Virus record (IMG/VR): IMGVR_UViG_3300046517_002304
Span: 1 to 64,000 of that record
DNA length: 64,000 nt
Reading direction: 5' to 3' (one strand)
Source: a virus
The position numbers were made by a program, and so were the translations under genes. Under the pieces are notes generated by a model that was given only the letters and a program-made list of their open reading frames with translations, had not been told where the DNA came from and did not search any database. The first letter of the stretch is position 1. Each line of letters begins with the position of its first letter. Of the stretch, positions 1 to 64,000 are shown piece by piece.

Positions 1-313
1 AAAAAAACGACTCATCTGATGGATACAGACATTCAATCTGATTTTCACGAAACAACCAATTGTACCTCGGGTCGTAAAGACATCCTAGCTTAACCGACGA
101 ATTAAAATACTTAAACTGCGCAGCAACATTGGCGCAACCACCCAACTTACAAACAGGAACATCATCTAATGAATGAAGAACCGGAAATGGGCCTTCTGGC
201 GAAATTCTATTTACGCTCACATTCAAATACTCGTCTACCATAGTATCGCCAAGGCAAATAACGTCTATCTTTTTTTGACGATTAAACTCTAAAAATTTGG
301 ATAAAACAGTCAT
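1..313 (-). CDS. hldE: HldE/RfaE-like heptose-7-phosphate kinase, N-terminal part
   Basis: Reading from the ATG at 313 on the minus strand, the frame stays open to the window edge, so only about 104 N-terminal residues are visible. They contain the pfkB-type start of HldE: a CLGDTMVDEY segment, then NRISPEGPFPVL and KLGGCANVAAQF, matching the GDVMLDRY / RISPEAPVPV / GGAANVA blocks of the known family. HldE phosphorylates D-glycero-D-manno-heptose-7-phosphate on the way to ADP-heptose. An HldD-like epimerase and GT9-like transferases lie at 12-15 kb and support a heptose role. I cannot see whether the second (adenylyltransferase) domain of bifunctional HldE follows. It is divergent from the aminotransferase gene starting at 374. 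Confidence 0.75.
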   Translation of the reverse strand, partial: MTVLSKFLEFNRQKKIDVICLGDTMVDEYLNVSVNRISPEGPFPVLHSLDDVPVCKLGGCANVAAQFKYFNSSVKLGCLYDPRYNWLFRENQIECLYPSDESFF

Positions 314-340
314 ATTGAGCTAGTAATAAAGGAAATTGTG

Positions 341-349
341 TGCTATAAT
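341..349 (+). promoter_or_regulatory. Extended -10 promoter element (TGCTATAAT)
   Basis: TGC followed by a perfect TATAAT lies in the gap between the HldE-like gene and the aminotransferase gene, about 25 nt before the ATG at 374. There is no well-spaced -35 hexamer, which is usual for extended -10 promoters. Transcription would start near 356. Confidence 0.5.
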
Positions 350-373
350 GTAGTACCAAGCAAGGGAAAAATC

Positions 374-1648
374 ATGAACAACATAGAAATCAAAGATTAT
401 CTAAAAACTAAAATTCCATTTGACGATTCAGCAAAAACCATTGATTTCAAGAAATCACACGGTTCTTTCCTAGTAGATGCTGACGGCACTGAATACCTAG
501 ACCTATGTACATCTTTCGGCTCCGGATCTATCGGGTATAATCACCCCAAGCTACGCGAAAAAATGATGGAACATTCAGAAGTATTTATCAACAAAATTTC
601 CAATGCAGACCTTTACAGCTCTATACAGGCCAACTTTATAAAGAAGCTTTTTCAAATATTGCCGTCTGGATTTGAAAAATGTTTTTTAGTCGATAACGGA
701 ACTAACGCTGTTGATGCTGCACTCAAAACATGCTTTGACTTCTACGCCAAGAAACATAATATTAAAGAAGAAGATATTAATAATTTAAATATCATATCCT
801 TCCAAAACGGATTTCATGGCAGATGCGGCATTCCTATTAGTTTAACCTGCACCGATATAAATAAAACAAAACTATACCCTAAACATAAATTCACAAAAAT
901 AACCCCTCCTGGCGTTCACCACCCAATAGATGTCAGAAAAGTTGAACAACTAGAAGCAATAAGCTTAAACGAACTAGAAAACGCGCTATTTTCAGGTGGC
1001 ATTGTAGCGGTTATAATGGAGCCGCTACTCAGTGAAGGCGGAAATATCATACTTAGAAAAGAATATCTCCAAAAAGTCAGAGACATGACAGAGAGATATG
1101 GAACATTTTTAATCTTTGACGAAGTTCAAACATTCGCTATGACAGAAAAATTCTGGCTGTCAGAATATTACGGGGTTATACCAGACATCATATGTTTTGG
1201 TAAAAAGCTTCAAATTTCTGGATTTGCCGTCAATTCAAAAATTAATGAAGTACCAAATAACGTCTTCGTAGAAAAAAGTAGAATATCTAGCACCTTCTGC
1301 GGGTCAACGGCAGACATGCTAAGAGCTACATTTATATTAGAAATCATCCAAGAAGAAAATTTACTTGCCAATGCACAAAATCAAGGCGAATATATCGTCA
1401 ACAAAATAACCGAATTAAGCCAGAAATACAAGTCAATAACAAACATACGAGGGATTGGATTTCTAATTGGGTTTGACCTACCTACCGCCGATATGAGAGA
1501 TGCCCTTGCCAAGGAATTAAATAAACAGTTATTTATACTAACTTGCGGAAAACAATCAATACGATTAAGGCCGTTCCTAAACATGTCTAGAAATGAATGT
1601 AATACATTTCTCGGTGTTCTTGAATTTGCTCTTAACAATACTATCTAA
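374..1648 (+). CDS. Class-III PLP aminotransferase, lysine 6-aminotransferase-like
   Basis: A 424-residue fold-type I aminotransferase. The start is the ATG at 374, preceded by AAGGG at 362-366; a GTG at 338 is in frame but lacks a ribosome site and overlaps the promoter. Visible motifs are the FHGR block (residues 147-150), the PLP-ring Asp in FDEVQ (248-252) and the Schiff-base lysine in FGKKLQISG (K277 or K278). The FGKK-x-Q-x-x-G block and the TDINKTKLYP region resemble L-lysine epsilon-aminotransferase, which moves the lysine side-chain amine to 2-oxoglutarate. Other class-III enzymes (ornithine, GSA type) are possible. Its place beside an HldE-like kinase could instead mean an amino-sugar role. 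Length is normal and no motif is broken. Confidence 0.75.
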   Translation: MNNIEIKDYLKTKIPFDDSAKTIDFKKSHGSFLVDADGTEYLDLCTSFGSGSIGYNHPKLREKMMEHSEVFINKISNADLYSSIQANFIKKLFQILPSGFEKCFLVDNGTNAVDAALKTCFDFYAKKHNIKEEDINNLNIISFQNGFHGRCGIPISLTCTDINKTKLYPKHKFTKITPPGVHHPIDVRKVEQLEAISLNELENALFSGGIVAVIMEPLLSEGGNIILRKEYLQKVRDMTERYGTFLIFDEVQTFAMTEKFWLSEYYGVIPDIICFGKKLQISGFAVNSKINEVPNNVFVEKSRISSTFCGSTADMLRATFILEIIQEENLLANAQNQGEYIVNKITELSQKYKSITNIRGIGFLIGFDLPTADMRDALAKELNKQLFILTCGKQSIRLRPFLNMSRNECNTFLGVLEFALNNTI

Positions 1649-1651
1649 AAA

Positions 1652-2533
1652 TTAGCAGTCATCATCAGGCGGTGGTGGGGCATCAGGGATATAGCCATCA
1701 TCATCAACTGGTGGCGGAACATTCCCATAATAATATCCTTCTTCTTCAGATGGATCTGCCTTCTCCATTACAGGGGAAGTTAGCAACAATATACTAAGCT
1801 CAGAAAAATCATCGTCACTATTAGACCAAACCCAATCTAAATTTCCACTAACATCTTTAGACATGTCTTTTAATAAGTCAATAGACATCATAAAAGCAAC
1901 ATGATCTAAAGGACGGCCACTTTTGTCAATCACAAAAGCCCGAATTCCAACTAAACCATAATCCAGCCAGCTACCAGATCCGCTATCTCCGGAAATAGTC
2001 GGCACATTAATTCTATGAAAAGTGCGTTCGGATAGCGATTTACTACGATAATTCACGCCGGTGACTTCTCCGGAGTTCAGCCTAGGAACGGCTGTTCCAT
2101 CACCTAATCCAAAACTAAAAACCTTAGTCCCGATATAAAGCTTTTCGCCAAAACTTATCGTTGCAGTGCATAGCTTTTTAGGGGTTACAAAAAATACAAG
2201 AGCCATATCAGTTTCAAAATCAGCATAATAAACCCGAGCCGCATATGTGCTAGCACTATCATATTCAGACCAGTTTTTATACTGATTAACGCCAACTTTA
2301 CAAGTTAAGTCTGTATCAACAACATGAGCACATGTTAGCGCTATATTATAATAAACATCGTCTACTTTATAACTTTTTAAAACCGTACCAGTTCCCATAT
2401 GACCCTCTGCTGTTGTTATTCTAACAGTGGGGTATAGACATTTTAAATGTAAATTAATATTAGGACTAGCAGAAAATATAGGAGAAACGAAAAAACTACA
2501 GGCAACAATGATGGTTAATGCAAGTCGGCTCAA
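1652..2533 (-). CDS. Secreted trypsin-like serine protease
   Basis: A 293-residue protein with a signal peptide (hydrophobic residues 4-18, cleavage likely near 21-23) and a chymotrypsin-fold catalytic triad: H70 in LTCAHV, D109 in ETDMAL and S184 in ISGDSGSG. The start is a TTG at 2533 with a clear AGGAG 6 nt upstream. The C-terminus is a Pro/Asp-rich tail (PPPVDDD, PPPPDDDC), probably an extended acidic spacer. It should act in the periplasm or outside. The gene is divergent from the anchored thioredoxin gene with a 55-bp gap, and its stop lies 3 bp from the convergent aminotransferase stop. Its substrate is unknown; self-processing, host envelope proteins or virion maturation are possible. 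Confidence 0.85.
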   Translation of the reverse strand: MSRLALTIIVACSFFVSPIFSASPNINLHLKCLYPTVRITTAEGHMGTGTVLKSYKVDDVYYNIALTCAHVVDTDLTCKVGVNQYKNWSEYDSASTYAARVYYADFETDMALVFFVTPKKLCTATISFGEKLYIGTKVFSFGLGDGTAVPRLNSGEVTGVNYRSKSLSERTFHRINVPTISGDSGSGSWLDYGLVGIRAFVIDKSGRPLDHVAFMMSIDLLKDMSKDVSGNLDWVWSNSDDDFSELSILLLTSPVMEKADPSEEEGYYYGNVPPPVDDDGYIPDAPPPPDDDC

Positions 2534-2576
2534 ATGATACTCCTAATGAAACGATAGAATAATATATCTAAGGTTG

Positions 2577-2584
2577 AATAAATA
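2577..2584 (+). promoter_or_regulatory. T4-late-like box AATAAATA, 4 nt before ATG 2589
   Basis: AATAAATA matches the T4 late consensus TATAAATA at seven of eight positions and ends 4 nt before the ATG at 2589. There is no ribosome-binding site, so a transcript from this box would be leaderless or nearly so. Confidence 0.55.
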
Positions 2585-2588
2585 TTAT

Positions 2589-3251
2589 ATGACAAACAAG
2601 TATTTAGTTATAATAATCATATTATTATTGGCCGTAATCATATTTAGACACAGCAGAACCACCATTGAAGTTGGCGTTCATCAGCCTAATACAAGCGAAA
2701 AAGTAAACCTAGATCCAGCAGTGCCGAAAGAAGACGTCGTAACCGAACCGACTCCAGCAGAAACTCCCAACACAGAAGTCAAAACAGACAGTCCCCCTAT
2801 GGTAATTGCTCCGGTGCCGGTGCCTGCCCCAATCCCAGTGCCCGACACAGTACCCCCACCAAAGAGTAACGATGTGGTTTTTGTGTATAGCATGACCGAT
2901 GCTATTAAAAAATCTAAAGAATTAAACAAAAAAATATTAGTATTCTTTCACGCTCCATGGTGCGGAGCATGCGAAACAATGAAAGACTATTTTCCAGGCT
3001 CTAAGCATCCTAATAAAGATGTAAAGACCGCCATGTTAGATTACGTTGTCTTTATGTGTAATACTGACGTTGACAGGGCAATGGCTAAAAAATATGGAAT
3101 TTACGGACTCCCAACCTATATTATCATTGATGAAAATGAAAATATCATCAAAAGCGGTGTCGGAGGACTACCAGCAAGACAATTTATTAGCTGGCTAAAC
3201 ATATCTAAATCAACAAAACCTAAAGCCAGATTTAATAACTCAAGACGATAG
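2589..3251 (+). CDS. Membrane-anchored thioredoxin-like protein
   Basis: About 220 residues. An N-terminal membrane anchor (residues 5-19) is followed by a Pro/Val/Thr-rich linker (about 40-92) and a thioredoxin fold with active site WCGAC (C125 and C128). A GLPTY motif supplies the cis-proline. The catalytic domain should face the periplasm and act on thiols or disulfides. The chosen ATG at 2589 has no SD but lies 4 nt after a late-type AATAAATA box; an in-frame TTG at 2574 would add five residues. It lies next to a secreted protease and a putative membrane protein, which suggests an envelope-directed group. The CxxC spacing with Gly-Ala is closer to DsbD/thioredoxin-type than to DsbA. Confidence 0.8.
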   Translation: MTNKYLVIIIILLLAVIIFRHSRTTIEVGVHQPNTSEKVNLDPAVPKEDVVTEPTPAETPNTEVKTDSPPMVIAPVPVPAPIPVPDTVPPPKSNDVVFVYSMTDAIKKSKELNKKILVFFHAPWCGACETMKDYFPGSKHPNKDVKTAMLDYVVFMCNTDVDRAMAKKYGIYGLPTYIIIDENENIIKSGVGGLPARQFISWLNISKSTKPKARFNNSRR

Positions 3252-3261
3252 AAAGAACAAA

Positions 3262-3630
3262 ATGACGAACATATTAGAAAAAGAAACACAAGCTGTAATT
3301 GCTGAATGGAATGCCATAAAGCCAACCGTTGCCGCTGGAGCCAAGGCGGCGTGGAAGTCAGTATCGGGATTTATGCTTAACGCCTTAGATGTGTTCGTTA
3401 TTGCAGTAGAACCTATGATACTGGCTGGCGGCGATAAAAAAGTTGCTGTTTTAACCGCTATTTCGTTAACATATGACTCTGTTGTTGCGCCTTTAATGCC
3501 TTTTTATCTAAAACCATTTAACTCCGCTATCAAGGCATTTATCATAATGACATTAGCGTCTTCTATGATTGATTTCGTAGTAAAGCAATATAATAAAATG
3601 GGTGGCGTACCTATGCAAGCTGCGAGCTAA
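3262..3630 (+). CDS. Small putative membrane protein
   Basis: 122 residues, no family recognised. Three hydrophobic stretches (about residues 35-55, 60-78 and 90-107) are separated by short polar loops, with an amphipathic Ala/Lys-rich N-terminus. Size and layout would fit a holin or other small integral membrane protein, but nothing proves that. It follows the thioredoxin gene by 10 bp on the same strand and precedes the phosphatase gene by 4 bp, so all three are probably co-transcribed. The ribosome site is weak (AGAAAG). Confidence 0.6.
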   Translation: MTNILEKETQAVIAEWNAIKPTVAAGAKAAWKSVSGFMLNALDVFVIAVEPMILAGGDKKVAVLTAISLTYDSVVAPLMPFYLKPFNSAIKAFIIMTLASSMIDFVVKQYNKMGGVPMQAAS

Positions 3631-3634
3631 TTTA

Positions 3635-4108
3635 ATGTTTAAAACATGGCTAGAAACAGTGCAATTAGAAAAACCTTTTGTATTTCTTGATCTTGATGAA
3701 ACACTAATTCACTGTTTGGATTATCCAGATGCAGAATCTATTATAGCAAGGCCGCATTTAGAGCAATTTTTAAAATCGGCCAACAAATTCGCTAACTTAT
3801 GTATTCTAACAAGAAGTCCCAAAAAATATGCAGATGCCATCATGCATAACTTAGGGCTATCTGAGTACTTTGCCCACATATTCAGTAGCAGGGACGATAA
3901 TGATATATGTAAAAAATTAAACTTAGACAAACAAAAATGGGTATTGGTGGACAATCGCTATGCCGATTTTCCCTACACCATTGAGAAGATGGGCCAACTT
4001 GGAAACAACGGCGAGTTGATCAAAATCAAATCATGGATAGGCGATAAAAATGATAATAGATTAATGAAAATTATACCCAAAATCAAAAAAACATTAAATA
4101 TCACATAA
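3635..4108 (+). CDS. HAD-family phosphatase, FCP1/CTD-phosphatase-like
   Basis: 157 residues with the HAD nucleophile motif DLDETL (D19 and D21), a Thr in the ILTRS motif II, and a late VLVDNR motif. This matches the NIF/FCP1 (CTD small phosphatase) branch, whose members remove phosphate from protein serines; smaller substrates are also possible. The start at 3635 comes 4 nt after the previous stop; an upstream in-frame ATG lies inside the previous gene. The N-terminus reads MFKTWLETVQLE, loosely like the tag found on other proteins here (F, then W, then a Glu), but it is offset by one residue, so I count it only as a weak candidate. Confidence 0.75.
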   Translation: MFKTWLETVQLEKPFVFLDLDETLIHCLDYPDAESIIARPHLEQFLKSANKFANLCILTRSPKKYADAIMHNLGLSEYFAHIFSSRDDNDICKKLNLDKQKWVLVDNRYADFPYTIEKMGQLGNNGELIKIKSWIGDKNDNRLMKIIPKIKKTLNIT

Positions 4109-4130
4109 GATAACTTTCCGAGCCAGAAAT

Positions 4131-4138
4131 AATAAATA
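4131..4138 (+). promoter_or_regulatory. T4-late-like box AATAAATA, 4 nt before ATG 4143
   Basis: Same AATAAATA box and same 4-nt spacing as at 2577-2584, with no SD before the ATG. The repeated exact spacing is the reason to treat it as a real element. Confidence 0.55.
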
Positions 4139-4142
4139 TAAT

Positions 4143-5084
4143 ATGGCAAAGAAAAAATACAAAAAAAATACATGCTTCCTACCAAAGTTCACCGTAGAAC
4201 CAGTGGTTAGTATGCTAGAAGCATCCCAACGCGCAGGATGGCAAATTACTAAATTTGACTTCCCTGACGTTTGGAAATATACAAGAGGCAAAGGTGTGGT
4301 CGTCGCCGTTATTGATAGCGGCTGCGATATGGATCATGAAGATTTAAAAGACAACCTTATCCCAGGCCCTAACTTCGTTATCCCTACATCCTTGCCAGAA
4401 GATGACTGTGGCCACGGTACGCATTGCGCCAGTTTGATCGCGGCCGAGAATAATGAAGTAGGTTTGATCGGACAATCCCCAGAAGCCAAAGTAATGGTAA
4501 TTAAAACATTGGACAGAAACGGGATAGGAAATTTACAGACTGTAGCCAAGGCTATCAGGTGGGCGGTAGACAGTAAGGCCGATATAATTTCTATGTCACT
4601 AGGATGTCCTAATGAAACTCCAGAAATATATAAAGCCGTAATGTATGCCTATAGCCAGAACGTACCTATATTCTGCGCATCTGGAAACTCTGGAAACCTA
4701 AACAATATATTCTGGCCCGCAAATTATAAAGAAACAATAAGCGTATCTGCTTATGATGAAAATATGCACAGAGCGCATTTTGCCAACGTATCTCCAAATA
4801 TTAACTTCTTTGCGCCAGGGACATCGTTATTCGGAGCATATCTAAATAATGATTATACGATTATGTCTGGAACAAGCATGGCCTGCCCGATAATGGCATC
4901 TGCCGCTGCTCTGATATTATCATATAAGAGAAACTATCAAACAGATATTAAATTAAATTCTGTTGAGGACTACCGAGATATTCTAAAACAATACTGCAAG
5001 CCTATTAGCGATAACTGCTCTCAGGGATTTGGGTTCTTTAATCCAGATGTATTTTTAGAGTGGATTAAGAAACAGCCGGTCTAA
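4143..5084 (+). CDS. Subtilisin-like serine protease (S8)
   Basis: A 313-residue S8 peptidase with all catalytic residues: D58 in VIDSGCDMDH, H91 in CGHGTHC, oxyanion Asn182 in ASGNSG and S245 in SGTSMACP. There is no signal peptide. The N-terminus is a short basic stretch (MAKKKYKK), and no long propeptide is evident, so it looks like an intracellular subtilisin rather than an exported one. It might process phage or host proteins in the cytoplasm. It is expressed from a late-type box with no ribosome site. Its stop overlaps the convergent gene by 4 bp (CTAA). Confidence 0.9.
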   Translation: MAKKKYKKNTCFLPKFTVEPVVSMLEASQRAGWQITKFDFPDVWKYTRGKGVVVAVIDSGCDMDHEDLKDNLIPGPNFVIPTSLPEDDCGHGTHCASLIAAENNEVGLIGQSPEAKVMVIKTLDRNGIGNLQTVAKAIRWAVDSKADIISMSLGCPNETPEIYKAVMYAYSQNVPIFCASGNSGNLNNIFWPANYKETISVSAYDENMHRAHFANVSPNINFFAPGTSLFGAYLNNDYTIMSGTSMACPIMASAAALILSYKRNYQTDIKLNSVEDYRDILKQYCKPISDNCSQGFGFFNPDVFLEWIKKQPV

Positions 5085-5266
5085 TCACCTAATTTTGTTT
5101 TAGGATCAATTTTATCAATTTCTATTTTGTTCGCAAATTTTTTAGGCGAACAATACTTTTGAATATCCTCTTCAGTCAAACGGCCATGACGATCTGGCGT
5201 AAGAAATTTCTGCCAGTCATGTGGTCGCCACAACTTCAAATTTTTTATGTACTGTTCTGATGCCAT
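5081..5266 (-). CDS. Small hypothetical protein
   Basis: 61 residues, charged, no recognised motif (contains a WRPHDWQKFL segment). Its ATG overlaps the TAA of the upstream gene (TAATG at 5264-5268), so it is probably translated by coupling at the end of the five-gene minus-strand run 7303 to 5081. Confidence 0.55.
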   Translation of the reverse strand: MASEQYIKNLKLWRPHDWQKFLTPDRHGRLTEEDIQKYCSPKKFANKIEIDKIDPKTKLGD

Positions 5267-5772
5267 TAGTCTATTTTTACTTTCTTTGCAATCAATTCTT
5301 CCTTTAATTTTTTAAACTCGGCAACCTTTTTTTTAGTCCGCTCCTTATCATACCAAGCCTCATATAAAGACATGATTTCTTTAAAGATTTCTTTTTCTTT
5401 GCTAATGGCGGCTATTCTCTTATTATGAGCAGACAATTCCTGCTTATATTTAACATTAACCTTTGGCTGATTACACTTGAGCATAATAGAGCAACAATCA
5501 TCTTCGGGATACTCTACTGCAACAGCGTAACTTAAGATATCTTTACACTCACAGTTTTCATGAATATACTTTGAGATATCATTCATGGATATCTCATTTC
5601 CTACATAAAATGTATGAATATATCGGTAATTATTAAACACTTCAACTGGCGGAAGTGGCTGGCCCCATGGAATACTTAAATACGGAGATTTATCTGGACG
5701 AAAATTAATATACGAATATCGTTTGCGTAATTTTTCAGGCACATAAGAAGGAAATTTAATTTTATCAAACAT
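5266..5772 (-). CDS. Hypothetical protein, tandem paralogue A
   Basis: 168 residues from the ATG at 5772, which has GGAGAG upstream; a longer frame from 5796 is less likely because the neighbour's N-terminus aligns with the shorter form. It is a paralogue of the gene at 5789-6271: both start MF(D/K)K, then P-E-x-L-(R/K)-K-x-Y-x-(Y/F)-I-N-F, and both end in a charged coiled-coil segment (about residues 110-165) with a FKKLK/FNKLK block. Function unknown. The coiled coil suggests pairing, perhaps with the paralogue. Confidence 0.65.
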   Translation of the reverse strand: MFDKIKFPSYVPEKLRKRYSYINFRPDKSPYLSIPWGQPLPPVEVFNNYRYIHTFYVGNEISMNDISKYIHENCECKDILSYAVAVEYPEDDCCSIMLKCNQPKVNVKYKQELSAHNKRIAAISKEKEIFKEIMSLYEAWYDKERTKKKVAEFKKLKEELIAKKVKID

Positions 5773-5788
5773 TTTTACTCTCCACCAA

Positions 5789-6271
5789 TCAATCAATTAA
5801 CTGTTTTGCCTTTAATTTGTTTTTTAATTTATTAAACTGGGCAATCTCTGATTTGGTCTGTTCTTCTTCTACAAAGTTATTATAAGCCGCAAGCACTGCC
5901 GGAAATATCTTTTTCTCTTCCTCATATATCTCGCTATCCTTCTGATACTTCTTGAGCAGAGTTTGATACTGTGGACTTTTCACATTCTTAATGTACATTA
6001 AATTAATTTCGGTTCCGTTCAATTCATCATAATTAGAATTTAGGGCATAATGGCTAATATCCTTATCATCACGATTATTATTAATATACTCAATAATGCT
6101 TGTGATGTATACTTCTCCACTATAAAACGAATAAACGCTTTCAAGTTTTACATAAGACTCATTAGGAGGAGTAGGATTCACCATAGATGGACTGCTAAAT
6201 GAAAAATTAATAAACTTATAATCTTTTTTCAAATGCTCGGGCAAATTACTAACATCAAACTTCTTAAACAT
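5789..6271 (-). CDS. Hypothetical protein, tandem paralogue B
   Basis: 160 residues, clearly related to the next gene downstream (5266-5772) along its whole length, so a tandem duplication. N-terminal half mixed alpha/beta; C-terminal half a charged coiled coil. The start has AGGAG upstream. Function unknown. It overlaps the McsA-like gene by 8 bp. Confidence 0.65.
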   Translation of the reverse strand: MFKKFDVSNLPEHLKKDYKFINFSFSSPSMVNPTPPNESYVKLESVYSFYSGEVYITSIIEYINNNRDDKDISHYALNSNYDELNGTEINLMYIKNVKSPQYQTLLKKYQKDSEIYEEEKKIFPAVLAAYNNFVEEEQTKSEIAQFNKLKNKLKAKQLID

Positions 6272-6731
6272 TTTTCATTCTCCTAATTTCATCTCTTATT
6301 TTTGCTGCTTCTTCGTATCTTTCTTCTAAGACAGCAGCTTTCATTTTTTGTTCTAGTAATAGAATCGTCTTCTTATTATCTTTCTTTAATGGACGACGAC
6401 CCACATGAATAGTTTTTTTACAATGCTTCTGCAAAAATGGCATAATAAAATCACTAAACGCTTCATAGCACTTCGGGCACCCCAACCTACCATTTTTAGT
6501 AAAATTAAATAAAGTCATCCCACAAACGCACTCTGATCCTGGTTTCTCACTTTCTACCGGCGGCAGCTCAAACCCAACTGCATCTATTAGTTTAAAAAGC
6601 TCATCTTTCAAGCCATATTTTACGGCGCAATCACGACAAGCCGAAACTGAAGTTTTTTTGCCATCAATAATTTTAACTACAGAAAGTATTCTCGGCTTAT
6701 CGCAAGGCTCATCGGTGAATGGGCAATTCAT
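6264..6731 (-). CDS. McsA-like zinc and UVR-motif protein
   Basis: 155 residues. The N-terminal half has cysteine pairs (C3/C10, C32/C35, then CVCGMTL and GRLGCPKCY) in the order seen in McsA, including the F-x-x-x-GRxGCxxCYxxF block and the His-x-Gly motif after it. The C-terminal 35 residues are a UVR motif (YEEAAKIRDEIRRMK). In bacteria McsA activates the arginine kinase McsB, which marks proteins for ClpCP. No kinase is encoded nearby, so it would act on a host McsB or a Clp partner, or as an adaptor. Start has AAGGA. Family match is good; function in a phage is inference. Confidence 0.7.
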   Translation of the reverse strand: MNCPFTDEPCDKPRILSVVKIIDGKKTSVSACRDCAVKYGLKDELFKLIDAVGFELPPVESEKPGSECVCGMTLFNFTKNGRLGCPKCYEAFSDFIMPFLQKHCKKTIHVGRRPLKKDNKKTILLLEQKMKAAVLEERYEEAAKIRDEIRRMKNV

Positions 6732-7303
6732 TCTTTTTCCTTCGGCTTTTCATCCTGTGGAATCAATCGAAGCTTCTGGTAAACTTTAATCATTTGTTTT
6801 CTGTAAACAACACACTCTTTCTTATCCTCTTCTAAAAGAAACGCTATATTGCCTGCGATAACCTTATCTAAAAATGCAATATGCTTGCTAGCGAAATCTT
6901 TACTCAAGCTTAAATATCGTGCTGACAAATCAACAAATTCTGCACTCAAATCTCCACCATCTACTGACTGTAACTTGCTGGCCATCTGTAAATGTATTTG
7001 ATACTGCTTATATGACAACCCATAATACTTCTCAAATACCTTAAGGATATAAGCAATTTTTTCGTAATCGTCCATATCTGAAAATTTATGTTTTTTGTCA
7101 GCAGATTGATAATTCTTATAGGTATCAAAATTATCAATACCCCCCAGTACTTCGGTCATTTCTTTCAATGTAGTCTCACTAAGCTTAATAACTTTATCAA
7201 GCGCTGCTGCTTGATCGGGGGTCGGCGTAGGAGAGGCGACCAAGTAATTGGAGCTAGCAATAGAAACCACAAACAACAGAGTCATCATCATCATTTTTCG
7301 CAT
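6728..7303 (-). CDS. Exported protein with signal peptide
   Basis: 191 residues. The N-terminus MRKMMMMTLLFVVSIASS is a typical signal peptide, with a predicted cut after the ALxA-like SNYLVA segment. The rest is helical and charged with no family I recognise. SD AGGAG precedes the ATG. The gene overlaps the 3' end of the upstream gene by 50 bp, an unusually long same-strand overlap here. Probably periplasmic. Confidence 0.65.
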   Translation of the reverse strand: MRKMMMMTLLFVVSIASSNYLVASPTPTPDQAAALDKVIKLSETTLKEMTEVLGGIDNFDTYKNYQSADKKHKFSDMDDYEKIAYILKVFEKYYGLSYKQYQIHLQMASKLQSVDGGDLSAEFVDLSARYLSLSKDFASKHIAFLDKVIAGNIAFLLEEDKKECVVYRKQMIKVYQKLRLIPQDEKPKEKE

Positions 7304-8129
7304 CTCTTATCTCCTGTAAGGTTAAAACTTTGGGAAGAACATCATTAGATATTTTACTAATCTCAATTTTCTGAATACTTCTTAAAGAAGTCCGCGGTTC
7401 ACTGTTACTTTTTACTTGCTTAACCGGACAACCAGTAAAAAAATGAACCTTTTTTAACTTTTCCTGCTCTTCTATAATGTTTTTATCTAAGAAGGCATGT
7501 TGGTACGCCTCTTGCCAATAATCGTACTCATAGTCTTTAAGAATAAAATCCCCGAATCCCTGATTGGTGAAAAAGTCCTTAACTAACATGCAATCAATTC
7601 CACACTTATTGGCAATATCATAGGCAAAAGATATTATCACAGACAAAGTAAATCCTATGTCTGCTTTATTCCTGCGTGACAACTCCATAACATAATCACG
7701 CATACCACTATACGGACTATGCCAAACAAAACAATCTGATACTGCCGCCTTTTCAGCATCCCTAGAATAAAGATCAAACAAATCTCCGATATTATCAAAT
7801 CGGTATTCTGCTAATCCACTAAATTGCGGATCAAAATTGAACGTCATCCAAGCTAGCGCACATCTATGGATGCTGCCAAGACAGCAAGACTGCTTTCTAT
7901 CTACCTGATTTTCAATCTGCCGAAATTTTCTAATAATAAAATCACAAAAATCAAGTTCCGTAATTCTATGCCGGAGCTGAACCGGCAAGTTGAGATAATT
8001 TTTATCCAATTTTGCAAAGTACGAATGCAGAGCATCCAATTTACAGGCTACAATGCCAGGAAGAAGACACTTCCACTGGCCCATTAAAGCGCCATCATAT
8101 TTAATGTCGCTGATAAATCGTGCGCTCAT
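7254..8129 (-). CDS. Hypothetical protein, 291 aa
   Basis: Not recognised. Rich in Cys and aromatic residues, mostly helical by eye, no signal peptide or membrane segment. It directly follows (5 bp) the structural protein gene, so a virion-associated role is possible but unproven. No ribosome site precedes the ATG. The last 50 bp are shared with the start of the exported protein gene. Confidence 0.6.
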   Translation of the reverse strand: MSARFISDIKYDGALMGQWKCLLPGIVACKLDALHSYFAKLDKNYLNLPVQLRHRITELDFCDFIIRKFRQIENQVDRKQSCCLGSIHRCALAWMTFNFDPQFSGLAEYRFDNIGDLFDLYSRDAEKAAVSDCFVWHSPYSGMRDYVMELSRRNKADIGFTLSVIISFAYDIANKCGIDCMLVKDFFTNQGFGDFILKDYEYDYWQEAYQHAFLDKNIIEEQEKLKKVHFFTGCPVKQVKSNSEPRTSLRSIQKIEISKISNDVLPKVLTLQEIRDAKNDDDDSVVCGFYC

Positions 8130-8134
8130 TATTT

Positions 8135-8926
8135 TTACGGAAACACGGTGCCTTGGATTTGTAAAGTGGCCGAATCAGACGGCAGGGCCGCAGATCCCGC
8201 AGGTGTGACTCTTTTTAGCCAAAGAGGAAATCCTTCTTCGGCCCTCAATGTTGCTATTGTAATAGATCCGCTGGTAAATACAACCCCAGTTGGGGTAGTT
8301 GCGACATTTCCAGTGCTCTGAGCAATATCATTTCTTGGACCACCTTCTGTTATCGTGCTCATAGTTGGATTGGGTACAGATGGGGTCAAAGCATTCGTAT
8401 CTACCACCAAAAGATTTTGATTTCTATTGCCGTCATCACCGGTAAATGTTATTGTGTAATTAGAGCCACTTGAATGAGCACAAGAAACCTGTGACAAACC
8501 AGCGGTTCCATTCAACCCAGCCTGCAAATTTACGGCAAAAACTGACGGCGTATTGTCCCAGTTGATCTGGGGAGATAAAGCGTTTTCGTATTTTAGCACT
8601 AAATTTCCACCTGTTGGCGACCCATTTATCGCAATTCGCTGAACCTCATTTCTTGCTAAAACTCCAATAGTAATAGTAGAACCGCCAGCAATCTGGGATT
8701 GCAAAGAAACAGAAACATTGTAGAATACATCCGTTGAATTGTTATTAAATACGTAAATACAGCGATAGTCAGTATACCCGCTTTGAGCCTGTGCGGCAGT
8801 CACATTAGTGAACAAGTTATTCAGCGTTGTTCCGACTGCATGCGAACTAGGTTGCCCACCAAAAGAAAGAGCCGGATTAGTATTGCTTGAACCCCCTGAA
8901 AGCACTATGCTAATATCCGAAGCCAT
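8135..8926 (-). CDS. Putative virion structural protein, beta-rich
   Basis: 263 residues from the ATG at 8926; an ATG three codons earlier sits too close to the AAGG site. Composition is Ser/Thr/Asn/Gly-rich with almost no charged clusters, as in phage beta-sandwich fibre or decoration proteins. The N-terminal block (LSGGSSNTNPALSFGG, then NNLFxNVT and YRCIYVFNN) is a pattern I associate with conserved tail or appendage proteins of many large phages. It is the only clear structural-type protein in the window. Confidence 0.55.
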   Translation of the reverse strand: MASDISIVLSGGSSNTNPALSFGGQPSSHAVGTTLNNLFTNVTAAQAQSGYTDYRCIYVFNNNSTDVFYNVSVSLQSQIAGGSTITIGVLARNEVQRIAINGSPTGGNLVLKYENALSPQINWDNTPSVFAVNLQAGLNGTAGLSQVSCAHSSGSNYTITFTGDDGNRNQNLLVVDTNALTPSVPNPTMSTITEGGPRNDIAQSTGNVATTPTGVVFTSGSITIATLRAEEGFPLWLKRVTPAGSAALPSDSATLQIQGTVFP

Positions 8927-8961
8927 AATCGTCATACCTTATTTACCCTGAGAGGTTGAAA

Positions 8962-9855
8962 ATGCCAGACGAAGAAACAAAGGAACTCAAAATTACGTGG
9001 CAGCCTCGTAAAGGCGGGAAGCCATCCCAGATTTACACCACAGGGCTTGAATACTGCTTTATCAACAGCGAAAATCAACAGTGCCATGAATTTGTTTACT
9101 GCAAAGACTTCCTACATGACGCGGTTCATGCTTTTTTGTACGAAAAAGTCGCGGACATTTATGACTTCGTTTACGACCCCAAGAGCATGCCTCCCCTCAT
9201 GCTTTCTAGGACAAAAATTGCGCTAAGCAATGCGTCCGACAAAAATTTTGTCAGTAAAATGGATAATATGGTTGACTTCATCAACCAATGTGAGGTAAAA
9301 TTAAAACTCAAGAAGTCTAGGGGAATCCTTTGTAGTAACCCGCCAAAACAATATAAAAACGGTATTATAGTTTTAAGAGGTTCAGCTAAGTGGATAGAAG
9401 CGCCTCCAATGCTATCTTTATATACTCTTCTTATTAGAATAGGGTTTATCCATAAAAAGGGCGATAGTTATACCCAGACTATGGACGCTTTAATCAATGG
9501 ATCGGTTAAACCATATCAAAAAAATGATACCAGCTACCTCTCAAGCGCCAAGAAAAGTGTTGACAGGATTCTTGAAGAAGGGTATAGAAAAATATTCTAC
9601 AGCGATATCAAGCGAAATTATCCAAAAAATGTAGACATTGGAACGCTACACAACAGCTTCGGTATTGTCGGGTTCACTAGCAAATCTCCCAAACAATGGG
9701 TTCCAGGCTGGTGGAAATCTAAGAAAAAGAAAATCACTACCGCTGAAGCTGCGGCAGCTAACCCAGACGATTATTATATTGATTGCGAAATGGGACTGAC
9801 CAAAAAAGAAACCGCCAAACCGGAAACCATTAAAACAGAGGTGGCAAATGCCTAA
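8962..9855 (+). CDS. Hypothetical protein next to amidoligase
   Basis: 297 residues from the ATG at 8962 with AGAGG upstream. No recognised domain. The C-terminus is Lys/Ala/Thr-rich (about residues 255-297) and probably disordered. It overlaps the amidoligase gene by 8 bp, so the two are very likely translated together, and it is a candidate partner or substrate-side protein of that enzyme. Confidence 0.6.
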   Translation: MPDEETKELKITWQPRKGGKPSQIYTTGLEYCFINSENQQCHEFVYCKDFLHDAVHAFLYEKVADIYDFVYDPKSMPPLMLSRTKIALSNASDKNFVSKMDNMVDFINQCEVKLKLKKSRGILCSNPPKQYKNGIIVLRGSAKWIEAPPMLSLYTLLIRIGFIHKKGDSYTQTMDALINGSVKPYQKNDTSYLSSAKKSVDRILEEGYRKIFYSDIKRNYPKNVDIGTLHNSFGIVGFTSKSPKQWVPGWWKSKKKKITTAEAAAANPDDYYIDCEMGLTKKETAKPETIKTEVANA

Positions 9856-10735
9856 ATCTTGGACAATCGGACATGATGTTGAATTTACGGTCTTTGACCC
9901 GAAAAGTAAGAAAATCAGAAGTGCTATCGGGGTAGTTCCTGGCAGCAAGGAATGCCCTTATGACCTCGGGGACGGCCATCGGGCTTTCTACGACAATGTG
10001 CTGGCAGAATGTAACTTAAAAGTTAGCAATTCCAAAGAAGATTTTATAGCAAATAACAAGGAATGTTTTCAGCGATATGCAGATGCAATTAAGCCGTGTG
10101 TTTTACTGCCGAAAGCATCCCACACATATCCGGCATCAGAACTTCAGCACGAAGATGCCTTAAAGTTTGGCTGCGATCAATCTTTTGATGCTTATACCGT
10201 CGCCCCAAATCCACCGCCCGACTGTCAGCCCGGTAATGGCTTCCGAACCGGGGGTGGTCATATTCACCTTGGTGGCGATTTCTTCCCCTTAAACGACGAC
10301 TGGGGGCGTATATGGGTCATTAGAATGATGGATATCTTCTTTGGAGTTCCGTCACTGTTTATTGACCAAGATCCAACGTCTATGGTAAGACGCAAGCTGT
10401 ATGGTGGAGCAGGGGATCATCGTCCGCAAGTCTACGGAGTTGAGTACAGGTCACCATCCAATTTCTGGGTAGCTACTCCTCAACTGGTCGCACTCACATA
10501 TGATATCTGTGATTTTGTGCTGGATGTCTGCATTAACGAGCAACATGAAGAAATTTATAATCTTCATGAAGACAATATCGTGAAATGCATCAATAATTGG
10601 GACAAAAAGGCGGCAAAACCCTTTATGGAAATATGCCGAAGACTAATGCCCAAAAAACTATGGGAAAACGTTGAGCAACTCTCTAAGCCGCGAGAAGACA
10701 AGTCGTTCTACGAGAGCTGGGGAATCAAGGCTTAG
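9848..10735 (+). CDS. Amidoligase of the phiEco32 COOH-NH2 ligase type
   Basis: 295 residues. The N-terminal GHDVEF block (8-13), a glycine-rich GGGHIHLGG block near residue 139 and GVEYRSPSNFW near 198-208 match the glutamine-synthetase-fold amidoligases first noted in phage phiEco32. These are predicted ATP-dependent ligases joining a carboxylate to an amine, with Glu/His metal ligands. Known associates in other genomes are class-II glutamine amidotransferases; one is at 51673-52947 here. It overlaps the upstream gene by 8 bp. Substrate unknown: peptide, cell-wall or small-molecule modification are all possible. Confidence 0.8.
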   Translation: MPKSWTIGHDVEFTVFDPKSKKIRSAIGVVPGSKECPYDLGDGHRAFYDNVLAECNLKVSNSKEDFIANNKECFQRYADAIKPCVLLPKASHTYPASELQHEDALKFGCDQSFDAYTVAPNPPPDCQPGNGFRTGGGHIHLGGDFFPLNDDWGRIWVIRMMDIFFGVPSLFIDQDPTSMVRRKLYGGAGDHRPQVYGVEYRSPSNFWVATPQLVALTYDICDFVLDVCINEQHEEIYNLHEDNIVKCINNWDKKAAKPFMEICRRLMPKKLWENVEQLSKPREDKSFYESWGIKA

Positions 10736-10752
10736 TCAAAATAATAGGCAAA

Positions 10753-10819
10753 TAGCCCAAACTGGCAATTAGCAAGTTTATTCCTTTCCTTATCTTTTTT
10801 ATACGGCCAGTTTGGGCTA
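10753..10819 (+). other. Long hairpin in leader of esterase gene
   Basis: A perfect 14-bp inverted repeat (10753-10766 with 10806-10819, core AGCCCAAACTGGC) encloses a 39-nt loop containing a pyrimidine run (TTCCTTTCCTTA). No U-run follows; instead the CGGAG site and GTG start of the next gene come directly after. It looks like a leader RNA structure rather than a simple terminator. Confidence 0.7.
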
Positions 10820-10838
10820 CCAACCAACGGAGAAAAAC

Positions 10839-11486
10839 GTGCCAAAAAATCTAATCGGGAAATGGATAGTTGATGCGCCTGAGAACATAGAGCGGTGCAT
10901 CATCGCCTTCCCAGGAAGGGGAGGATCGGCTGAAAGTATGATGAGTCTTTGTCGTGCCATAAGGTTGCCGGATACATTGATTATATGCTTACAATCTAGA
11001 TATTTTGCTTGGTACGCATCTCCAAATGGAGCCAATGATCAATATGATGCTGTGCAAAGCATGAAGAATGCTATAAAAGAAATAACAAATACAATTAATA
11101 AAATAAAAGACTTTTGGGGAGTGTCGGACAACCAAATCGCCTTGCTTGGACATAGTGCTGGTAGCGTTGTCTCAATTCAAACTGCGCTAAACTTCAATTT
11201 CCGTGCGGTTATTTCCCTTGCCGGTGCTATTTTAGAGCCGGAAAAAATGCCGATATGCGCTATAGACACTCAATTTTTGCTTCAACACGACACTAATGAT
11301 GACTGCTTTTCTTGGGATGAACGATTCGTGCCAATGCATGACGCTCTAAAAACAAACAAGTATCATACAGAAATATGTATAGACAGAGGAAATGGGCATG
11401 ATTCATTTACGAACGAAGTCGTAGACTATGTGCAATCATTTCTAACTGAGAAGTTCAAAATTACCGCAGAAAGCGAAGAGTCCTAA
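10839..11486 (+). CDS. Alpha/beta hydrolase, phospholipase/carboxylesterase type
   Basis: 215 residues from a GTG at 10839, chosen because CGGAG (10828-10832) sits 6 nt upstream; a TTG at 10812 would start inside the hairpin. Motifs are the GRGGS oxyanion region (26-30), nucleophile GHSAG (S106), an Asp near 151-154 and H187 in GNGHDSF, all in the order of the PF02230-type esterase family. It likely hydrolyses a small ester or thioester. It follows the amidoligase gene on the same strand across a 103-bp leader, so the two may belong to one pathway. Confidence 0.75.
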   Translation: MPKNLIGKWIVDAPENIERCIIAFPGRGGSAESMMSLCRAIRLPDTLIICLQSRYFAWYASPNGANDQYDAVQSMKNAIKEITNTINKIKDFWGVSDNQIALLGHSAGSVVSIQTALNFNFRAVISLAGAILEPEKMPICAIDTQFLLQHDTNDDCFSWDERFVPMHDALKTNKYHTEICIDRGNGHDSFTNEVVDYVQSFLTEKFKITAESEES

Positions 11487-11494
11487 AACTCTAA

Positions 11495-12244
11495 CTACTT
11501 ACTAAGATCAACAATCTTAAAACCTAGATTAAGCAAGTCAGCAAATCCATCTAAGGATTTCTTTGCCTGCATATCACCTAGAGTATCATTAATCTCATCA
11601 ATAGTAGCTTCTGTTAGTTGTTTTCCTGGGTTATAACCCTTGCTCAAATAAGACGCAAAGCTATAAAGAGCAGACTCAGTCCCACGATAAAACTTAAGAG
11701 CATCGTCTACCATCTTTTCTCTTGAGTAGCTTTCCGATACAACATACTTTGAGCACTTGGAGCACATCCCGTCTTTGGGGTCTTTACTGCCGCAATTACA
11801 GAAATAAGTGTCCATACCGTTGCCAAAATAATTGGCTTCTTCTTTTTTATCATGGCCATGCGCAGCGTGACTACCTTTACCTTCGCATTTGTCGCAATCA
11901 CAATTACACTTTGACTTTCCACCTTTATCCATCATGTCATCATCATCATCGTCCATGTCGTCGTCATCCATATCATCATCTTCGTCACCATCTACATCAT
12001 CATCGTCCATGTCGTCGTCGTCCATGTCATCATCTTCGTCACCATCTACATCATCATCGTCCATGTCTTCGGGTTCTGGGGCAATAGGTTGCTTAGGCGC
12101 TTCTGTAGTAACATCTTCAGTGGCGTCAACATTTGCCCATTGAGCACCGATTACGCCAATGGCCTTTGGTCCAGAAGAAAGTCCAAGTAAAGTAGAAGAT
12201 CCAAGACTTTCATGTAAAAGCTTCCAAGATTTAAAATCTATCAT
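11495..12244 (-). CDS. Acidic-repeat protein with capsid-targeting-like N-terminus
   Basis: 249 residues from the ATG at 12244; the longer frame begins only with a weak TTG. The N-terminus MIDFKSWKLLHES carries the tag seen on other proteins here, with a T4-like (L)-H-E cut site before Ser. Next comes a strongly acidic region (about 60-102) of Met-Asp-Asp and Val-Asp-Gly-Asp-Glu repeats, a short Lys-Gly linker, then two cysteine clusters (CNCDCDKC and CNCGSK...CSKCSK) likely to bind zinc, and a helical C-terminus. The acidic repeat could mimic DNA or bind basic proteins. A GAAAAATA box sits 4 nt before the ATG. Function unknown. Confidence 0.65.
   Translation of the reverse strand: MIDFKSWKLLHESLGSSTLLGLSSGPKAIGVIGAQWANVDATEDVTTEAPKQPIAPEPEDMDDDDVDGDEDDDMDDDDMDDDDVDGDEDDDMDDDDMDDDDDDMMDKGGKSKCNCDCDKCEGKGSHAAHGHDKKEEANYFGNGMDTYFCNCGSKDPKDGMCSKCSKYVVSESYSREKMVDDALKFYRGTESALYSFASYLSKGYNPGKQLTEATIDEINDTLGDMQAKKSLDGFADLLNLGFKIVDLSK
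11947..12067 (-). repeat. 54-nt tandem repeat inside acidic-protein gene
   Basis: Two full 54-nt copies (11947-12000 and 12001-12054) with two mismatches, plus a 13-nt partial third copy. Each codes for an 18-residue unit of Met, Asp, Val, Gly and Glu. Copy number changes would keep the reading frame. Confidence 0.85.
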
Positions 12245-12248
12245 ATTA

Positions 12249-12256
12249 TATTTTTC
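12249..12256 (-). promoter_or_regulatory. Late-like box GAAAAATA, 4 nt before ATG 12244
   Basis: On the minus strand GAAAAATA ends 4 nt before the start codon (spacer TAAT, the same spacer as at 4143). It is a weaker match to TATAAATA than the other boxes; an AGGA lies 12 nt from the start, too far for good function. Confidence 0.35.
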
Positions 12257-12292
12257 CTGCGATATAGGTGCTGAAATATATATCAAAGACAA

Positions 12293-13135
12293 TCAGCATT
12301 TTAGTTCACATAACACTTTTTCAGGCGATGAACTAAAATAGTCCGCTTGGAAAACGCGATTATTAATATTTGTTCTCTTAACCCACGATGTCGTCATAGG
12401 GGCTAAACAAGGAAAATACATCATTAGCTGCCGAACGTTAAAGTTATCTGCAACACAAGATAAGCCTGACTGAAACCCAACAAAAAAGACAGAATTTCTT
12501 ATTATATAGCAAATATTACTAATGTAAGAGTCAATATAAACAGTATTATGGACGCCTTGTCTAGTCAATCTGTCTCCTATTTCAGATAGGACGTTTTTAT
12601 CATACCCTGCACCTACTAATATAATAGGCAGATTAAACCTGTCATATATCCCCTTAACCAACTTGTGCCATTGATCTGTATTCCAAAGGTCCGTTCTAGA
12701 GCGATTAGTTCCAGAAACAAAAGCCGTAAGATACCGCCCATAAGGAGTGGGGCAACAATCCGTTCTAATAGGAACGCAAATATCAATAGGATATTCTAAA
12801 TCTATTTCATCTAGCCTAGTTCCGGACTCAAGCCACCGATTCGCCGAATATTCAAATGCAAAGCGCCCTTTTTGATATAAATCAAATATGCCTTTAATAT
12901 CAGGCTTTAAGCCAGCCACTCTGTGATAATCTGCTTCAGAAACCTTTTTAAAACAAGACTTTCCTACCTGTGGCAAAAGCTTGACGAATTCCCCAGATCT
13001 GTGCTGTACGGCATCATCGGCTATGGTTAATATGTTAAAATTAATCTTATCAAAATATGGGGCAAACTTTTGATATATCCAAAATATATCCCCAATACCT
13101 TGAGGAACATCCAGAGTAATTTCAGCGCCAATCAT
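12293..13135 (-). CDS. GT9-like (heptosyltransferase-type) glycosyltransferase
   Basis: 280 residues. The QGIGDIFW block near residue 12 is the GT9-type Gly-Ile-Gly-Asp loop; later a D-L-W-N-T-D-Q-W segment and a GFQSGLSCVADNF block match the nucleotide-sugar-binding half. The same blocks occur in the proteins at 31364 and 32994, so they form one subfamily. GT9 enzymes typically transfer heptose from ADP-heptose. The ATG overlaps the TGA of the HldD-like gene (ATGA), so the pair is translationally coupled, supporting heptose as donor. Confidence 0.65.
   Translation of the reverse strand: MIGAEITLDVPQGIGDIFWIYQKFAPYFDKINFNILTIADDAVQHRSGEFVKLLPQVGKSCFKKVSEADYHRVAGLKPDIKGIFDLYQKGRFAFEYSANRWLESGTRLDEIDLEYPIDICVPIRTDCCPTPYGRYLTAFVSGTNRSRTDLWNTDQWHKLVKGIYDRFNLPIILVGAGYDKNVLSEIGDRLTRQGVHNTVYIDSYISNICYIIRNSVFFVGFQSGLSCVADNFNVRQLMMYFPCLAPMTTSWVKRTNINNRVFQADYFSSSPEKVLCELKC
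12298..12339 (-). other. 11-bp inverted repeat at gene end
   Basis: ATTTTAGTTCA (12298-12308) and its exact complement at 12329-12339 flank a 20-nt loop within the last codons of the glycosyltransferase gene. There is no U-run, so it is more likely an mRNA-end or processing structure than a classic terminator. Confidence 0.45.
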
Positions 13136-13920
13136 GCAATAAATATAGTCGGCGACCAGTTAAAAATATCTTTAGTCCTGGCGATATCAGCACAGGTATG
13201 AAACTGATATGTATCTTTGAATGGGCAATCAATATAGTCTGGGATAATGTTAGAATTATACAATCTATTACAGTAATTTATTATATTTTCAAAAGGGACG
13301 CTGACTCCGCTACCTAAATTAAATACTCCACTTGTTTGCACGCTTATAGCACTCTTAATACACTCGCATACATCATCAATATGAATAAAATCACGCTTAG
13401 GATTGCCTTTAAATAAAATAGGCGGTTGGCCATTCTTGATCATATTGTTAATCTGATGTACCATGGATGCCCTTTTACCCTTGTGCTCTTCGCCAATAAG
13501 CGACCAGACATTGGTAAACCTAAAACCAATACAAGAAACATCTTTGTCTCTAGTCCAAGATAATGTCCATCCCTCAAAGTTCTTTTTACTCTGAGCATAT
13601 GGGGTTAAACAATCATGAACTGCGCCCGATGATGCCCAAATAAACTTGCGACATCCTTTGCCATAATAATAATCAAACATTTCAATCGGCCAATAATAAT
13701 TAGCTCTCATCATGGCGTCATAATCTCGGCTCTGCGTATCATTGTTTGCCGCAAGATGTATCAATACATCTGCCTGTCCCGCATCTTGCCAGTGGATTAT
13801 AGGAACTGCACTTGGCTGCTCATTCAAATGCCCTGTGCCAACTACATCGTGTCTCTGACATAGTATTCTAGACAAATATGATCCTACAAATCCGGTGGCA
13901 CCAGTGATTAATATTCTCAT
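13132..13920 (-). CDS. hldD: HldD-like NAD-dependent sugar-nucleotide epimerase
   Basis: 262 residues, extended SDR fold. N-terminal GATGFVGSYL (7-16) binds NAD(P); the catalytic pair is in YAQSK (Tyr-x-x-x-Lys). The second half matches ADP-glycero-manno-heptose 6-epimerase closely: EEHKGKRASMVHQ, KRDFIHIDDV, FNLGSGVSVPFENI and YIDCPFKDTYQFHTCAD follow the family's blocks in order. It is shorter than bacterial HldD (about 310) by roughly 40 residues, mainly in the N-terminal half. Sits in an ATGA-coupled run with a methyltransferase and GT9-like genes. A generic dTDP-sugar epimerase is the alternative. Confidence 0.75.
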   Translation of the reverse strand: MRILITGATGFVGSYLSRILCQRHDVVGTGHLNEQPSAVPIIHWQDAGQADVLIHLAANNDTQSRDYDAMMRANYYWPIEMFDYYYGKGCRKFIWASSGAVHDCLTPYAQSKKNFEGWTLSWTRDKDVSCIGFRFTNVWSLIGEEHKGKRASMVHQINNMIKNGQPPILFKGNPKRDFIHIDDVCECIKSAISVQTSGVFNLGSGVSVPFENIINYCNRLYNSNIIPDYIDCPFKDTYQFHTCADIARTKDIFNWSPTIFIA

Positions 13921-14612
13921 GATTTCTTAAAAACAAAACTCATTACACCGTCACGGCCCGCAAGGGTTTCTGCATCGCTCGTTTCTATCAGTTCAAAACC
14001 ATATTCGGTTACACAATAAATCAAGCCATTTTGAGTGAAGTACTGAAGGTGCTCGCCTGGCTTCTTATGCTTTGACGACACGATATCATGAATATCATTA
14101 AAAATAGGCATGCTTATAAAAAGATATCCATTTTTCCGTACTTGCCGCAATATCTCTTCTGGCTTTTGAAAGTGTTCAAAAACATCCCACAGTGTAATCC
14201 CATTAAATTCAAGAAGCGTTTGATCTTTACTTAGCTCTTTATAAATACCTCTATCTTTTAGCCACTTCACGCCACATGGGTTAATATCATACCCGAATGA
14301 CCTAACTCTTAACTTTTTAATAAATTCTCCGCAACCAATCCCTACATCTAAAACCAAATCCTGATCTGACATATACTTTTCAACTAAACTACAACGATAT
14401 TTATTTAAGGCAATGGCAGTAGGAGTGTGCTCTAGGTCTACATAATGCTTCCAGTAAGCATCTGAATATTCAATAACTTTGTTTCTATCAATTTGCCAAG
14501 CAACCCCTATTTCAGGAATACCTTCTATACCGTCTGTAATAGAAACTACTTTATCGCCATATATGCCCCGTTTCAATAAGTCAAACATGCGATAATATAG
14601 TTCATAGTTCAA
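13917..14612 (-). CDS. SAM-dependent methyltransferase (class I)
   Basis: 231 residues with the SAM-binding loop VLDVGIGCGEF (near residue 92) and a WDVFEHF motif IV followed by a conserved NGYLFISMP strand. This is the Methyltransf_23-type fold often found with sugar genes. Overlaps ATGA-style with the epimerase and by 11 bp with the upstream glycosyltransferase, so it probably methylates the same glycan or its precursor. Confidence 0.75.
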   Translation of the reverse strand: MNYELYYRMFDLLKRGIYGDKVVSITDGIEGIPEIGVAWQIDRNKVIEYSDAYWKHYVDLEHTPTAIALNKYRCSLVEKYMSDQDLVLDVGIGCGEFIKKLRVRSFGYDINPCGVKWLKDRGIYKELSKDQTLLEFNGITLWDVFEHFQKPEEILRQVRKNGYLFISMPIFNDIHDIVSSKHKKPGEHLQYFTQNGLIYCVTEYGFELIETSDAETLAGRDGVMSFVFKKS

Positions 14613-15498
14613 TTTTATTTTTCAGGAATTCATACGATTTATGCGGAGCATAATAGATGTGCTTGTATTTAAAACAATGATCGTCTGTGCTCTTTATCAT
14701 TAGGCTAGGATAACTAAAAATTTTAGCCGCAACTACTGATAGAACAGAATTAACGCCGATATAGCCGCTAGATTTTTTTAATATCTCCATGGCTTCAACT
14801 ATAGATGTTTGATTTGATAAATCTATTAAGTTTTTGCTGCCCGCAGGAATTAAATCAGGGCCAAGATTTAAAACAACCCCGCTCATCTCTAATCTTTGCA
14901 ACGATATAATAGTATTTTCCCAGTCACCTTTATCAAAATCCCTAGACGCAATTCTCTTATCACTAGAATATGGGCAAATTACCATGTATTTTTCTGGTAG
15001 TCCAAAATCAGAAACATTACATAACTGATTACTTAAAATGCTTGAATCATTATACTTGAGATACCCGGACGTAATGCGGGAAAACTTCGGACTGATGCTC
15101 CAGTCATCAGCATCAGACAGCCCTTGAGGAATATTCATTTTCTTAGTTTTTAAATGAACCATAACCTCATCTTTGGTAAAGAAGCACCAGAATTTAGAAA
15201 AATCATCATAAACTATAACATGATTTTTGAGCTTTGGAAAATTAGAAAGCCTTTTGAAAACTTCCATAATATGCTTGCTTTTATTAGTCGCATAATATAT
15301 CGTGTCCAGATTTTCTCTTTCATAATGAGAAAAATAGCTTTCTAAAGCAAGAACATCCCCAATTCCACCCGTCAGTAAAATACCACCAGACGATTCTTTA
15401 AATACTCTGGCAGGAGCATTAAATACTCTTTCTTTAATAAGCCGCTGATTACGGCTTTTAATTAAATATTGATTTCTTTCACTAAAGTTAAATGGCAT
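14602..15498 (-). CDS. GT9-like glycosyltransferase, subfamily 2
   Basis: 298 residues from the ATG at 15498 inside the helicase's last codons; an upstream in-frame ATG at 15543 lies deeper in that gene. LTGGIGDVLALES gives the GT9-type loop. It is a clear paralogue of 54842-55690: shared blocks include GGIGD-x-x-ALES, KF-x-CFF, DWSI, SGYIG and a nearly identical HIYYAPH/Q end. The family lacks strong similarity to the 12293/31364/32994 group outside the loop. Donor sugar unknown; context suggests heptose. Confidence 0.6.
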   Translation of the reverse strand: MPFNFSERNQYLIKSRNQRLIKERVFNAPARVFKESSGGILLTGGIGDVLALESYFSHYERENLDTIYYATNKSKHIMEVFKRLSNFPKLKNHVIVYDDFSKFWCFFTKDEVMVHLKTKKMNIPQGLSDADDWSISPKFSRITSGYLKYNDSSILSNQLCNVSDFGLPEKYMVICPYSSDKRIASRDFDKGDWENTIISLQRLEMSGVVLNLGPDLIPAGSKNLIDLSNQTSIVEAMEILKKSSGYIGVNSVLSVVAAKIFSYPSLMIKSTDDHCFKYKHIYYAPHKSYEFLKNKIEL

Positions 15499-17506
15499 AA
15501 TGCAAGTTTTTAGCTTCGCTGACAACTGATGCGGCAATCTCATCAGAGCAATTCAAAGCAATCTTAACCTTATTTATATTAGTGGAAATATCTTTAAGAG
15601 TCCTAAGTCCAGCAGTCCACAGTTTATTAGCCTTTACCCTGCCTATTCCGCTTAGCTTGACTATATCAACCATTTCAAATGGCACGCCATAATTTATCCT
15701 GGCTCTCAGTTGTTCTAGCCACATATGCCGGTTCCACATACCATGCATACGATTTATAGCAGATAAAACTTCTAGCGTTCGGCTAAAATCATATTGCAAC
15801 CCTCTCATGGGAGCGCTCAATATAGGATTCTCTTTTCCCTGTAATAAAAGATGGTAACAATACCCTACCTTAATTACCGATGCATTGTGCATATCAAAAT
15901 TAACCTTTTTTCGCCGCAATATATTAACATAGCCATCAGCTTCATCTACTTCCATTCTACTAGCAATGCCGCAGCGGTGGGTATCAATATTTGATAGCGC
16001 AATAGTTAGCCAATAATCATCTTGCTCTTTTTCGTTTTTAAAAAGGTGATCAAAATTAAAATATAAGTTAGAAACATCATATGGAGAATAGTAATACATG
16101 CTAGATATCTTGCCTAGCTGCGTCAAAGTATATGTGCCACTCTCTTCTTTCAATATACTACACTTTTTTAAACTATCCAGCATATTGTATATAAAATTAC
16201 TATCTAGTCTTAAGTTCTGATGATGAGAAAGCGTTTCTTTGAACCAATTATTTAACTCAGTCCTATTTGTTATGTTACCATGATGAATTTCGCTAACAAT
16301 ATGAAAGGCTAAATTTTTAAACGTTTCGTTCTTACCAACTAAGGATGACATAACATCAGGAGGATTATTAATTCTATATTTCCAATCTTCTATTTTACTA
16401 TCTGGCAATAGAACGTAAGCATCCCCTTCGTCTGACCCGTATCCTTTTCGGCCAGCTCTACCCATAGAATTTAAAATAGCGCTCACTTCCACTTCTGATA
16501 ATCCCCGATGAACTCCTAATACTATAACACCCTTAGCAGGCGTATTAACTCCAGCGGATAACGTTGATGTGGCAACCAGAACTTTCAAGCTATCACTATC
16601 TCTAAACTCATTTTCTATTTTAATCCTATCAGCTTTAGCTAAATCGGCAGTGTGATATTTGGCAACTATCCCCTCGGACGCTAGCTTCTTTAGCATTGCC
16701 AGTCCTGTTTTCTTACCATGCACAAATATAATGAATTTATCATTTAAGTTTTTCTTGATTATCTCAAGAGCCTTCTTCATTTTGGTCTCTTCTTTTTCTT
16801 CATATCTCCCTTTATCGCGATATGGAGTAAAGTACTTATTCAATTTACACGGACGATAATCAGACCTTAAAACATAAGTATCTCTACCCGTTATATTGCT
16901 AATCCAATTCCCTATTTCTTTATGATTTGGCATAACAGCAGATAAGGCCACAATCCTTGCCTTAGGATTAAGTTTCAAGAAATTCAATAGCCCAACCTCA
17001 ATGTGACTCCCACGAGACTCATCTCCCAACATATGAAATTCATCAATCACCAATGTCACATCGCCATTCAAAAAATCAGATTTATCTGACCGCGCCCTTG
17101 ACAGGGAGTTAAGAATTTCGTATGTCATGATAATAATATCGGCTTCCGCTAACTCTTTTTTTCTATCAGACGTAATCTGATAGTCTCCGGTACATATAGA
17201 CACTTTTAAGTCAGAAAAATGATGGTCTGATGATCGCCATTCATCAAACTTCTCTTGGGAGAGCGCCTTCATCGGCGATAAGTATATTCCTTTACCGCCA
17301 TGCTGCCTTATCGTGCTAGCGATATACATTTCCGCTATGGCAGTTTTACCAGCACTCGTATTCGCAGATATCAAGCAATTTTCTGGTTTATCAAAAACAG
17401 AAAATACTGCGCTCTGCACAGGATTAAAATGCTCGAATGAAAAACGACCGAACTTAAACTGTTCGGTCGAAATAATATCTTTAGATTCCGCAATTTCAAT
17501 AATCAA
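15488..17506 (-). CDS. Hel308/Ski2-like superfamily 2 DNA helicase
   Basis: 672 residues from a TTG at 17506 with AAAGG 7 nt upstream. Walker A ANTSAGKT (48-55), DEFH box (155-158), motif III SAVMP (189-193) and a motif VI of the form GRAGRKG near 350 are all present. The C-terminus carries a helix-hairpin-helix with LSGIGRVKANKL, as in Hel308, which unwinds forked DNA and removes strands at stalled forks. It is unusual in T4-like phages, which use Dda or UvsW. Overlaps the glycosyltransferase gene by 11 bp and follows the zinc protein gene by 12 bp. Confidence 0.85.
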   Translation of the reverse strand: MIIEIAESKDIISTEQFKFGRFSFEHFNPVQSAVFSVFDKPENCLISANTSAGKTAIAEMYIASTIRQHGGKGIYLSPMKALSQEKFDEWRSSDHHFSDLKVSICTGDYQITSDRKKELAEADIIIMTYEILNSLSRARSDKSDFLNGDVTLVIDEFHMLGDESRGSHIEVGLLNFLKLNPKARIVALSAVMPNHKEIGNWISNITGRDTYVLRSDYRPCKLNKYFTPYRDKGRYEEKEETKMKKALEIIKKNLNDKFIIFVHGKKTGLAMLKKLASEGIVAKYHTADLAKADRIKIENEFRDSDSLKVLVATSTLSAGVNTPAKGVIVLGVHRGLSEVEVSAILNSMGRAGRKGYGSDEGDAYVLLPDSKIEDWKYRINNPPDVMSSLVGKNETFKNLAFHIVSEIHHGNITNRTELNNWFKETLSHHQNLRLDSNFIYNMLDSLKKCSILKEESGTYTLTQLGKISSMYYYSPYDVSNLYFNFDHLFKNEKEQDDYWLTIALSNIDTHRCGIASRMEVDEADGYVNILRRKKVNFDMHNASVIKVGYCYHLLLQGKENPILSAPMRGLQYDFSRTLEVLSAINRMHGMWNRHMWLEQLRARINYGVPFEMVDIVKLSGIGRVKANKLWTAGLRTLKDISTNINKVKIALNCSDEIAASVVSEAKNLHYAI

Positions 17507-17518
17507 ATTTAATACCTT

Positions 17519-18232
17519 TTAACAAAGAACGTCGCCATAATCATCAGGCGCAATACTTACAATCTTACACCCATCCGCTATTAAACCAGTTAACTTATCA
17601 ATTTTGATGTCCATTACAACTGGATCTGAAACAGTGTCTGGGATATTATCAAAATCTAAATTAATATCAAGCCAATTAATTCCTCTACAAGCCCTGTGTA
17701 TTCTACGAATACGCTTTGTTATATCGGCTATAGTCTTGTTATGTTTAAATTCTTTTTTCTTAACAATCGTAAACCAAAACGACTTCACATAATTAATCTG
17801 ATGCGACACAAAATCAAAAAACTTATTAAACCCAAAATATTCGTGAATAATTTCTTCAGTAAGATTAATTACTACGCCTCTTGTCCAAAGATCTCTAGCT
17901 TCATCTAAAGTATGGGCTATAGGAGTATGAACACGACACTCCATACATCCTGCTACCCACCCCAAAGAACCACAAGAATTAATAGTAAATTTTTCATGCT
18001 TACAAAAATTATAACTCTCCAAAAATCTTAAAAATTTACAATCTGGAAATACATCATAATCGCTCATCAGCGGCTGCTCATGCCAACTAACAATAGCCTC
18101 TATTGAGTTATCGCACAATTTGGCTCGATGGCGGCAAATACCGCATTTAACGAACCACCATATCTTGGCATCTTTATCCCATGAATATAGTGCCGGATTA
18201 TGACTGCATTCGGGCATGGGATTTCTGGACAA
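17519..18232 (-). CDS. Protein with two Lar-like zinc ribbons
   Basis: 237 residues. Two repeats (about 9-52 and 74-114) share the pattern C/H-rich start, C-x-x-C, then S/T-x-(D/E)-A, then W, as in the restriction-alleviation (Lar) zinc-ribbon family: KCGICRHRA...EAIVSW and GCMECRVHT...EARDLW. The C-terminal half is unrelated. Start uncertain: a TTG at 18232 or an ATG at 18217, neither with a clear SD. The family link suggests nucleic acid or anti-restriction action, but this is weak. Confidence 0.5.
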   Translation of the reverse strand: MSRNPMPECSHNPALYSWDKDAKIWWFVKCGICRHRAKLCDNSIEAIVSWHEQPLMSDYDVFPDCKFLRFLESYNFCKHEKFTINSCGSLGWVAGCMECRVHTPIAHTLDEARDLWTRGVVINLTEEIIHEYFGFNKFFDFVSHQINYVKSFWFTIVKKKEFKHNKTIADITKRIRRIHRACRGINWLDINLDFDNIPDTVSDPVVMDIKIDKLTGLIADGCKIVSIAPDDYGDVLC

Positions 18233-18239
18233 TGTAAAA

Positions 18240-18470
18240 TTAGATGCGCTTACTCAACTCGGTCTTTACCGAATCAGCAATTTCGTCAACCATCTTATAG
18301 AAGTCATCGCTACTTTTAGCAGACGCTAACCATTTATCAATATCTTTATGTTCTTTTTCAATAAAATGAAGAACATCATACATGTCGCCGTGTAATTTAT
18401 CGCCTAATCTATCAGAAACAAACTTCAAACTATCCTGATCCAAACGCTCAACAAAATTCTTAATAACCAT
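18240..18470 (-). CDS. Small helical hypothetical protein
   Basis: 76 residues, acidic, all-helical by eye. SD AAGAGG is 7 nt before the ATG. No family recognised. Confidence 0.55.
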   Translation of the reverse strand: MVIKNFVERLDQDSLKFVSDRLGDKLHGDMYDVLHFIEKEHKDIDKWLASAKSSDDFYKMVDEIADSVKTELSKRI

Positions 18471-18485
18471 GATAATACCTCTTAA

Positions 18486-18944
18486 CTAAAAAAACTTGGA
18501 ACTTGATACATTTAAAACTCGGTGGAACTTTAAACCATTATACTCATCTTGTCTTACTGCGCCATAGCTCTTGTCTTCAATGGACTGATTATTTTTATTA
18601 AAGCAAACTGTCCAAATGTAAACCTTTCTATCATTTTGTATGATAGAAACATAATATAGTCCTAAACTACCTAAAAATCTCTCCGCTACTTTGCACACTA
18701 AAGAGAATGGAAGGAAGGCACCAAATGACGCATATATCTGCAATGTCTGCATATAATGCGCCTGGTGATCGTTCTTACTTAAAACAACACAGATGCCATA
18801 TCCATCAACATATAAATCTCTCTCTTTCAAGCAAATAATTTGCTTTTCATCGTCCATGCTAACAACCGGCCAAGAATACTCCATCAAAGCAGCAGATGCG
18901 TCGTGCATTTCCTTTATATGCTTTTCTAATAAAACACTTTGCAT
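18486..18944 (-). CDS. Hypothetical protein, 152 aa
   Basis: Mixed alpha/beta, no recognised family. The ATG is directly preceded by AAGGG with no spacing, so SD use is unlikely; instead TTATAATA ends 4 nt before the start, matching the leaderless arrangement seen elsewhere. Confidence 0.55.
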   Translation of the reverse strand: MQSVLLEKHIKEMHDASAALMEYSWPVVSMDDEKQIICLKERDLYVDGYGICVVLSKNDHQAHYMQTLQIYASFGAFLPFSLVCKVAERFLGSLGLYYVSIIQNDRKVYIWTVCFNKNNQSIEDKSYGAVRQDEYNGLKFHRVLNVSSSKFF

Positions 18945-18948
18945 CCCT

Positions 18949-18956
18949 TATTATAA
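18949..18956 (-). promoter_or_regulatory. Late-like box TTATAATA, 4 nt before ATG 18944
   Basis: The minus-strand reading TTATAATA-AGGG-ATG has the same 4-nt gap as the other late-type boxes. The TATAAT core could also serve the host sigma factor. Confidence 0.5.
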
Positions 18957-18974
18957 TGCGGCGACTCAATTTTT

Positions 18975-20027
18975 TTAGAACTTACAGCTTTCGTCGTAAA
19001 GTGCCCATGAAAGTTCCTTGGGAGTCAAGTGCTCTTCGGGTCTAATTTCATGTCCGGCTTCCTTGAATCTCCTGAGGATATTTTGCAATTCTTTACTCGC
19101 AATCAGCCGCGAAGGGTCGTTAGACATAAACTTCATCATTCTGGCCAAAAACCAATCTCTAGTCTGTTGAAGCCCCTTTGAGAGTTCGTATGCCTTAGGA
19201 TTATCTGAAAATCCCAAAAATCTCATGGTATCTTCAGGATCAAGCCAGCACAAGTGGCTCCAAGGATCGCCAGGCTTATATTCTGGATTAATAGGTTGAG
19301 CAAGCGCTCTATCAATAAAATGTAGTAAGAATCTTATCCAGTTCTTAATTAAATATGCGTCCTTGCAGCCATCACCCTCAATTACCCGAAACTCAACAGT
19401 CCGGCGGGCGCTATCCTTCTTTAAGGACTTGGCATTCATCGTATAATATTTAACATCGCCTACACGATTGATGATTTCCTGAGGAGAATACTTTTCATCG
19501 TGCGATAAATTATTCGTCATGCCTATAACTTGGCAATAACGATTAACCTTTCGGTAATCTGGCACTGCGTCCAAAATAACAGGTTCGCACTTTATATACC
19601 ACGATAAAACTCTGGCAATCTGTTCATTTTCTAAATCAGAAAAATCAATATGAACATGAACAGAACAACGCTTGTCTGACTTTATCTTTGCGTCTTTAGA
19701 AAGTGCCTCAATAACACGGCACACTTTCTGAACGCCCTTCCATCCACTGAACGGAGGCGTGCAAACCTCCATACCGCAACTACTGTCTGGTTTAACAATC
19801 CATGTATTATTGTTATTAGTATGTTCCCAACCACGTACTTCGGCACCTTCTTCACTATTGGCATTCACAACTGACGCCACGTAATCAATGCCGGCAACCT
19901 TACTATTACCATCATCTGGTTTATTTTTACCATCAAAAGCGTTCAGCTCTATTTCAATACCGAATTTTCTGGTGGAAACAAACGCCACATGTTCGTGTCC
20001 CATTTCCTTCTTCCTGGTATCGCCCAT
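18975..20027 (-). CDS. Amidoligase_2-type enzyme
   Basis: 350 residues. RKFGIEIELNAFD near residues 20-32 is the family's first metal-binding strand. It is followed by WIVKPDSSCGMEVCTPPF, a CSVHVHIDFS block and RRTVEFRVIEG. These are the Glu/His motifs of the glutamine-synthetase-fold amidoligases (PF12224 type). The protein differs from the one at 9848, so two separate amidoligase branches are present. Driven by a near-consensus sigma70 promoter at 20070-20098, so it is probably expressed early, unlike the tagged late genes. Substrate unknown. Confidence 0.8.
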   Translation of the reverse strand: MGDTRKKEMGHEHVAFVSTRKFGIEIELNAFDGKNKPDDGNSKVAGIDYVASVVNANSEEGAEVRGWEHTNNNNTWIVKPDSSCGMEVCTPPFSGWKGVQKVCRVIEALSKDAKIKSDKRCSVHVHIDFSDLENEQIARVLSWYIKCEPVILDAVPDYRKVNRYCQVIGMTNNLSHDEKYSPQEIINRVGDVKYYTMNAKSLKKDSARRTVEFRVIEGDGCKDAYLIKNWIRFLLHFIDRALAQPINPEYKPGDPWSHLCWLDPEDTMRFLGFSDNPKAYELSKGLQQTRDWFLARMMKFMSNDPSRLIASKELQNILRRFKEAGHEIRPEEHLTPKELSWALYDESCKF

Positions 20028-20069
20028 ATTTCACCCTACCTTTTTGTGTGCCTGAAATTCAATAACGCC

Positions 20070-20098
20070 AATATACTTCATTTGCATCAATGTGTCAA
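20070..20098 (-). promoter_or_regulatory. Sigma70-type promoter for amidoligase gene
   Basis: TTGACA (complement of 20093-20098), 17-bp spacer, TATATT (complement of 20070-20075). This is the best host-type promoter seen and points at the gene starting at 20027. Confidence 0.75.
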
Positions 20099-20121
20099 TA
20101 ACATTTATCGAACGAATGCTC

Positions 20122-20150
20122 TTGCTGAAACAGTTTTTTTCGTGTAAAAT
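20122..20150 (+). promoter_or_regulatory. Sigma70-type promoter for gene at 20176
   Basis: TTGCTG (20122-20127), 17-bp spacer, TAAAAT (20145-20150), then AAGGAG and an ATG at 20176. Arranged back to back with the promoter at 20070-20098. Confidence 0.7.
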
Positions 20151-20175
20151 ACTCAAAATTCAACAAGGAGATAGC

Positions 20176-20709
20176 ATGAAGAAGCCAGTAAAGAAGAGTG
20201 TAAGAGAAAAAAAGACGAAAATTATCAGCAACGAAAAATGTCTGATGGTGAAGCATGGTAATAAACAGTATTTTACGGATGAAAAAAACTACCCAATGTT
20301 GATTGAATTCGGCAAGAAATTTGACGCCGAAATTTCCGTCGTAAAGGTAAATGAAGCCGAATTGCTCATTGATCTGCAAACGCTCGCGGAATGTCTCTGC
20401 AATCCAGATTATATCCCATCCAAAACAGAAGTCAATGTAGAAGTTTTAGAATCAAGACTGCTTCCAAAAAAGAAAATCATAGTAGAAAAAGAACAATCCA
20501 AATCTACCGTGGAAGATGAAATGGAAAAACTGCTGCGGTCTGGCAAGCCGCTGGCAATCGCAGAACTTTACGCCAAATGGCAAGACATAGAAGACGGCGA
20601 TTACCAAAAGGTTTACAACAAATTTATAAAAATTAAAAGCACGCTAATAAAAGAAGGCTACTCCATTGAGCGTGTTCGCAAGGGAATTTACATCGCAAAG
20701 AAAGCATAA
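20176..20709 (+). CDS. Hypothetical protein with possible winged-helix C-terminus
   Basis: 177 residues from the ATG at 20176, which has a perfect AAGGAG; the longer frame from 20092 runs through the promoter. Lys-rich N-terminus (KKPVKKSVREKK). The last 60 residues look like a small helix-turn-helix or winged-helix unit (SGKPLAIAELYAKW, then a GYSIERVRKGIYIAKK wing). An early, strongly translated gene of this kind might act on host transcription or nucleic acids, but no family is recognised. Confidence 0.6.
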   Translation: MKKPVKKSVREKKTKIISNEKCLMVKHGNKQYFTDEKNYPMLIEFGKKFDAEISVVKVNEAELLIDLQTLAECLCNPDYIPSKTEVNVEVLESRLLPKKKIIVEKEQSKSTVEDEMEKLLRSGKPLAIAELYAKWQDIEDGDYQKVYNKFIKIKSTLIKEGYSIERVRKGIYIAKKA

Positions 20710-20711
20710 GC

Positions 20712-20867
20712 ATGGAATTAATCACTGATTTATTATCGGGAAACTATTCCACCGTTCAATTTATGTGGAATTACTCAGCTTTTTACCGTATTCAAATAAT
20801 TTTATTTGCGATAGTCGTACCGTGTTTACTTATTGCGTTTATAAATTCATTTCGCAAATGGAAATAA
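20712..20867 (+). CDS. Small single-span membrane protein
   Basis: 51 residues: a polar N-terminus, one membrane segment (about 27-44, IQIILFAIVVPCLLIAF) and a basic tail (RKWK). It starts 2 nt after the previous stop, so it is probably coupled. Too short for usual gene-calling limits. Confidence 0.5.
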   Translation: MELITDLLSGNYSTVQFMWNYSAFYRIQIILFAIVVPCLLIAFINSFRKWK

Positions 20868-20868
20868 T

Positions 20869-21360
20869 TCAGATCAGCTTCTTCTCACCGCTGAAAAGAA
20901 TTTCTTCTCCAAAATGATGGTCTATAAAAGAATGCTCTACGCCACCACGGCGCAAGATGTCTAGGCCAATCTCTACCGGCATCTTCCATCGCTCTGGTGT
21001 ACTATCGTACATGCTTTTAAGTCCAATCACTTCTCGGACTCCGCATTCTACAATAGCGCGAGCGCAATCTGGACAAGCAAACCAAATGCAGTACAGCGTA
21101 GAGTCTTCAGAGCCAGACTCTCCCCATTTAGCAGATGAATATAGAGCAACTCTCTCAGCATGCTCCATTATATTCATTTTTTCATCTCTGGTTAGCTTAG
21201 ACACATCACATGGAATGGTAGGGCGATTATAGCCATCATACCAAGCAATTCCGCCGGGACAATTTGTTACTAAGACTGATCCATTCTGAGTGGACGGATC
21301 AGGGCTTTTCTGTGCATTATTAACCGCCCGCAGCAACCAATCTATATGAGATTTTTCCAT
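20869..21360 (-). CDS. dCMP/cytidine deaminase-family protein
   Basis: 163 residues with the zinc deaminase signature: HAE (67-69) with the catalytic Glu, and CPDC (96-99). Size and the N-terminal PDPSTQNGSVL block fit dCMP deaminase, which makes dUMP for dTTP synthesis. It works with the ribonucleotide reductase genes at 60-63 kb. The ATG is 3 nt after the UvsX stop in the same transcript. Confidence 0.85.
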   Translation of the reverse strand: MEKSHIDWLLRAVNNAQKSPDPSTQNGSVLVTNCPGGIAWYDGYNRPTIPCDVSKLTRDEKMNIMEHAERVALYSSAKWGESGSEDSTLYCIWFACPDCARAIVECGVREVIGLKSMYDSTPERWKMPVEIGLDILRRGGVEHSFIDHHFGEEILFSGEKKLI

Positions 21361-21363
21361 TGA

Positions 21364-22539
21364 TTATCCGTCCAATTCTTGTTCATCAACAATATCTTGC
21401 TCTGCTAATGTACTCTGGGATGCAGACGTAGCCTTGCCAAACATATCAATATAATACTGCACATCTGATACATCTTCGGCATCTACAAGCTTAGGGCATT
21501 GTAGCAATACTTCAGCGGGCACATCATTTCTCTCTTGGCTAGATTTAAAGCTAACTTCTTCTCCCCCCGTATATTCTAAACCAACCTTATAGTTTCCTTT
21601 TGACCCAGTTATTCTTCCTGATCTTACTAAAGAATCTAGCATGCCTGAAAATGGAGCAATGCCCATATCAAAAAACAAAAACATAGATTCAACATTTTGA
21701 AATGGCTTAAAGCATTTGTTCTTAACGTTAGAGACATTAACTCTAATACCTATAACATTGTCTAACGAATCTTTAATGCGCTTTGATGCCCTAGTTTGCA
21801 TTCTTAGGCTCGCATAGTAAGGAATTGACGTACCGCCGGTTGGACTTTCTGTCGGACCAAACATTACGCCTATCTTACTTCTTAGCTGGTTAATAAAAAT
21901 TACACTAACATTATTTTTATCTAATACACCGCCTAATACACGAAGCTGCTCTGATATAACTTTTGCGCGCTCCCCTGGACGGGTTACCCCGCCGCCTGCG
22001 GCCTTACGAGCCGCTAGTGATAGGTCCATCATATCCACTTCCACGCTTTCACGCTCACTAGGACTAGCTGCGATTGAATCATAAACTATAACAATCGGTT
22101 TTTCCTTAGCAACCTTTTCTCGTAATACGCGAATAATAGTATGAATCTTAGCAAATCCTTTTTCTAAAGAATCAACTTTTACTATAATTGTTTGCTTCGC
22201 TGACAATCCCGAAACCTTAATGGCAAATTCTTTTGATAAAGAATTCTCTGCATCAATGAAGACCCCAATTCCCCCACACTTTTGAACACCGCGCAGAATG
22301 TTGGTAGCAAATAAAGTTTTGCATGACGACGACATTCCAAACAACTCTATAATTCGTCCGCTTGGTACTCCCCCGCCGCAAAATCGGCCAGAGCACGCAA
22401 AATTAAGAGCAAGATTTCCTGTATCAATCCATGTAGATACACTATCAATCTTATCTAAAATATCTCCGCCAATATCAGCGGCCAATCCTTCAAAATCAAC
22501 TTCTACTTCGTTTCCTTTATCAATTTTCTTTTTTGCCAT
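21364..22539 (-). CDS. uvsX: UvsX/RecA-family recombinase
   Basis: 391 residues. The RecA core is clear: Walker A GMSSSCKT (68-75), a Walker B region VIVYDSIAASP, SLAARKAA, and the VIFINQLRSKIG strand, followed by the TGGTSIPYYASLRMQ block. The Walker A has Cys where RecA has Gly before the Lys; T4 UvsX also deviates there. It should form filaments on single-stranded DNA for strand exchange and recombination-dependent replication, with the gp32-like SSB, UvsY-like and UvsW proteins. SD AAGGA. The C-terminal tail is acidic, as in RecA. Confidence 0.9.
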   Translation of the reverse strand: MAKKKIDKGNEVEVDFEGLAADIGGDILDKIDSVSTWIDTGNLALNFACSGRFCGGGVPSGRIIELFGMSSSCKTLFATNILRGVQKCGGIGVFIDAENSLSKEFAIKVSGLSAKQTIIVKVDSLEKGFAKIHTIIRVLREKVAKEKPIVIVYDSIAASPSERESVEVDMMDLSLAARKAAGGGVTRPGERAKVISEQLRVLGGVLDKNNVSVIFINQLRSKIGVMFGPTESPTGGTSIPYYASLRMQTRASKRIKDSLDNVIGIRVNVSNVKNKCFKPFQNVESMFLFFDMGIAPFSGMLDSLVRSGRITGSKGNYKVGLEYTGGEEVSFKSSQERNDVPAEVLLQCPKLVDAEDVSDVQYYIDMFGKATSASQSTLAEQDIVDEQELDG

Positions 22540-22549
22540 TACCTATTCC

Positions 22550-22828
22550 TTATCTTAATTTAATTAAACCATCATCTACTTCAAAGCTAATTTGAGTCTT
22601 GTCATTCTTAATGACCGTAATATGCGCATTCTTTCCTTTGCCGCGAATAATCTCTACATCAACCATACCGCTAATACTCTGCCCAGACTGGGTAAATATC
22701 TTGTGGTATCGTGAAATAGAACAACGTACTCTAGAAACATGGCAGTGCTCTGGATCTACTTCTGCCTCTTTAATAATAGAATTAATGTTAGTCAGCTTGT
22801 TAAGACCTTCAAATTTCATCTCTAGCAT
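22550..22828 (-). CDS. Small hypothetical protein
   Basis: 92 residues, beta-rich, no recognised motif. Overlaps the upstream gene by 7 bp and precedes uvsX, so it belongs to the recombination transcript. A second in-frame Met at residue 4 is an alternative start. Confidence 0.55.
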   Translation of the reverse strand: MLEMKFEGLNKLTNINSIIKEAEVDPEHCHVSRVRCSISRYHKIFTQSGQSISGMVDVEIIRGKGKNAHITVIKNDKTQISFEVDDGLIKLR

Positions 22829-23091
22829 GATGCTTTCCCTTTTTTAACTTTGCCTCTAAAAACTTTCATCTCAACCATAAACTTGTCACAAAACTCATCA
22901 AAAAAATCATCTATATTAAAATTATCTTCATTATAAACTAATCTTAACAAAAGATGCTTTTCAATCTTGCCGTCTTTATTTTTCTTTGACACTGGTCCAG
23001 CGACCATATCAAATGGAGTGTCGGCTTCCTTTACAAATTCTAAACTCTTAATCATTGATGTCGCTATCAATTCTATCTTGCCGCACTTCAT
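22822..23091 (-). CDS. Small hypothetical protein
   Basis: 89 residues with an acidic centre (DNFNIDDFFDEFCDKF) and basic C-terminus. Not recognised. Overlaps its neighbours at both ends in the uvsX transcript. Confidence 0.55.
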   Translation of the reverse strand: MKCGKIELIATSMIKSLEFVKEADTPFDMVAGPVSKKNKDGKIEKHLLLRLVYNEDNFNIDDFFDEFCDKFMVEMKVFRGKVKKGKASC

Positions 23092-23239
23092 TAATTAAAT
23101 CAGATAGCATCTGCTGCATAGACTGACATTCGTCATTGCTTCCTGTAGCAAAAAATCGCCACTTATCAGCACAATAAATCTCTAAACAACTTTCACACCA
23201 AGGTTCATCTTCTGTTTCAACAATTCTAATTCTATTCAT
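23048..23239 (-). CDS. Small hypothetical protein
   Basis: 63 residues from the ATG at 23239, which has AGAGGTG upstream. Contains a single C-x-x-C (WCESCLEIYC). Acidic and helical at the C-terminus. It overlaps the next gene by 44 bp. Confidence 0.5.
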   Translation of the reverse strand: MNRIRIVETEDEPWCESCLEIYCADKWRFFATGSNDECQSMQQMLSDLINEVRQDRIDSDIND

Positions 23240-23475
23240 TTTTGCACCTCTACGAGCCAACCAAGGGGATTTCCAAAAAACCTCGCCGGAGCATTGTGGG
23301 GAATCTTAAGCACTTTATTTAGATCGCCCCACTCAACTGAAAGTTTTCTAGAACTTCCTTTTCGCCTAAATTCTATTCGGTCATGATACATCGTAACAAT
23401 AACCGGTCCTTTAACTCCAAAGTTATCAGAAACCTCTAACTCTCTCTTCACCGGCTTTTCAAGCTTTGTGGCCAT
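23236..23475 (-). CDS. Small beta-rich hypothetical protein
   Basis: 79 residues, no family recognised. AAAGGAAAG precedes the ATG. It is the first gene after the leader hairpin at 23493-23549, so that structure most likely controls this gene or the run of small genes and uvsX behind it. Confidence 0.55.
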   Translation of the reverse strand: MATKLEKPVKRELEVSDNFGVKGPVIVTMYHDRIEFRRKGSSRKLSVEWGDLNKVLKIPHNAPARFFGNPLGWLVEVQK

Positions 23476-23492
23476 GATAACTTTCCTTTATG

Positions 23493-23549
23493 AACTCGCC
23501 ACTGAAATTATTATAAAAATTCACCTCCTCAGGGCATCAGTGGCGAGTT
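23493..23549 (-). promoter_or_regulatory. Leader hairpin with perfect SD in loop
   Basis: A perfect 13-bp inverted repeat (23493-23505 with 23537-23549) closes a 31-nt loop. On the minus strand the loop reads GAGGAGGTGAAT, a full match to the 16S anti-SD, with no start codon in usable range. The real SD and ATG follow the stem. On the plus strand a T-run follows the stem, so it could also end plus-strand transcripts, but no plus gene precedes it. The remainder of the 179-bp gap shows no gene. Confidence 0.65.
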
Positions 23550-23654
23550 TGTTTTTTAAAGTATGTTAACTAAAGTAATTCATTATAAATAACAAGCATA
23601 GTGAATTTTATCATCTGTCTATAGCCTGTTTAAATCATTTCAATAGCCAATACT

Positions 23655-24560
23655 TTATAGGTCGTCAATATTAATATTCTTCAAAAAATCGTCGTCTGTA
23701 AGAGCCATGTCTACGTCAGCAGTAGCAAAATCTTCCTTCTTAGACGAAGAAGCGGCCACCTTTGTAACTGTAGCTGGTGCTTTATCAAATGGAGCACGCT
23801 CCACTTTTACAGACTCATCAACCTCTAGACCGCGAAAAATATTTACTTCTTTTAATAGAACGTCAAACGGCTGTGGCTTCTTCCAAGAATTTAGATCATG
23901 GCATTCAGCAAGCCACTCCTTGCAAACCTTCTTATCCTTATGCAAGGGACTTGCGTCCATAAATTCGCTACTCTTCCAGTTTGGATATTCACCCTTAAGT
24001 TCTCGGACGCAATTTAGATCACGGCCAGTTTCAATATCCGTAATATCGCCGAAGCCCTTCTTGTTAAGAAGTGGATTGCCTACGATTGACTTGATAATGT
24101 AAGTGTGAAGTTCTTTTCCTGCACTCAAAATCTTATGAAAGACATCGTACTTTGCTTCGCCCTTTTCGTCAATTTCCTTGCGGACAACAACATTATAGAA
24201 ATAACGTTCAACTGGCTTAATAGAACGAGCCTGTGCTTGTAGTTCTTTTACTTGATTTTCACTTAGATCAGGATTCTCTGACTTCTTCCATAGCGAAGAA
24301 TAAAATTCGCATACTGGACACTGACCCTGCCACATTCCACCGACTAAATTCTTTGAGCACTGAAATCGCTTACCGTTAATAGTATGATTTCTAATAGCCA
24401 CATAAATTGTATCGTTATCATGGCTAGGAGGAAGAATGCGAACTATTGTGCTGCATTCGCCAGGCGGGAAGCGAACAAAGTCCTTAAGAAAATTCTTATT
24501 CTGTCCATTACCTTCAACTCGCTCCAACTCGCTCTTAAATGCTTCTAAATTAATACCCAT
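23655..24560 (-). CDS. 32: gp32-like single-stranded DNA-binding protein
   Basis: 301 residues from the ATG at 24560, with GGAGAAG upstream; a longer frame to 24629 lacks a ribosome site. A zinc motif H59-x8-C68-x12-C81-x2-C84 matches the His-Cys3 arrangement of T4 gp32, and the length equals T4 gp32 (301). The N-terminal LERVEGNGQN part and an acidic C-terminal tail (DVDMALTDDDFLKN) also fit: in T4 the tail recruits replication proteins. Located upstream of uvsX in the same direction. Confidence 0.85.
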   Translation of the reverse strand: MGINLEAFKSELERVEGNGQNKNFLKDFVRFPPGECSTIVRILPPSHDNDTIYVAIRNHTINGKRFQCSKNLVGGMWQGQCPVCEFYSSLWKKSENPDLSENQVKELQAQARSIKPVERYFYNVVVRKEIDEKGEAKYDVFHKILSAGKELHTYIIKSIVGNPLLNKKGFGDITDIETGRDLNCVRELKGEYPNWKSSEFMDASPLHKDKKVCKEWLAECHDLNSWKKPQPFDVLLKEVNIFRGLEVDESVKVERAPFDKAPATVTKVAASSSKKEDFATADVDMALTDDDFLKNINIDDL

Positions 24561-24645
24561 TTTCTTCTCCGTATTGTTAAAAAATTGTTTCTTGATAGTA
24601 CTTATATCGTCCTGGTTTTTAAAACACATTATATAATTCTGAGAA

Positions 24646-25194
24646 TTATTTACAATCTTGTGTTTTTGCCATTAGCTTACCAACAGAATCTTTGCAAAAA
24701 CTTGCCTGTCTTCGTTCAATTAATTCAAAAATTACATTAACTAGCAAATTTTGTTCCGTAAATGATTGAGTTAATTCATCGCATACAAGCGGATCTTCCG
24801 TCAAAAACTTAAACCCAGCATCTTTAAACTTCTGCATCTCGCTCTCAACCGATTCTGTAGAATATGCACAATGATGTACCCCGCCAATGTTACCTCTATT
24901 AGCAACATATTTTGCTACGATGGACTCTGGATCGGAACTAGAAGAAATAAACAAATCTGGCATAGTCTGATACCTAATTCCATCATGCTCAATAATTCTA
25001 GGAGCGTCCTTTTTATCTTTTAGTCCTTTAGGCATCAAGACCGTGCATTTCGTACTTTGCGTGCTTCCATCAGGAAACTCGGGTTCAAATTTATCTGCTA
25101 TCTCATAACCAAACAAATTAACAAACATATCGCAGGCTGCGTCATGATTATTGCGGTTGATACGAAAAGCAATATGGTCTAAAGAATTAATCAT
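24646..25194 (-). CDS. VOC/glyoxalase-superfamily protein
   Basis: 182 residues. LDHIAFRINR at the start and GGVHHCAYSTESVES in the middle mark paired beta-alpha-beta modules of the vicinal-oxygen-chelate fold, with His in the metal positions and a late Glu in VIFELIERR. Closest in look to the 4-hydroxyphenylpyruvate dioxygenase-like or methylmalonyl-CoA epimerase branch. Reaction unknown. GGAG precedes the ATG. Confidence 0.65.
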   Translation of the reverse strand: MINSLDHIAFRINRNNHDAACDMFVNLFGYEIADKFEPEFPDGSTQSTKCTVLMPKGLKDKKDAPRIIEHDGIRYQTMPDLFISSSSDPESIVAKYVANRGNIGGVHHCAYSTESVESEMQKFKDAGFKFLTEDPLVCDELTQSFTEQNLLVNVIFELIERRQASFCKDSVGKLMAKTQDCK

Positions 25195-25245
25195 TTATTT
25201 CTCCTTGTGTACATTTATCGGAAGATATAAGAAAATATATTAGCC

Positions 25246-25764
25246 TTATTTTCTGCGATTTAATGGCTTACCAGAATCAGGAATAATTGGCCCGTCATAA
25301 TAAATTTTTCCATCTTCTGTCGGACTAAACGCCTTGTCCAAACCAGGGACCGCCGCAACAAAATAAATAGGATCTGCAACTATGGCAATCCCGTAATCAT
25401 TTACAACTAAATAATTACCATTGCTCATATCTTGTATAATAGGATATGACTTGCCAATAGTAAATCCTTTTATAGGACTTCTTCTACCTATCTCTTCCGG
25501 CAAAAAAACCTCTCTTCTTATTACTTTTGCCTGCTTCCTATTTGTCTTAGGCAAAACATCAACCTTAATTCCTGAATCATACTTCTTCTTTTTTTCTAAA
25601 TCGCTCAATATTTCATATGCATCGCTCACTTCTCTAAATTTTACGGTGGACGTACCATTATTGCTATCAGGATGATATTTCTTTGCTAGTTTTTTATATG
25701 CTCGCTTAATATCATCCTGTGATGCCGATAATGACAGCTCTAATATCTTATAGAGATCAGCCAT
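25246..25764 (-). CDS. J-domain protein fused to a small beta domain
   Basis: 172 residues. Residues 1-65 are a J domain with HPD (32-34) and FREVSDAYEILSD, the signature that stimulates DnaK ATPase. The rest (about 80-165) is a small beta domain (KVIRREVFLPEEI...GNYLVVND...YYDGPI) also present in the next gene upstream and, more distantly, in the Hsp20 protein at 28613. No G/F, zinc or classical C-terminal DnaJ domains, so it is probably a targeted co-chaperone for host DnaK. SD AGGAG; TAATG overlap with the upstream gene. Confidence 0.85.
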   Translation of the reverse strand: MADLYKILELSLSASQDDIKRAYKKLAKKYHPDSNNGTSTVKFREVSDAYEILSDLEKKKKYDSGIKVDVLPKTNRKQAKVIRREVFLPEEIGRRSPIKGFTIGKSYPIIQDMSNGNYLVVNDYGIAIVADPIYFVAAVPGLDKAFSPTEDGKIYYDGPIIPDSGKPLNRRK

Positions 25765-26471
25765 TACCGTCTCCTGAGCGGCTGCATGGAATCTTGAGTT
25801 TCAGGAATAATCTCACCGCCATACTGGAGTTTATTCGCCTGCATCATCTGATTTCGCATTTCAGCTTCACGACCCTGGATGTACTCGGCGCTTTCCGCTA
25901 TAGGTCCATCAAATATAATGCCTTTTCCAATACTACTAAAATATGCGGCATTTACAGCCATTTCCATGTTTACATCATTCACTACTACGTAATTTCCAGC
26001 ATCAGTTTCTCTAATAATTCCGTACTTTCTACCAGGAGTTAAATTTCTAATCGGACTAGCTCCAGCTATATCAGGCGAAAATACTTCTTCTCTAATAACT
26101 TTAATTTTAGGTTTTGGAGGAGCGACCGGAACTGGCTTGTCAACAACATGTGTTACAAGCTGCGGCTTGTCTTCCTCCGCAGTAATTCCGCCATCTACTA
26201 CGCCACTCACACTAAATGAAAACTTACGATTTTTAATCACAATGCCATCTTTAGTTTCTTTAAACGAAACCTTACGCTTAACATATTCATATGGCTCAAC
26301 GTCAACAATAAAAATATCTCTACGAGCTAACTGCGATGCAACAAAACTAGCAACCTGCTCTAATGGGACTTCTTCCTCTTTCTTTCCCAGTGTTTTGCGC
26401 ATAGTATGGTCTTCTGTGTCATACCTTCCGCTTTCCAATCTCTTATGGTAATGAAATATTAGCTCAAACAT
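25764..26471 (-). CDS. Protein with the beta domain shared with the J-domain protein
   Basis: 235 residues. The N-terminal 90 residues are unrecognised; a Pro/Val linker follows; residues about 125-200 repeat the KVIREEVFSPD...SPIRNLTPGRKYGIIRE...GNYVVVND...IIFDGPI pattern of the neighbouring J-domain protein. SD AAGGA. The overlapping genes suggest the two proteins act together, perhaps the shared domain binding the same phage or host partner. Confidence 0.6.
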   Translation of the reverse strand: MFELIFHYHKRLESGRYDTEDHTMRKTLGKKEEEVPLEQVASFVASQLARRDIFIVDVEPYEYVKRKVSFKETKDGIVIKNRKFSFSVSGVVDGGITAEEDKPQLVTHVVDKPVPVAPPKPKIKVIREEVFSPDIAGASPIRNLTPGRKYGIIRETDAGNYVVVNDVNMEMAVNAAYFSSIGKGIIFDGPIAESAEYIQGREAEMRNQMMQANKLQYGGEIIPETQDSMQPLRRR

Positions 26472-26480
26472 ACTTTTTCC

Positions 26481-27071
26481 TTATTTAGTAATAATACCGA
26501 CACCATACCGAGTATTAAATTTTTCAAAATTTCTATTTCTAACCTTACAAAATACATTAAATATTTCTGGATTAACGTCAATGTAATCTACTACAAATAT
26601 AACATCATAATTTAGTACATCCCAAGCAAAATTCAAGTATTCGCTCATTTTTTCCTTATCTTTTTCTCTTATAAAAACAATTTGCGGCCGTTGATCTTTG
26701 ACTAATTTCTTGAACCCTTCATCTAATTGCCCATAATAAAAGTAAAATTTGTCCTTGTAAACACGTCTTATGTTATGCCTAGTCATGTTATCTGGGTAAT
26801 AATCATTTGTCTTATTTTGAAATGCTGTAAAACTCTTGACACTGGGACATCCGCACAAAAAACTACCACTACATATTCCTAGTCCTAATCCAAACTCTAC
26901 ACAGCTACTCGGGGTAATATCCTGTCCTAAGTAGTAATAAAACGGCAAGTACATCGGATCAGAAAGCTCTGAACTTTTATAATCATTTTCGCTATTAAGG
27001 CTAAATTTATTCAACAATACACTTGCAATATTATTTTTTTTAAGTTTTTGGCGGATTTTTTCACAGTCCAT
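26481..27071 (-). CDS. Methyltransferase-like protein
   Basis: 196 residues from the ATG at 27071. The SSCVEFGLGLGICSGSFLCG block resembles the SAM-binding strand and loop of class-I methyltransferases, and IFVVDYIDV a later strand. It is related in layout to 30768-31367. Activity unproven because the loop departs from GxGxG. A longer start at 27122 would overlap the divergent gene. No SD; GATAAATT lies just upstream. Confidence 0.5.
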   Translation of the reverse strand: MDCEKIRQKLKKNNIASVLLNKFSLNSENDYKSSELSDPMYLPFYYYLGQDITPSSCVEFGLGLGICSGSFLCGCPSVKSFTAFQNKTNDYYPDNMTRHNIRRVYKDKFYFYYGQLDEGFKKLVKDQRPQIVFIREKDKEKMSEYLNFAWDVLNYDVIFVVDYIDVNPEIFNVFCKVRNRNFEKFNTRYGVGIITK

Positions 27072-27093
27072 AAATTTATCATAGCGAAAGCAG

Positions 27094-27100
27094 CTAAATA
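27094..27100 (+). promoter_or_regulatory. Late-like box CTAAATA, 4 nt before ATG 27105
   Basis: CTAAATA-TTGC-ATG in the 33-bp gap between divergent genes, with no SD. Confidence 0.55.
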
Positions 27101-27104
27101 TTGC

Positions 27105-27830
27105 ATGATAGAATGCATCCAAGTGTGTGTGAATTACGGAGATTTCTTAGCCTGGACCCTGCCGTTTAACCGAATGCAGTTTGATAATATGGTAATTGTC
27201 ACATCGGTAGAAGATACCTTAACTCAAAAAATTTGCGAATACTGGCATGTTCGTTGTATAAAAGTAAGAATCAATAAAGATGAAGGTTTCCCAAAAGGAA
27301 AACTAATCAATATCGGGTTAGAAAACCTAAAACAAACTGATTGGGTTGTTCATATGGATGCGGACATCTACCTACCCCCGCACTTCAAGCGAACTATGGA
27401 AACCATTACATTAGACAAAGATGCAATCTATCATATGGATAGAATGAATTGTAGTAATTTTGCCGACTGGATTCGCTTTCTACAAAAACCATTAGTGCAA
27501 CATGAAAATGATATTTTTGTTCACTCTGGCCCATTTCCTACCGCGACTAGAGTGGCCAGCCTAAGCCGCGACGGAATTATAGCTATTGGATTTTTTCAAT
27601 GTTTTCATCAAGGTACTAAAAACCTTAAGTATAATGAAGAACATACAAGCGCAGCAAGAGGCGACATGCTATTCGGCATGAAGTTTCCAAGAGACAAAAG
27701 GCAATTCTTACCAGAATGTATTGCTATTCATCTTGAAACTAAAATAAAAGAAGGCGAACCACATGGACAAAACTGGGATGGACGCAAGACTCCACCATTC
27801 ACTATAGATGGACCGTCCAATGCAAAATAA
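27105..27830 (+). CDS. Family 2-like glycosyltransferase (GT-A fold)
   Basis: 241 residues from the ATG at 27105. The VIVTSVEDT strand, a GFPKGKLINIGL block and the metal-binding HMDADIY (D-x-D) motif are those of GT-A glycosyltransferases, which use UDP- or GDP-sugars. The C-terminal half has a RGDMLFG block. A longer frame to 27048 would overlap the divergent gene and lacks a ribosome site. It belongs to the late-type gene group by its box. Confidence 0.7.
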   Translation: MIECIQVCVNYGDFLAWTLPFNRMQFDNMVIVTSVEDTLTQKICEYWHVRCIKVRINKDEGFPKGKLINIGLENLKQTDWVVHMDADIYLPPHFKRTMETITLDKDAIYHMDRMNCSNFADWIRFLQKPLVQHENDIFVHSGPFPTATRVASLSRDGIIAIGFFQCFHQGTKNLKYNEEHTSAARGDMLFGMKFPRDKRQFLPECIAIHLETKIKEGEPHGQNWDGRKTPPFTIDGPSNAK

Positions 27831-28131
27831 CAAAAAGCACAATCCGGAACTACTCAATCACATAACCGTTCGTCATAAAAACGAAAAGGTGGAATTTGTT
27901 TACTTATCAGAACAAAAAAAGGACGCCAAAAAAACGTTTCATCAACTATGCCATCACTTTGATGGGGCTGGATATAATCCATGCGTAATCAATGATGAAA
28001 ATGGAAATCAATTAGCTAAGCTTATATCGGTTTACACCGGCAAGAAAGCCAAGTCAGCATTAGGTGATTTCTGGGGCGGATTATTCCTCGGAGCAACGGT
28101 CACTGCTCTTATTGTTATATGCATACTATAA
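27820..28131 (+). CDS. Small C-terminally anchored membrane protein
   Basis: 103 residues (an ATG at 27808 would add four). A polar, Lys/His-rich N-terminal part and one hydrophobic segment at the very C-terminus (FLGATVTALIVICIL), as in tail-anchored proteins. Overlaps the glycosyltransferase gene by 11 bp and shares its last base with the next ATG (TAATG). Confidence 0.5.
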   Translation: MQNNKKHNPELLNHITVRHKNEKVEFVYLSEQKKDAKKTFHQLCHHFDGAGYNPCVINDENGNQLAKLISVYTGKKAKSALGDFWGGLFLGATVTALIVICIL

Positions 28132-28616
28132 TGTTAAATTTCACAGAATGGCTCACTTTTAATGAAGGTCTAAAAATTATAAACGTAGACCCAGAAGAAG
28201 ACTGGGAAATGGGACAAGAGGCAGAAAATATCGCTCACAAAGTCAACATACACATTTCTAGAAATAAAAACCTAACCCTAGTAGCGCTAAATGATCAGGA
28301 AGAAGTAATAGGAGCAGTCTATACTTCATATGAAAAAGACCACAGCGCATCAGAAAATGCGGGCGAGGAAATGTTCCATTTTGATTTTGACGTGGTGGTA
28401 GATCCTAGGTGGCAAGGATATGAAATGGTAGGAATAAAACTAATAAAGGCCGCAGAACAGGAAAGAAAGCATTTAGATATTATGTATGGCCATAAATCAT
28501 ACACCAGAACATGGGTTGTGAACCCGCGATTAGCTAAAATACTTCAACATCCAAGGTTTGGATATGAATCCGAAGGTGAACACGAAGGCGGATCTCACCA
28601 CCTAACAAAGTATTAA
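28131..28616 (+). CDS. GNAT-like acetyltransferase with capsid-targeting-like N-terminus
   Basis: 161 residues from the ATG at 28131, coupled to the upstream TAA. The N-terminus MLNFTEWLTFNEG carries the tag (F, aromatic three later, then Glu). The rest resembles a GNAT fold: a VALNDQEEVIGAVYTS strand pair, then FDVVVDPRWQGYEMVGIKLIKAAEQE, comparable with the acetyl-CoA loop V-x-P-x-x-(Q/R)-G-x-G, although the second Gly is replaced. If packaged, it could modify host proteins on entry, as T4 Alt does by another chemistry. Stops overlap the Hsp20 gene by 4 bp (TTAA). Confidence 0.6.
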   Translation: MLNFTEWLTFNEGLKIINVDPEEDWEMGQEAENIAHKVNIHISRNKNLTLVALNDQEEVIGAVYTSYEKDHSASENAGEEMFHFDFDVVVDPRWQGYEMVGIKLIKAAEQERKHLDIMYGHKSYTRTWVVNPRLAKILQHPRFGYESEGEHEGGSHHLTKY

Positions 28617-29902
28617 ACAGCTTTTTGTTTAACTAAATCTAATTCAACCCCATTAACTCCAGCTAAGGCTCTCCAGGTTTCTTCCATGGACAACTCTCTA
28701 CTAACCTTAATGTCTTCGGATTCGGATAAAGATTTATCGTCCTTAATAGAAAAAACAATATCGCCATTACTACTAAATTTTTTATCAATCTTCGAAGCAT
28801 ATTCAGTTGAACGCTTAGCCCCAAATATATTCATCTGATATTCATAACTAACCACAACGTTAGTTTGTGGAGGAACAATATTCCAATCTAAATGTATTGT
28901 GCTATTATCAATGTCAGCATTGCCGCGCAAAATATAAAACTCATCCTGATCGCGCGAGGGGGCCAATATTAGGGCGTTGCTATCGTTAACGGTAAACAAG
29001 CAAATAACATCATCATCTACGTAAACAGAACCTTTAATCGACGACGGATTAATGTTTTTATACCCTAGCCGATATGTGGTATGCTTGCCATTAAAGCCAA
29101 TATGAGAAACCGACTCATTGATAGACTTACGCACTTCTTCGCACCACTTTTCGCTCTTACCAACTCCAGACTTATGTCTAGCTAAACTTTCTTCGGTAAT
29201 CGCTTGAAAATTAGCCGCATCTACGACAATCGTATTACCGCAATCATCTATGGTTGTATAAAGTATTCTTGTGTCATCTGATGCCTCGCATAAAATAGGG
29301 TATATCTTTTCATTAGTCAATTTGTGTTTCGGATTATAGTTAATCGGAGCACTGGTAAAAATTTCATACCTTAATATGCCAGACTTATCAAACGGCTCTT
29401 TGCCTTCGGCCTGACGCTCACACTTAGGTAAATCTGCATCATTATTTTTAACTGCTATTACTTTTCTATTTTCATCCTTGGGTGGAGTTTGTTTAATATT
29501 CCAAGTTAATTTTAAAATACCGTTTCCAAAAGTGGCTTCTGGATCACCAATTAGATTGTCGGGCAAAACAATATTTCTAGTAAATGAAGACCTCTTTAGT
29601 TCTTTCTGATAAAAAGTAGCCTGACTATACGAAACATCACTTTCCATCTTGCCGGAAATTTGCAGGATTCCAGATGGAAGAATTTCTACTTGAATATCTT
29701 TATGTTGTACCCCTGGTACGGCGGCCTCTACAATATACTTGCCATCATTGGTGGTTATTGTGTCAGCTTTTGGGTAGCTGCCATCTTTAAGAATGTTTTT
29801 ATAGTTTCTGCGGCCATCATCAAAAAACTGGCTAAAAAACTGATCAAACTGGCGTTCAATGGGGGTAAAAAACTCATCGCGACGGGACATTAAATTGTTC
29901 AT
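28613..29902 (-). CDS. Hsp20 (alpha-crystallin) fusion protein
   Basis: 429 residues. An N-terminal Phe-rich arm (FFTPIERQFDQFFSQFF) is followed by an alpha-crystallin domain (about 40-145) with KYIVEAAVPGV and GILKLTWNI. T4-like phages often carry a small Hsp20 (about 150 residues); this one has about 280 more. Part of the extension (RYEIFTSAP...KIYPILCE...GNTIVVDAANF) resembles the beta domain of the J-domain protein at 25246. Probably a holdase for phage proteins. It has a sigma70-like promoter (29981-30010) and GGAAG. Confidence 0.8.
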   Translation of the reverse strand: MNNLMSRRDEFFTPIERQFDQFFSQFFDDGRRNYKNILKDGSYPKADTITTNDGKYIVEAAVPGVQHKDIQVEILPSGILQISGKMESDVSYSQATFYQKELKRSSFTRNIVLPDNLIGDPEATFGNGILKLTWNIKQTPPKDENRKVIAVKNNDADLPKCERQAEGKEPFDKSGILRYEIFTSAPINYNPKHKLTNEKIYPILCEASDDTRILYTTIDDCGNTIVVDAANFQAITEESLARHKSGVGKSEKWCEEVRKSINESVSHIGFNGKHTTYRLGYKNINPSSIKGSVYVDDDVICLFTVNDSNALILAPSRDQDEFYILRGNADIDNSTIHLDWNIVPPQTNVVVSYEYQMNIFGAKRSTEYASKIDKKFSSNGDIVFSIKDDKSLSESEDIKVSRELSMEETWRALAGVNGVELDLVKQKAV

Positions 29903-29980
29903 TTTGTTTCTTCCTAATTATTAAAAGACCTATTAAGTATCTTTGCGAGCAAACTCTACAAGATGAATGCCCTATAGTCT

Positions 29981-30010
29981 ATTATATGAATGAAAAGTTA
30001 TTTTTTACAA
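29981..30010 (-). promoter_or_regulatory. Sigma70-type promoter for Hsp20 gene
   Basis: TTGTAA (complement of 30005-30010), 18-bp spacer, TATAAT (complement of 29981-29986) in the 114-bp gap before the Hsp20 gene. Perfect -10, -35 four of six. Confidence 0.6.
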
Positions 30011-30016
30011 TAATTT

Positions 30017-30730
30017 TTACCTACAATGCAAAAACATATTGTGTTTTAGCTCAAAATTATGCTCACATTTTTGTCCATTTAGATAAACTTCATATCCGTT
30101 AGAATACAAAATGTCTAACAGCTCCTGCGGATCAAAGCCGTGATACTCCATACTGACCTTTTCAAAAAGATGTGTTTCAATTTCCAGCTTCGGCTTCTTC
30201 TTAAGCATCTCTTTAGCTCCACGCAATACGGCTATTTCATATCCCTCAACGTCAATTTTAATAACATCTGGTGCAATCCCCAAATCATCTAAAGCTATAG
30301 TTTCTACTTCGGTTCCACGGCTATCAACCATTTCTTCAGATATAAACTTCTTCATCCCGCTTTTTTCATCTGCTATATTACTGTATATCTGATAATCTAT
30401 AACGTCATTTAGCTGAAAATTACGCTTTATAATAGGAATATTGCTTGGATTAGCTTCAATAACTATAATTTTAGACTTAGACCGCATTACCATGCTTAGG
30501 GCAACGCTTCCTATGTTGGCGCCTACATCTATAACAACATCGCCAGGAGAAATCAAATCTCTTAAAAAAAGGTTTCTTTTATTCTGAACTTCAACAGCAT
30601 CATCCCAAGAACATTTTAAATCATCGCAAATAGTTTTTAGACCATACCAGTTTTCATCACGATCATTGGATATGCAAAGCTTAAACCAATTATCCCAAAC
30701 TTTATGATGCTCAATATACGGGTATACCAT
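30017..30730 (-). CDS. FkbM-type methyltransferase
   Basis: 237 residues. VVIDVGANIGSVALSM (SAM loop), IIVIEANPSN (motif II) and DVIKIDVEGYEIAVLRGA (the FkbM family signature) are all present. FkbM proteins O-methylate sugars and similar small molecules. Neighbouring methyltransferases and GT9-like genes suggest decoration of a glycan. A TAAATA box ends 4 nt before the ATG; no SD. Confidence 0.85.
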   Translation of the reverse strand: MVYPYIEHHKVWDNWFKLCISNDRDENWYGLKTICDDLKCSWDDAVEVQNKRNLFLRDLISPGDVVIDVGANIGSVALSMVMRSKSKIIVIEANPSNIPIIKRNFQLNDVIDYQIYSNIADEKSGMKKFISEEMVDSRGTEVETIALDDLGIAPDVIKIDVEGYEIAVLRGAKEMLKKKPKLEIETHLFEKVSMEYHGFDPQELLDILYSNGYEVYLNGQKCEHNFELKHNMFLHCR

Positions 30731-30734
30731 ATGT

Positions 30735-30740
30735 TATTTA
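30735..30740 (-). promoter_or_regulatory. Late-like box TAAATA, 4 nt before ATG 30730
   Basis: The minus strand reads AGTAAATA-ACAT-ATG. Shares the 37-bp divergent gap with the plus-strand box at 30756-30762. Confidence 0.55.
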
Positions 30741-30755
30741 CTATCAAGAACTAAT

Positions 30756-30762
30756 CTAAATA
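30756..30762 (+). promoter_or_regulatory. Late-like box CTAAATA, 5 nt before ATG 30768
   Basis: CTAAATA-TAGCA-ATG, one base longer spacing than most others; no SD. Confidence 0.5.
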
Positions 30763-30767
30763 TAGCA

Positions 30768-31367
30768 ATGGTAGCCGAAATACAAAAATTAATAGAATCC
30801 TGTGCCAAAACAGAAGATGATATTCTTTCTTTGGTTAAAAATCCAATAGACGATGGCGTGGACTGGCTTGGAAAGGGAACTTACATAGCATACTATGCCA
30901 TAGGGCAATATTTAAGACCAAAAAGCATAGTAGAAATAGGGGTAAGATATGGATATTCCCTAGAATCAATGAGGCGAGGAAGTGGTGAAACCAAACACAT
31001 TTTCTGCTTTGACAACGAGCAAGATTGCCTAGGATCTGGCGAATACGTATTCAATAAATTAAAAGACGTAGAACTTGAGACTTTAGATGTAATCAACGCA
31101 AACACACAAGCGATCAATTCATTAAACATCAATATGAAAATAGACTTAGGGCATATTGACGGATGTCATACCTTTGACGGAGTCTATCACGATTGCATAC
31201 TTGTTTCAAAGGTTATGAAAAGAAACGGGGTTATCTTAGTAGATGATGTTCTACATGGCAAAGATAGCGATGAAGTGAGATGGGGCGTAGATAAATTTTG
31301 CTGGGAGCGCGATATTAAACCAATGGTAATTGAGTGCCATAGAGGGCTATACGTAATTCAACTTTAG
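30768..31367 (+). CDS. Class-I SAM methyltransferase (Methyltransf_24-like)
   Basis: 199 residues. SIVEIGVRYGYSLESM is the SAM loop, FCFDNEQDC motif II, and DLGHIDGCHTFDGVYHDC the conserved D-G-x-H-x-x-x-x-V motif typical of Methyltransf_24 proteins found in cell-wall and antibiotic gene groups. Stops overlap the next convergent gene by 4 bp (TTAG). Confidence 0.75.
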   Translation: MVAEIQKLIESCAKTEDDILSLVKNPIDDGVDWLGKGTYIAYYAIGQYLRPKSIVEIGVRYGYSLESMRRGSGETKHIFCFDNEQDCLGSGEYVFNKLKDVELETLDVINANTQAINSLNINMKIDLGHIDGCHTFDGVYHDCILVSKVMKRNGVILVDDVLHGKDSDEVRWGVDKFCWERDIKPMVIECHRGLYVIQL

Positions 31368-32332
31368 CCAAAATTAGCAGGATACCCTTCACGAATAAAC
31401 CAAGTCAAAGCTTCACTTACAGTTGGCCTTACCATAGTTTTAAAATTGTCATAAGCCATATCCATGGGATCAGCAATATTATCTTGCATGCTTTTAAGAA
31501 TTCTAGGTAGTAAAAAAATCGTTGGGACGTTAAGATTGTTCGCCAGAAGACCTACCCCACCCGGAAATTGAAATGAAAACTTACACCTTTTAAGACACGC
31601 TAGGGTAATGCCTAAGTGTTTTCCTACTACCATTTCTGTCTTGCAGCCTCTAGACTTCATAATTTCATATACATCCTTAGTGCGGTCGTAATCCCAAGAT
31701 GCTCCTGAAAATAAAAATGAATAATTCCTACACTCTGGTATATTATGCACACCGGTTAAAAACTCAACCCACTCATCGGTATTCCAAATGTTCCATCCTG
31801 GTCTTACCTGTCGATCTTTTTCTTTATTAGAAACAAAGCAAAAAAAGGTATTCGGACCTAATCTTTGCATTATGCTATCTGCTTCATGATAATGTTCTTG
31901 CGGTATATTTATAGGATAATGCCAATCAAGCGGCAATTTAGGAAGCCAATCCGAAAGCTTCTTACTCCGCTCAAGCCATAAATTACATGAAAGATTAATC
32001 TTCCAAGGTTTTCCACAAAGATAATCGTATTTGCCATTACAATCGGCCCAATCATCCCCCAGACAATTTTGCATAACCTCAAAGCTTGTAACAGAATCAT
32101 CATATCCAGCCCAACGAACATTAGGCGATAATAACTGAACAAATTCTTCTGCTCGCCTTAATTCATTCTTGGATGCTACTGATAATAAAATTTCACGACC
32201 AAGCTTTTGTTTAAGGTTAAATATCTTGGCTATTGCCCAATGTATATCTCCCATTCCGGCACAGCACCTAAACTGAATTACATTATGGACCCCAAAATCT
32301 TCGGGGCGATATACTTTTGTATCTACAGGCAT
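31364..32332 (-). CDS. GT9-like glycosyltransferase, subfamily 1
   Basis: 322 residues. CAGMGDIHWA is the Gly-x-Gly-Asp loop. FWNTDEWVEFLTG-like and FQFPGGVGLLANNLNVPT blocks align with the protein at 32994 and more distantly with 12293. SD AAGGAG lies 7 nt before the ATG. Members of GT9 usually transfer heptose; donor not shown here. Confidence 0.6.
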   Translation of the reverse strand: MPVDTKVYRPEDFGVHNVIQFRCCAGMGDIHWAIAKIFNLKQKLGREILLSVASKNELRRAEEFVQLLSPNVRWAGYDDSVTSFEVMQNCLGDDWADCNGKYDYLCGKPWKINLSCNLWLERSKKLSDWLPKLPLDWHYPINIPQEHYHEADSIMQRLGPNTFFCFVSNKEKDRQVRPGWNIWNTDEWVEFLTGVHNIPECRNYSFLFSGASWDYDRTKDVYEIMKSRGCKTEMVVGKHLGITLACLKRCKFSFQFPGGVGLLANNLNVPTIFLLPRILKSMQDNIADPMDMAYDNFKTMVRPTVSEALTWFIREGYPANFG

Positions 32333-32335
32333 TAT

Positions 32336-32992
32336 CTAGCTCCTTATCTTAGAAGACTCGCATCTACTAGAATTTCTAACCACAATCCAGTAACAATGAT
32401 TTTTTCTTAAGTGCTTAACATTATTCCATTTACTAGACTGTAAATTTCCCGCTGACGGGTCGCATTTAATTAACAGGTCACAAGGCGTCATACCAACTTC
32501 TAGGGTAGCATTAACAAAATCCACATGCTGCCATTGGTATCTATGATTATGGACAATATCTGCAATCTTAGCCAAAACAATTCCATTCTTATTTAAAACT
32601 CTTTTCGCTTCTTTTAAAAATGGAATAAACATACCGCTTACATTATCTCCTTCTCTACCTTCGCCGTCAGATGTTATGCCATATGATTTTTCCCAAATTT
32701 TAGAACTGTTCTCAGATGCCGCATTTGTGGGAAGATGTGGAGGGTCAAAAACAATAATATCATATGAGCCATCGGCAAATGGTATAGCGGTAAAATCGGC
32801 CACAACGTCTAAAGACAAATCTGGATTAATATCCATTCTAGTCGGCGCATAGGATGATCCAATCCACATCTTTCCAGAGTTATAGGTAACGTCTAATATT
32901 TTAGGATTTGCTACGGAACTGTGCACTTCTATTAATATCCTAATAGCTTCTACATCACGTCCATTTAGAACAGTCTTATAGCGCTTAGACAT
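32336..32992 (-). CDS. SAM methyltransferase with DPPH motif
   Basis: 218 residues from the ATG at 32992 (an ATG at 33004 would add four). It has KILDVTYNSGKMW as a modified SAM loop, VVADFTAIPFADGSYDIIVFDPPHLP with a DPPH motif, and EAKRVLNKNGIVLAKI. The DPP-aromatic/His motif is typical of amino-methyltransferases acting on DNA, RNA or protein. Sits between two GT9-like genes, so the substrate is open. Confidence 0.6.
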   Translation of the reverse strand: MSKRYKTVLNGRDVEAIRILIEVHSSVANPKILDVTYNSGKMWIGSSYAPTRMDINPDLSLDVVADFTAIPFADGSYDIIVFDPPHLPTNAASENSSKIWEKSYGITSDGEGREGDNVSGMFIPFLKEAKRVLNKNGIVLAKIADIVHNHRYQWQHVDFVNATLEVGMTPCDLLIKCDPSAGNLQSSKWNNVKHLRKNHCYWIVVRNSSRCESSKIRS

Positions 32993-32993
32993 A

Positions 32994-33983
32994 TTACCAA
33001 CCATTATCCTTTATAAAATTTAAAATTTCATTCACGCCATGCCGACCATAGTAGCACGGAAAATATGTCTTGCCTGTAACGGAACCGGGCTTAGTCCAAG
33101 CAAATGCCATATCCTCATGAAAAGCAATATAATGTTCGTAACTTATGCTATCGTCATGATTCTTAGGAGTGCGTTTTTGTCTCCACCACATAGCCGTTTT
33201 TGTTCCCATATAATTAGCACAAACTCCAAGTCCAGACTGGTAACTAATCATAAATCTAGCATTTTTAATTACAGCAAGAGTATGCTCGATAGGCCATTGG
33301 CTAATGAAGTTCTTCCACCATAATTTCATTTTAGTTTTAGGTCTAATATTATTGTTATAATACTCTAAATCCCAATCTGCTCCCACAACAATAATTTTAA
33401 CTCCATACGCCTCATGGAGTCTATCGCCTAAATCTACCCATTCTTGGGCAGTAAAAATTAGCCCTCTATTATGACCAGAATGAGAGCAATTTCCACCCTC
33501 TCCGGCTATAAAGAAAATAACATACTCGCCCATAGTATCTTTAAATTTATTTGTGTACTCTTTTTCAGCATCTAACCAATTAAACTCATTGAATATTTCA
33601 AAATTAGATTCAACGTCTGGCAACCAGTCCGAAAGATTAATTCCTCTTTCCAGCGGTGCATTCGGCATCATTACGAAGTCAATATTTTTTAAAGATGGAT
33701 TTTTACCATCAGGAATATATCTATACAGACCATCTTCTGTAGCGAGAGGCCCTTCAAGTAAAACTGGACCATGCCTATTGACATGTGGCATAACATATGG
33801 TTCTACAGAATTAACAAATTTAAATTTTCTTAAGAACTCAATCGCACGACTTTCTATGTTATTAGCATTCCAGACGCCGACCTTCAAATCAATCCTGTTA
33901 TCGCCGTGCTTCTTAACAAGACCTTGTGCTTTAACTAAGCACCATACAGAATCGCCCACGCCTTGAGGAACAAGTATGTTCAT
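32994..33983 (-). CDS. GT9-like glycosyltransferase, subfamily 1
   Basis: 329 residues. N-terminal MNILVPQGVGDSVW is a clear GT9-type start; later FTAQEWVDLGDRLHE, IVVGADWD and FMISYQSGLGVCANYMG define the nucleotide-sugar side. Related to 31364 and 12293. Weak GGAAAG before the ATG; the ATG overlaps the upstream TAA by 1 bp. Confidence 0.65.
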   Translation of the reverse strand: MNILVPQGVGDSVWCLVKAQGLVKKHGDNRIDLKVGVWNANNIESRAIEFLRKFKFVNSVEPYVMPHVNRHGPVLLEGPLATEDGLYRYIPDGKNPSLKNIDFVMMPNAPLERGINLSDWLPDVESNFEIFNEFNWLDAEKEYTNKFKDTMGEYVIFFIAGEGGNCSHSGHNRGLIFTAQEWVDLGDRLHEAYGVKIIVVGADWDLEYYNNNIRPKTKMKLWWKNFISQWPIEHTLAVIKNARFMISYQSGLGVCANYMGTKTAMWWRQKRTPKNHDDSISYEHYIAFHEDMAFAWTKPGSVTGKTYFPCYYGRHGVNEILNFIKDNGW

Positions 33984-34462
33984 TATTTCTTTCCGATAAT
34001 CTTGTCTGCTTCAGCAACGGCTTGTTGCCAATCAGAAGTACCAGGAGAAAATTTTATGGAAGTGAACAATTTATCCAATTCTTTTCGAATATTTTGGGCG
34101 AGGTTCACGAGGCAATCATGGGCGCGATCAAATGAACGAAGATATGCTTGAATGGCATCTCTTGCGTACTTAGCCTGACGAACCTTCTTAAGACACTCCT
34201 GCACCTTTTCGTCGCCTTTGGCGCTTGCCTCAGCTAGCTTATCACTAGAAGTACCCTTACATTCTATAAACTTTTTATGATATTCTGAATCATATTCATC
34301 CTCAAGAAGCGAAAGAATATAATTAGCCTTTGTTAATTGCTCAGCATAATATGAATACAAAGACGCCTCTTCTTGGAGGCGTTGATTTAACGTAGCTTCG
34401 CTAAACTTAAGGTGTTCAGGATCTAATTCAACTTCTGTTTTGCCTACATGTACTTTTGTCAT
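33983..34462 (-). CDS. Possible UvsY-like recombination mediator
   Basis: 159 residues, entirely helical and charged. The layout (short N-terminus, E-A-x-L...E...LY-x-x-Y helix, a central Lys/Asp-rich helix, a C-terminal helix ending IRKELDKL) resembles UvsY-type mediators, which load UvsX onto gp32-coated DNA. It lies next to the gp41-like helicase gene. Similarity is in pattern, not in diagnostic residues, so this is tentative. Confidence 0.4.
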   Translation of the reverse strand: MTKVHVGKTEVELDPEHLKFSEATLNQRLQEEASLYSYYAEQLTKANYILSLLEDEYDSEYHKKFIECKGTSSDKLAEASAKGDEKVQECLKKVRQAKYARDAIQAYLRSFDRAHDCLVNLAQNIRKELDKLFTSIKFSPGTSDWQQAVAEADKIIGKK

Positions 34463-34477
34463 TTTATCTTCTTCAAA

Positions 34478-35887
34478 TTAGTTAGAGTTTTGTTTAAAAT
34501 TCTTTGGGAGAGAAACATTTTCATTAGTGCTCTGGACAACAGCATTCATTCTATTTGCATATGCTTCGTTAGAAATCTCAACCATATCTAAGCTATCTGT
34601 GCACTTATAGTGAACTAAATATCCACTCCTACCGTCTCTATGTTTGGCTACCCAAATTCTACCGACACCAGCCGACTTTTCTGTAGTTGACTGATTAATT
34701 GACCACAGGGCATCCAGCGGCTTAACAGCATCATACGATCCGGACAAATTACTATCCTGTAAAACAGACCCAGAATTCTGCGCATCCCTAGCGCTTCTAT
34801 TTCCTTGTAGTCCAGTGAAGATAACTATTTTTTCTTCCATGGCCAATGCTCTTAGATCTCGGATAGCAAGATAATAAGACTGATGCATAGGCATAGCTGG
34901 ATCAAAGCTAAGTTCTCCAAGATAGTCTAAACAAATCAAGTCAGGAACAAATTTTTCAATATGTAGCATTGACAGATATGATCTTAACTTTTTAACAGTC
35001 AAAGTACCCGCCGCAAATTGCTTGATGATCAATCTTCGCTCACCTATCGGTCCAACACTACTCGCCGACTCATTAACAGCATCAATTACTATGTCTCTTT
35101 CCTGAGCCAAACTGCCTACGCCTACTCCGCTTAACTGAGAATCCATTCTTAATGCCGTTTTTTCCGCGCTAAGCTCTAGAGTAATATAAAGTACTTTCTT
35201 CCCCTGTGCGCAGTTTGCTATCGCCTGCTTAGAGAGTATTAATGACTTGCCGACGCCAGATGACCCCATTACTGCGGCGCATTCTCCACGACATATTCCG
35301 CCAGCACGCAATCCCTTGTCTATCGTAGGAAATCCGCTAGTAAATGTTTCATTATTATCCTGCATCTTCATCATATTTTCATAACGCTGCTGAACTGTAT
35401 TAAAGTAATCAATACCATCATCATCGTTCTTTTCAACAGTCAAGGCGTCGTTGAAAATCTTGTAAATCTTCTCCCATTTGCCGTCAACTTTTTTCCCCAA
35501 TATATCTGTAGCGTGAACAATCGCTTGTCGCATAGTCTGAATTTTAGTGAACTCTGCTACTTTATCAGTAAGGTATTCTCTGGTTTCAATACCAGCCTCA
35601 TAACAGCTCATTACTGTTCTTAATTCATAAATATAAGCGTCCCTTTTTATATCATCATTCTGAATCTTTTCTTTAATCTCTTGCTCAATATATTCCTTCT
35701 TAGGAACCTGACGATATTTGTCAAAAAACTGCAAGATAATATCACAAATTACTTCATGAGATTTATCTTCAAAGTAAAACGGCTTCACCAAGCTAGAGCT
35801 TTGCTTAAGAAAATAAGGATCTTTCAACATTGCCCCTAGCAACATTTGCTGCATATAAACATCAAACTCGTACTTTTCTTCTATCAT
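34478..35887 (-). CDS. 41: Replicative DnaB-family helicase (gp41-like)
   Basis: 469 residues (T4 gp41 475). An N-terminal helical DnaB-type domain (1-150) precedes a RecA-like core with Walker A MGSSGVGKS (207-215), a YITLELSAEKTALRMD block, Walker B LICLDYLGEL, and a GLQGNRSARDA region near the arginine-finger strand. It should unwind the fork ahead of the polymerase as a hexamer. The lead-in ATG has no clear SD and follows the previous small gene by 3 bp. Confidence 0.9.
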   Translation of the reverse strand: MIEEKYEFDVYMQQMLLGAMLKDPYFLKQSSSLVKPFYFEDKSHEVICDIILQFFDKYRQVPKKEYIEQEIKEKIQNDDIKRDAYIYELRTVMSCYEAGIETREYLTDKVAEFTKIQTMRQAIVHATDILGKKVDGKWEKIYKIFNDALTVEKNDDDGIDYFNTVQQRYENMMKMQDNNETFTSGFPTIDKGLRAGGICRGECAAVMGSSGVGKSLILSKQAIANCAQGKKVLYITLELSAEKTALRMDSQLSGVGVGSLAQERDIVIDAVNESASSVGPIGERRLIIKQFAAGTLTVKKLRSYLSMLHIEKFVPDLICLDYLGELSFDPAMPMHQSYYLAIRDLRALAMEEKIVIFTGLQGNRSARDAQNSGSVLQDSNLSGSYDAVKPLDALWSINQSTTEKSAGVGRIWVAKHRDGRSGYLVHYKCTDSLDMVEISNEAYANRMNAVVQSTNENVSLPKNFKQNSN

Positions 35888-35890
35888 AAT

Positions 35891-36091
35891 TTATTTCTTA
35901 AAACAACCAGCTATTCTTTCGGCACACTTAGGGCAAATAACAAACATATTATCTAACCAATATCCACTTAACGGCTTATTTCTAGATAAATGATTTAGAA
36001 AAACCGTAGCCGTCTTATCTTTACTGTTTCCGCATACTGCACAACTCAGCATAGAGTTTTTGCTCAGGCTTATCCAATTTTCTTCTTTCAT
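35891..36091 (-). CDS. Small zinc-finger-like protein
   Basis: 66 residues with two CxxC pairs (CAVCG and CPKCA) about 35 residues apart, likely one zinc site. No family recognised. Part of the helicase transcript. Confidence 0.55.
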   Translation of the reverse strand: MKEENWISLSKNSMLSCAVCGNSKDKTATVFLNHLSRNKPLSGYWLDNMFVICPKCAERIAGCFKK

Positions 36092-36092
36092 A

Positions 36093-36275
36093 TTAATTTA
36101 AGAGCACTATGCCTTTTTTAGAATCATCAATTAACTTAATGCCGGTAGAAAACTTAGAAACCCCATGCATTTCTTCAACACTCCTCAGCTTAACTATATC
36201 AAAATTAGACAACAGTAGTACTTCGGCTGTTTCATCACACATCATTAACTTTTCTACCAATTCTTTAACAGTCAT
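36093..36275 (-). CDS. Small hypothetical protein
   Basis: 60 residues. The start MTVKELVEKLMMCDETAEVLL resembles a common small phage protein type (ELIxxLxxxPxDAEVxx) of unknown function. AGGAG before the ATG. Confidence 0.55.
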   Translation of the reverse strand: MTVKELVEKLMMCDETAEVLLLSNFDIVKLRSVEEMHGVSKFSTGIKLIDDSKKGIVLLN

Positions 36276-36284
36276 GTTGAACTC

Positions 36285-36650
36285 CTAAAACGTAGGTTTC
36301 TTAGACAAATCAATAATTACATCATTCTGACAAGGCGCAGGATTGACCCATGCTTTGCTACTCCCAATCATCGTAGTAGATTCACTCTCCGTCTCAATAA
36401 TACATGGAGTCTTTACAACATGTGGTGAATGATAGTGATATATCATATCGTCGCCAATTTCGCCTATGCCACAAGTAATATTATGCGTCTTGGTCTTTCT
36501 ATTACGCTTTGGCTTATATTCCTGTTCCGCCTTAGCCCAATTCTCTAATTCGTTGCCATCTACACAACCAGAATTAATCCAGTTATAATATGCAGCTTCT
36601 CTAATCGCCTTCTCTTTTTCTTCTAATTTCTTGCCATACTTGGTTTTCAT
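36285..36650 (-). CDS. Hypothetical protein, 121 aa
   Basis: Lys/Glu-rich N-terminal helix, then a Pro/Thr/His-rich part. Not recognised. Confidence 0.5.
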   Translation of the reverse strand: MKTKYGKKLEEKEKAIREAAYYNWINSGCVDGNELENWAKAEQEYKPKRNRKTKTHNITCGIGEIGDDMIYHYHSPHVVKTPCIIETESESTTMIGSSKAWVNPAPCQNDVIIDLSKKPTF

Positions 36651-36662
36651 AATTCTTTCTTT

Positions 36663-36914
36663 CTACGAAAAATCTGTTTCTAAATCATTATGACAGAAGG
36701 TCGTCGGCTTACTGTCTAACTTAATCTGCTCTTTCTTTTTTGAATAGGCATCTTTAAGCAACTTTTGATACCTATCAAGCTTCATGCTCATGTCTTCAAT
36801 AAAATTTGCATCTTCATCACTGAATTCACACAGCGCTCCATTGTTTGCTCTTTCGGGCGAAACTACATAGTAAAACTGATTACGATCATAATAATCAATA
36901 ATTATTTTTTGCAT
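36663..36914 (-). CDS. Small hypothetical protein
   Basis: 83 residues: a beta start, an acidic patch and a Lys-rich helix. Not recognised. Its ATG lies inside the first copy of the 25-bp direct repeat and shares a base with the upstream TGA (TGATATAATG region). Confidence 0.5.
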   Translation of the reverse strand: MQKIIIDYYDRNQFYYVVSPERANNGALCEFSDEDANFIEDMSMKLDRYQKLLKDAYSKKKEQIKLDSKPTTFCHNDLETDFS

Positions 36915-36932
36915 TATATCACGAAATCCTTA
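36908..36932 (-). repeat. 25-bp direct repeat, copy 1
   Basis: Identical over 25 bp to 37354-37378. On the minus strand each copy holds the last codons KDFVI, a stop, and ATGCAAA-type starts of the following gene. Confidence 0.9.
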
Positions 36933-37360
36933 ACTAATTTAATAAAATCTCTATTAGCCAACTTTGCTCTGGGGGCAGTAAGTATTCCGCTGCACTCATT
37001 AACTTGCGTAATCCCGCTGCAATTAAAGTATATGGAGCCAGTACAACAATCTGCATTCCATGGATCAGAATGAACAACTTCACCGTGCCATACAACATTA
37101 TTAAACTTATTAGAAATTACATTAGCCCATTTGATTCCATCGTCACTAAACCATATGTCTATTATGAATTCTGAAGGAGCACTATACTCAGTGGGAATAG
37201 CTCTCAAATCTTCAGAATAGCAGCCTGATACCCATCGGCTAAATGGGAGGCAGTTCCAGAAACCAGAACTAATGTAAAACTTATTATAGCTATCTTCTAA
37301 TTTAGCTGGTGGATTCCATAAAACCAAATCAGAATCTCTTACTACAAACCTGGTTTGCAT
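36914..37360 (-). CDS. Hypothetical protein in repeat-flanked cassette
   Basis: 148 residues, rich in Trp, Cys and Ser, beta-rich; no signal peptide. Not recognised. The gene is exactly framed by 25-bp direct repeats that contain its start and stop junctions, so recombination between them would remove it and leave both neighbouring genes intact. Confidence 0.55.
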   Translation of the reverse strand: MQTRFVVRDSDLVLWNPPAKLEDSYNKFYISSGFWNCLPFSRWVSGCYSEDLRAIPTEYSAPSEFIIDIWFSDDGIKWANVISNKFNNVVWHGEVVHSDPWNADCCTGSIYFNCSGITQVNECSGILTAPRAKLANRDFIKLVKDFVI

Positions 37361-37378
37361 TATATCACGAAATCCTTA
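37354..37378 (-). repeat. 25-bp direct repeat, copy 2
   Basis: Second perfect copy, 446 bp from the first. It carries the KDFVI end of the sigma-like gene and the ATG of the cassette gene. Confidence 0.9.
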
Positions 37379-37902
37379 TCGCTAAGAGAAACTAATCCAA
37401 TCCTAATTCCACTATCCTTGGTCACTTTTTTACCAATATGCTTAGTGGCATTCCAAATAATTGACTTAATATAAATTTCAAATTTCCTGTTAACCAATAG
37501 TTTAGCGCTTACATCTGGAAAAAGCTCTTTGGGAACATATCTATTAAGAATTAAATCAAGCATATTCTCTTGATGATCCCCAAAGGTACGCTTGTTCGCA
37601 CCATGGTGTCTACGATTTTCCCAAAGCCGCTCTAGTTCGCAAACTATACAAAAAATAAACTTATCCTTACAATATGCCTTAGCAATTTCTAATGAATCCT
37701 CAATATATGTCTGCCGCTTAAAATAAACAGCAGCCTTAGTTAAGGCCATTTTTGTTTCTTGAATTACGTCTTCAATTTCTAAGAAACTTCCGCTGTTGTA
37801 ATTGCGTCTTAATAGCTTCCAAGAAGCATCATAACAAAGACGACCATACTTCTTATCTAATAACGCATACTCATCATTAGTTATCGCAAACTTATTCTTC
37901 AT
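37360..37902 (-). CDS. Possible sigma factor, gp55-like
   Basis: 180 residues (T4 gp55 is 185). EIEDVIQETKMALTKAAVYF resembles sigma70 region 2.1/2.2, and FIFCIVCELERLWENRRHHG the region 2.3/2.4 helix; no region 4 is present, as in gp55. This would be the protein that directs host RNA polymerase to TATAAATA-type late promoters, which fits the many such boxes here. Similarity is by pattern only. A GATATATC box lies 4 nt before the ATG. Confidence 0.45.
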   Translation of the reverse strand: MKNKFAITNDEYALLDKKYGRLCYDASWKLLRRNYNSGSFLEIEDVIQETKMALTKAAVYFKRQTYIEDSLEIAKAYCKDKFIFCIVCELERLWENRRHHGANKRTFGDHQENMLDLILNRYVPKELFPDVSAKLLVNRKFEIYIKSIIWNATKHIGKKVTKDSGIRIGLVSLSDKDFVI

Positions 37903-37924
37903 GCTAGATATATCGGTAATAACT

Positions 37925-39145
37925 TTATACTCCTTTAGTTTCGGCTACATTTAGTTTCAACCCAGGGTAAAAATCATCATCTTTCTCCAATACATGAATT
38001 ATACTATTCAAAGTATCTGTATCTCCAGCGTCAAGCTGTACGACATAACCGTCATGAATATTAAACATGATATTTTTGTGTTTGTGGAAAAGTTGAATTA
38101 GTTTATGCTGGCAAACTGTTGCAGCGGCTGACTGTATCAGGAAATTCCCAACCTGATATTTATGATCAACCTTCTTAATTCTACCAAAATAATTCTGCGC
38201 TACCGTGTCGCTATTAACGCTATCCAACCACTTAAAAACATCGGGAATTCTATTTTTTATTAAAGACAAAATCTTAACAACATGCTCCCTGCCTATACCA
38301 GAATTTTCTGATAACGTGTCTGGACCACCACCATAAATAAATGGTAAAAATAATAACTTCATCTTCTTGCGAGATGCAGATGAGCATTCTTGCCTAAACA
38401 AATCTTTGTATAAGTTACAATAAAAATCAGAGCCGTTAATAAGTTTAAGCAACTCTTTGTCTTGTGACAACCACTGTAGAACAGAAACTTCCATATGCTT
38501 GTAATCAACTGTCCAAATTTCCTTATTATATCCACTTGGTTTTATCTTCTCTTTAATTTCCGGCGACAAAGTATGAGGGACAATATATCTTTCATTTACC
38601 TTGCTACACGACATCCTGCCTTGTGACTGCCCTTCAATCTCATAATTAGTATACCGGACATTTTTGCCGACGATTATTTTCATATTCTCTAATGACGGAA
38701 TGACTTCGGTAATCAAAGGAAGATGAACATTTTTATAGACCGATTTCCATGTATCCGGCAACTCTTTAAAAATACCAACGGCATCTAAAAACGTCTCGGG
38801 GCAAGAAACGGGTAAGCCGCAAAAAGCGGCAATTACCTTTAAATCTATAATCTTTCCATCAAATTTAGAAAAACCGTTATCTCCAAATCTATGTTTTATA
38901 TGCGAAACAAATCTCTTAAAATCATATACTAAAATCGTTTTCTGATGAAAGAGTTCTTGCAAAACTGTTAAATTACTTCTAAAACTACCGTCTATTTCAA
39001 AATTAAAACAGTAGTTTTGATTACTCAATTCTAGTTTTCCAGAAAATGTATCTGTGAAATCAACGATTTCTGGAATCGTCCTAAAGAAAAGAACGCCGCT
39101 ATCCTTAAAATGACTAATATGACTCACAAAATCAAATAAAAGCAT
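37925..39145 (-). CDS. Family-A DNA polymerase
   Basis: 406 residues, short for the family. Palm motifs are intact: GRMSCSKVN (176-184), motif A DYKHME (D214, steric-gate E219), motif B with R259, K260 and YGG (271-273), and motif C IHDG (H364, D365). The N-terminal 150 residues contain a YDFKRFVSHI and IDLKVIAAFCGL layout recalling a worn-down 3'-5' exonuclease, without its acidic metal residues visible. It is likely the main replicative polymerase, replacing the family-B gp43 of T4. No SD before the ATG. Confidence 0.85.
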   Translation of the reverse strand: MLLFDFVSHISHFKDSGVLFFRTIPEIVDFTDTFSGKLELSNQNYCFNFEIDGSFRSNLTVLQELFHQKTILVYDFKRFVSHIKHRFGDNGFSKFDGKIIDLKVIAAFCGLPVSCPETFLDAVGIFKELPDTWKSVYKNVHLPLITEVIPSLENMKIIVGKNVRYTNYEIEGQSQGRMSCSKVNERYIVPHTLSPEIKEKIKPSGYNKEIWTVDYKHMEVSVLQWLSQDKELLKLINGSDFYCNLYKDLFRQECSSASRKKMKLLFLPFIYGGGPDTLSENSGIGREHVVKILSLIKNRIPDVFKWLDSVNSDTVAQNYFGRIKKVDHKYQVGNFLIQSAAATVCQHKLIQLFHKHKNIMFNIHDGYVVQLDAGDTDTLNSIIHVLEKDDDFYPGLKLNVAETKGV

Positions 39146-39154
39146 GTGTACCAG

Positions 39155-40366
39155 TTATCGTGAAATTTCCACTGCGACGTTAAGATTCAACTTAAAAAAC
39201 TCATCTTGTATGACGGATGCTATGTATTCTGCGTGTTTGTCTTGTGCTAAGATACAATCATGAACTGTCAATATCTGCACATCTGGATTTTCACTCATTA
39301 TCCTTTTGCAAATCTTATGAATGAATATATCCGACTCAATCTTCTGCAATTCTCTGGCTAAGTTTTTATAATCATCTTTCTTGTAGAACTGGATAGCATC
39401 TGAAATCGTTGGGAAATACTTAGCAAATTTTTTTGCAGTCTTTCTACCAAAGAAAACATTTTTAAATAACCGATTTTTTATATTTTTTTTATCACTTTCA
39501 TTTATTTTATATAATTCAGAACAATGATTGTAGAATACACCCATCTCAGTTAGTTTTCTATATTCTAAAACATCCTGATTATTTTTAATATAATTTTTAT
39601 TAATCAATTTATCAACAAGCAGATTCAATAAAAGAGGCTGACAATTCTTTATATCAATTTGGGTTAACTTTTCGCCATTAATCATTAATTGCTTACGATG
39701 AGATCTTTTAAGAGTTGTAATATTGGTGTGCGTTCTGCCATAAGTATCAACATGCAGATATACTTTTTTATTTTTAATCCAATCCACCACCTTGGCATGA
39801 TGTATATTTAACTCGCCAAAATGACTATCATCAATGCTAGTTTGCTTTAAACACGCATATAAATATTCATAAATATTGCCTTTAGCAGTTAATTTATGAC
39901 GATTTCGCTTCTTTAGCTTCTTAATAAGCACCGCATCATCTACGGAAACAGTTCTATATCCATGTTCGTAAAGTGGAGCAATACGATAATTTTGAGAAAA
40001 TCTCCCAACACTATAGGTTTTATTAACTAAAATAACATCGCAATCTATCAATAATTTTTTGTATTCCAAGTACCTTCTAGTAAACATGTTTTCAAGATAC
40101 TTCCAATGCAGCTTGGCCCAAAGATCATGGTCTCTACCATGCGTCATACCCCGCACACACACCATTTCAACAAACCAATACATGCGCTGCAAATGCTTCT
40201 TAGACTTCAAATGTTTATACTTTTCCGGTATGATATTTTCTAAAATTAAATTTTTAGGAACAAATATTCTGTATTTCATACAGTGTACATCGTGCCAAAT
40301 GCATTTTTCCATTAGTGGTATTCGAAAAAAAACACAGGGATGTGTGGCTAATGATTGATAGGACAC
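39155..40366 (-). CDS. Second, divergent family-A-like polymerase
   Basis: 403 residues from a GTG at 40366 (an ATG at 40312 would remove 18). The C-terminal half holds family-A palm motifs: YGRTHTNITTL and R-K-Q-L before motif A QIDIKNCQPLLL (D238), motif B NRLFKNVFFG (297-307) and motif C TVHDCI (H369, D370). The position of the steric-gate Glu is Gln (243). The N-terminal half is Lys/Arg/Tyr-rich and unrelated to exonucleases. It could be a primase-polymerase, a terminal or lesion-bypass enzyme, or an RNA polymerase-like protein. Encoded directly upstream of the first polymerase, same strand. Confidence 0.7.
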   Translation of the reverse strand: MSYQSLATHPCVFFRIPLMEKCIWHDVHCMKYRIFVPKNLILENIIPEKYKHLKSKKHLQRMYWFVEMVCVRGMTHGRDHDLWAKLHWKYLENMFTRRYLEYKKLLIDCDVILVNKTYSVGRFSQNYRIAPLYEHGYRTVSVDDAVLIKKLKKRNRHKLTAKGNIYEYLYACLKQTSIDDSHFGELNIHHAKVVDWIKNKKVYLHVDTYGRTHTNITTLKRSHRKQLMINGEKLTQIDIKNCQPLLLNLLVDKLINKNYIKNNQDVLEYRKLTEMGVFYNHCSELYKINESDKKNIKNRLFKNVFFGRKTAKKFAKYFPTISDAIQFYKKDDYKNLARELQKIESDIFIHKICKRIMSENPDVQILTVHDCILAQDKHAEYIASVIQDEFFKLNLNVAVEISR

Positions 40367-40378
40367 AATTTAGATCTT

Positions 40379-40480
40379 TTTAGTACTTTAAGTACCTAGG
40401 ATTTTATTGTACTTTTCTAATATTATTAGTACTTCTGATTTATTAATACAAACATTAATGATTAATCATTGAGAGTACGA
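40379..40480. promoter_or_regulatory. GTAC-repeat and palindrome region between divergent genes
   Basis: This 120-bp gap before the polymerase genes is over 75% AT. It holds five GTAC sites, including the inverted pair GTACTT-T-AAGTAC (40383-40395) and repeats of TTGTACTT / TTAGTACTT, and a perfect 14-bp palindrome AATGATTAATCATT (40457-40470). Such clustering suggests operators or an origin-like element. No convincing sigma70 promoter was found in it. Confidence 0.5.
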
Positions 40481-40487
40481 TAAACAT

Positions 40488-41174
40488 ATGATGTTAATAG
40501 AAGAATTGATCTTTAATTATAAGATAACTGATGATAAAGAGAAACTATCAGTATTCATATCTCATCTCTTCTACTCATACGTACAGAAACTCTTTCCTAA
40601 TAATAACATGGTTAGGTTCTCTTGGAAGAAAGACCCTAGAGAAAACATTCTCTTTAAATACTGCTATAAACTTGTAAATGAAACAAGCGGTAAACTTAAC
40701 GCTACCGACTATGAAATATACCTAAGAGCACAAATAGCTGTAATTAAGAACGTTCATGATGTTCTCGCTAAAGATATCATGATTTCCGAACGTTGCTTAG
40801 TAGGAGAAAAGGCGTGGAAAAGATATGTATTTTACAAACATCAGTATGATTTAAAATTACAGCTTAAGTCTGCGAAAGAAGTTGGGGTAAGCTTGCATGA
40901 TTACAGTTTCGTTATTAATGAATTAAAACGATCTAAAAAAGTGCTGACCGCTAAATTAGGTGATTTAAATAAAGAATCTATAGAAAAAGCAGTAAATGGC
41001 AGAGCTATTTTTAGATGGCATGCCGTTGGTTTAATTTCAGGTTACTATCTTGCCTTATCGGAAATTGCTAAGAAAAGCCAATTTTATCCTGACTTGTCAT
41101 TGTATAGAGACGGCCTGACGCCTGAAGTTAAAGAGTTTTTTAAACAAGAATTTGGCTATGAGATTATAAATTAA
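40488..41174 (+). CDS. Hypothetical protein, 228 aa
   Basis: Helical, basic (many Lys), no recognised family. Divergent from the polymerases. No SD; the start could be the second ATG (40491), which lies 4 nt after GATAAACA. Its stop overlaps the convergent gene by 4 bp (TTAA). Context hints at a replication or regulatory role only. Confidence 0.55.
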   Translation: MMLIEELIFNYKITDDKEKLSVFISHLFYSYVQKLFPNNNMVRFSWKKDPRENILFKYCYKLVNETSGKLNATDYEIYLRAQIAVIKNVHDVLAKDIMISERCLVGEKAWKRYVFYKHQYDLKLQLKSAKEVGVSLHDYSFVINELKRSKKVLTAKLGDLNKESIEKAVNGRAIFRWHAVGLISGYYLALSEIAKKSQFYPDLSLYRDGLTPEVKEFFKQEFGYEIIN

Positions 41175-41500
41175 GCCATTTGCGACAGATGAAAGTTTCT
41201 GCGATCTTTAATTTTACTAAACTCCCCGATCAGATCTCTATCTAGGCTAATTTTTTTAGCTTCCATGTCAGATTGACCGTCTTTTTTGACGGTCCACTCA
41301 ACACTTATCTGCCCATGTTTTAACATATCCATCAGTTTTTCGGCAGCGTATGGACCTTCCCAAGGCATATTGTATAACGGGCGTATTACGTATTTGCGGT
41401 CATTGCCTTCTAAAAGAAGCATGGGTGGCTCTTCTGCGACTTCCTGCCCGAATAGTGGGACACCATAGTTTTCTTTGATGTACTGTAAGAAACTCTTCAT
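41171..41500 (-). CDS. GYF_2-like protein with capsid-targeting-like N-terminus
   Basis: 109 residues. N-terminus MKSFLQYIKEN differs from the T4 tag MKTYQEFIAE mainly by like-for-like changes, with an I-K-E cut site. The middle (RKYVIRPLYNMPWEGPYAAEKLMDMLKHG) has the G-P-(Y/F)-x-x-x-x-L-x-x-(M/L)-(L/I)-x-x-G pattern of GYF_2 domains. The last residues are Lys-rich. Start coupled to the upstream Cys-rich gene (TAATG). Probably a packaged internal protein. Confidence 0.6.
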   Translation of the reverse strand: MKSFLQYIKENYGVPLFGQEVAEEPPMLLLEGNDRKYVIRPLYNMPWEGPYAAEKLMDMLKHGQISVEWTVKKDGQSDMEAKKISLDRDLIGEFSKIKDRRNFHLSQMA

Positions 41501-41679
41501 TACTTACAAATACATGGATTACAACTGCAACCCATTCCCTTGCAACAAGCGGTTGGCATGCCTGGTTTGCACCCGCAATTTTTGGTGCAAGAGCACTGAG
41601 ATGTATTAACAACCCCAAATAAACGGTACCCACCGGCGATGGCCAGTAAAATTGCTGTTACAAATATAAAGTTTTTCAT
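41500..41679 (-). CDS. Cys-rich secreted or membrane-anchored miniprotein
   Basis: 59 residues, below common gene-calling size. An N-terminal hydrophobic segment (residues 4-17, FIFVTAILLAIAGG) acts as signal or anchor; the rest has ten cysteines in CxC and CC groups (C29, C31, C35, C37, C45, C46, C51, C53, C56, C58), like a small metallothionein. It has a good AGGAG, and a CTAAATA box 4 nt upstream of that, so it is a late gene with a normal leader. No Cys in the signal suggests a lipobox. Confidence 0.65.
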   Translation of the reverse strand: MKNFIFVTAILLAIAGGYRLFGVVNTSQCSCTKNCGCKPGMPTACCKGMGCSCNPCICK

Positions 41680-41695
41680 AATTTTTCTCCTATAG

Positions 41696-41702
41696 TATTT
41701 AG
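41696..41702 (-). promoter_or_regulatory. Late-like box CTAAATA with leadered transcript
   Basis: CTAAATA on the minus strand; transcription would begin at about the AGGAG of the Cys-rich gene, giving a very short but SD-containing leader. This contrasts with the leaderless cases. Confidence 0.5.
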
Positions 41703-41707
41703 TTTTT

Positions 41708-42637
41708 TTAGTAGGAATCTAGTAAATGCATGATAATATGAGCCATTTTCTTTACATGCATGGATGGTGATAGATGTACGTCCCACGAAACAATATCTGG
41801 AACCCATCTATGGACTCTAATCGGCGATGAGATTTCTTGTCCGATACACTTAACTAAACCTGTTTTAGGATTGAAGCTCATGTCAATATTGAATTGCTCC
41901 AGTCGTTCGCCATCAACAGGTCTCATCATGCCGCCGCCGCGAACACTAAAGTAAGTAATGTATCTGTTGTTATTTATTCTTTTAGTTTTCTCATAGATAA
42001 ACCATTCTGGCTTCTCATTTTGAACCCAACTGTCTATCATCTTCACCAAAGGCAGTAGATCGTATTCTTTTTCAGGGTTTAATGGTTTTTCTTTTACTAA
42101 ATGCTCCATATTTTCCCATATTACATCTATAATTTTATTCTCTACATCTGGATCTTCTGATTTTGGCTTAAACTGTATTAATGGTATAGCAGATATACAC
42201 TGCCAAACTAACTCGCCCTCAAAATTATGGCTTAAAACCGATACAAATGCCTTCCAAGAACCGAGTGGGCTTAAGTCTAGTTCTATTGCGCCTTCATTGT
42301 ACTCGCCATGAGCAATATCTTTATTGCTATTTTTATTTTTGTGACCCCATATAATGCTATCACTCCATATCTCTATTGGTTTTAGCGCACCTAACTTTCG
42401 CTTAGACAAAGTATCAATAATTACACCCGCTTCTGCGGGTTGAATAGCATGGTTGTTTTTAGATATTGGTTGGAGTTTACTAAGTTTTCCAAAGCCGAAA
42501 ATATCTTTGTGCTTCCCGAAGTATTCTTCTGGCTCTGCTCTTTTGGGAAGTTTTTGAAGATTTGGGTCTATAACAGGCCGTTCTTTGGATTTAAATCCAA
42601 ACATGTCTTCTTGCATCCAGTTAGCGAAACTTCCCAT
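41708..42637 (-). CDS. Hypothetical protein with capsid-targeting-like N-terminus
   Basis: 309 residues. N-terminus MGSFANWMQEDMFGF has the tag pattern (F4, W7, E10), with M-Q-E in place of (I/L)-x-E. A second DIFGFG occurs near residue 45. The rest is alpha/beta with no known domain. CTAAATA ends 4 nt before the ATG and no SD is present. Could be a virion-associated protein. Confidence 0.6.
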   Translation of the reverse strand: MGSFANWMQEDMFGFKSKERPVIDPNLQKLPKRAEPEEYFGKHKDIFGFGKLSKLQPISKNNHAIQPAEAGVIIDTLSKRKLGALKPIEIWSDSIIWGHKNKNSNKDIAHGEYNEGAIELDLSPLGSWKAFVSVLSHNFEGELVWQCISAIPLIQFKPKSEDPDVENKIIDVIWENMEHLVKEKPLNPEKEYDLLPLVKMIDSWVQNEKPEWFIYEKTKRINNNRYITYFSVRGGGMMRPVDGERLEQFNIDMSFNPKTGLVKCIGQEISSPIRVHRWVPDIVSWDVHLSPSMHVKKMAHIIMHLLDSY

Positions 42638-42641
42638 ACCT

Positions 42642-42648
42642 TATTTAG
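42642..42648 (-). promoter_or_regulatory. Late-like box CTAAATA, 4 nt before ATG 42637
   Basis: The minus strand reads ACTAAATA-AGGT-ATG. Confidence 0.6.
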
Positions 42649-42660
42649 TTGAATTTAAAA

Positions 42661-43191
42661 TTAAAACTGCTCATTAGTACCCTTCACAAAATTATAAAAA
42701 TCAGCTAGTTCATCATTTGACCTAGGAAGATACTTATTTTGAGAACGGTCAAAATCCTGCGCAGCCTTTCGTCCGTACACCTTTATTACTCTTGCTTTAG
42801 ATGGGTCGTTAACAAAAAATTCGTTACCGAAACCCCGGCTAGATTGGAAATATTGATTTCTTGGAACTTGAGTCATGTCAATTAAGGCTACGTATTGCCT
42901 ATTTCCATAGCTTGACCAGTTAGCCAGATGAGATGTGATCATAAATTTACCAACGTCTACCCCTCCTGTAGCCAAGCTAGACATATCTCTAGGGCCTTTG
43001 TTTGGGTCTATCTGAAAATTAGGATCATCTGTCCAATGCCAATACAAACCATGCTTAATTTGTATTTGATAATCTTGATAAAAATCTTTTAAAGATGGAG
43101 CCTTTATGGCTTCAGCGGCAAGTCCACGAAGAATGGCGGTTTTTAGGTTCCACTTGCGAGATTCTTCTAGGAATAGCTTAAATGAACTCAT
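42661..43191 (-). CDS. Tagged protein, possible ADP-ribosyltransferase
   Basis: 176 residues. N-terminus MSSFKLFLEES has the tag and an L-E-E cut site before Ser. The body shows GLYWHWTDDPNF, then FMITSHLANWSSYG, then GFGNEFFVNDPSKARVIKVYG. The order aromatic-His, Ser-rich strand and a late Glu followed by FFV-x-x-P-x-x-x-x-V recalls ADP-ribosyltransferase folds. T4 packages the ADP-ribosyltransferase Alt in its head, so the combination makes sense, but the assignment is my pattern reading only. Confidence 0.5.
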   Translation of the reverse strand: MSSFKLFLEESRKWNLKTAILRGLAAEAIKAPSLKDFYQDYQIQIKHGLYWHWTDDPNFQIDPNKGPRDMSSLATGGVDVGKFMITSHLANWSSYGNRQYVALIDMTQVPRNQYFQSSRGFGNEFFVNDPSKARVIKVYGRKAAQDFDRSQNKYLPRSNDELADFYNFVKGTNEQF

Positions 43192-43193
43192 GC

Positions 43194-43203
43194 AATATAT
43201 ATT
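43194..43203. promoter_or_regulatory. Symmetric late-like box serving two divergent genes
   Basis: AATATATATT, its own complement, lies in a 14-bp gap. On each strand AATATATA ends exactly 4 nt before a start codon (43191 minus with TTGC; 43206 plus with TTGT). There is no room for a ribosome site on either side. Confidence 0.6.
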
Positions 43204-43205
43204 GT

Positions 43206-43496
43206 ATGCAAACCTTTAAACAGTATTGGGAATCTCGGGTTTTAGGCGCAGATGACATTAAGCGAATTATCTTTAACTCGCTTGGGATCAATATTGACAG
43301 CGCGCAGGAAAAAGACTATCTTAACAATAATCTTTCTGACTACAGCAACCGAAATGAGATTTTACGCGCACAGGCGATTAGAGAGTTGCCAAATTTTGAT
43401 GAAATCAAAAGAGTTATTACCGTAGACTACAACAAATTCACAATCGGTACTCTAATAAGCTACATAGACAAATTGGTAAATCCAGGAGAAATCTGA
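43206..43496 (+). CDS. Small tagged helical protein
   Basis: 96 residues. N-terminus MQTFKQYWESR carries the tag with no classic cut motif. The rest is helical. Its TGA overlaps the next ATG (TGATG), coupling it to the amidinotransferase gene. Likely packaged internal protein. Confidence 0.6.
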   Translation: MQTFKQYWESRVLGADDIKRIIFNSLGINIDSAQEKDYLNNNLSDYSNRNEILRAQAIRELPNFDEIKRVITVDYNKFTIGTLISYIDKLVNPGEI

Positions 43497-44293
43497 TGCC
43501 ACAAAGATTTTTGATGTCGTATCCAGAGTTTTTTGACGTAAATTACGAAATCAACACTTGGATGGACGTAAAAAACAAGCCTGATAACTTTCTTGCCAAT
43601 AAACAGTGGCGAAGACTGTATCAGTTGCTTATTACATTAGGGGCAAATGTTGACGTTGTAGACGGCCATAAAGATTATCCTGATTTAGTTTTTACTGCTA
43701 ATGCAGGAACGGTTAAGGGAAAGGTTTTTATTCCTTCTAATTTCAAGTATAAGGAACGACAAGGCGAATCTTTGATATATAACAGATGGTTTGCCGAAAA
43801 TGGTTTTGAGTTAAAATCTCTACCATCAGAAGTTTCTTTTGAAGGGCACGGAGACGCGATATTCTTTCAAGACAAACTGATTCAGGGACATGGATTTCGT
43901 AGTTCTTATGAATCTCATCAAAAATTAAGCGACTTATTAGAAACCGAAGTTGTGCCTGTAGAGTTGACGAATGGTCATTTTTATCATTTAGATACTTGTC
44001 TTTTTGTTCTGAATCAAGCCACTCCATCTATTATTTATTTCCCAGGCGCTTTTTCACCAGAGAGTGTGGCGGTAATTGAAGGATTACCATGCGATAAACT
44101 ACAAATATCAGAAGATGAAGCGCATGGATTTGCTTGTAATGCAATACAGGTAGGAGGGTGCGTGATTTTATCTGAAGGATGTGAAGAAACTGCGGAATGG
44201 CTAATGGATAGAGGGATTAAAGTATTTTTTAACGATGTAAGCCAGTTTAACTTGGCTGGTGGCGGGAACGCCTGTATGGTGTTGGAAATTTAA
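43496..44293 (+). CDS. Amidinotransferase/dimethylargininase-family enzyme
   Basis: 265 residues of the pentein fold. Asp/Asn block PDLVFTANAG (62-71), FEGHGDA (115-121, D120), FYHLDTCL (H164) and C-terminal nucleophile GGGNACMVLE (C260). Related enzymes hydrolyse dimethylarginine or transfer amidino groups; others hydrolyse arginine. It could release citrulline or ornithine from arginine, or act on modified arginine. AGGAG precedes the ATG. It has no tag and its upstream partner does. Confidence 0.8.
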   Translation: MPQRFLMSYPEFFDVNYEINTWMDVKNKPDNFLANKQWRRLYQLLITLGANVDVVDGHKDYPDLVFTANAGTVKGKVFIPSNFKYKERQGESLIYNRWFAENGFELKSLPSEVSFEGHGDAIFFQDKLIQGHGFRSSYESHQKLSDLLETEVVPVELTNGHFYHLDTCLFVLNQATPSIIYFPGAFSPESVAVIEGLPCDKLQISEDEAHGFACNAIQVGGCVILSEGCEETAEWLMDRGIKVFFNDVSQFNLAGGGNACMVLEI

Positions 44294-44296
44294 TTA

Positions 44297-44695
44297 TTAT
44301 ATGGGAGTAAACTTCCCAAACATTTTGCATGCGGCATCGCATAATTGAATTGACAACGATATATTCTTTTGATCAATGGCATCTTTTAATTCAAAAACCT
44401 TTTTCTGAAGTTCTTTTAGGAAATCTAATATTTTAATTGTCGCGCCATATTTTGGTCTTACAGACATTTTATCTATACCATCCTGTATTGCTTCGTAACA
44501 TCGCCCCAACATTCTTTCTGCCCAATGAATATCTCTAGTTCCCTTGCTGGCCATATCCAGCATTTCTTTAGTCATAAATATTGGCTCGCCGATTGAGTTT
44601 AGGATACTTATCATAAATCCAGTAAACATTTCTTCATCCGTATACATTGGAGCATCGTTTCCGTCATTCTCTAGCCACAGTTTAAAACTACTCAT
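44297..44695 (-). CDS. Tagged helical protein
   Basis: 132 residues. N-terminus MSSFKLWLENDG is nearly the same as MSSFKLFLEES at 43191. The rest is helical with no known domain. Start is coupled to the upstream gene by ATGA. Confidence 0.6.
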   Translation of the reverse strand: MSSFKLWLENDGNDAPMYTDEEMFTGFMISILNSIGEPIFMTKEMLDMASKGTRDIHWAERMLGRCYEAIQDGIDKMSVRPKYGATIKILDFLKELQKKVFELKDAIDQKNISLSIQLCDAACKMFGKFTPI

Positions 44696-44901
44696 TTATG
44701 CTTCTTTCTTCGCTTTCGCTTTTTTTCATGGCTAGTATAATAACCACCCCATGACCATACTGGCATTGCCATAGGCAGTCCAAATCCCCCACCGGCACCA
44801 CCATTTGATCCGGCTCCGCACATACCTCCTGTGCCGCCAGCTCCCGCCATCCCACCGCCACAACCACATTGTTCCATACGCCATTGTTCAAATGTTTTCA
44901 T
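44692..44901 (-). CDS. Tagged Gly-rich miniprotein with polybasic tail
   Basis: 69 residues. N-terminus MKTFEQWRMEQ (tag), then a Gly/Ala/Met/Cys-rich middle (about 12-48), then KKRKRRKKHK at the end. The basic tail suggests DNA binding inside the head, as with basic T4 internal proteins. TAAATA ends 4 nt before the ATG. Confidence 0.6.
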   Translation of the reverse strand: MKTFEQWRMEQCGCGGGMAGAGGTGGMCGAGSNGGAGGGFGLPMAMPVWSWGGYYTSHEKKRKRRKKHK

Positions 44902-44905
44902 GCTA

Positions 44906-44911
44906 TATTTA
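44906..44911 (-). promoter_or_regulatory. Late-like box TAAATA, 4 nt before ATG 44901
   Basis: The minus strand reads AGTAAATA-TAGC-ATG; no SD. Confidence 0.6.
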
Positions 44912-44943
44912 CTATTTTTTACGCAAACATTTAATATGAATTT

Positions 44944-45516
44944 TTATGGTTTACCGAGACTCAAGGCTCTAACGCCCCATCCTAAGTATATGCCATAGGT
45001 GATTCGTTCCGCGTCAAGCATAAGCATATTGGTTGCCTTAAGCCAACTATTGATAATTTCAATGGTAATTGGTCGCTCATGCGCCTTTGACACACCGGAT
45101 ACATGTTCCGCCGACTCATTTTGAGCATCTAACGAACGATTGTCTTCTGGACATGTTATAATTAAAATTCCGCCTGGTTTTAATACGTTTCTTGTATTTG
45201 TGATTATTGTTTTAGCATCTTCATCACTAAAGTGTTCTAGTATATCTCCTAAAACAGCGACATCTGCGGTCGCATTAAATGGGAATGGTAATCTAGCATC
45301 GTGAATAATATCGGCTTGAGTTGGGCAATCATTGGCTCCAGACCATTGATTTATATCAATGTTGATAGCTTGAAAGTCATACTTTAATAAGCCGCAGTCA
45401 ATGTCGCATCCGATATTAAGAATCCTTTGCCCTTTTTGAAGGTACTTTCTTTGGAAGACATATTGATGTAGTTGGCGGCAGACTTCTAGTTTTGCGGCAG
45501 CTTCTTCTGGCGTCAT
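44944..45516 (-). CDS. Class-I SAM methyltransferase
   Basis: 190 residues. RILNIGCDIDCGLL (motif I), AINIDINQW (II), ADVAVLGDILEHF (IV) and LKPGGILIIT (V) are all clear. Methyltransf_11/23 type; substrate unknown. AAGGA precedes the ATG, unlike its tagged neighbours. Confidence 0.75.
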   Translation of the reverse strand: MTPEEAAAKLEVCRQLHQYVFQRKYLQKGQRILNIGCDIDCGLLKYDFQAINIDINQWSGANDCPTQADIIHDARLPFPFNATADVAVLGDILEHFSDEDAKTIITNTRNVLKPGGILIITCPEDNRSLDAQNESAEHVSGVSKAHERPITIEIINSWLKATNMLMLDAERITYGIYLGWGVRALSLGKP

Positions 45517-45553
45517 AATAGATTTTCCTTATAGTGAATCTATTATAGGTGGT

Positions 45554-45739
45554 TTATTTTACTTTTTTAACCTTCTTCTTTTTAATAATTATATTTGGCA
45601 TATCACAGGCGCAACATCCGGTTTCAGAAGTTTCATCTTTTTGCGGCATAGATTGAGTGTTGGATGAACAGGCATCGCTTCCTGCCATATTGTCTAAGGA
45701 AGTTTCTTTAATTTTAATCCACTCATGGAAAGTTTGCAT
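45554..45739 (-). CDS. Tagged miniprotein with Cys cluster and polybasic tail
   Basis: 61 residues. N-terminus MQTFHEWIKIKET has the tag and an I-K-E site before Thr. A Ser/Asp/Gln-rich middle, then GCCACD and IIIKKKKVKKVK. Built like the 44692 protein: tag, Cys, basic end. It starts 11 bp from a divergent start codon with no SD. Confidence 0.6.
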   Translation of the reverse strand: MQTFHEWIKIKETSLDNMAGSDACSSNTQSMPQKDETSETGCCACDMPNIIIKKKKVKKVK

Positions 45740-45751
45740 ATATATTATATA
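45739..45751. promoter_or_regulatory. AT-only 11-bp gap between divergent starts
   Basis: ATATATTATAT separates the ATGs at 45739 (minus) and 45751 (plus). On the minus strand TATATAAT ends 4 nt before the ATG; on the plus strand TATATATT does. Neither gene can have a ribosome site here. Confidence 0.5.
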
Positions 45752-45954
45752 TGGCCGCTTGCCCTACTATCATCAGTTCTGAAGACCCCACTTTTCCAGA
45801 ATTTCAGAGGCCCTATACGCCGATTACGTATCAGAGTTGCCGTGGGTGCGCCGATTCACAGGTTACAGATAATGCATATCCATTGCCCGATCTAGTGATA
45901 AATAATACACCAAAAGTCGTAGTAGGAAGATTATCTCGTCAAGATTTTTCTTGA
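45751..45954 (+). CDS. Small Pro-rich hypothetical protein
   Basis: 67 residues, Pro/Thr/Ser-rich, with one C-x-x-C (SCRGCAD). No tag. Not recognised. The divergent late-type box suggests late expression. Confidence 0.5.
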   Translation: MAACPTIISSEDPTFPEFQRPYTPITYQSCRGCADSQVTDNAYPLPDLVINNTPKVVVGRLSRQDFS

Positions 45955-45966
45955 AATTGACGATAA

Positions 45967-47370
45967 ATGTATATGGATGTCATTGTAATTGAAAATAGTT
46001 ATTCATGCTTATTAAGCGATAATGAAAAGCTAAAAGATGTGCTTTGGACATCTCTAAGGTTCAGAGACAGGAACTATTTTCATAATCGCGCCTATAAAAT
46101 GAAAAAGTGGGACGGGTTCGTTGATTTCTTTAATAAGAAAAACGGAAAGTTTCTTACAGGACTACTGCCTGAAGTAAAAACTATATTAAAACTTAAAGGT
46201 GTTGAGTACGAAGTTTCTGATCGTCGTACATCGCTTGATTTTTTGCACCAGAAGATAGATGAAGATTTTTTGGGTAATGGGTATAAGTTAAGAGATTATC
46301 AGATGGAGTACATTGAGAATATTTCAAAGTATAAAAGAGGTATTATTGATTCTAAAACTGGCTCGGGTAAAACCTTAATGATGGCTGGTATTGTTAAAAA
46401 TTTGCCGAAGGGGACTAAAGTACTAATTCTCTGTAATAGGAAATCATTAGTAGAACAAAATTATAATGAGCTAATTGAGTTTGGGATTGAGGGTGTCGGA
46501 AGAGTATATGACAAATATAAAGAGCCTAATACAATTACTTGTAGCACGATACAAAGTTGTAAACATATAGATAAATTGATTCCAGGAATTCAGGCTATCA
46601 TTATTGATGAGTTACATTTGCTAAGCAGTGGTAAGGCAAAGAAGCTGTACGCGAAGTTAAAAAATTGTTCTGTTCGTGTTGGTTTAAGCGCTACTCCGTT
46701 TAAATTTGGTGGCAAAGATTTGACGCAGAAGTTTTTGGTCAAGGGGTGGATTGGGCCGATTATTAAGGTGCTAGAGTCTACTGATACCGGATTCTTAACG
46801 ACTAAAGAATTGCAGGACAGGAATATTTTATCAACCGTAGAATGCACATTTTTTAAAGTTGATAAGCCTCAGTTAAAATATGAGGTTTACATAGATGCCG
46901 TCACCAAGGGCATCGCCCAGAATGATTATTTGAATAATATGGTTAAAAAAATAATTACTGAAATGTCTGGTAGAACGCTTATACTAGTTGACAGGATCGA
47001 ACACGGCGACCGGCTGAAAGAATTAATTCCACATGCTTATTGGATACAAGGAAAAGATAACCTTGACAGCAGGCAATTTGTGATAGATAAACTGACGGCT
47101 AATGAACAGGCCGTGGGCATCGCAACAGCCGGCATATTATCTGTAGGCGTGAACGTATTCGTTCACCAACTGGTGAATTTATGTGACTCTAATGCAGAGC
47201 ATATATTGCTACAGGCATTAGGAAGAGGGCTTAGAGTTAAAAGCGACAAGCAACACTTAAAGTATTACGATTTCTTATTTGAAATCAATCAGTATTTAAA
47301 CGATCATTCAAAAAATAGAATCAAGATATTAGAGAAGCAAGGATATTCGGTATCTATCGTTGATTTATAA
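45967..47370 (+). CDS. uvsW: UvsW-like superfamily 2 helicase
   Basis: 467 residues (T4 UvsW 503). The N-terminal small domain (about 1-100, with RAYKMKKWDGFVDFF) is the UvsW-specific DNA-binding part. The core has SKTGSGKT (129-136), DELH (214-217), LSATPF (motif III), and QALGRGLR (motif VI). It should process recombination intermediates and regress forks with UvsX. The start may be 45967 or 45973; neither has an SD, and a GATAAATG sequence overlaps them. Confidence 0.9.
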   Translation: MYMDVIVIENSYSCLLSDNEKLKDVLWTSLRFRDRNYFHNRAYKMKKWDGFVDFFNKKNGKFLTGLLPEVKTILKLKGVEYEVSDRRTSLDFLHQKIDEDFLGNGYKLRDYQMEYIENISKYKRGIIDSKTGSGKTLMMAGIVKNLPKGTKVLILCNRKSLVEQNYNELIEFGIEGVGRVYDKYKEPNTITCSTIQSCKHIDKLIPGIQAIIIDELHLLSSGKAKKLYAKLKNCSVRVGLSATPFKFGGKDLTQKFLVKGWIGPIIKVLESTDTGFLTTKELQDRNILSTVECTFFKVDKPQLKYEVYIDAVTKGIAQNDYLNNMVKKIITEMSGRTLILVDRIEHGDRLKELIPHAYWIQGKDNLDSRQFVIDKLTANEQAVGIATAGILSVGVNVFVHQLVNLCDSNAEHILLQALGRGLRVKSDKQHLKYYDFLFEINQYLNDHSKNRIKILEKQGYSVSIVDL

Positions 47371-47844
47371 AACCTGACTATGCTTAAATGACTTTGTAGG
47401 ATATTCTGAAGTTCCATGCACTCCATTCCCGATGCCATCATTCATAAAGAAGATCATTGCGTATTTAGCACTTATCTGTAAAGAGAACCGTAATATTTTG
47501 CCTTTCGTTAGCCATGAATCGCATGAACAGTGAATAACTATTACGGGTTTATTGTCATGATCAGTAGTCTTGCAGGTAAGATTTACATTTAAAGGCATTT
47601 TGGCTACTTGCGGGCATCTTATTTTTATTCCCTTTGTGATATAATCAAAAGACGCCAATGTATTTTTTTGATTCTTATTATATGGCGATTTTAAAGATGT
47701 CCGTGGGTTCATCTTTTTAGAAATCGTCGGCTTTGGCTTGTTTGTATTATGCCTTTTGTTGATTAATATAATTTGCTTTGGGTGCTGCGGAGTAAGTTTT
47801 GTAATCTCTATTTGAGATCTACTATCGGTTATTTTGTTCTTCAT
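47365..47844 (-). CDS. Hypothetical protein, 159 aa
   Basis: Very basic, Asn/Lys/Pro-rich N-terminal half (about 1-60, likely disordered) and a beta-rich C-terminal half with CSCDSW. Not recognised. No SD. Overlaps the convergent uvsW end by 6 bp. Confidence 0.5.
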   Translation of the reverse strand: MKNKITDSRSQIEITKLTPQHPKQIILINKRHNTNKPKPTISKKMNPRTSLKSPYNKNQKNTLASFDYITKGIKIRCPQVAKMPLNVNLTCKTTDHDNKPVIVIHCSCDSWLTKGKILRFSLQISAKYAMIFFMNDGIGNGVHGTSEYPTKSFKHSQVL

Positions 47845-47869
47845 GGCAGTTGGACTGCATAGTTTTAAT

Positions 47870-48529
47870 TTAATCTTGGGCGTGGATTACTTTGAATGTA
47901 AGAAAAAATTGCTTTGTTCTAGTCTTAAAGCGCTCTTGGTTATTTGAGTCGTAAATAACGACTTCATCTGCCCGAACTTCCATAGTAAAACATTTGCCTT
48001 TTTGAGATCCATCTATAGCCGATAGAAAGATATTACAGAAAAGAACTCCTGCCTGAACTTTCTCTCTGCCATCAACGCGAAACGATTGATTTCTGAGAGA
48101 CAAAATAAGGGTGTCGCCAGCAAACAGGTTATTGTAAATATCTACAGCTACGGATATATCGCTTGGCTTAAAATGATGGCTCGGTGGCATATCTATTGTT
48201 GTTTCACCGACTTTAATTATCTGGCTAATATCGCATCCATCAGAAATATTTCCGCCAAGTTTTTCTATGATTATTTGTGATTTTATTCTAGAAATTATGT
48301 CAAAAAACAGACCGATATCAATGTCATCAATCCTGATCTTATAGCCTATACTTGGCCTTATTATAGCAGATTTATCCTTTTTATATTGGATAACCTTTGC
48401 CATATATTCTCCCTTGGTCGGGTCTAGAATTTCAGACACAACAAGGTATACGTTTGCGGGGACTTTATGTTTTTTTCCCCACTTCATCGGAATTGCATTC
48501 CGAATTATAGTTCCTAAAGGAAGATGCAT
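47870..48529 (-). CDS. Hypothetical beta-rich protein
   Basis: 219 residues. Begins MHLPLGTIIRNAI; contains several possible KOW/SH3-like strands (VYLVVSEILDPTKGEYMAKVI). Not recognised. The ATG overlaps the peptidase stop (TAATG). Confidence 0.5.
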   Translation of the reverse strand: MHLPLGTIIRNAIPMKWGKKHKVPANVYLVVSEILDPTKGEYMAKVIQYKKDKSAIIRPSIGYKIRIDDIDIGLFFDIISRIKSQIIIEKLGGNISDGCDISQIIKVGETTIDMPPSHHFKPSDISVAVDIYNNLFAGDTLILSLRNQSFRVDGREKVQAGVLFCNIFLSAIDGSQKGKCFTMEVRADEVVIYDSNNQERFKTRTKQFFLTFKVIHAQD

Positions 48530-49734
48530 TATTCGTTCATCACCGTCAGCTTACTGGCATTAAATGTCTGATTGGCGATGGATATTATATCATCATTTTT
48601 GACATTGTCAATACAAGAAATAAAATCAGTTAACGTAGGAGTAATTCCTCCATTCTGGAACCAATCATTAGCCATCATAGAGTTCAATGACGCGCTTCCC
48701 TCAAAAGCCGACGCGATCTTATACGAAAAATTACGCTTAGCTACGTCCAAGACATCATCGCTAAAGCCATGTTTTTTGACAGATTCAACAATTAAACGAG
48801 ATTCAGCGGTTGCCTGCTGGACATTTTTCTTATTTAGCTGTACGTATAAATGTATCAATGATTCGTCATTAACGGAATCGCAGAAGGATGAAGCTGAGTA
48901 GCAAAGACCTAGTTCTTCTCGCAGTCTGTCAAAGAGCATTGAAAACATCCCACCACCCAATCCAACCGTCAGTAAATCTGTTAATATTTCTAGCTGTAAG
49001 TTGCTTCCTGGTGATGGACATGGATAAGAAATGTCTAAGAATGATTGTTCGCTGTTGTGCTGGAACGTGTATGGATCTAAATTCAAAGTAGGTTTTTCAA
49101 AAGTATTAAGATCTCCGCTTGGAAATTCTGTCGGGAGAATTTCGCTTAGTATCTGGAAGAACTCCGACGACGGAACTCCCCCGACAACCGAAAGGATGAT
49201 ATTTTCTTTATTGTAATATTTAGATTTAAAATCTAAAAGCGTCTGTATATTCATTTCAGCGATGCTTTTCTTGGTTCCGATAATATCGTGGCCAGGCGCA
49301 CCGTAAATATTAGATGTCATATTGTAAAAGAAATAATGAGAAGGGTTGTCAACGCAAGACTGCTCTTCTGCAAGGATAGTCCCCTTTTCTATTTCAAACT
49401 CGTCTGCCGGAAAAGACGAATGGAAAAACATTTCAGCCAGAATAGCAAATGCGTCTTTGAAATTTTTGGACAACGCCGTAATGAAATACATGGTTTCATT
49501 ATAGCTTGTGCTAGCGTTGATAGATCCTAGCCTCGCTGTAGTTTTATTGATTTCTTTATAATCTTTAAATTTGGTCCCCTTAAAAAACATATGCTCTAAA
49601 AAGTGAGCCGCGCCATATTCTTTTTCTACTTTTTCCATAGAAGATCCGGTGTTTACTACAAACTTAATGTTTGTAATTGGGCTACTGTTGTCTTTAAACA
49701 GAACCGTCCAGCCGTTGATTTTGTACGTTTTCAT
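48529..49734 (-). CDS. M16-family zinc peptidase
   Basis: 401 residues from the ATG at 49734, which has AGGAAAA; the longer frame to 49890 runs over the divergent gene. The inverted zinc motif HFLEH (44-48) and a downstream EIEKGTILAEEQ glutamate are intact, and a second M16 half follows (VGLGGGMFSMLFDRLREELGL). This is the one-unit, two-domain size of bacterial processing peptidases. Role in a phage unknown; degradation of peptides or maturation are options. Confidence 0.85.
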   Translation of the reverse strand: MKTYKINGWTVLFKDNSSPITNIKFVVNTGSSMEKVEKEYGAAHFLEHMFFKGTKFKDYKEINKTTARLGSINASTSYNETMYFITALSKNFKDAFAILAEMFFHSSFPADEFEIEKGTILAEEQSCVDNPSHYFFYNMTSNIYGAPGHDIIGTKKSIAEMNIQTLLDFKSKYYNKENIILSVVGGVPSSEFFQILSEILPTEFPSGDLNTFEKPTLNLDPYTFQHNSEQSFLDISYPCPSPGSNLQLEILTDLLTVGLGGGMFSMLFDRLREELGLCYSASSFCDSVNDESLIHLYVQLNKKNVQQATAESRLIVESVKKHGFSDDVLDVAKRNFSYKIASAFEGSASLNSMMANDWFQNGGITPTLTDFISCIDNVKNDDIISIANQTFNASKLTVMNE

Positions 49735-49756
49735 GTTTTCCTGACTATAGTAGGTT

Positions 49757-50269
49757 ATGGCTATAAATTCTTGCAGCAAGGGTAAGCGAATTGAACGACA
49801 GTTAGTAGATACGCTTAACGAACGTTTCGTAGATATTTTATCACAAAATCCTTCGTGGGGCAAGTTCTCTAGGACGGTAGGATCTGGCAATCGGTGGGCG
49901 CAGCACGTTGTTTTGTCCGAAGATATTAAAAGTCTTTATACTGGGGACTTAGTGACTCCAGGGAAAAATTTTAAATTTACGATAGAGTGTAAGGGTGGAT
50001 ATAATCACATTGATTTAAATGGAGCTTTTAACGGTAACAGGGAAATAGATGCCTTTATTAAACAAGCCGAAGATGATGCTCAACGCAGTGGTAAAAAACC
50101 TATGGTTATGTGGCAAAAGACCAGAAAACCTTCTTTGGCTATAATTAAAATGTCCGACTTAGGAAGTCACATAAAAAAAATTAAGTTTTATATGAAATAT
50201 AATCAATGGGCAATAGTGTCGTTAAACGATTTTTTAAAATTACCTGATGATTTTTTCTTTACGATATAG
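49757..50269 (+). CDS. PD-(D/E)xK nuclease, possible Holliday-junction resolvase
   Basis: 170 residues. Motif set: KGKRIERQLV (N-terminal Glu), SGNRW, GDLVTP (Asp) and FTIECKGG (Glu-x-Lys), in the order of the PD-(D/E)xK fold used by phage resolvases and restriction-like nucleases. It would cleave branched DNA from recombination, in keeping with uvsX and uvsW. Divergent from the M16 gene with a 22-bp gap. Confidence 0.7.
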   Translation: MAINSCSKGKRIERQLVDTLNERFVDILSQNPSWGKFSRTVGSGNRWAQHVVLSEDIKSLYTGDLVTPGKNFKFTIECKGGYNHIDLNGAFNGNREIDAFIKQAEDDAQRSGKKPMVMWQKTRKPSLAIIKMSDLGSHIKKIKFYMKYNQWAIVSLNDFLKLPDDFFFTI

Positions 50270-50271
50270 TC

Positions 50272-51270
50272 TTATGTTGTGAAGACTTCACATGATTTCA
50301 TTTGACTTTCGTTTAGTCCAATAAGACTTTGGTCACATAAACGACATAAGTAAATACCTTCTGACGCCCTTAGCTCAACAACCTTAAAGAAATCTTCATG
50401 ATTAAGTGATCTTCCTTGTAGTTGTTCACGAAGACAAAAATTCTTTCTTACTCTCCATATAGCAGATCTTTTATTATTAGTATGCTTAGATATTTTTTTA
50501 ATTTCACATTGATCAGATATGCTAGAAGCGTTTAGCTTGTCTATTTGGATAGAAAACTTTGCGTTTTCATAAAGTTCGCAGCTATTATTTATTTGATAGG
50601 CAGTAGCTTCTTTTGACTCTCCGAGGAGATTTGTTGTTTTATGATAATAATGTGACTTACCAGTTACTTTAAATATTTCTCCAGGCTCAAACTTAAACGT
50701 GTACAAAACAAATGGCTTAGATACAATATACTCAGTACCGACGATTATATTTGGCTCTGTGCTCTTCCAGGGGTTGTGTGATATGTCATAATAATCCTGC
50801 CACTCTTCGTTTTCGTAATTTTCGTATTTATCGATTGCCTTATCTACTGCTTTATTGTCCCATAATTTGAATAATGAAAAGTTATTCTGTAGGCTTTCTA
50901 GCGTCACTCCACAGAATAACTTATCGGATATGGTGCAGGTGATATTAAAAACACCTGCACCAACCTTAGTTATAATAAATATCTTATGGCTTCGCTCTTC
51001 TCCCTTGTCATGATAAAGTATCGTATCACATAAGTAATTTGATACATGCACCTTACCATCAGTGCTTGCGGTAATCGGAACGAAGTGGTCGCAGGATTTT
51101 TTTAATGTAGATTCTAATAATACTGGATTAGATTTAGAGTCGTCCGATCTTTTTAAGACACAGTATTCAGGAGGATGATTAACTGCTGTTATTATGTAAT
51201 AACCATTACCACTAAGGCCAGGCGTGATACAGCTTTTTTTAGCCCGAACTATGTCACCTGGTAGAAACAT
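50272..51270 (-). CDS. Multi-domain beta (KOW/SH3-like) hypothetical protein
   Basis: 332 residues. At least two segments fit F-x-P-G-(D/E)-I-(V/F)-(R/K)...: FLPGDIVRAKKSC at the start and FEPGEIFKVTGKS near 195, each followed by a Y-x-I/V strand; a third occurs around WRVRKNFCL. Repeats of small SH3/KOW-like folds are likely. Possibly nucleic-acid or protein binding. No SD. Confidence 0.5.
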   Translation of the reverse strand: MFLPGDIVRAKKSCITPGLSGNGYYIITAVNHPPEYCVLKRSDDSKSNPVLLESTLKKSCDHFVPITASTDGKVHVSNYLCDTILYHDKGEERSHKIFIITKVGAGVFNITCTISDKLFCGVTLESLQNNFSLFKLWDNKAVDKAIDKYENYENEEWQDYYDISHNPWKSTEPNIIVGTEYIVSKPFVLYTFKFEPGEIFKVTGKSHYYHKTTNLLGESKEATAYQINNSCELYENAKFSIQIDKLNASSISDQCEIKKISKHTNNKRSAIWRVRKNFCLREQLQGRSLNHEDFFKVVELRASEGIYLCRLCDQSLIGLNESQMKSCEVFTT

Positions 51271-51311
51271 TTAGAATGACGCATTCTTTTCTAGAGAATG
51301 GAGCAGCTATT

Positions 51312-51671
51312 TTAGAGAGTAAAGATTGACTTACCAGTGTTCTCGTCAATCTGCCAGTGAATATTAAATGTATTTTCTAAATCGGCAGCTACGTTAGCTC
51401 TTGCGCTACGCAGAGCAGCAACAACGTATAGAGCACTTGGATTCTCTTGATTTTTATACTCGCCTATTGTTTGCGTAATATTTTTAATCATTCTGATTAA
51501 TTGACGCGGGTCAACGGCGAACTTTTTCCCGCACACCTTCAGTTCCTTCTTGCGATCAAGGCTGATGGGAAAGTTATTTTTCTTGACGAGAATCTCGGTA
51601 TTCCCATCTTCTTTTTTTGCGGGCACTGAGATTGTCGTTTTGTCTGGTAAGAATCTATTAATTAGACTCAT
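51312..51671 (-). CDS. Hypothetical protein upstream-coupled to GATase
   Basis: 119 residues from the ATG at 51671 with AGGAG upstream (a longer start at 51698 lies inside the amidotransferase gene). Basic, alpha/beta, no known domain. Immediately downstream of the class-II amidotransferase gene, so it may be a partner. Confidence 0.55.
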   Translation of the reverse strand: MSLINRFLPDKTTISVPAKKEDGNTEILVKKNNFPISLDRKKELKVCGKKFAVDPRQLIRMIKNITQTIGEYKNQENPSALYVVAALRSARANVAADLENTFNIHWQIDENTGKSIFTL

Positions 51672-51672
51672 T

Positions 51673-52947
51673 TTAGTTCTCCTGCACTTTAGATTCAAGG
51701 TTCACTAGGTCACCATAAACGTCCTGCAACGTGTCAATCACAAGACTACAATTTTCTTCATATTTGTCTTCTTCATCGTTTTGAGCAAGAATGGTCACGA
51801 TGCTATCTGCTGCTTCAAGTTTATTTTCTATGCTCTGAATGCTCTCAACAAGAGATTCCTTGTTTATATTCGCAAGGGTATCATCACCAGTGGACACTTC
51901 TAAAGTAGTGTCTTCATCAGGGTCGTTCTGTTGGTCAATCATATCTTGTGAATTTATCAAATGCTCGTCAACCAGCACCTCTGATGTCTTGTCCTGCTTA
52001 ATAATGGACAACGGTGTCTTTGTCGTTTTTTCTGTATCATTAATAACGGTTGTGGGAGCCTTCCCAGTTTTTTTCTCTTTCTTTTGTTTTGACTTACCCG
52101 CCGGAGTAGTTGACTGGACCTTCTTAATCTGGAACCTCTCATAAGTTGGCAAGTCACTAGTACCCGCCAACTTTAAGACCCATGTCTGGAAATCAGGGAA
52201 TATAATAACGCTTTCAGGAATACACTTTCGCGCTTCTTCGCTTACGTCCTGTGACGTTTGCTCCCAGATTTTATCTGTTGAACAGAAAAAGAATTGCCCG
52301 AGAGTTTCAGTAGCATCAATCACATGAATAGGACGGGTATTTCCATCACGGAACAACCAGAGATACCGGTCGCCGTTAGTCATGTATTCACCAACTGCAA
52401 CTGCCATCGCACCATAATGAACGTTGGCAAAGATGTCTTCAATGCCAGTGATTCTGTCAAGGATATGTTTTTCGGTATCTGTGGCGAAATTATACGCCGC
52501 TTTTTCAGAGGAATGCTCAAACATTCGCAGCAATATTTCGCTGTCGCATCCAGAATCCGTTTCATACTCTTGTTTCAGATTTTCATACTCAGCAATTTTG
52601 CCGTTGTGAACCAGTGCTATGGTCTGATCATCGGATACGTGTGGATGATTATTTTTATTAACTTTTTCATCACCCATCTTCGTTGGCTGGCGACAGTGGG
52701 CGATCATAAGGGATGGATTCATATCCTTTGTGTTTTTCCACACATTGGTTTTAATATAATCAGTTGCCTTGATAGGCTTTTTATCCCAAGAGATTTTACC
52801 CTTGGTTTCGCCGTCATCTTTTTGGCAGCACCAAAAGCCAGTGGCGTCTAGGCCACGAGATTCGGTTCGGACAAGAAGGGCAGACATAATCTCATAGGTG
52901 ATTTTGGGATTCTTGCTGACCCCTATGTATCCTGCGATTCCGCACAT
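51673..52947 (-). CDS. Class-II glutamine amidotransferase with charged extension
   Basis: 424 residues. MCGIAGYIG supplies the N-terminal catalytic Cys2; R-T-E-S-R-G-x-D-A-T-G-F, MIAHCRQPT and ALVHNGKI are the glutamine-binding motifs of Ntn-type amidotransferases. The fold ends near 230; the remaining 190 residues are Lys/Thr/Asp-rich and helical. It hydrolyses glutamine to supply ammonia. No synthetase domain is fused, so the acceptor enzyme must be separate; the amidoligases at 9.8 and 19 kb are candidates. Start preceded by GAGAG. Confidence 0.85.
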   Translation of the reverse strand: MCGIAGYIGVSKNPKITYEIMSALLVRTESRGLDATGFWCCQKDDGETKGKISWDKKPIKATDYIKTNVWKNTKDMNPSLMIAHCRQPTKMGDEKVNKNNHPHVSDDQTIALVHNGKIAEYENLKQEYETDSGCDSEILLRMFEHSSEKAAYNFATDTEKHILDRITGIEDIFANVHYGAMAVAVGEYMTNGDRYLWLFRDGNTRPIHVIDATETLGQFFFCSTDKIWEQTSQDVSEEARKCIPESVIIFPDFQTWVLKLAGTSDLPTYERFQIKKVQSTTPAGKSKQKKEKKTGKAPTTVINDTEKTTKTPLSIIKQDKTSEVLVDEHLINSQDMIDQQNDPDEDTTLEVSTGDDTLANINKESLVESIQSIENKLEAADSIVTILAQNDEEDKYEENCSLVIDTLQDVYGDLVNLESKVQEN

Positions 52948-52964
52948 GTCGTTTCTCTCTTCGT

Positions 52965-53309
52965 TTACAGGGAATTCGTTTGAATTGTGTCTTTGCCGGC
53001 TAGATTATGCATTGTTTCAGCAGTTTGGTCAATAGCACCTTTCAAATCTTCGCTGGTATCGATAGATTTTAGTATAAAAACGGCAACCTTTTGAAGCTCT
53101 TTAAGCGTGCTGGTATCAGAATCGTCCCAATCGTCGTTTAATATTTTACGAATCTCATTGGCGATATTTGTAGCTGTTTTGATAATCTGCCTACTGCCCA
53201 TTTGAGCAGCATCATTTTGCAAAGAATCTATCGCATTTACGATTGGACCGATACGGTCGTTTAAGATTTTCTTTTGTTCGTTCAAGACGAACTTTTTGAA
53301 GCGTGTCAT
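52965..53309 (-). CDS. Tagged helical protein
   Basis: 114 residues. N-terminus MTRFKKFVLNEQK shows the tag and an L-N-E site. The rest is amphipathic helix with no known domain, similar in composition to the proteins at 44297 and 63682. CATATATA ends 4 nt before the ATG. Confidence 0.6.
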   Translation of the reverse strand: MTRFKKFVLNEQKKILNDRIGPIVNAIDSLQNDAAQMGSRQIIKTATNIANEIRKILNDDWDDSDTSTLKELQKVAVFILKSIDTSEDLKGAIDQTAETMHNLAGKDTIQTNSL

Positions 53310-53313
53310 ACGA

Positions 53314-53321
53314 TATATATG
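53314..53321 (-). promoter_or_regulatory. Late-like box CATATATA, 4 nt before ATG 53309
   Basis: The minus strand reads CATATATA-TCGT-ATG, in a 17-bp gap to the divergent start at 53327. Confidence 0.5.
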
Positions 53322-53326
53322 GTAGC

Positions 53327-54025
53327 ATGGAAAACGAAAAAAATCAAGACCACATTGAAATGGCTTTATTCAGAGCTGGACCTTTGCATCCTTACAGGCT
53401 TAAAATTGAAAAAATGCTCAAGGATTTACCGGTAAAAACTGGCGACATTTTGTTTCGGCTGGATGGATACGTGTTTTGGGGATTGTTCAATTTTAGCGAA
53501 ACTGTATGCACTTTAACAAAATCAAATTTTGATCATGCTGCCGTAGTTTACGTAGAAAACGAAATTCCGATGGTGGTAGAAATAAGTGACCAGGGATGTA
53601 CTTTGTTTCGCCTTGTAGATTGGGCAGATTATGTTTTTGCTTCCACTTTTTCCGTTTACAGACTAAAGACCGGACTGGATACTGACGCCAATATAGCAAA
53701 ATTGCAGGAGTCTGTCAAGACTCTTATTGCCAGCGATCCAGATTATGATTTTTCGTTCGGTAATGAAAATGGTAAATTTTATTGCACAGAGTTTGTGGCA
53801 AAGGTTTATGAAGATGCTGGTTTGCCTTTAATGAAACCCATGTTAATAAAAGACATTATGGGTGGCGGCTGGAGATACTGGCTATTTTATGCAATAAACA
53901 AATTAGCTGGAAAAATTACTGGAATGTGTTTTAACGCGGAGACTCCGATGTATTTTGTTGGTAACAATAAACAAGGAATGATGTCATCGCCGCTAATTAG
54001 TTTGATGGCTAAGATTAGTTTCTAA
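53327..54025 (+). CDS. YiiX/YebB-like permuted papain-fold hydrolase
   Basis: 232 residues from the ATG at 53327. VKTGDILFR opens the fold, FDHAAVVY gives His70, and FYCTEFVAKVYEDAG gives Cys153: the His-before-Cys order of permuted NlpC/P60 (YiiX-type) enzymes. These act on peptide or lipid amides, e.g. peptidoglycan or acyl groups. No signal peptide, so it may reach its target via lysis or inside the virion. The last 33 bp overlap the convergent methyltransferase gene. Confidence 0.75.
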   Translation: MENEKNQDHIEMALFRAGPLHPYRLKIEKMLKDLPVKTGDILFRLDGYVFWGLFNFSETVCTLTKSNFDHAAVVYVENEIPMVVEISDQGCTLFRLVDWADYVFASTFSVYRLKTGLDTDANIAKLQESVKTLIASDPDYDFSFGNENGKFYCTEFVAKVYEDAGLPLMKPMLIKDIMGGGWRYWLFYAINKLAGKITGMCFNAETPMYFVGNNKQGMMSSPLISLMAKISF

Positions 54026-54826
54026 TAATCTACTTTCAGCTATATCGCAGTATTTTTGTTCCAAGTCAATTCCGATGTATTGTCTGCCAGCATTTTTTGC
54101 AGCAACGCATGTAGTTCCCGATCCGCAAAATGGGTCTAAAATAATATCGCCGATGAAAGATGCTAATTTTATACATCTATGAGGTATCTCTAATGGAAAC
54201 GGTGCAGGATGCCCAAATTTGTTTTTTCCCATAGCTGGTGGTACGGCCCAAATTTGCATTCCATAAGACTTGAATTCTTCTGGAGTTAGCGCAGATTGCT
54301 TTCGTAAATCATCAGTTACATCTTTTCTTGTTCCTGATTTGCGGAACCATAAGATATACTCTACTTCTTGCACTAGAGGGATTTCGCCGGGTGAATGGAA
54401 GCGGCCATATGACCCGAGTAGACGGTTAGAACCACCTGATGCATGCGATCCTCTAATCTTTTTCCACAAGACAATTTCTTTGTAATCTAAAGCATTGCGT
54501 AAATGCATAATTAAATGTGCATGAGACGGCAAGACTATATTTTTCCCTAAGTTTTTTAAGCTTGTATGTCTGTCGTCAATGTTAATTACTAATTTTCCTG
54601 CTGGCTTTAATATTCTGACGCATTCATCAAAAATTGAACAAAGCCATGAGATATAAATGTTCCATTCACCAACGACATCTTTGCTTTTGGCATCGCCACC
54701 TTGATGGTAGTCTAATGTCTGTATAAAATATGGAGGACTAGTAATCACCATGTTCACACATTCATTGGGCATTTTCTTTAATATTTCTAGGGAATCTCCG
54801 CATATAATTTTGTTAGTTTCTAGCAT
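53993..54826 (-). CDS. DNA amino-methyltransferase (N4-C/N6-A type)
   Basis: 277 residues. ITSPPYF (motif IV) near the N-terminus and DPFCGSGTT (motif I) near the C-terminus define the beta class of DNA methyltransferases; an internal region (about 100-200) is the target-recognition part. It modifies adenine N6 or cytosine N4 at an unknown site, probably to evade restriction. No cognate nuclease nearby. CTATTATA ends 4 nt before the ATG. Confidence 0.9.
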   Translation of the reverse strand: MLETNKIICGDSLEILKKMPNECVNMVITSPPYFIQTLDYHQGGDAKSKDVVGEWNIYISWLCSIFDECVRILKPAGKLVINIDDRHTSLKNLGKNIVLPSHAHLIMHLRNALDYKEIVLWKKIRGSHASGGSNRLLGSYGRFHSPGEIPLVQEVEYILWFRKSGTRKDVTDDLRKQSALTPEEFKSYGMQIWAVPPAMGKNKFGHPAPFPLEIPHRCIKLASFIGDIILDPFCGSGTTCVAAKNAGRQYIGIDLEQKYCDIAESRLLETNLSHQTN

Positions 54827-54829
54827 GTA

Positions 54830-54838
54830 CTATAATAG
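54830..54838. promoter_or_regulatory. Shared late-like box between methylase and GT genes
   Basis: In a 15-bp gap. Plus: CTATAATA-GTTC-GTG (54842). Minus: CTATTATA-GTAC-ATG (54826). Both spacers are 4 nt; neither gene has an SD. Confidence 0.55.
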
Positions 54839-54841
54839 TTC

Positions 54842-55690
54842 GTGAACATTTTTATATCAGGCGGCATAGGCGATTTCATAGCATTAGAGTCTCATTTTTC
54901 CGATGAGATGCGGAGTGAATTAAAGACAGTATACCTTGCTAGCAGGGCCAATAAAGAAATAGCCGAACTCATTAATGCCGTTTATCCTAATGTTAAATGT
55001 GAAATTGTGTGGAGTGACTTTACTAAATTTCCTTGTTTCTTTAGCATAGATGATTTTAAATTAGCTGGTGGAAGTATTTCTGATGATGTAGAAGATTGGA
55101 GCATAATGGCCAAGTTCAATCTAGGTGAAATTACTAGAATGAGTATTCCAGGCCAGTCTCCATTAGAAATATTGCATGAGTTTCAGAGAAAAAATAAATT
55201 ACTTTCAGAATATAATGGCTCTAGTTTTTTGAAGAATAGATTGTGTAATTTACCTGAAAAGTTAGATTGTTATAATGATTTTATAAGAAGATGGAGTAAT
55301 AGAAGTAGAGATACTTTGCTTAATGATTACGTAGTTATTTTTCCTTATACTGGCACCCCTACTACTTCCGCAGGTAGAAATTTTAATGACATAGACTGGA
55401 AATACGTAAAAACTGTAAATAAAAAGGCTATTGTACTCGGAAACCTTTTTAATCAGCCAATCCCGCCTTTAGCCTTTAATGTAAAAACGACAATACCAGA
55501 GTCTATTGAAATATTAAAGGGCGCATCCGGGTATATCGGCATTGATTCATTCTTATCAGTGCTTGCCGCTAAGTTATTTGAATACCCTAATCTAAAAGTT
55601 AAAAGTATCAATCCACATTGCTATAATGCTAAACACATTTATTATGCGCCGCAAACTAATTTTGAATTTTTAAAGGAAAGTATATGCTAG
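54842..55690 (+). CDS. GT9-like glycosyltransferase, subfamily 2
   Basis: 282 residues from a GTG at 54842. MNIFISGGIGDFIALES gives the loop. Full-length paralogue of the protein at 14602 (shared DWSI, SGYIG, AAK(I/L)F, HIYYAP blocks). Lies between two DNA methyltransferase genes and overlaps the second by 7 bp. Donor unknown. Confidence 0.6.
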   Translation: MNIFISGGIGDFIALESHFSDEMRSELKTVYLASRANKEIAELINAVYPNVKCEIVWSDFTKFPCFFSIDDFKLAGGSISDDVEDWSIMAKFNLGEITRMSIPGQSPLEILHEFQRKNKLLSEYNGSSFLKNRLCNLPEKLDCYNDFIRRWSNRSRDTLLNDYVVIFPYTGTPTTSAGRNFNDIDWKYVKTVNKKAIVLGNLFNQPIPPLAFNVKTTIPESIEILKGASGYIGIDSFLSVLAAKLFEYPNLKVKSINPHCYNAKHIYYAPQTNFEFLKESIC

Positions 55691-56424
55691 GGTTAAATAA
55701 GATTTATTATGGAAATTGTGTTGACGTTATGTCTGGATGCATAGAAGACAATACAATTCATTTAATTGTTACTTCACCGCCGTATCACATCCAAAAGGAC
55801 TATGAGAAAAAAACTACTTACGATGATTATTGTGCGATGATGGAGTCTTTCTTTAAAGAATCGCAACGAGCTTTAATTGGCGGCGGATATTTGGTTGTAA
55901 ACTTTGGAGATTACTTTAATTCTGGTAATCGGTTTTATACGTCTGATGTTCCTGCATGTTACCCAGCAGCGTTAAACTATTTTAACTGGGGCGTCACAAA
56001 AGCCGGAATGGACTTGCAAGCAACAAGAATATGGAGAAAGAAATTTGCAAAAATGGGAATCCCGTTTGTTTGCAACAAAGCGCCTCGTGGAATTTATGAT
56101 TATGAACATATTTGGACGTTTAGAAAAAAGAATGGAAGTAAAGAAGAGTTTGTAAACGATAGAAAGTTATCTCAGCGTGGAGTGCTGGGGGAATCTTGGA
56201 AATCAGCGGCTAAGATAGGCGAGCATTGTTCTGGATTCCCAGTTGAACTACCAGAGTGGGCTATTAAAGTTTATAGTAAAAATGAGAGCGATATTGTTTT
56301 AGATCCGTTCATCGGTGGAGGCACGACGGCAGTTGCGGCCAAAAACCTTGGGCGTAGCTATATCGGGATAGACTGCTGCGCAGAATATTGTAAATTAGCT
56401 ATGGAAAGATTAATGACGCAATAA
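55684..56424 (+). CDS. DNA amino-methyltransferase (N4-C/N6-A type)
   Basis: 246 residues. VTSPPYH near the N-terminus and DPFIGGGTTAVAA near the C-terminus, as in the methylase at 53993, but clearly a different target region. AAGGAAAG before the ATG. Likely protects phage DNA from restriction. Confidence 0.9.
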   Translation: MLGLNKIYYGNCVDVMSGCIEDNTIHLIVTSPPYHIQKDYEKKTTYDDYCAMMESFFKESQRALIGGGYLVVNFGDYFNSGNRFYTSDVPACYPAALNYFNWGVTKAGMDLQATRIWRKKFAKMGIPFVCNKAPRGIYDYEHIWTFRKKNGSKEEFVNDRKLSQRGVLGESWKSAAKIGEHCSGFPVELPEWAIKVYSKNESDIVLDPFIGGGTTAVAAKNLGRSYIGIDCCAEYCKLAMERLMTQ

Positions 56425-56470
56425 GACGTTGACGATCTAATTAATAGAATTTTTAAAAAAGGAAATGATT

Positions 56471-56641
56471 ATGAATTTTGTAGCTGGGGACGTAGTGAAG
56501 CATAAGTCGGGAAAAGGGCCAAAGATGGTTGTAGTTTTTACAGAAATTAGCGCAACACCAGTATGGTGTCAGTACTGGAATGATCCGATACAACTATTTC
56601 AGCAATTTGCTTTTGCAGCAGAAGTGCTTAAGAAGGTTTAG
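56471..56641 (+). CDS. DUF2158/YodC-like small protein
   Basis: 56 residues. N-x-VAGDVVKHKSGKGPKMVV followed by WCQYW matches the DUF2158 pattern (F-x-x-GDVVxLKSGGPxMTV...CxWF). Function unknown; short SH3-like fold. SD AAGGAAA. Below common length limits. Confidence 0.65.
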   Translation: MNFVAGDVVKHKSGKGPKMVVVFTEISATPVWCQYWNDPIQLFQQFAFAAEVLKKV

Positions 56642-56647
56642 TCGTCT

Positions 56648-56929
56648 ATGAAAAACGAAGAATGGTCAGAGTATGCTTATACTGAAAACGGCGTAGAGAA
56701 GAAGGCATATTACAAGTGGGCTGAAATAAAGCCATATTGGGATGACATAGGTGGAATGCTTCATACACATGATTTTGTATGGAAGGATGGCTCTGCTCCC
56801 GCTGCATTTTATGAAGAGAATCAAAAAAGTTTTGACCGTCATATGAAGTTTATGTATGCAGTGCTTATTGCTTTGGTATTGGGATTTTTAGGCATGGTAA
56901 TACACATATGTTCAGTGGGCCGCTGCTGA
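56648..56929 (+). CDS. Small C-terminal membrane protein
   Basis: 93 residues. Polar N-terminal two thirds and one membrane segment (about 69-88, FMYAVLIALVLGFLGMVIHI). Not recognised. Confidence 0.55.
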   Translation: MKNEEWSEYAYTENGVEKKAYYKWAEIKPYWDDIGGMLHTHDFVWKDGSAPAAFYEENQKSFDRHMKFMYAVLIALVLGFLGMVIHICSVGRC

Positions 56930-56934
56930 TTTTT

Positions 56935-56953
56935 ATCTGCTAAAACAGATTTT
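56935..56953 (+). terminator. Weak terminator-like hairpin
   Basis: ATCTG-CTAAAA-CAGAT followed by TTT just after the stop of the membrane protein gene. A five-pair AT-rich stem, so only a tentative terminator. Confidence 0.3.
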
Positions 56954-57043
56954 GGCCATTTCCCGCTTGATCATAATTTCTTTTCTGCTAGAGTACCCGA
57001 AGCTGTTTTTAGCACGTAAAAAACCGTTGAGCAGGACGACCAA

Positions 57044-57958
57044 ATGCCTGAATTAAAGATTGAAAAAGTCAAGTGGAAGTGGGCCAAAGAGGTACAGCAA
57101 AAGAGCGTTTACCGCGACGACGAATTTGTACGCACTAAGACAGCCGAAGATGCTCTTGCCGCCACTGATTTTTTGTTAACAAAACCGAGTGGCTTGACAT
57201 ATACCATCACAGTTATTCGTGATGGCGAATATTTTACTTACTACCGGCATTCAATGCCATGTCTTGGCGGGCTTGTGAAATACCGAGATTCACATGGTTC
57301 ACGGCATTTCATGAATCCGTATTTCCCGAGAGATATTCGTGTTGCTTATCCAGACGGAGATACTGTCTTTATTGGTTGCGCCCGCCAAAACACCAAAGAT
57401 GTTTTTAAGAGTACTCCATATTACGAATTCATTTTCTCTCCAGAGTCGCCATGGGTGTCTGCCTTTGGCAAGAAAGAGTCAATAATATTTAAAGACAACT
57501 ACTTTGTCCTTACGGATATGAATACCGATCCAACGGTTTTCTATTCTTTAATGAGGTTGGGTGGATTTGCATATCACCATGGAGCTAGCTCTAAACGCGA
57601 TCCGAGAGCGGAAATTCTCTTAACCAAGACGACCGCCGGTGATCCGCGTAGGCTAGCTGGACAGAAGCCTCTACGAATTTCTGGAGGCACATGGGCGGAA
57701 GGATTCGGATACACTCGTCCATATAATGAGTCTATTTTTAAGACAACACTGCCGACCAAGTATAAGGATTTCGGCAAGTTAGCGGGGTATCCGAACGCTC
57801 CTTACGATAATTCGCATTTCATTTCTGAAATGAAGAAGGTGTTTAATGTCACCTTTGCGGCTGGGGTGAACGCCTTAGCAAAAATAGAAGACGATGTGTT
57901 GATAAAAGCTTGGGATTATTTTAAGAAGCAGTCCGAAGAATTGAGCGATACGGTTTAG
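57044..57958 (+). CDS. Hypothetical protein, 304 aa
   Basis: Mixed alpha/beta, rich in Tyr and Arg, no recognised family. AGGA lies before the ATG. A weak TTGATC-16-TAGAGT promoter may lie in the 114-bp gap upstream. Base composition is slightly more GC-rich than its neighbours. Confidence 0.55.
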   Translation: MPELKIEKVKWKWAKEVQQKSVYRDDEFVRTKTAEDALAATDFLLTKPSGLTYTITVIRDGEYFTYYRHSMPCLGGLVKYRDSHGSRHFMNPYFPRDIRVAYPDGDTVFIGCARQNTKDVFKSTPYYEFIFSPESPWVSAFGKKESIIFKDNYFVLTDMNTDPTVFYSLMRLGGFAYHHGASSKRDPRAEILLTKTTAGDPRRLAGQKPLRISGGTWAEGFGYTRPYNESIFKTTLPTKYKDFGKLAGYPNAPYDNSHFISEMKKVFNVTFAAGVNALAKIEDDVLIKAWDYFKKQSEELSDTV

Positions 57959-57978
57959 TATATAAGTGGAGAAATAAA

Positions 57979-58164
57979 ATGGCGGCTGACCCAAACGGAA
58001 TTAATTATCCAGAAGACCCAGAATTACGACGAATACTCGCAAATGAGATTCGGAAGTTGCAGGAAAGCACTCCTGAAAGAAAAGCGACTACAGAAGCGTC
58101 TAAACATTGGTCAGAATATGCCGCAAAAGTAGTTAAAAGAATTCAAAGCGAAAGAGGGAATTAA
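57979..58164 (+). CDS. Small helical hypothetical protein
   Basis: 61 residues, charged, helical. GGAG precedes the ATG. Follows the 57044 gene by 20 bp. Not recognised. Confidence 0.5.
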   Translation: MAADPNGINYPEDPELRRILANEIRKLQESTPERKATTEASKHWSEYAAKVVKRIQSERGN

Positions 58165-58170
58165 TATAAA

Positions 58171-58971
58171 TCAGTTCCACCATGATAATACTTCCTGATT
58201 CGCTTTTCCGCGAATTCCAGAAATACCGCCCTTGCTTCTGGCGCAGTTAATAGCCACATAATTGTCTGATAACGGAATAGCTTCAGACACATAGCATTTG
58301 CATTTTAATCCAGCGGCATACTTCACTACATCAAATGAATGTCCGTATCCAGTAGTGCCAGAATAAGGTGGGTCAATGTATACAACTCCATTTGTTGGAA
58401 TAAATGTTGTAATATCTTGGTGATATGCTTTAATTCCTGACATATGTTCTACGATAGCCGACATACGCTCATACAGCGTATCTTTCATTGGCATCATTGG
58501 ATTAACTGGACTTCGGCGGTTTGAAGTCTCGGTCGGAAGCCAGTAGCTACGAAAGCTAGTATTCTTCCATTTATTATCATTGATCCATATTGCTTTAGAT
58601 CCAAAGGAACCTGCTTGTAGAATTAAGTAAACATATGGAGTTAATATGTCGGCGGGTTGTTGGGATAGATTTTTAATATAACTTTGTATTTCAGAAATAC
58701 TTTTTGGTATCTTACCTAATTCGCTTTTGAAAATATCTAGGCTAAAGGTTTTGTCGGCGATACTTTGCCAGACAATTCCCCAAGGGCCAGCATCAAGCAT
58801 ATGAATTTTACTTGGATTGTATCCGCGATTTATTAACTCAATACTAATTGAACCGGAGCCACAACAAAGATCATAAAAGTTTTTGTGGTCGGTTCCTATA
58901 ATATCAGTTATCTGTTTGGATATTCTAGATTTGCCGCCTTGATAAGCTACTGGCGTTTGGATTCGGACCAT
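58171..58971 (-). CDS. Dam-like adenine methyltransferase (D12 class)
   Basis: 266 residues. TPVAYQGGKSRI at the start (motif I of D12 class), FYDLCCGSGSISIEL, and VYIDPPYSGTTGYG (DPPY). Dam-type enzymes methylate adenine N6. Third DNA methyltransferase of the window. It overlaps the upstream small gene by 25 bp. Confidence 0.85.
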   Translation of the reverse strand: MVRIQTPVAYQGGKSRISKQITDIIGTDHKNFYDLCCGSGSISIELINRGYNPSKIHMLDAGPWGIVWQSIADKTFSLDIFKSELGKIPKSISEIQSYIKNLSQQPADILTPYVYLILQAGSFGSKAIWINDNKWKNTSFRSYWLPTETSNRRSPVNPMMPMKDTLYERMSAIVEHMSGIKAYHQDITTFIPTNGVVYIDPPYSGTTGYGHSFDVVKYAAGLKCKCYVSEAIPLSDNYVAINCARSKGGISGIRGKANQEVLSWWN

Positions 58972-59120
58972 TTTTTGAGATTATCTAATATTTCTTGCGG
59001 TGGTAGCGAGAATGGATAGAATGGATGTAGTTTTCTGGCGGCTATGTCGGCATTATATTGTTGCGTGCATAGGATTGGAAATAGCTTGGCTGCTAGTATG
59101 AAGTCGTCGCGGGAAATCAT
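58947..59120 (-). CDS. Small hypothetical protein
   Basis: 57 residues from the ATG at 59120, coupled to the homing endonuclease stop by ATGA. Pattern of aromatic and Pro residues, helical ends. Not recognised. Confidence 0.5.
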   Translation of the reverse strand: MISRDDFILAAKLFPILCTQQYNADIAARKLHPFYPFSLPPQEILDNLKKWSESKRQ

Positions 59121-60259
59121 GATAATAATGAATCTGGATCGCAATACTTATTTCTTGCCTGAATTGCATCATTAAGTACCTTAAATTTACCTATTGTTTT
59201 TCGTTTTCCGTTAACTGGAGCAGTAACTAAATAATGTCCTGATTTTAAATAGTTTATATATTTGTGGCCTGATTTAGGGAGAAGATCACACGGACATAAA
59301 GATTTTTCGTTTATTGAGTGCGGAGTTTTAGTAAAGGTAACTCCATGACAACATTTTAACACTACATGAATATCTGTTGACTGGTAATCAGACATTAAGT
59401 TCCACTTAAGTTTATCTAATTTTTCTTTTAATACCTGCTTACTATGAGCGACTATTTCTAGCGACTTACTTTCACGATTCTCGCACTTACGCGCAAAGCA
59501 TTTCCATGGTATAAAAGGCTTGACTCCGGCGATGAAGTTAAACCAGTTATCCCCCGATAATCTAATGATTGGGTGATTGTTATCATGCCTATTTCTTAAG
59601 TATATTTTCCCAGATACTCCTAGATCTCTTTGTAGTACATAATTCAAAAATTCAGCATCGTGTAACGTAAATCCATCGGTGTGAAGTACGAGGTATCTGC
59701 CGTCTATATTATTATGTCCATCATCGCAAAACCATACTGCCGCCGCTACCCACGATAGATTAATTTCTTGAGGTATGGATTTTATACCACTTGGATACCA
59801 TTTATTTCTAAGTTCTAAAAAAATAGGATGCTGTACAGTTCTAAATGATACCGAATACGAGTATTCCCCACCCCAGTTAGATATTTCATGATTAATACAT
59901 CCGTTAACAGATGATGGTTTTCTTCGTTTGATTTCTTTTAATTCTAATGAAAAAGGAGATAATATACTTTTTATGAAAGACACATATTCAGTATTATTGC
60001 TCATTTGCTTAAGAGTGAATCTACTTTGAGAGTAATTGCCCTTAGGCTTCTCAAGAGAGCCGTCGCCCAGTAAATTTCCAGTTATATATTCTGTTTGTAT
60101 GGCGGTTAGAACATTTGGGTATAATGCTGCATGTTGAGCAGATTTATGTTTAGCCGCGCAATCTGCGGAGCAGCATTTTCTTTTATTTTCTTGTGACGGA
60201 ATAACAAAAAATTTAGAACCACAGCATAAGCATATTTTGTCCGACCCGCTCATCGTCAT
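59117..60259 (-). CDS. LAGLIDADG homing endonuclease with zinc and AP2 domains
   Basis: 380 residues. An N-terminal four-Cys zinc motif (CLCCGSKF...CCSADC) is followed by two LAGLIDADG helices (GNLLGDGSL and AAAVWFCDDGH, each with its acidic residue), then a C-terminal AP2-like DNA-binding domain (GHKYINYLKSGHYLVTAPVNGKRKTIG). It is free-standing and overlaps nrdB by 4 bp; no intron or intein splitting nrdA or nrdB was seen. Such genes spread by cutting nrd alleles lacking them. Confidence 0.85.
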   Translation of the reverse strand: MTMSGSDKICLCCGSKFFVIPSQENKRKCCSADCAAKHKSAQHAALYPNVLTAIQTEYITGNLLGDGSLEKPKGNYSQSRFTLKQMSNNTEYVSFIKSILSPFSLELKEIKRRKPSSVNGCINHEISNWGGEYSYSVSFRTVQHPIFLELRNKWYPSGIKSIPQEINLSWVAAAVWFCDDGHNNIDGRYLVLHTDGFTLHDAEFLNYVLQRDLGVSGKIYLRNRHDNNHPIIRLSGDNWFNFIAGVKPFIPWKCFARKCENRESKSLEIVAHSKQVLKEKLDKLKWNLMSDYQSTDIHVVLKCCHGVTFTKTPHSINEKSLCPCDLLPKSGHKYINYLKSGHYLVTAPVNGKRKTIGKFKVLNDAIQARNKYCDPDSLLS

Positions 60260-61314
60260 AGTTCAAACCCACTTAAATCCATACTTTGAACATCATTGAC
60301 CATAGCATTAATTTTGTAGTTAGTCAAGGTATGCTCTTGAGGAGCAACTTGAACTGCCGATGTATTGTTCCAGTTTGAGAGCCATCCGATAGGATTCTTA
60401 ACATTGCCAAAAAGTTGTGGTAATCCGAGAGATTTAGTTCTAATATTACATAACCATTCTATGTACTGAGCGAGTATTTTTTCATTCAGCCCAAGGATAG
60501 AGCCATCTTTAAATAAATATTCAGCCCATTGCTTTTCGGATTCAACGGCATCCTTAAACATATCCATTGCTATATCTTTATTTTTCTTAACGGTTTCAGT
60601 AAATCCTTCATCATCTACATTGGTTAGCAGTTTAATAATTTGCTGAGTGATAATTACGTGTTTATTTTCATCTCTGTTTATAAGCTTTAAAATATCGGCA
60701 TTCCCAATTAGCTTACGATTCTGGCCGAATGCGAAGCTGCAAGCAAACGAGACGTAAAACTTAATACTTTCCATGATATTAGTCGCTATTAAGCTTAAGA
60801 AAATATTATCTTTAATGTTATCTTTGGTAGAATTTAGAAGATTGTCATATTTTTCCTTTGTAGATTGTGCTCTACTAACAATTTCTTTATCTTCTAAAAT
60901 ACTATTAAATATTTCATTAGGGTCATTAAAAATGCCTTTGATCACGTACGTATAGCTATATGAATGTATATTTTCGAAGAACATCCACGTATTCATCGCA
61001 AACTCTAGTTCTGGTAAACTCACATGCTCTGTGAGCGTATTGATATATCTGGAAATAATTGAATCTAGTAAAGTTTGATATTTAAGATTAGATGTAAAAA
61101 TAAATTGTTCATTCTTACTTAGACTGTCAAATGACGCTTTGTCTAATTCTACGGATACTTCTTCAGGCGTCCAAAAATTTTGAATTTGTTCTCTAGCCAA
61201 CTTGTAAAATACTGGATATCGAAACGCATCGTATCTTTGCAACGAGAGTTTTGCTCCGAGAAACATTGGTTCTTTTGTGGTATCTACTGTTATATTATTT
61301 AAAACTGTTTTCAT
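60256..61314 (-). CDS. nrdB: Ribonucleotide reductase class I small subunit
   Basis: 352 residues. Iron ligands are in ELEFAMNTWMFFENIHS (Glu...E-x-x-H) and NRDENKHVII (E-x-x-H); the Y-x-Y-x-Y after the first block holds the radical Tyr candidate. Makes the tyrosyl radical for NrdA, supplying dNTPs. Starts 2 bp after the nrdA stop in the same transcript. Confidence 0.93.
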   Translation of the reverse strand: MKTVLNNITVDTTKEPMFLGAKLSLQRYDAFRYPVFYKLAREQIQNFWTPEEVSVELDKASFDSLSKNEQFIFTSNLKYQTLLDSIISRYINTLTEHVSLPELEFAMNTWMFFENIHSYSYTYVIKGIFNDPNEIFNSILEDKEIVSRAQSTKEKYDNLLNSTKDNIKDNIFLSLIATNIMESIKFYVSFACSFAFGQNRKLIGNADILKLINRDENKHVIITQQIIKLLTNVDDEGFTETVKKNKDIAMDMFKDAVESEKQWAEYLFKDGSILGLNEKILAQYIEWLCNIRTKSLGLPQLFGNVKNPIGWLSNWNNTSAVQVAPQEHTLTNYKINAMVNDVQSMDLSGFEL

Positions 61315-61315
61315 G

Positions 61316-63577
61316 TTACAAGCTGCATGCTCCTGACTCGCATCCTCTTATTTGAGATTCATCAGTACTATCGACATAACCATCGTTTGAGTTGAGGTAA
61401 TAAAGTGTTTTAATTCCAACTTTCCATGCATATAATTGCTCTTTTATGATCAAACTCATTGGAATTTCTTTGGTCTCAAAGTGATCATAATTATAGTACA
61501 CGTTGGTTGAAATGGACATATCTACGTACTTCTGGCAAGTGGCAGCGATGTTAAGCATTCCGATATTGCTTCGCATGTCAAATGCTTTAGTGTAATGATT
61601 TTTATAACGATTAAATTCTGGTACAATTTGCTTTAAGTTCCCTTTTTTAGATTTTTTAATCGATAAAAGTTGTCTCGGTGCCTCAATTCCATTTGTACTA
61701 TTTTGAATGACCGAAGAACTTTCTACTGGCATAATTGCCGTTAGCGTACTATGTCTTAGTCCGTATTTTATTATATCGGCACGAAGTGCTTCCCAGTTGA
61801 ATGAAAGTTTTCTATCCACGATAGTGTCTACAAACTTTGTGTATGTATCTATTGGCAGGATACCTTGCGAATACTTAGTGAGATTAAATTTTTTGCATGC
61901 TCCTTTTTCCTTAGCAAGATTACAAGATGCCTTAAGTAGATTGTATTGAATTGCTTCCATCCATTCATCTATAAGGTAACATGCTTTTGGATCTTCGTAT
62001 TTTAACTTATTTACAGCAAGAAATGCCGCCAGATTTGTTATTCCCACACCTAGAGATCTTCTATTAACGGCAAAATTTTCTGCCGCCTTAACTGGGTATT
62101 GCTGATGATCAATAACAGCGTCAAGTAATCGTACGATAATATCGCAAACTGATTCTAGTTCGTCAAAATCTTTTATTTTTAATAAATTAACTGCTGATAG
62201 TATGCATACTCCAATTTCTGCATCTGGATCATCTATATGTTTTTGGGGCACTAGAGGCTGGAGAATCTCACAACACAAGTTTGTAACATTGATTTTGTCC
62301 TTGAAACTATTGTGTGAATTAGCATGATCAACGTTTAGGGCATAAATTCTCCCAGTTTCCAATCGTTCGCGTACATATGCTTCCATGAACTCTTTTGCCT
62401 TGACTTTTTTTCTAAATTGTAAACTTTCGTCTTTTTCGTACTTCTTATACAAATCGTCAAATTCAGGAAGACCAAATGCAGAATAAAGCCCTTTTGCCTC
62501 ATGCGGAGAAAATAAGGTAATATAATCATCCGCAATTAATCTTTCATAAAATAATTTACTAAATGAAACGCAGTAGTCTAATTGTCTGACAGAGAATTCA
62601 GCAGTTTTAGAATTATTTTTTAGTGTTATCATTTCCATGGATTCGTAGTGCCAGAATGGAAATGTGACGGTTGCGTTTGCTCCTCTAATTCCATTCTGGC
62701 TGCATGACTTAACCGTTGCCTCAAAAATTTTAGCGTAAGGTATTACTCCAGTGTGCACTACTTCAGATTTGCGAATGGGAGATCCTATTGGGCGAATTCT
62801 CCCAAGATTGATGCCAATCCCCGCTCGTTTACTGGAGTAGTAAGCGACAGACGTTGCCGCACTCATGATTCCTTCCATTGAATCATCAATATCGATTAAG
62901 CAGCATGAACTGTACTGCCGAACTAGTGTTCTAACACCAGCCATTATTGGAGTTGGTAAATTAATTTTAAACTTACTGATATAATCATAGCACTTACGGA
63001 CATAATGTAGACGGCAATCTTCTGGATAATTTGCGAATAAAGTCATAGCAATTAATATGTTCGCAAACTGCGGAGTTTCGTGTAATGTTCCGGTAAGTCG
63101 GTCTTGGCACAAATATTTATCGACTAACTGCTGTAGTCCCGCATAAGTGAAATCATAATCCCTATCATGATTTACAAAGCGATTAATTTTATGAATTTCT
63201 GTTTCGGTATACTTTTCTAAAATAAACTTGTCGTAAATTCCCTTATTTACATTTTCTTGAATTTGCTCTAATAATCGGGGAGGTTCTTCGCCGCCCCAAA
63301 CTTCTTTCCTTACCCAGAATAAAAGTAAACGAGCTGCCACATATTGATATGAGGGAGCATCTTCTGATATCAAATTATTCGCTGATCGAATGAGCAAATT
63401 GTGAATTTCTTTAGTCGAAATGCCATCCACTAATTCCAACTTCGCCCCGACCTCAATTTCCGACACAGAAGTATCTGGATAACCATCACACCCCCAACTT
63501 AAAACCTTATGAATTTTCTCAATATCTAACTCTTCCAGCCGCCCATTCCTCTTCCTTACATTAATTTTTCCCGACAT
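61316..63577 (-). CDS. nrdA: Ribonucleotide reductase class I large subunit
   Basis: 753 residues. An N-terminal ATP-cone (KRNGRLEELDIEKIHK), the YSSCCLIDIDDS active-site Cys, GIGINLGRIRPIG, the central N-L-C-C-E-I triad (catalytic Cys and Glu) and C-terminal GCESGACSL with the redox Cys pair. Full length; no inserted element. SD AAGGA about 11 nt from the ATG, with an extended -10 promoter at 63616-63624. Confidence 0.95.
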   Translation of the reverse strand: MSGKINVRKRNGRLEELDIEKIHKVLSWGCDGYPDTSVSEIEVGAKLELVDGISTKEIHNLLIRSANNLISEDAPSYQYVAARLLLFWVRKEVWGGEEPPRLLEQIQENVNKGIYDKFILEKYTETEIHKINRFVNHDRDYDFTYAGLQQLVDKYLCQDRLTGTLHETPQFANILIAMTLFANYPEDCRLHYVRKCYDYISKFKINLPTPIMAGVRTLVRQYSSCCLIDIDDSMEGIMSAATSVAYYSSKRAGIGINLGRIRPIGSPIRKSEVVHTGVIPYAKIFEATVKSCSQNGIRGANATVTFPFWHYESMEMITLKNNSKTAEFSVRQLDYCVSFSKLFYERLIADDYITLFSPHEAKGLYSAFGLPEFDDLYKKYEKDESLQFRKKVKAKEFMEAYVRERLETGRIYALNVDHANSHNSFKDKINVTNLCCEILQPLVPQKHIDDPDAEIGVCILSAVNLLKIKDFDELESVCDIIVRLLDAVIDHQQYPVKAAENFAVNRRSLGVGITNLAAFLAVNKLKYEDPKACYLIDEWMEAIQYNLLKASCNLAKEKGACKKFNLTKYSQGILPIDTYTKFVDTIVDRKLSFNWEALRADIIKYGLRHSTLTAIMPVESSSVIQNSTNGIEAPRQLLSIKKSKKGNLKQIVPEFNRYKNHYTKAFDMRSNIGMLNIAATCQKYVDMSISTNVYYNYDHFETKEIPMSLIIKEQLYAWKVGIKTLYYLNSNDGYVDSTDESQIRGCESGACSL

Positions 63578-63615
63578 TTATTCTCAATCCTTCTTATTTT
63601 TAGATAAGGTATGTA

Positions 63616-63624
63616 AGTATAACA
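63616..63624 (-). promoter_or_regulatory. Extended -10 promoter for nrdAB
   Basis: TGTTATACT (TGn-TATACT) on the minus strand about 40 nt before the nrdA start; no good -35. Same form as the element at 341-349. Confidence 0.5.
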
Positions 63625-63654
63625 TACTCAAATTTTATACTCTTGCCCGACATA

Positions 63655-63662
63655 CATATATC
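63655..63662 (+). promoter_or_regulatory. Late-like box CATATATC with short leader
   Basis: CATATATC is followed about 10 nt later by AGGA and then the ATG at 63682, so this late-type transcript would have a leader with an SD. Confidence 0.4.
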
Positions 63663-63681
63663 GTGGATTATAGGACAACGC

Positions 63682-64000
63682 ATGAAAACTTTTTTAGAAT
63701 ATTTTCAACTATATGAAGACACATCAAATGATGTGCAGATGGCTTTCGGTGATGCCGAAAGTAAGGTAAAAAGTATATTCGCATACCTACACAAGGTTAT
63801 GATGAATACGTGGGGAAAACAGGCTCCATCGTGGGATGATCAATTAAAAAACAAGGTAATCGGTGAGCTACAAAACGTTATTGACAAGCTTAAAGGAAAA
63901 GTAAATAAAACCGAAGCATGTGATGCCGCAAAAATGGCAGTCAAAGAAAGCATTGTTTTGCTTGAAGGCGGCGCAATTCCAGATTGGATGCAAGGTATGG
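63682..64000 (+). CDS. Tagged protein, C-terminus beyond window
   Basis: The first 106 residues are visible and the frame is open at the window edge. N-terminus MKTFLEYFQLYED carries the tag, with an L-Y-E site. Helical after that, with an LLEGGAIPDW segment. Composition resembles the 52965 protein. Likely an internal head or core protein. Confidence 0.6.
   Translation, partial: MKTFLEYFQLYEDTSNDVQMAFGDAESKVKSIFAYLHKVMMNTWGKQAPSWDDQLKNKVIGELQNVIDKLKGKVNKTEACDAAKMAVKESIVLLEGGAIPDWMQGM

Follow-up and report, generated by a model that had tools for sequence, protein, structure and literature searches.

A TV-Pol-Like Family-A Polymerase Beside a Compact PolI-Like DNA Polymerase in a Huge Phage: A Possible Primase-Polymerase

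The P1-P2 Locus

The virus record IMGVR_UViG_3300046517_002304 comprises 511,233 bp and, judging by its relatives, belongs to a huge phage. Its first 64 kb were analysed and are referred to here as the window. Two open reading frames, P1 and P2, are located in the window on the minus strand, both intact and with 9 bp between them (Table 1). It had been predicted that they encode two adjacent, different family-A palms, and this was borne out, for P2 by Pfam and for P1 by the AlphaFold fold and profile comparison. The true start of P1 is probably the ATG at position 40279 (residue 30), which gives a protein of 374 amino acids, since relatives at two other loci, L003 and L010, start at P1 Met30 and residues 1-27 have a pLDDT below 50.

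Table 1. Features of the P1-P2 locus (positions in the window).
Feature	Position	Strand	Remarks
DnaB-like replicative helicase, about 2 kb downstream of P2	34478..35887	-	PHROG 19, 6e-60; same strand as P2
Third gene of the P1-P2 cluster, conserved, 180 aa, weakly sigma-70 region 2-like	37360..37902	-	E 0.016, below cut-off
P2, compact PolI-like family-A DNA polymerase, 406 aa	37925..39145	-	Pfam DNA_pol_A 1e-17
P2 motif A, D-Y-K-H-M-E with steric-gate Glu	38489..38506	-	
P1, TV-Pol-like protein, winged helix, thumb and family-A palm	39155..40366	-	403 aa from GTG
P1 motif C, H369-D370 (Klenow H881-D882)	39257..39262	-	D 100/100, H 99/100 where site present
P1 motif B (O-helix), K293, K297, F301, F306-G307 (Klenow R754, K758, F762, Y766-G767)	39446..39490	-	
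P1 motif A, D238-I-K-N-C-Q243 (Klenow D705...E710)	39638..39655	-	D 102/102, Q 101/102
P1 residues 29-202, predicted winged-helix DNA-binding domain, then thumb helices	39761..40282	-	AlphaFold pLDDT 82, pTM 0.73
Conserved gene upstream of P1, divergent, 228 aa, no family	40488..41174	+	homologues divergent from P1 in L003, L010

P2 scores 64.6 bits against Pfam PF00476 (cut-off 34.3), and motifs A, B and C are present. Aligned with E. coli PolI and T7 DNAP, it keeps the Klenow positions R668, D705, E710, R754, K758, Y766, Q849, H881 and D882. In contrast to DNA polymerase I and its Klenow fragment, P2 is only 406 amino acids long, and Pfam recognises the polymerase domain alone. The description of P2 as a minimal DNA polymerase with the motif A DYKHME was thus confirmed.

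In three diverged phages, P1 is directly followed by P2. The gene order P1, P2 and sigma-like gene is kept in three phages, LR756511 and G007 among those sharing it, and homologues of P2 adjoin homologues of P1 in LR756511 and L010. At about 80 other huge-phage loci, P1 occurs without an adjacent PolA, so a hand-over from P1 to P2 would not be general. Elsewhere in the window, a match to dimethylarginine dimethylaminohydrolase (43496-44293, plus strand; Pfam DDAH_eukar, 3e-12), which is unexpected in a phage, and a ribonucleotide reductase large subunit (61316-63577, minus strand; PHROG 84, 1e-300) were observed.

Replisome of the Phage

The same genome encodes a PolIII alpha of family C, spread over two genes, together with a Zn-ribbon/TOPRIM primase-like protein and the DnaB-like helicase. 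The replisome had been described as T4-like, which was not supported: PolIII alpha and the primase-like protein are present, and the genome search gave no PF00136 PolB, no match to the DnaG core domain and one Pfam PolA only. P1 and P2 add to this PolIII-type replisome. In view of PolIII alpha, P2 is unlikely to be the main replicase, and P1 as the sole phage primase was rejected given the primase-like protein.

The two PolIII alpha genes (G000:C1:498317-499651, minus strand, and G000:C1:485239-487689, plus strand, the latter at L093) are located about 11 kb apart and encode 444 and 816 amino acids; there seems to be an overlap between these halves near the start of the palm. In LR756511 and G007, PolIII alpha is encoded in one ORF of about 1,190 amino acids, and no PF07733 match was obtained in the clade-B phages. 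The primase-like protein (L092:1444-2436; G000, around 190-192 kb) has 330 amino acids with a DnaG Zn-ribbon and Toprim_2 and is likely the phage TOPRIM primase. A Toprim_2 match is also found in LR756511 and G007.

Fold and Catalytic Motifs of P1

No match to P1 was found in Pfam, NCBIfam or PADLOC, and no significant one in PHROGs. Single-sequence searches of Pfam, PHROGs and PDB sequences gave chance-level matches only, profile searches of PDB sequences with the P1 family gave nothing, and among the relatives the PHROGs matches were marginal at most. Pfam PF00476 did not exceed its cut-off for P1 or any of 15 family members; PADLOC also had no match for 15 members, and a place in a defence system was rejected. 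The kinship with PolA surfaced only by profile-profile and fold comparison. An AlphaFold model built from 69 sequences (pLDDT 85, pTM 0.81) has the fold of a family-A palm, and family-A DNA polymerases are its top PDB matches in Foldseek. With VIA-align, the model matches Pol theta (Z 15.3), Bst PolI (15.0) and T7 DNAP (14.9) over about 230 residues. The structure prediction that had been proposed as a check on P1 thus yielded a palm with Z of about 15, and both metal-binding Asp positions are kept.

A profile of the 102-member P1 family was matched to a PolA profile by hhalign with an E of 4.8e-8 and a probability of 95, while a reversed Klenow control gave an E of 0.57. The hairpin Arg and motifs A, B and C are all aligned in this register, which predicts the pairs D238=D705, Q243=E710, K297=K758, F306=Y766 and D370=D882; it was used in place of a smaller comparison with 15 sequences, in which motif A was shifted by two residues. 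R211, D238 and K297 are invariant in the family, and D370 is missing only from two truncated ORFs; together with the near-invariance of D370 and Q243, this indicates conservation far beyond chance. R211 (102/102) is the hairpin Arg between model strands 203-205 and 211-213. Motif B has the spacing K293-x3-K297-x3-F301-x4-F306-G307, and position 293 is Arg in 61 and Lys in 37 of the 102 members, P1 itself having KxxxK. The claim that P1 has palm motifs A, B and C with a Gln in place of Glu therefore stood after alignment to Klenow and holds across the family.

The distance between the hairpin Arg and motif A differs between the two proteins. From R211 to D238 it is 27 residues in P1 and 26-30 in the family, versus 37 in both E. 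coli PolI and P2 and 46 in T7 DNAP, and the P1 model has a helix of only four residues before motif A. By this spacing, short in P1 and long in P2, P1 resembles initiators and P2 extenders.

The Steric-Gate Position and the Sugar Pocket

Position 243 is Gln in 101 of the 102 family members; the sole exception (L158:8501-10066) has His, in the motif A DMRNCH. At position 306, which corresponds to Klenow Tyr766, 92 members have Phe and 8 have Tyr. CCPol of SCCmec keeps both Glu174 (E710) and Phe225 (F762) and uses only dNTPs for priming (PMC7581432). As Gln243 is kept across phages and several bacterial phyla, it appears to be under selection rather than decaying, and from the sequences a remodelled sugar pocket is predicted for the P1 family, with Gln for Glu710 and Phe for Tyr766. 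Gln almost equals Glu in shape and may still exclude a 2'-OH. The step from Gln243 to ribonucleotide use by P1 was not supported, since this conserved residue is close to Glu in shape and CCPol primes while keeping Glu, with dNTPs only. Gln243 does not predict ribonucleotide use, and for the substrate of P1 we lean towards dNTPs over rNTPs.

The N-Terminal Half of P1

The N-terminal half of P1 had been described as basic and novel. It is basic, with 36 K+R versus 19 D+E; the novelty was not upheld, because it is a probable winged helix. When modelled alone, it gives weak matches, almost all of them to winged-helix proteins; VIA-align ranks the N-domains of replication initiators first (4pql, Z 6.0; 5kbj, Z 5.3), and the top Foldseek match is 4pt7. 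No OB fold is among the matches listed. As a Z below 8 may reflect a common arrangement, these matches support a winged helix and not a relationship to RepA. Going by the model, a winged helix is the best reading of the N-terminal half, its closest, if weak, resemblance being to those of plasmid replication initiators.

Relatives of P1 and Their Distribution

A search for relatives in plasmids and phages had been suggested, and they were found in huge phages, IMG/VR contigs and one Hymenobacter plasmid. Distinct relatives number about 100 and come from huge phages, the plasmid, and mobile elements found in Bacteroidota, Planctomycetota and Verrucomicrobiota. The public huge-phage genomes that carry them are 595-735 kb in size, and 135 places were found in IMG/VR, near-duplicates included. 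Relatives are present in 16 of 395 Bacteroidota and 5 of 392 Planctomycetota genomes, with further ones in Verrucomicrobiota. On the Hymenobacter plasmid, a replication initiation protein is annotated separately, and the P1 relative there was rejected as the plasmid replication protein. Bacterial relatives are often found near tyrosine integrases, AAA_24 ATPases or RadC; integrase-like genes lie near several of them, three being confirmed by Pfam.

In the tree of the family, where many of the branches to bacterial members are long and uncertain, the main huge-phage clade forms one group (100/100) and the clade of the window another. In most huge phages of clade B, conserved proteins lie on both sides of P1, one of 440 aa upstream (L005:9867-11189) and one of 178 aa downstream (L005:12814-13350), neither with a convincing Pfam family. 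One bacterial relative (L145:9023-11083) has 686 amino acids and a C-terminal extension that, by eye, reads like a GIY-YIG endonuclease region. In Draconibacterium orientale, two relatives (L100 and L101) are in pieces and look like decaying copies.

Possible Functions of P1

As a whole, P1 may be an active metal-dependent polymerase of family A and of the TV-Pol type that initiates DNA chains de novo, a reading that we consider quite possible, if somewhat short of probable. The computed support for it consists of the palm fold, the catalytic residues, Q243, the short spacing from R to D and the order of the P1, P2 and sigma-like genes. The winged helix would hold P1 on a DNA site or a single-stranded template, and, to judge from CcPol and T7 RNA polymerase, the short helix before motif A could make space for the first nucleotide with its triphosphate. 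A short primer would next be synthesised by the palm, and P2 or the phage PolIII alpha might extend it. The P1-P2 pair is thus best read as a DNA-guided primase-polymerase with a PolI-like extender at its side. With regard to the primase role raised by the original prediction, priming is plausible, as it was predicted for TV-Pols (PMC2579912) and CCPol primes with MP (PMC7581432); the step from Gln to ribonucleotides is the part that was not supported. A second primase is not needed, because a TOPRIM primase-like protein is already encoded in the genome and Toprim_2 is found in LR756511 and G007.

Since the phage already has that protein and a replicase, the strongest rival is that P1 serves as an accessory DNA polymerase, dependent on a primer, in repair, the filling of gaps or the bypass of lesions; its DNA-binding domain would recruit it, and its unusual sugar pocket would tolerate damaged or modified nucleotides. 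A second palm without a recognised exonuclease suits this role, and the authors who described divPolA2 suggest the same for a comparable extra phage PolA (PMC11348598). However, the shortened helix and the winged helix would be superfluous for it, and relatives of P1 reside in integrase-bearing mobile elements, a setting in which replication functions are common; repair is rather unlikely. A role for P1 as a single-subunit RNA polymerase, for phage transcription or RNA primers, is distinctly improbable; it would act with the sigma-like product, Q243 and F306 forming a ribose-tolerant pocket. As this reading would have it, none of the 102 members retains the steric-gate Glu (Gln in 101, His in 1) and Tyr766 is replaced in 94, and yeast mitochondrial RNAP also matches the P1 model (Z 14.1, rmsd 5.9), but DNA polymerases match best and T7 RNAP gave no profile match to the P1 family. 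The sigma-70-region-2-like gene is located two genes downstream of P1, although its match scores under the curated cut-off and most relatives lack such a gene as a neighbour. In addition, Gln can still block the 2'-OH, whereas T7 RNAP has Gly542 at the position of P1 Gln243 and keeps Tyr639 at that of Phe306. A motif A without Glu together with an O-helix Tyr639 is the mark of T7-like RNAPs, and P1 has Gln243 and Phe306.

The weak resemblance of the winged helix to plasmid initiators is also consistent with P1 acting mainly as a site-specific initiator or regulator, with the palm as a relic or for protein contacts only. This is very improbable, as the palm Asp pair, the motif B Lys and the hairpin Arg are kept in about 100 proteins from several phyla.

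Returning to chain initiation by P1, a bolder and quite unlikely extension is that the DIxNSQ family constitutes a further natural kind of primase. Here, a family-A palm would be joined to an initiator-like winged helix choosing start sites on phage or element DNA, the remodelled pocket (Gln for Glu710, Phe for Tyr766) would accept ribonucleotides, and in one phage clade the adjacent PolI-like extender would complete a two-polymerase relay. The P1 family is large, recurs in huge phages, has its own DNA-binding domain and shows a conserved change at the family-A residue whose part in sugar discrimination has been studied best; it is thus a natural system in which to test sugar choice and primer-free chain start in family-A polymerases.

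Comparison with Known Systems

Additional divergent PolA proteins beside the regular DNAP, divPolA1 and divPolA2, have been described in Caudoviricetes phages (PMC11348598). divPolA2 also has a globular N-terminal domain, and its palm is weakly similar to that of P1 (E 0.0024, prob 12). Motif A reads DFDGYH in one example of divPolA1 and DFKAFE in one of divPolA2, versus DIxNSQ in the P1 family. By profile comparison, divPolA1 has no significant sequence relation to P1 or P2, and a relationship of P2 to divPolA1 was rejected (E 0.28).

CCPol primes together with its OB-fold partner MP, and only with it (PMC7581432). CCPol-MP and the PolA-SSB primases (PMC10061031) resemble P1 in belonging to family A, lacking a full exonuclease, having a short helix before motif A and occurring in mobile elements. 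The shortened helix has been tied to de novo initiation, as it gives room for the first triphosphate (PMC10061031, PMC7581432). In family searches, no MP or OB-fold partner for P1 was identified, its neighbours being without a recognised family.

TV-Pols, minimal polymerases of superfamily A encoded by viruses and mobile elements, are predicted primase-polymerases (Iyer, Abhiman and Aravind 2008, PMC2579912). The primase prediction thus dates from 2008, and CCPol was the sole biochemically characterised TV-Pol known to the 2020 paper. A profile search of Ma-LMM01 with the P1 family, with the TV-Pol of this virus as a possible bridge, gave nothing significant. TV-Pols have 400-600 amino acids, a thumb, a hairpin Arg, two palm Asp, R/K-xxx-K fingers and no recognised nuclease domain, and they occur, as the P1 family does, in viruses and in mobile elements of bacteroidetes, planctomycetes and verrucomicrobia (PMC2579912). 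The P1 family likewise has the two palm Asp, a conserved hairpin Arg and fingers of the RxxxK type; it is found on viral contigs and a plasmid, with integrases near bacterial members and no linked nuclease domain in the part of the neighbours scanned. It differs in its presence in huge phages, the conserved Gln at the E710 position and the winged-helix N-terminus; a subset of the published TV-Pols has an uncharacterised helical domain (PMC2579912). Compared by description, P1 matches the published TV-Pol group in both anatomy and lineages.
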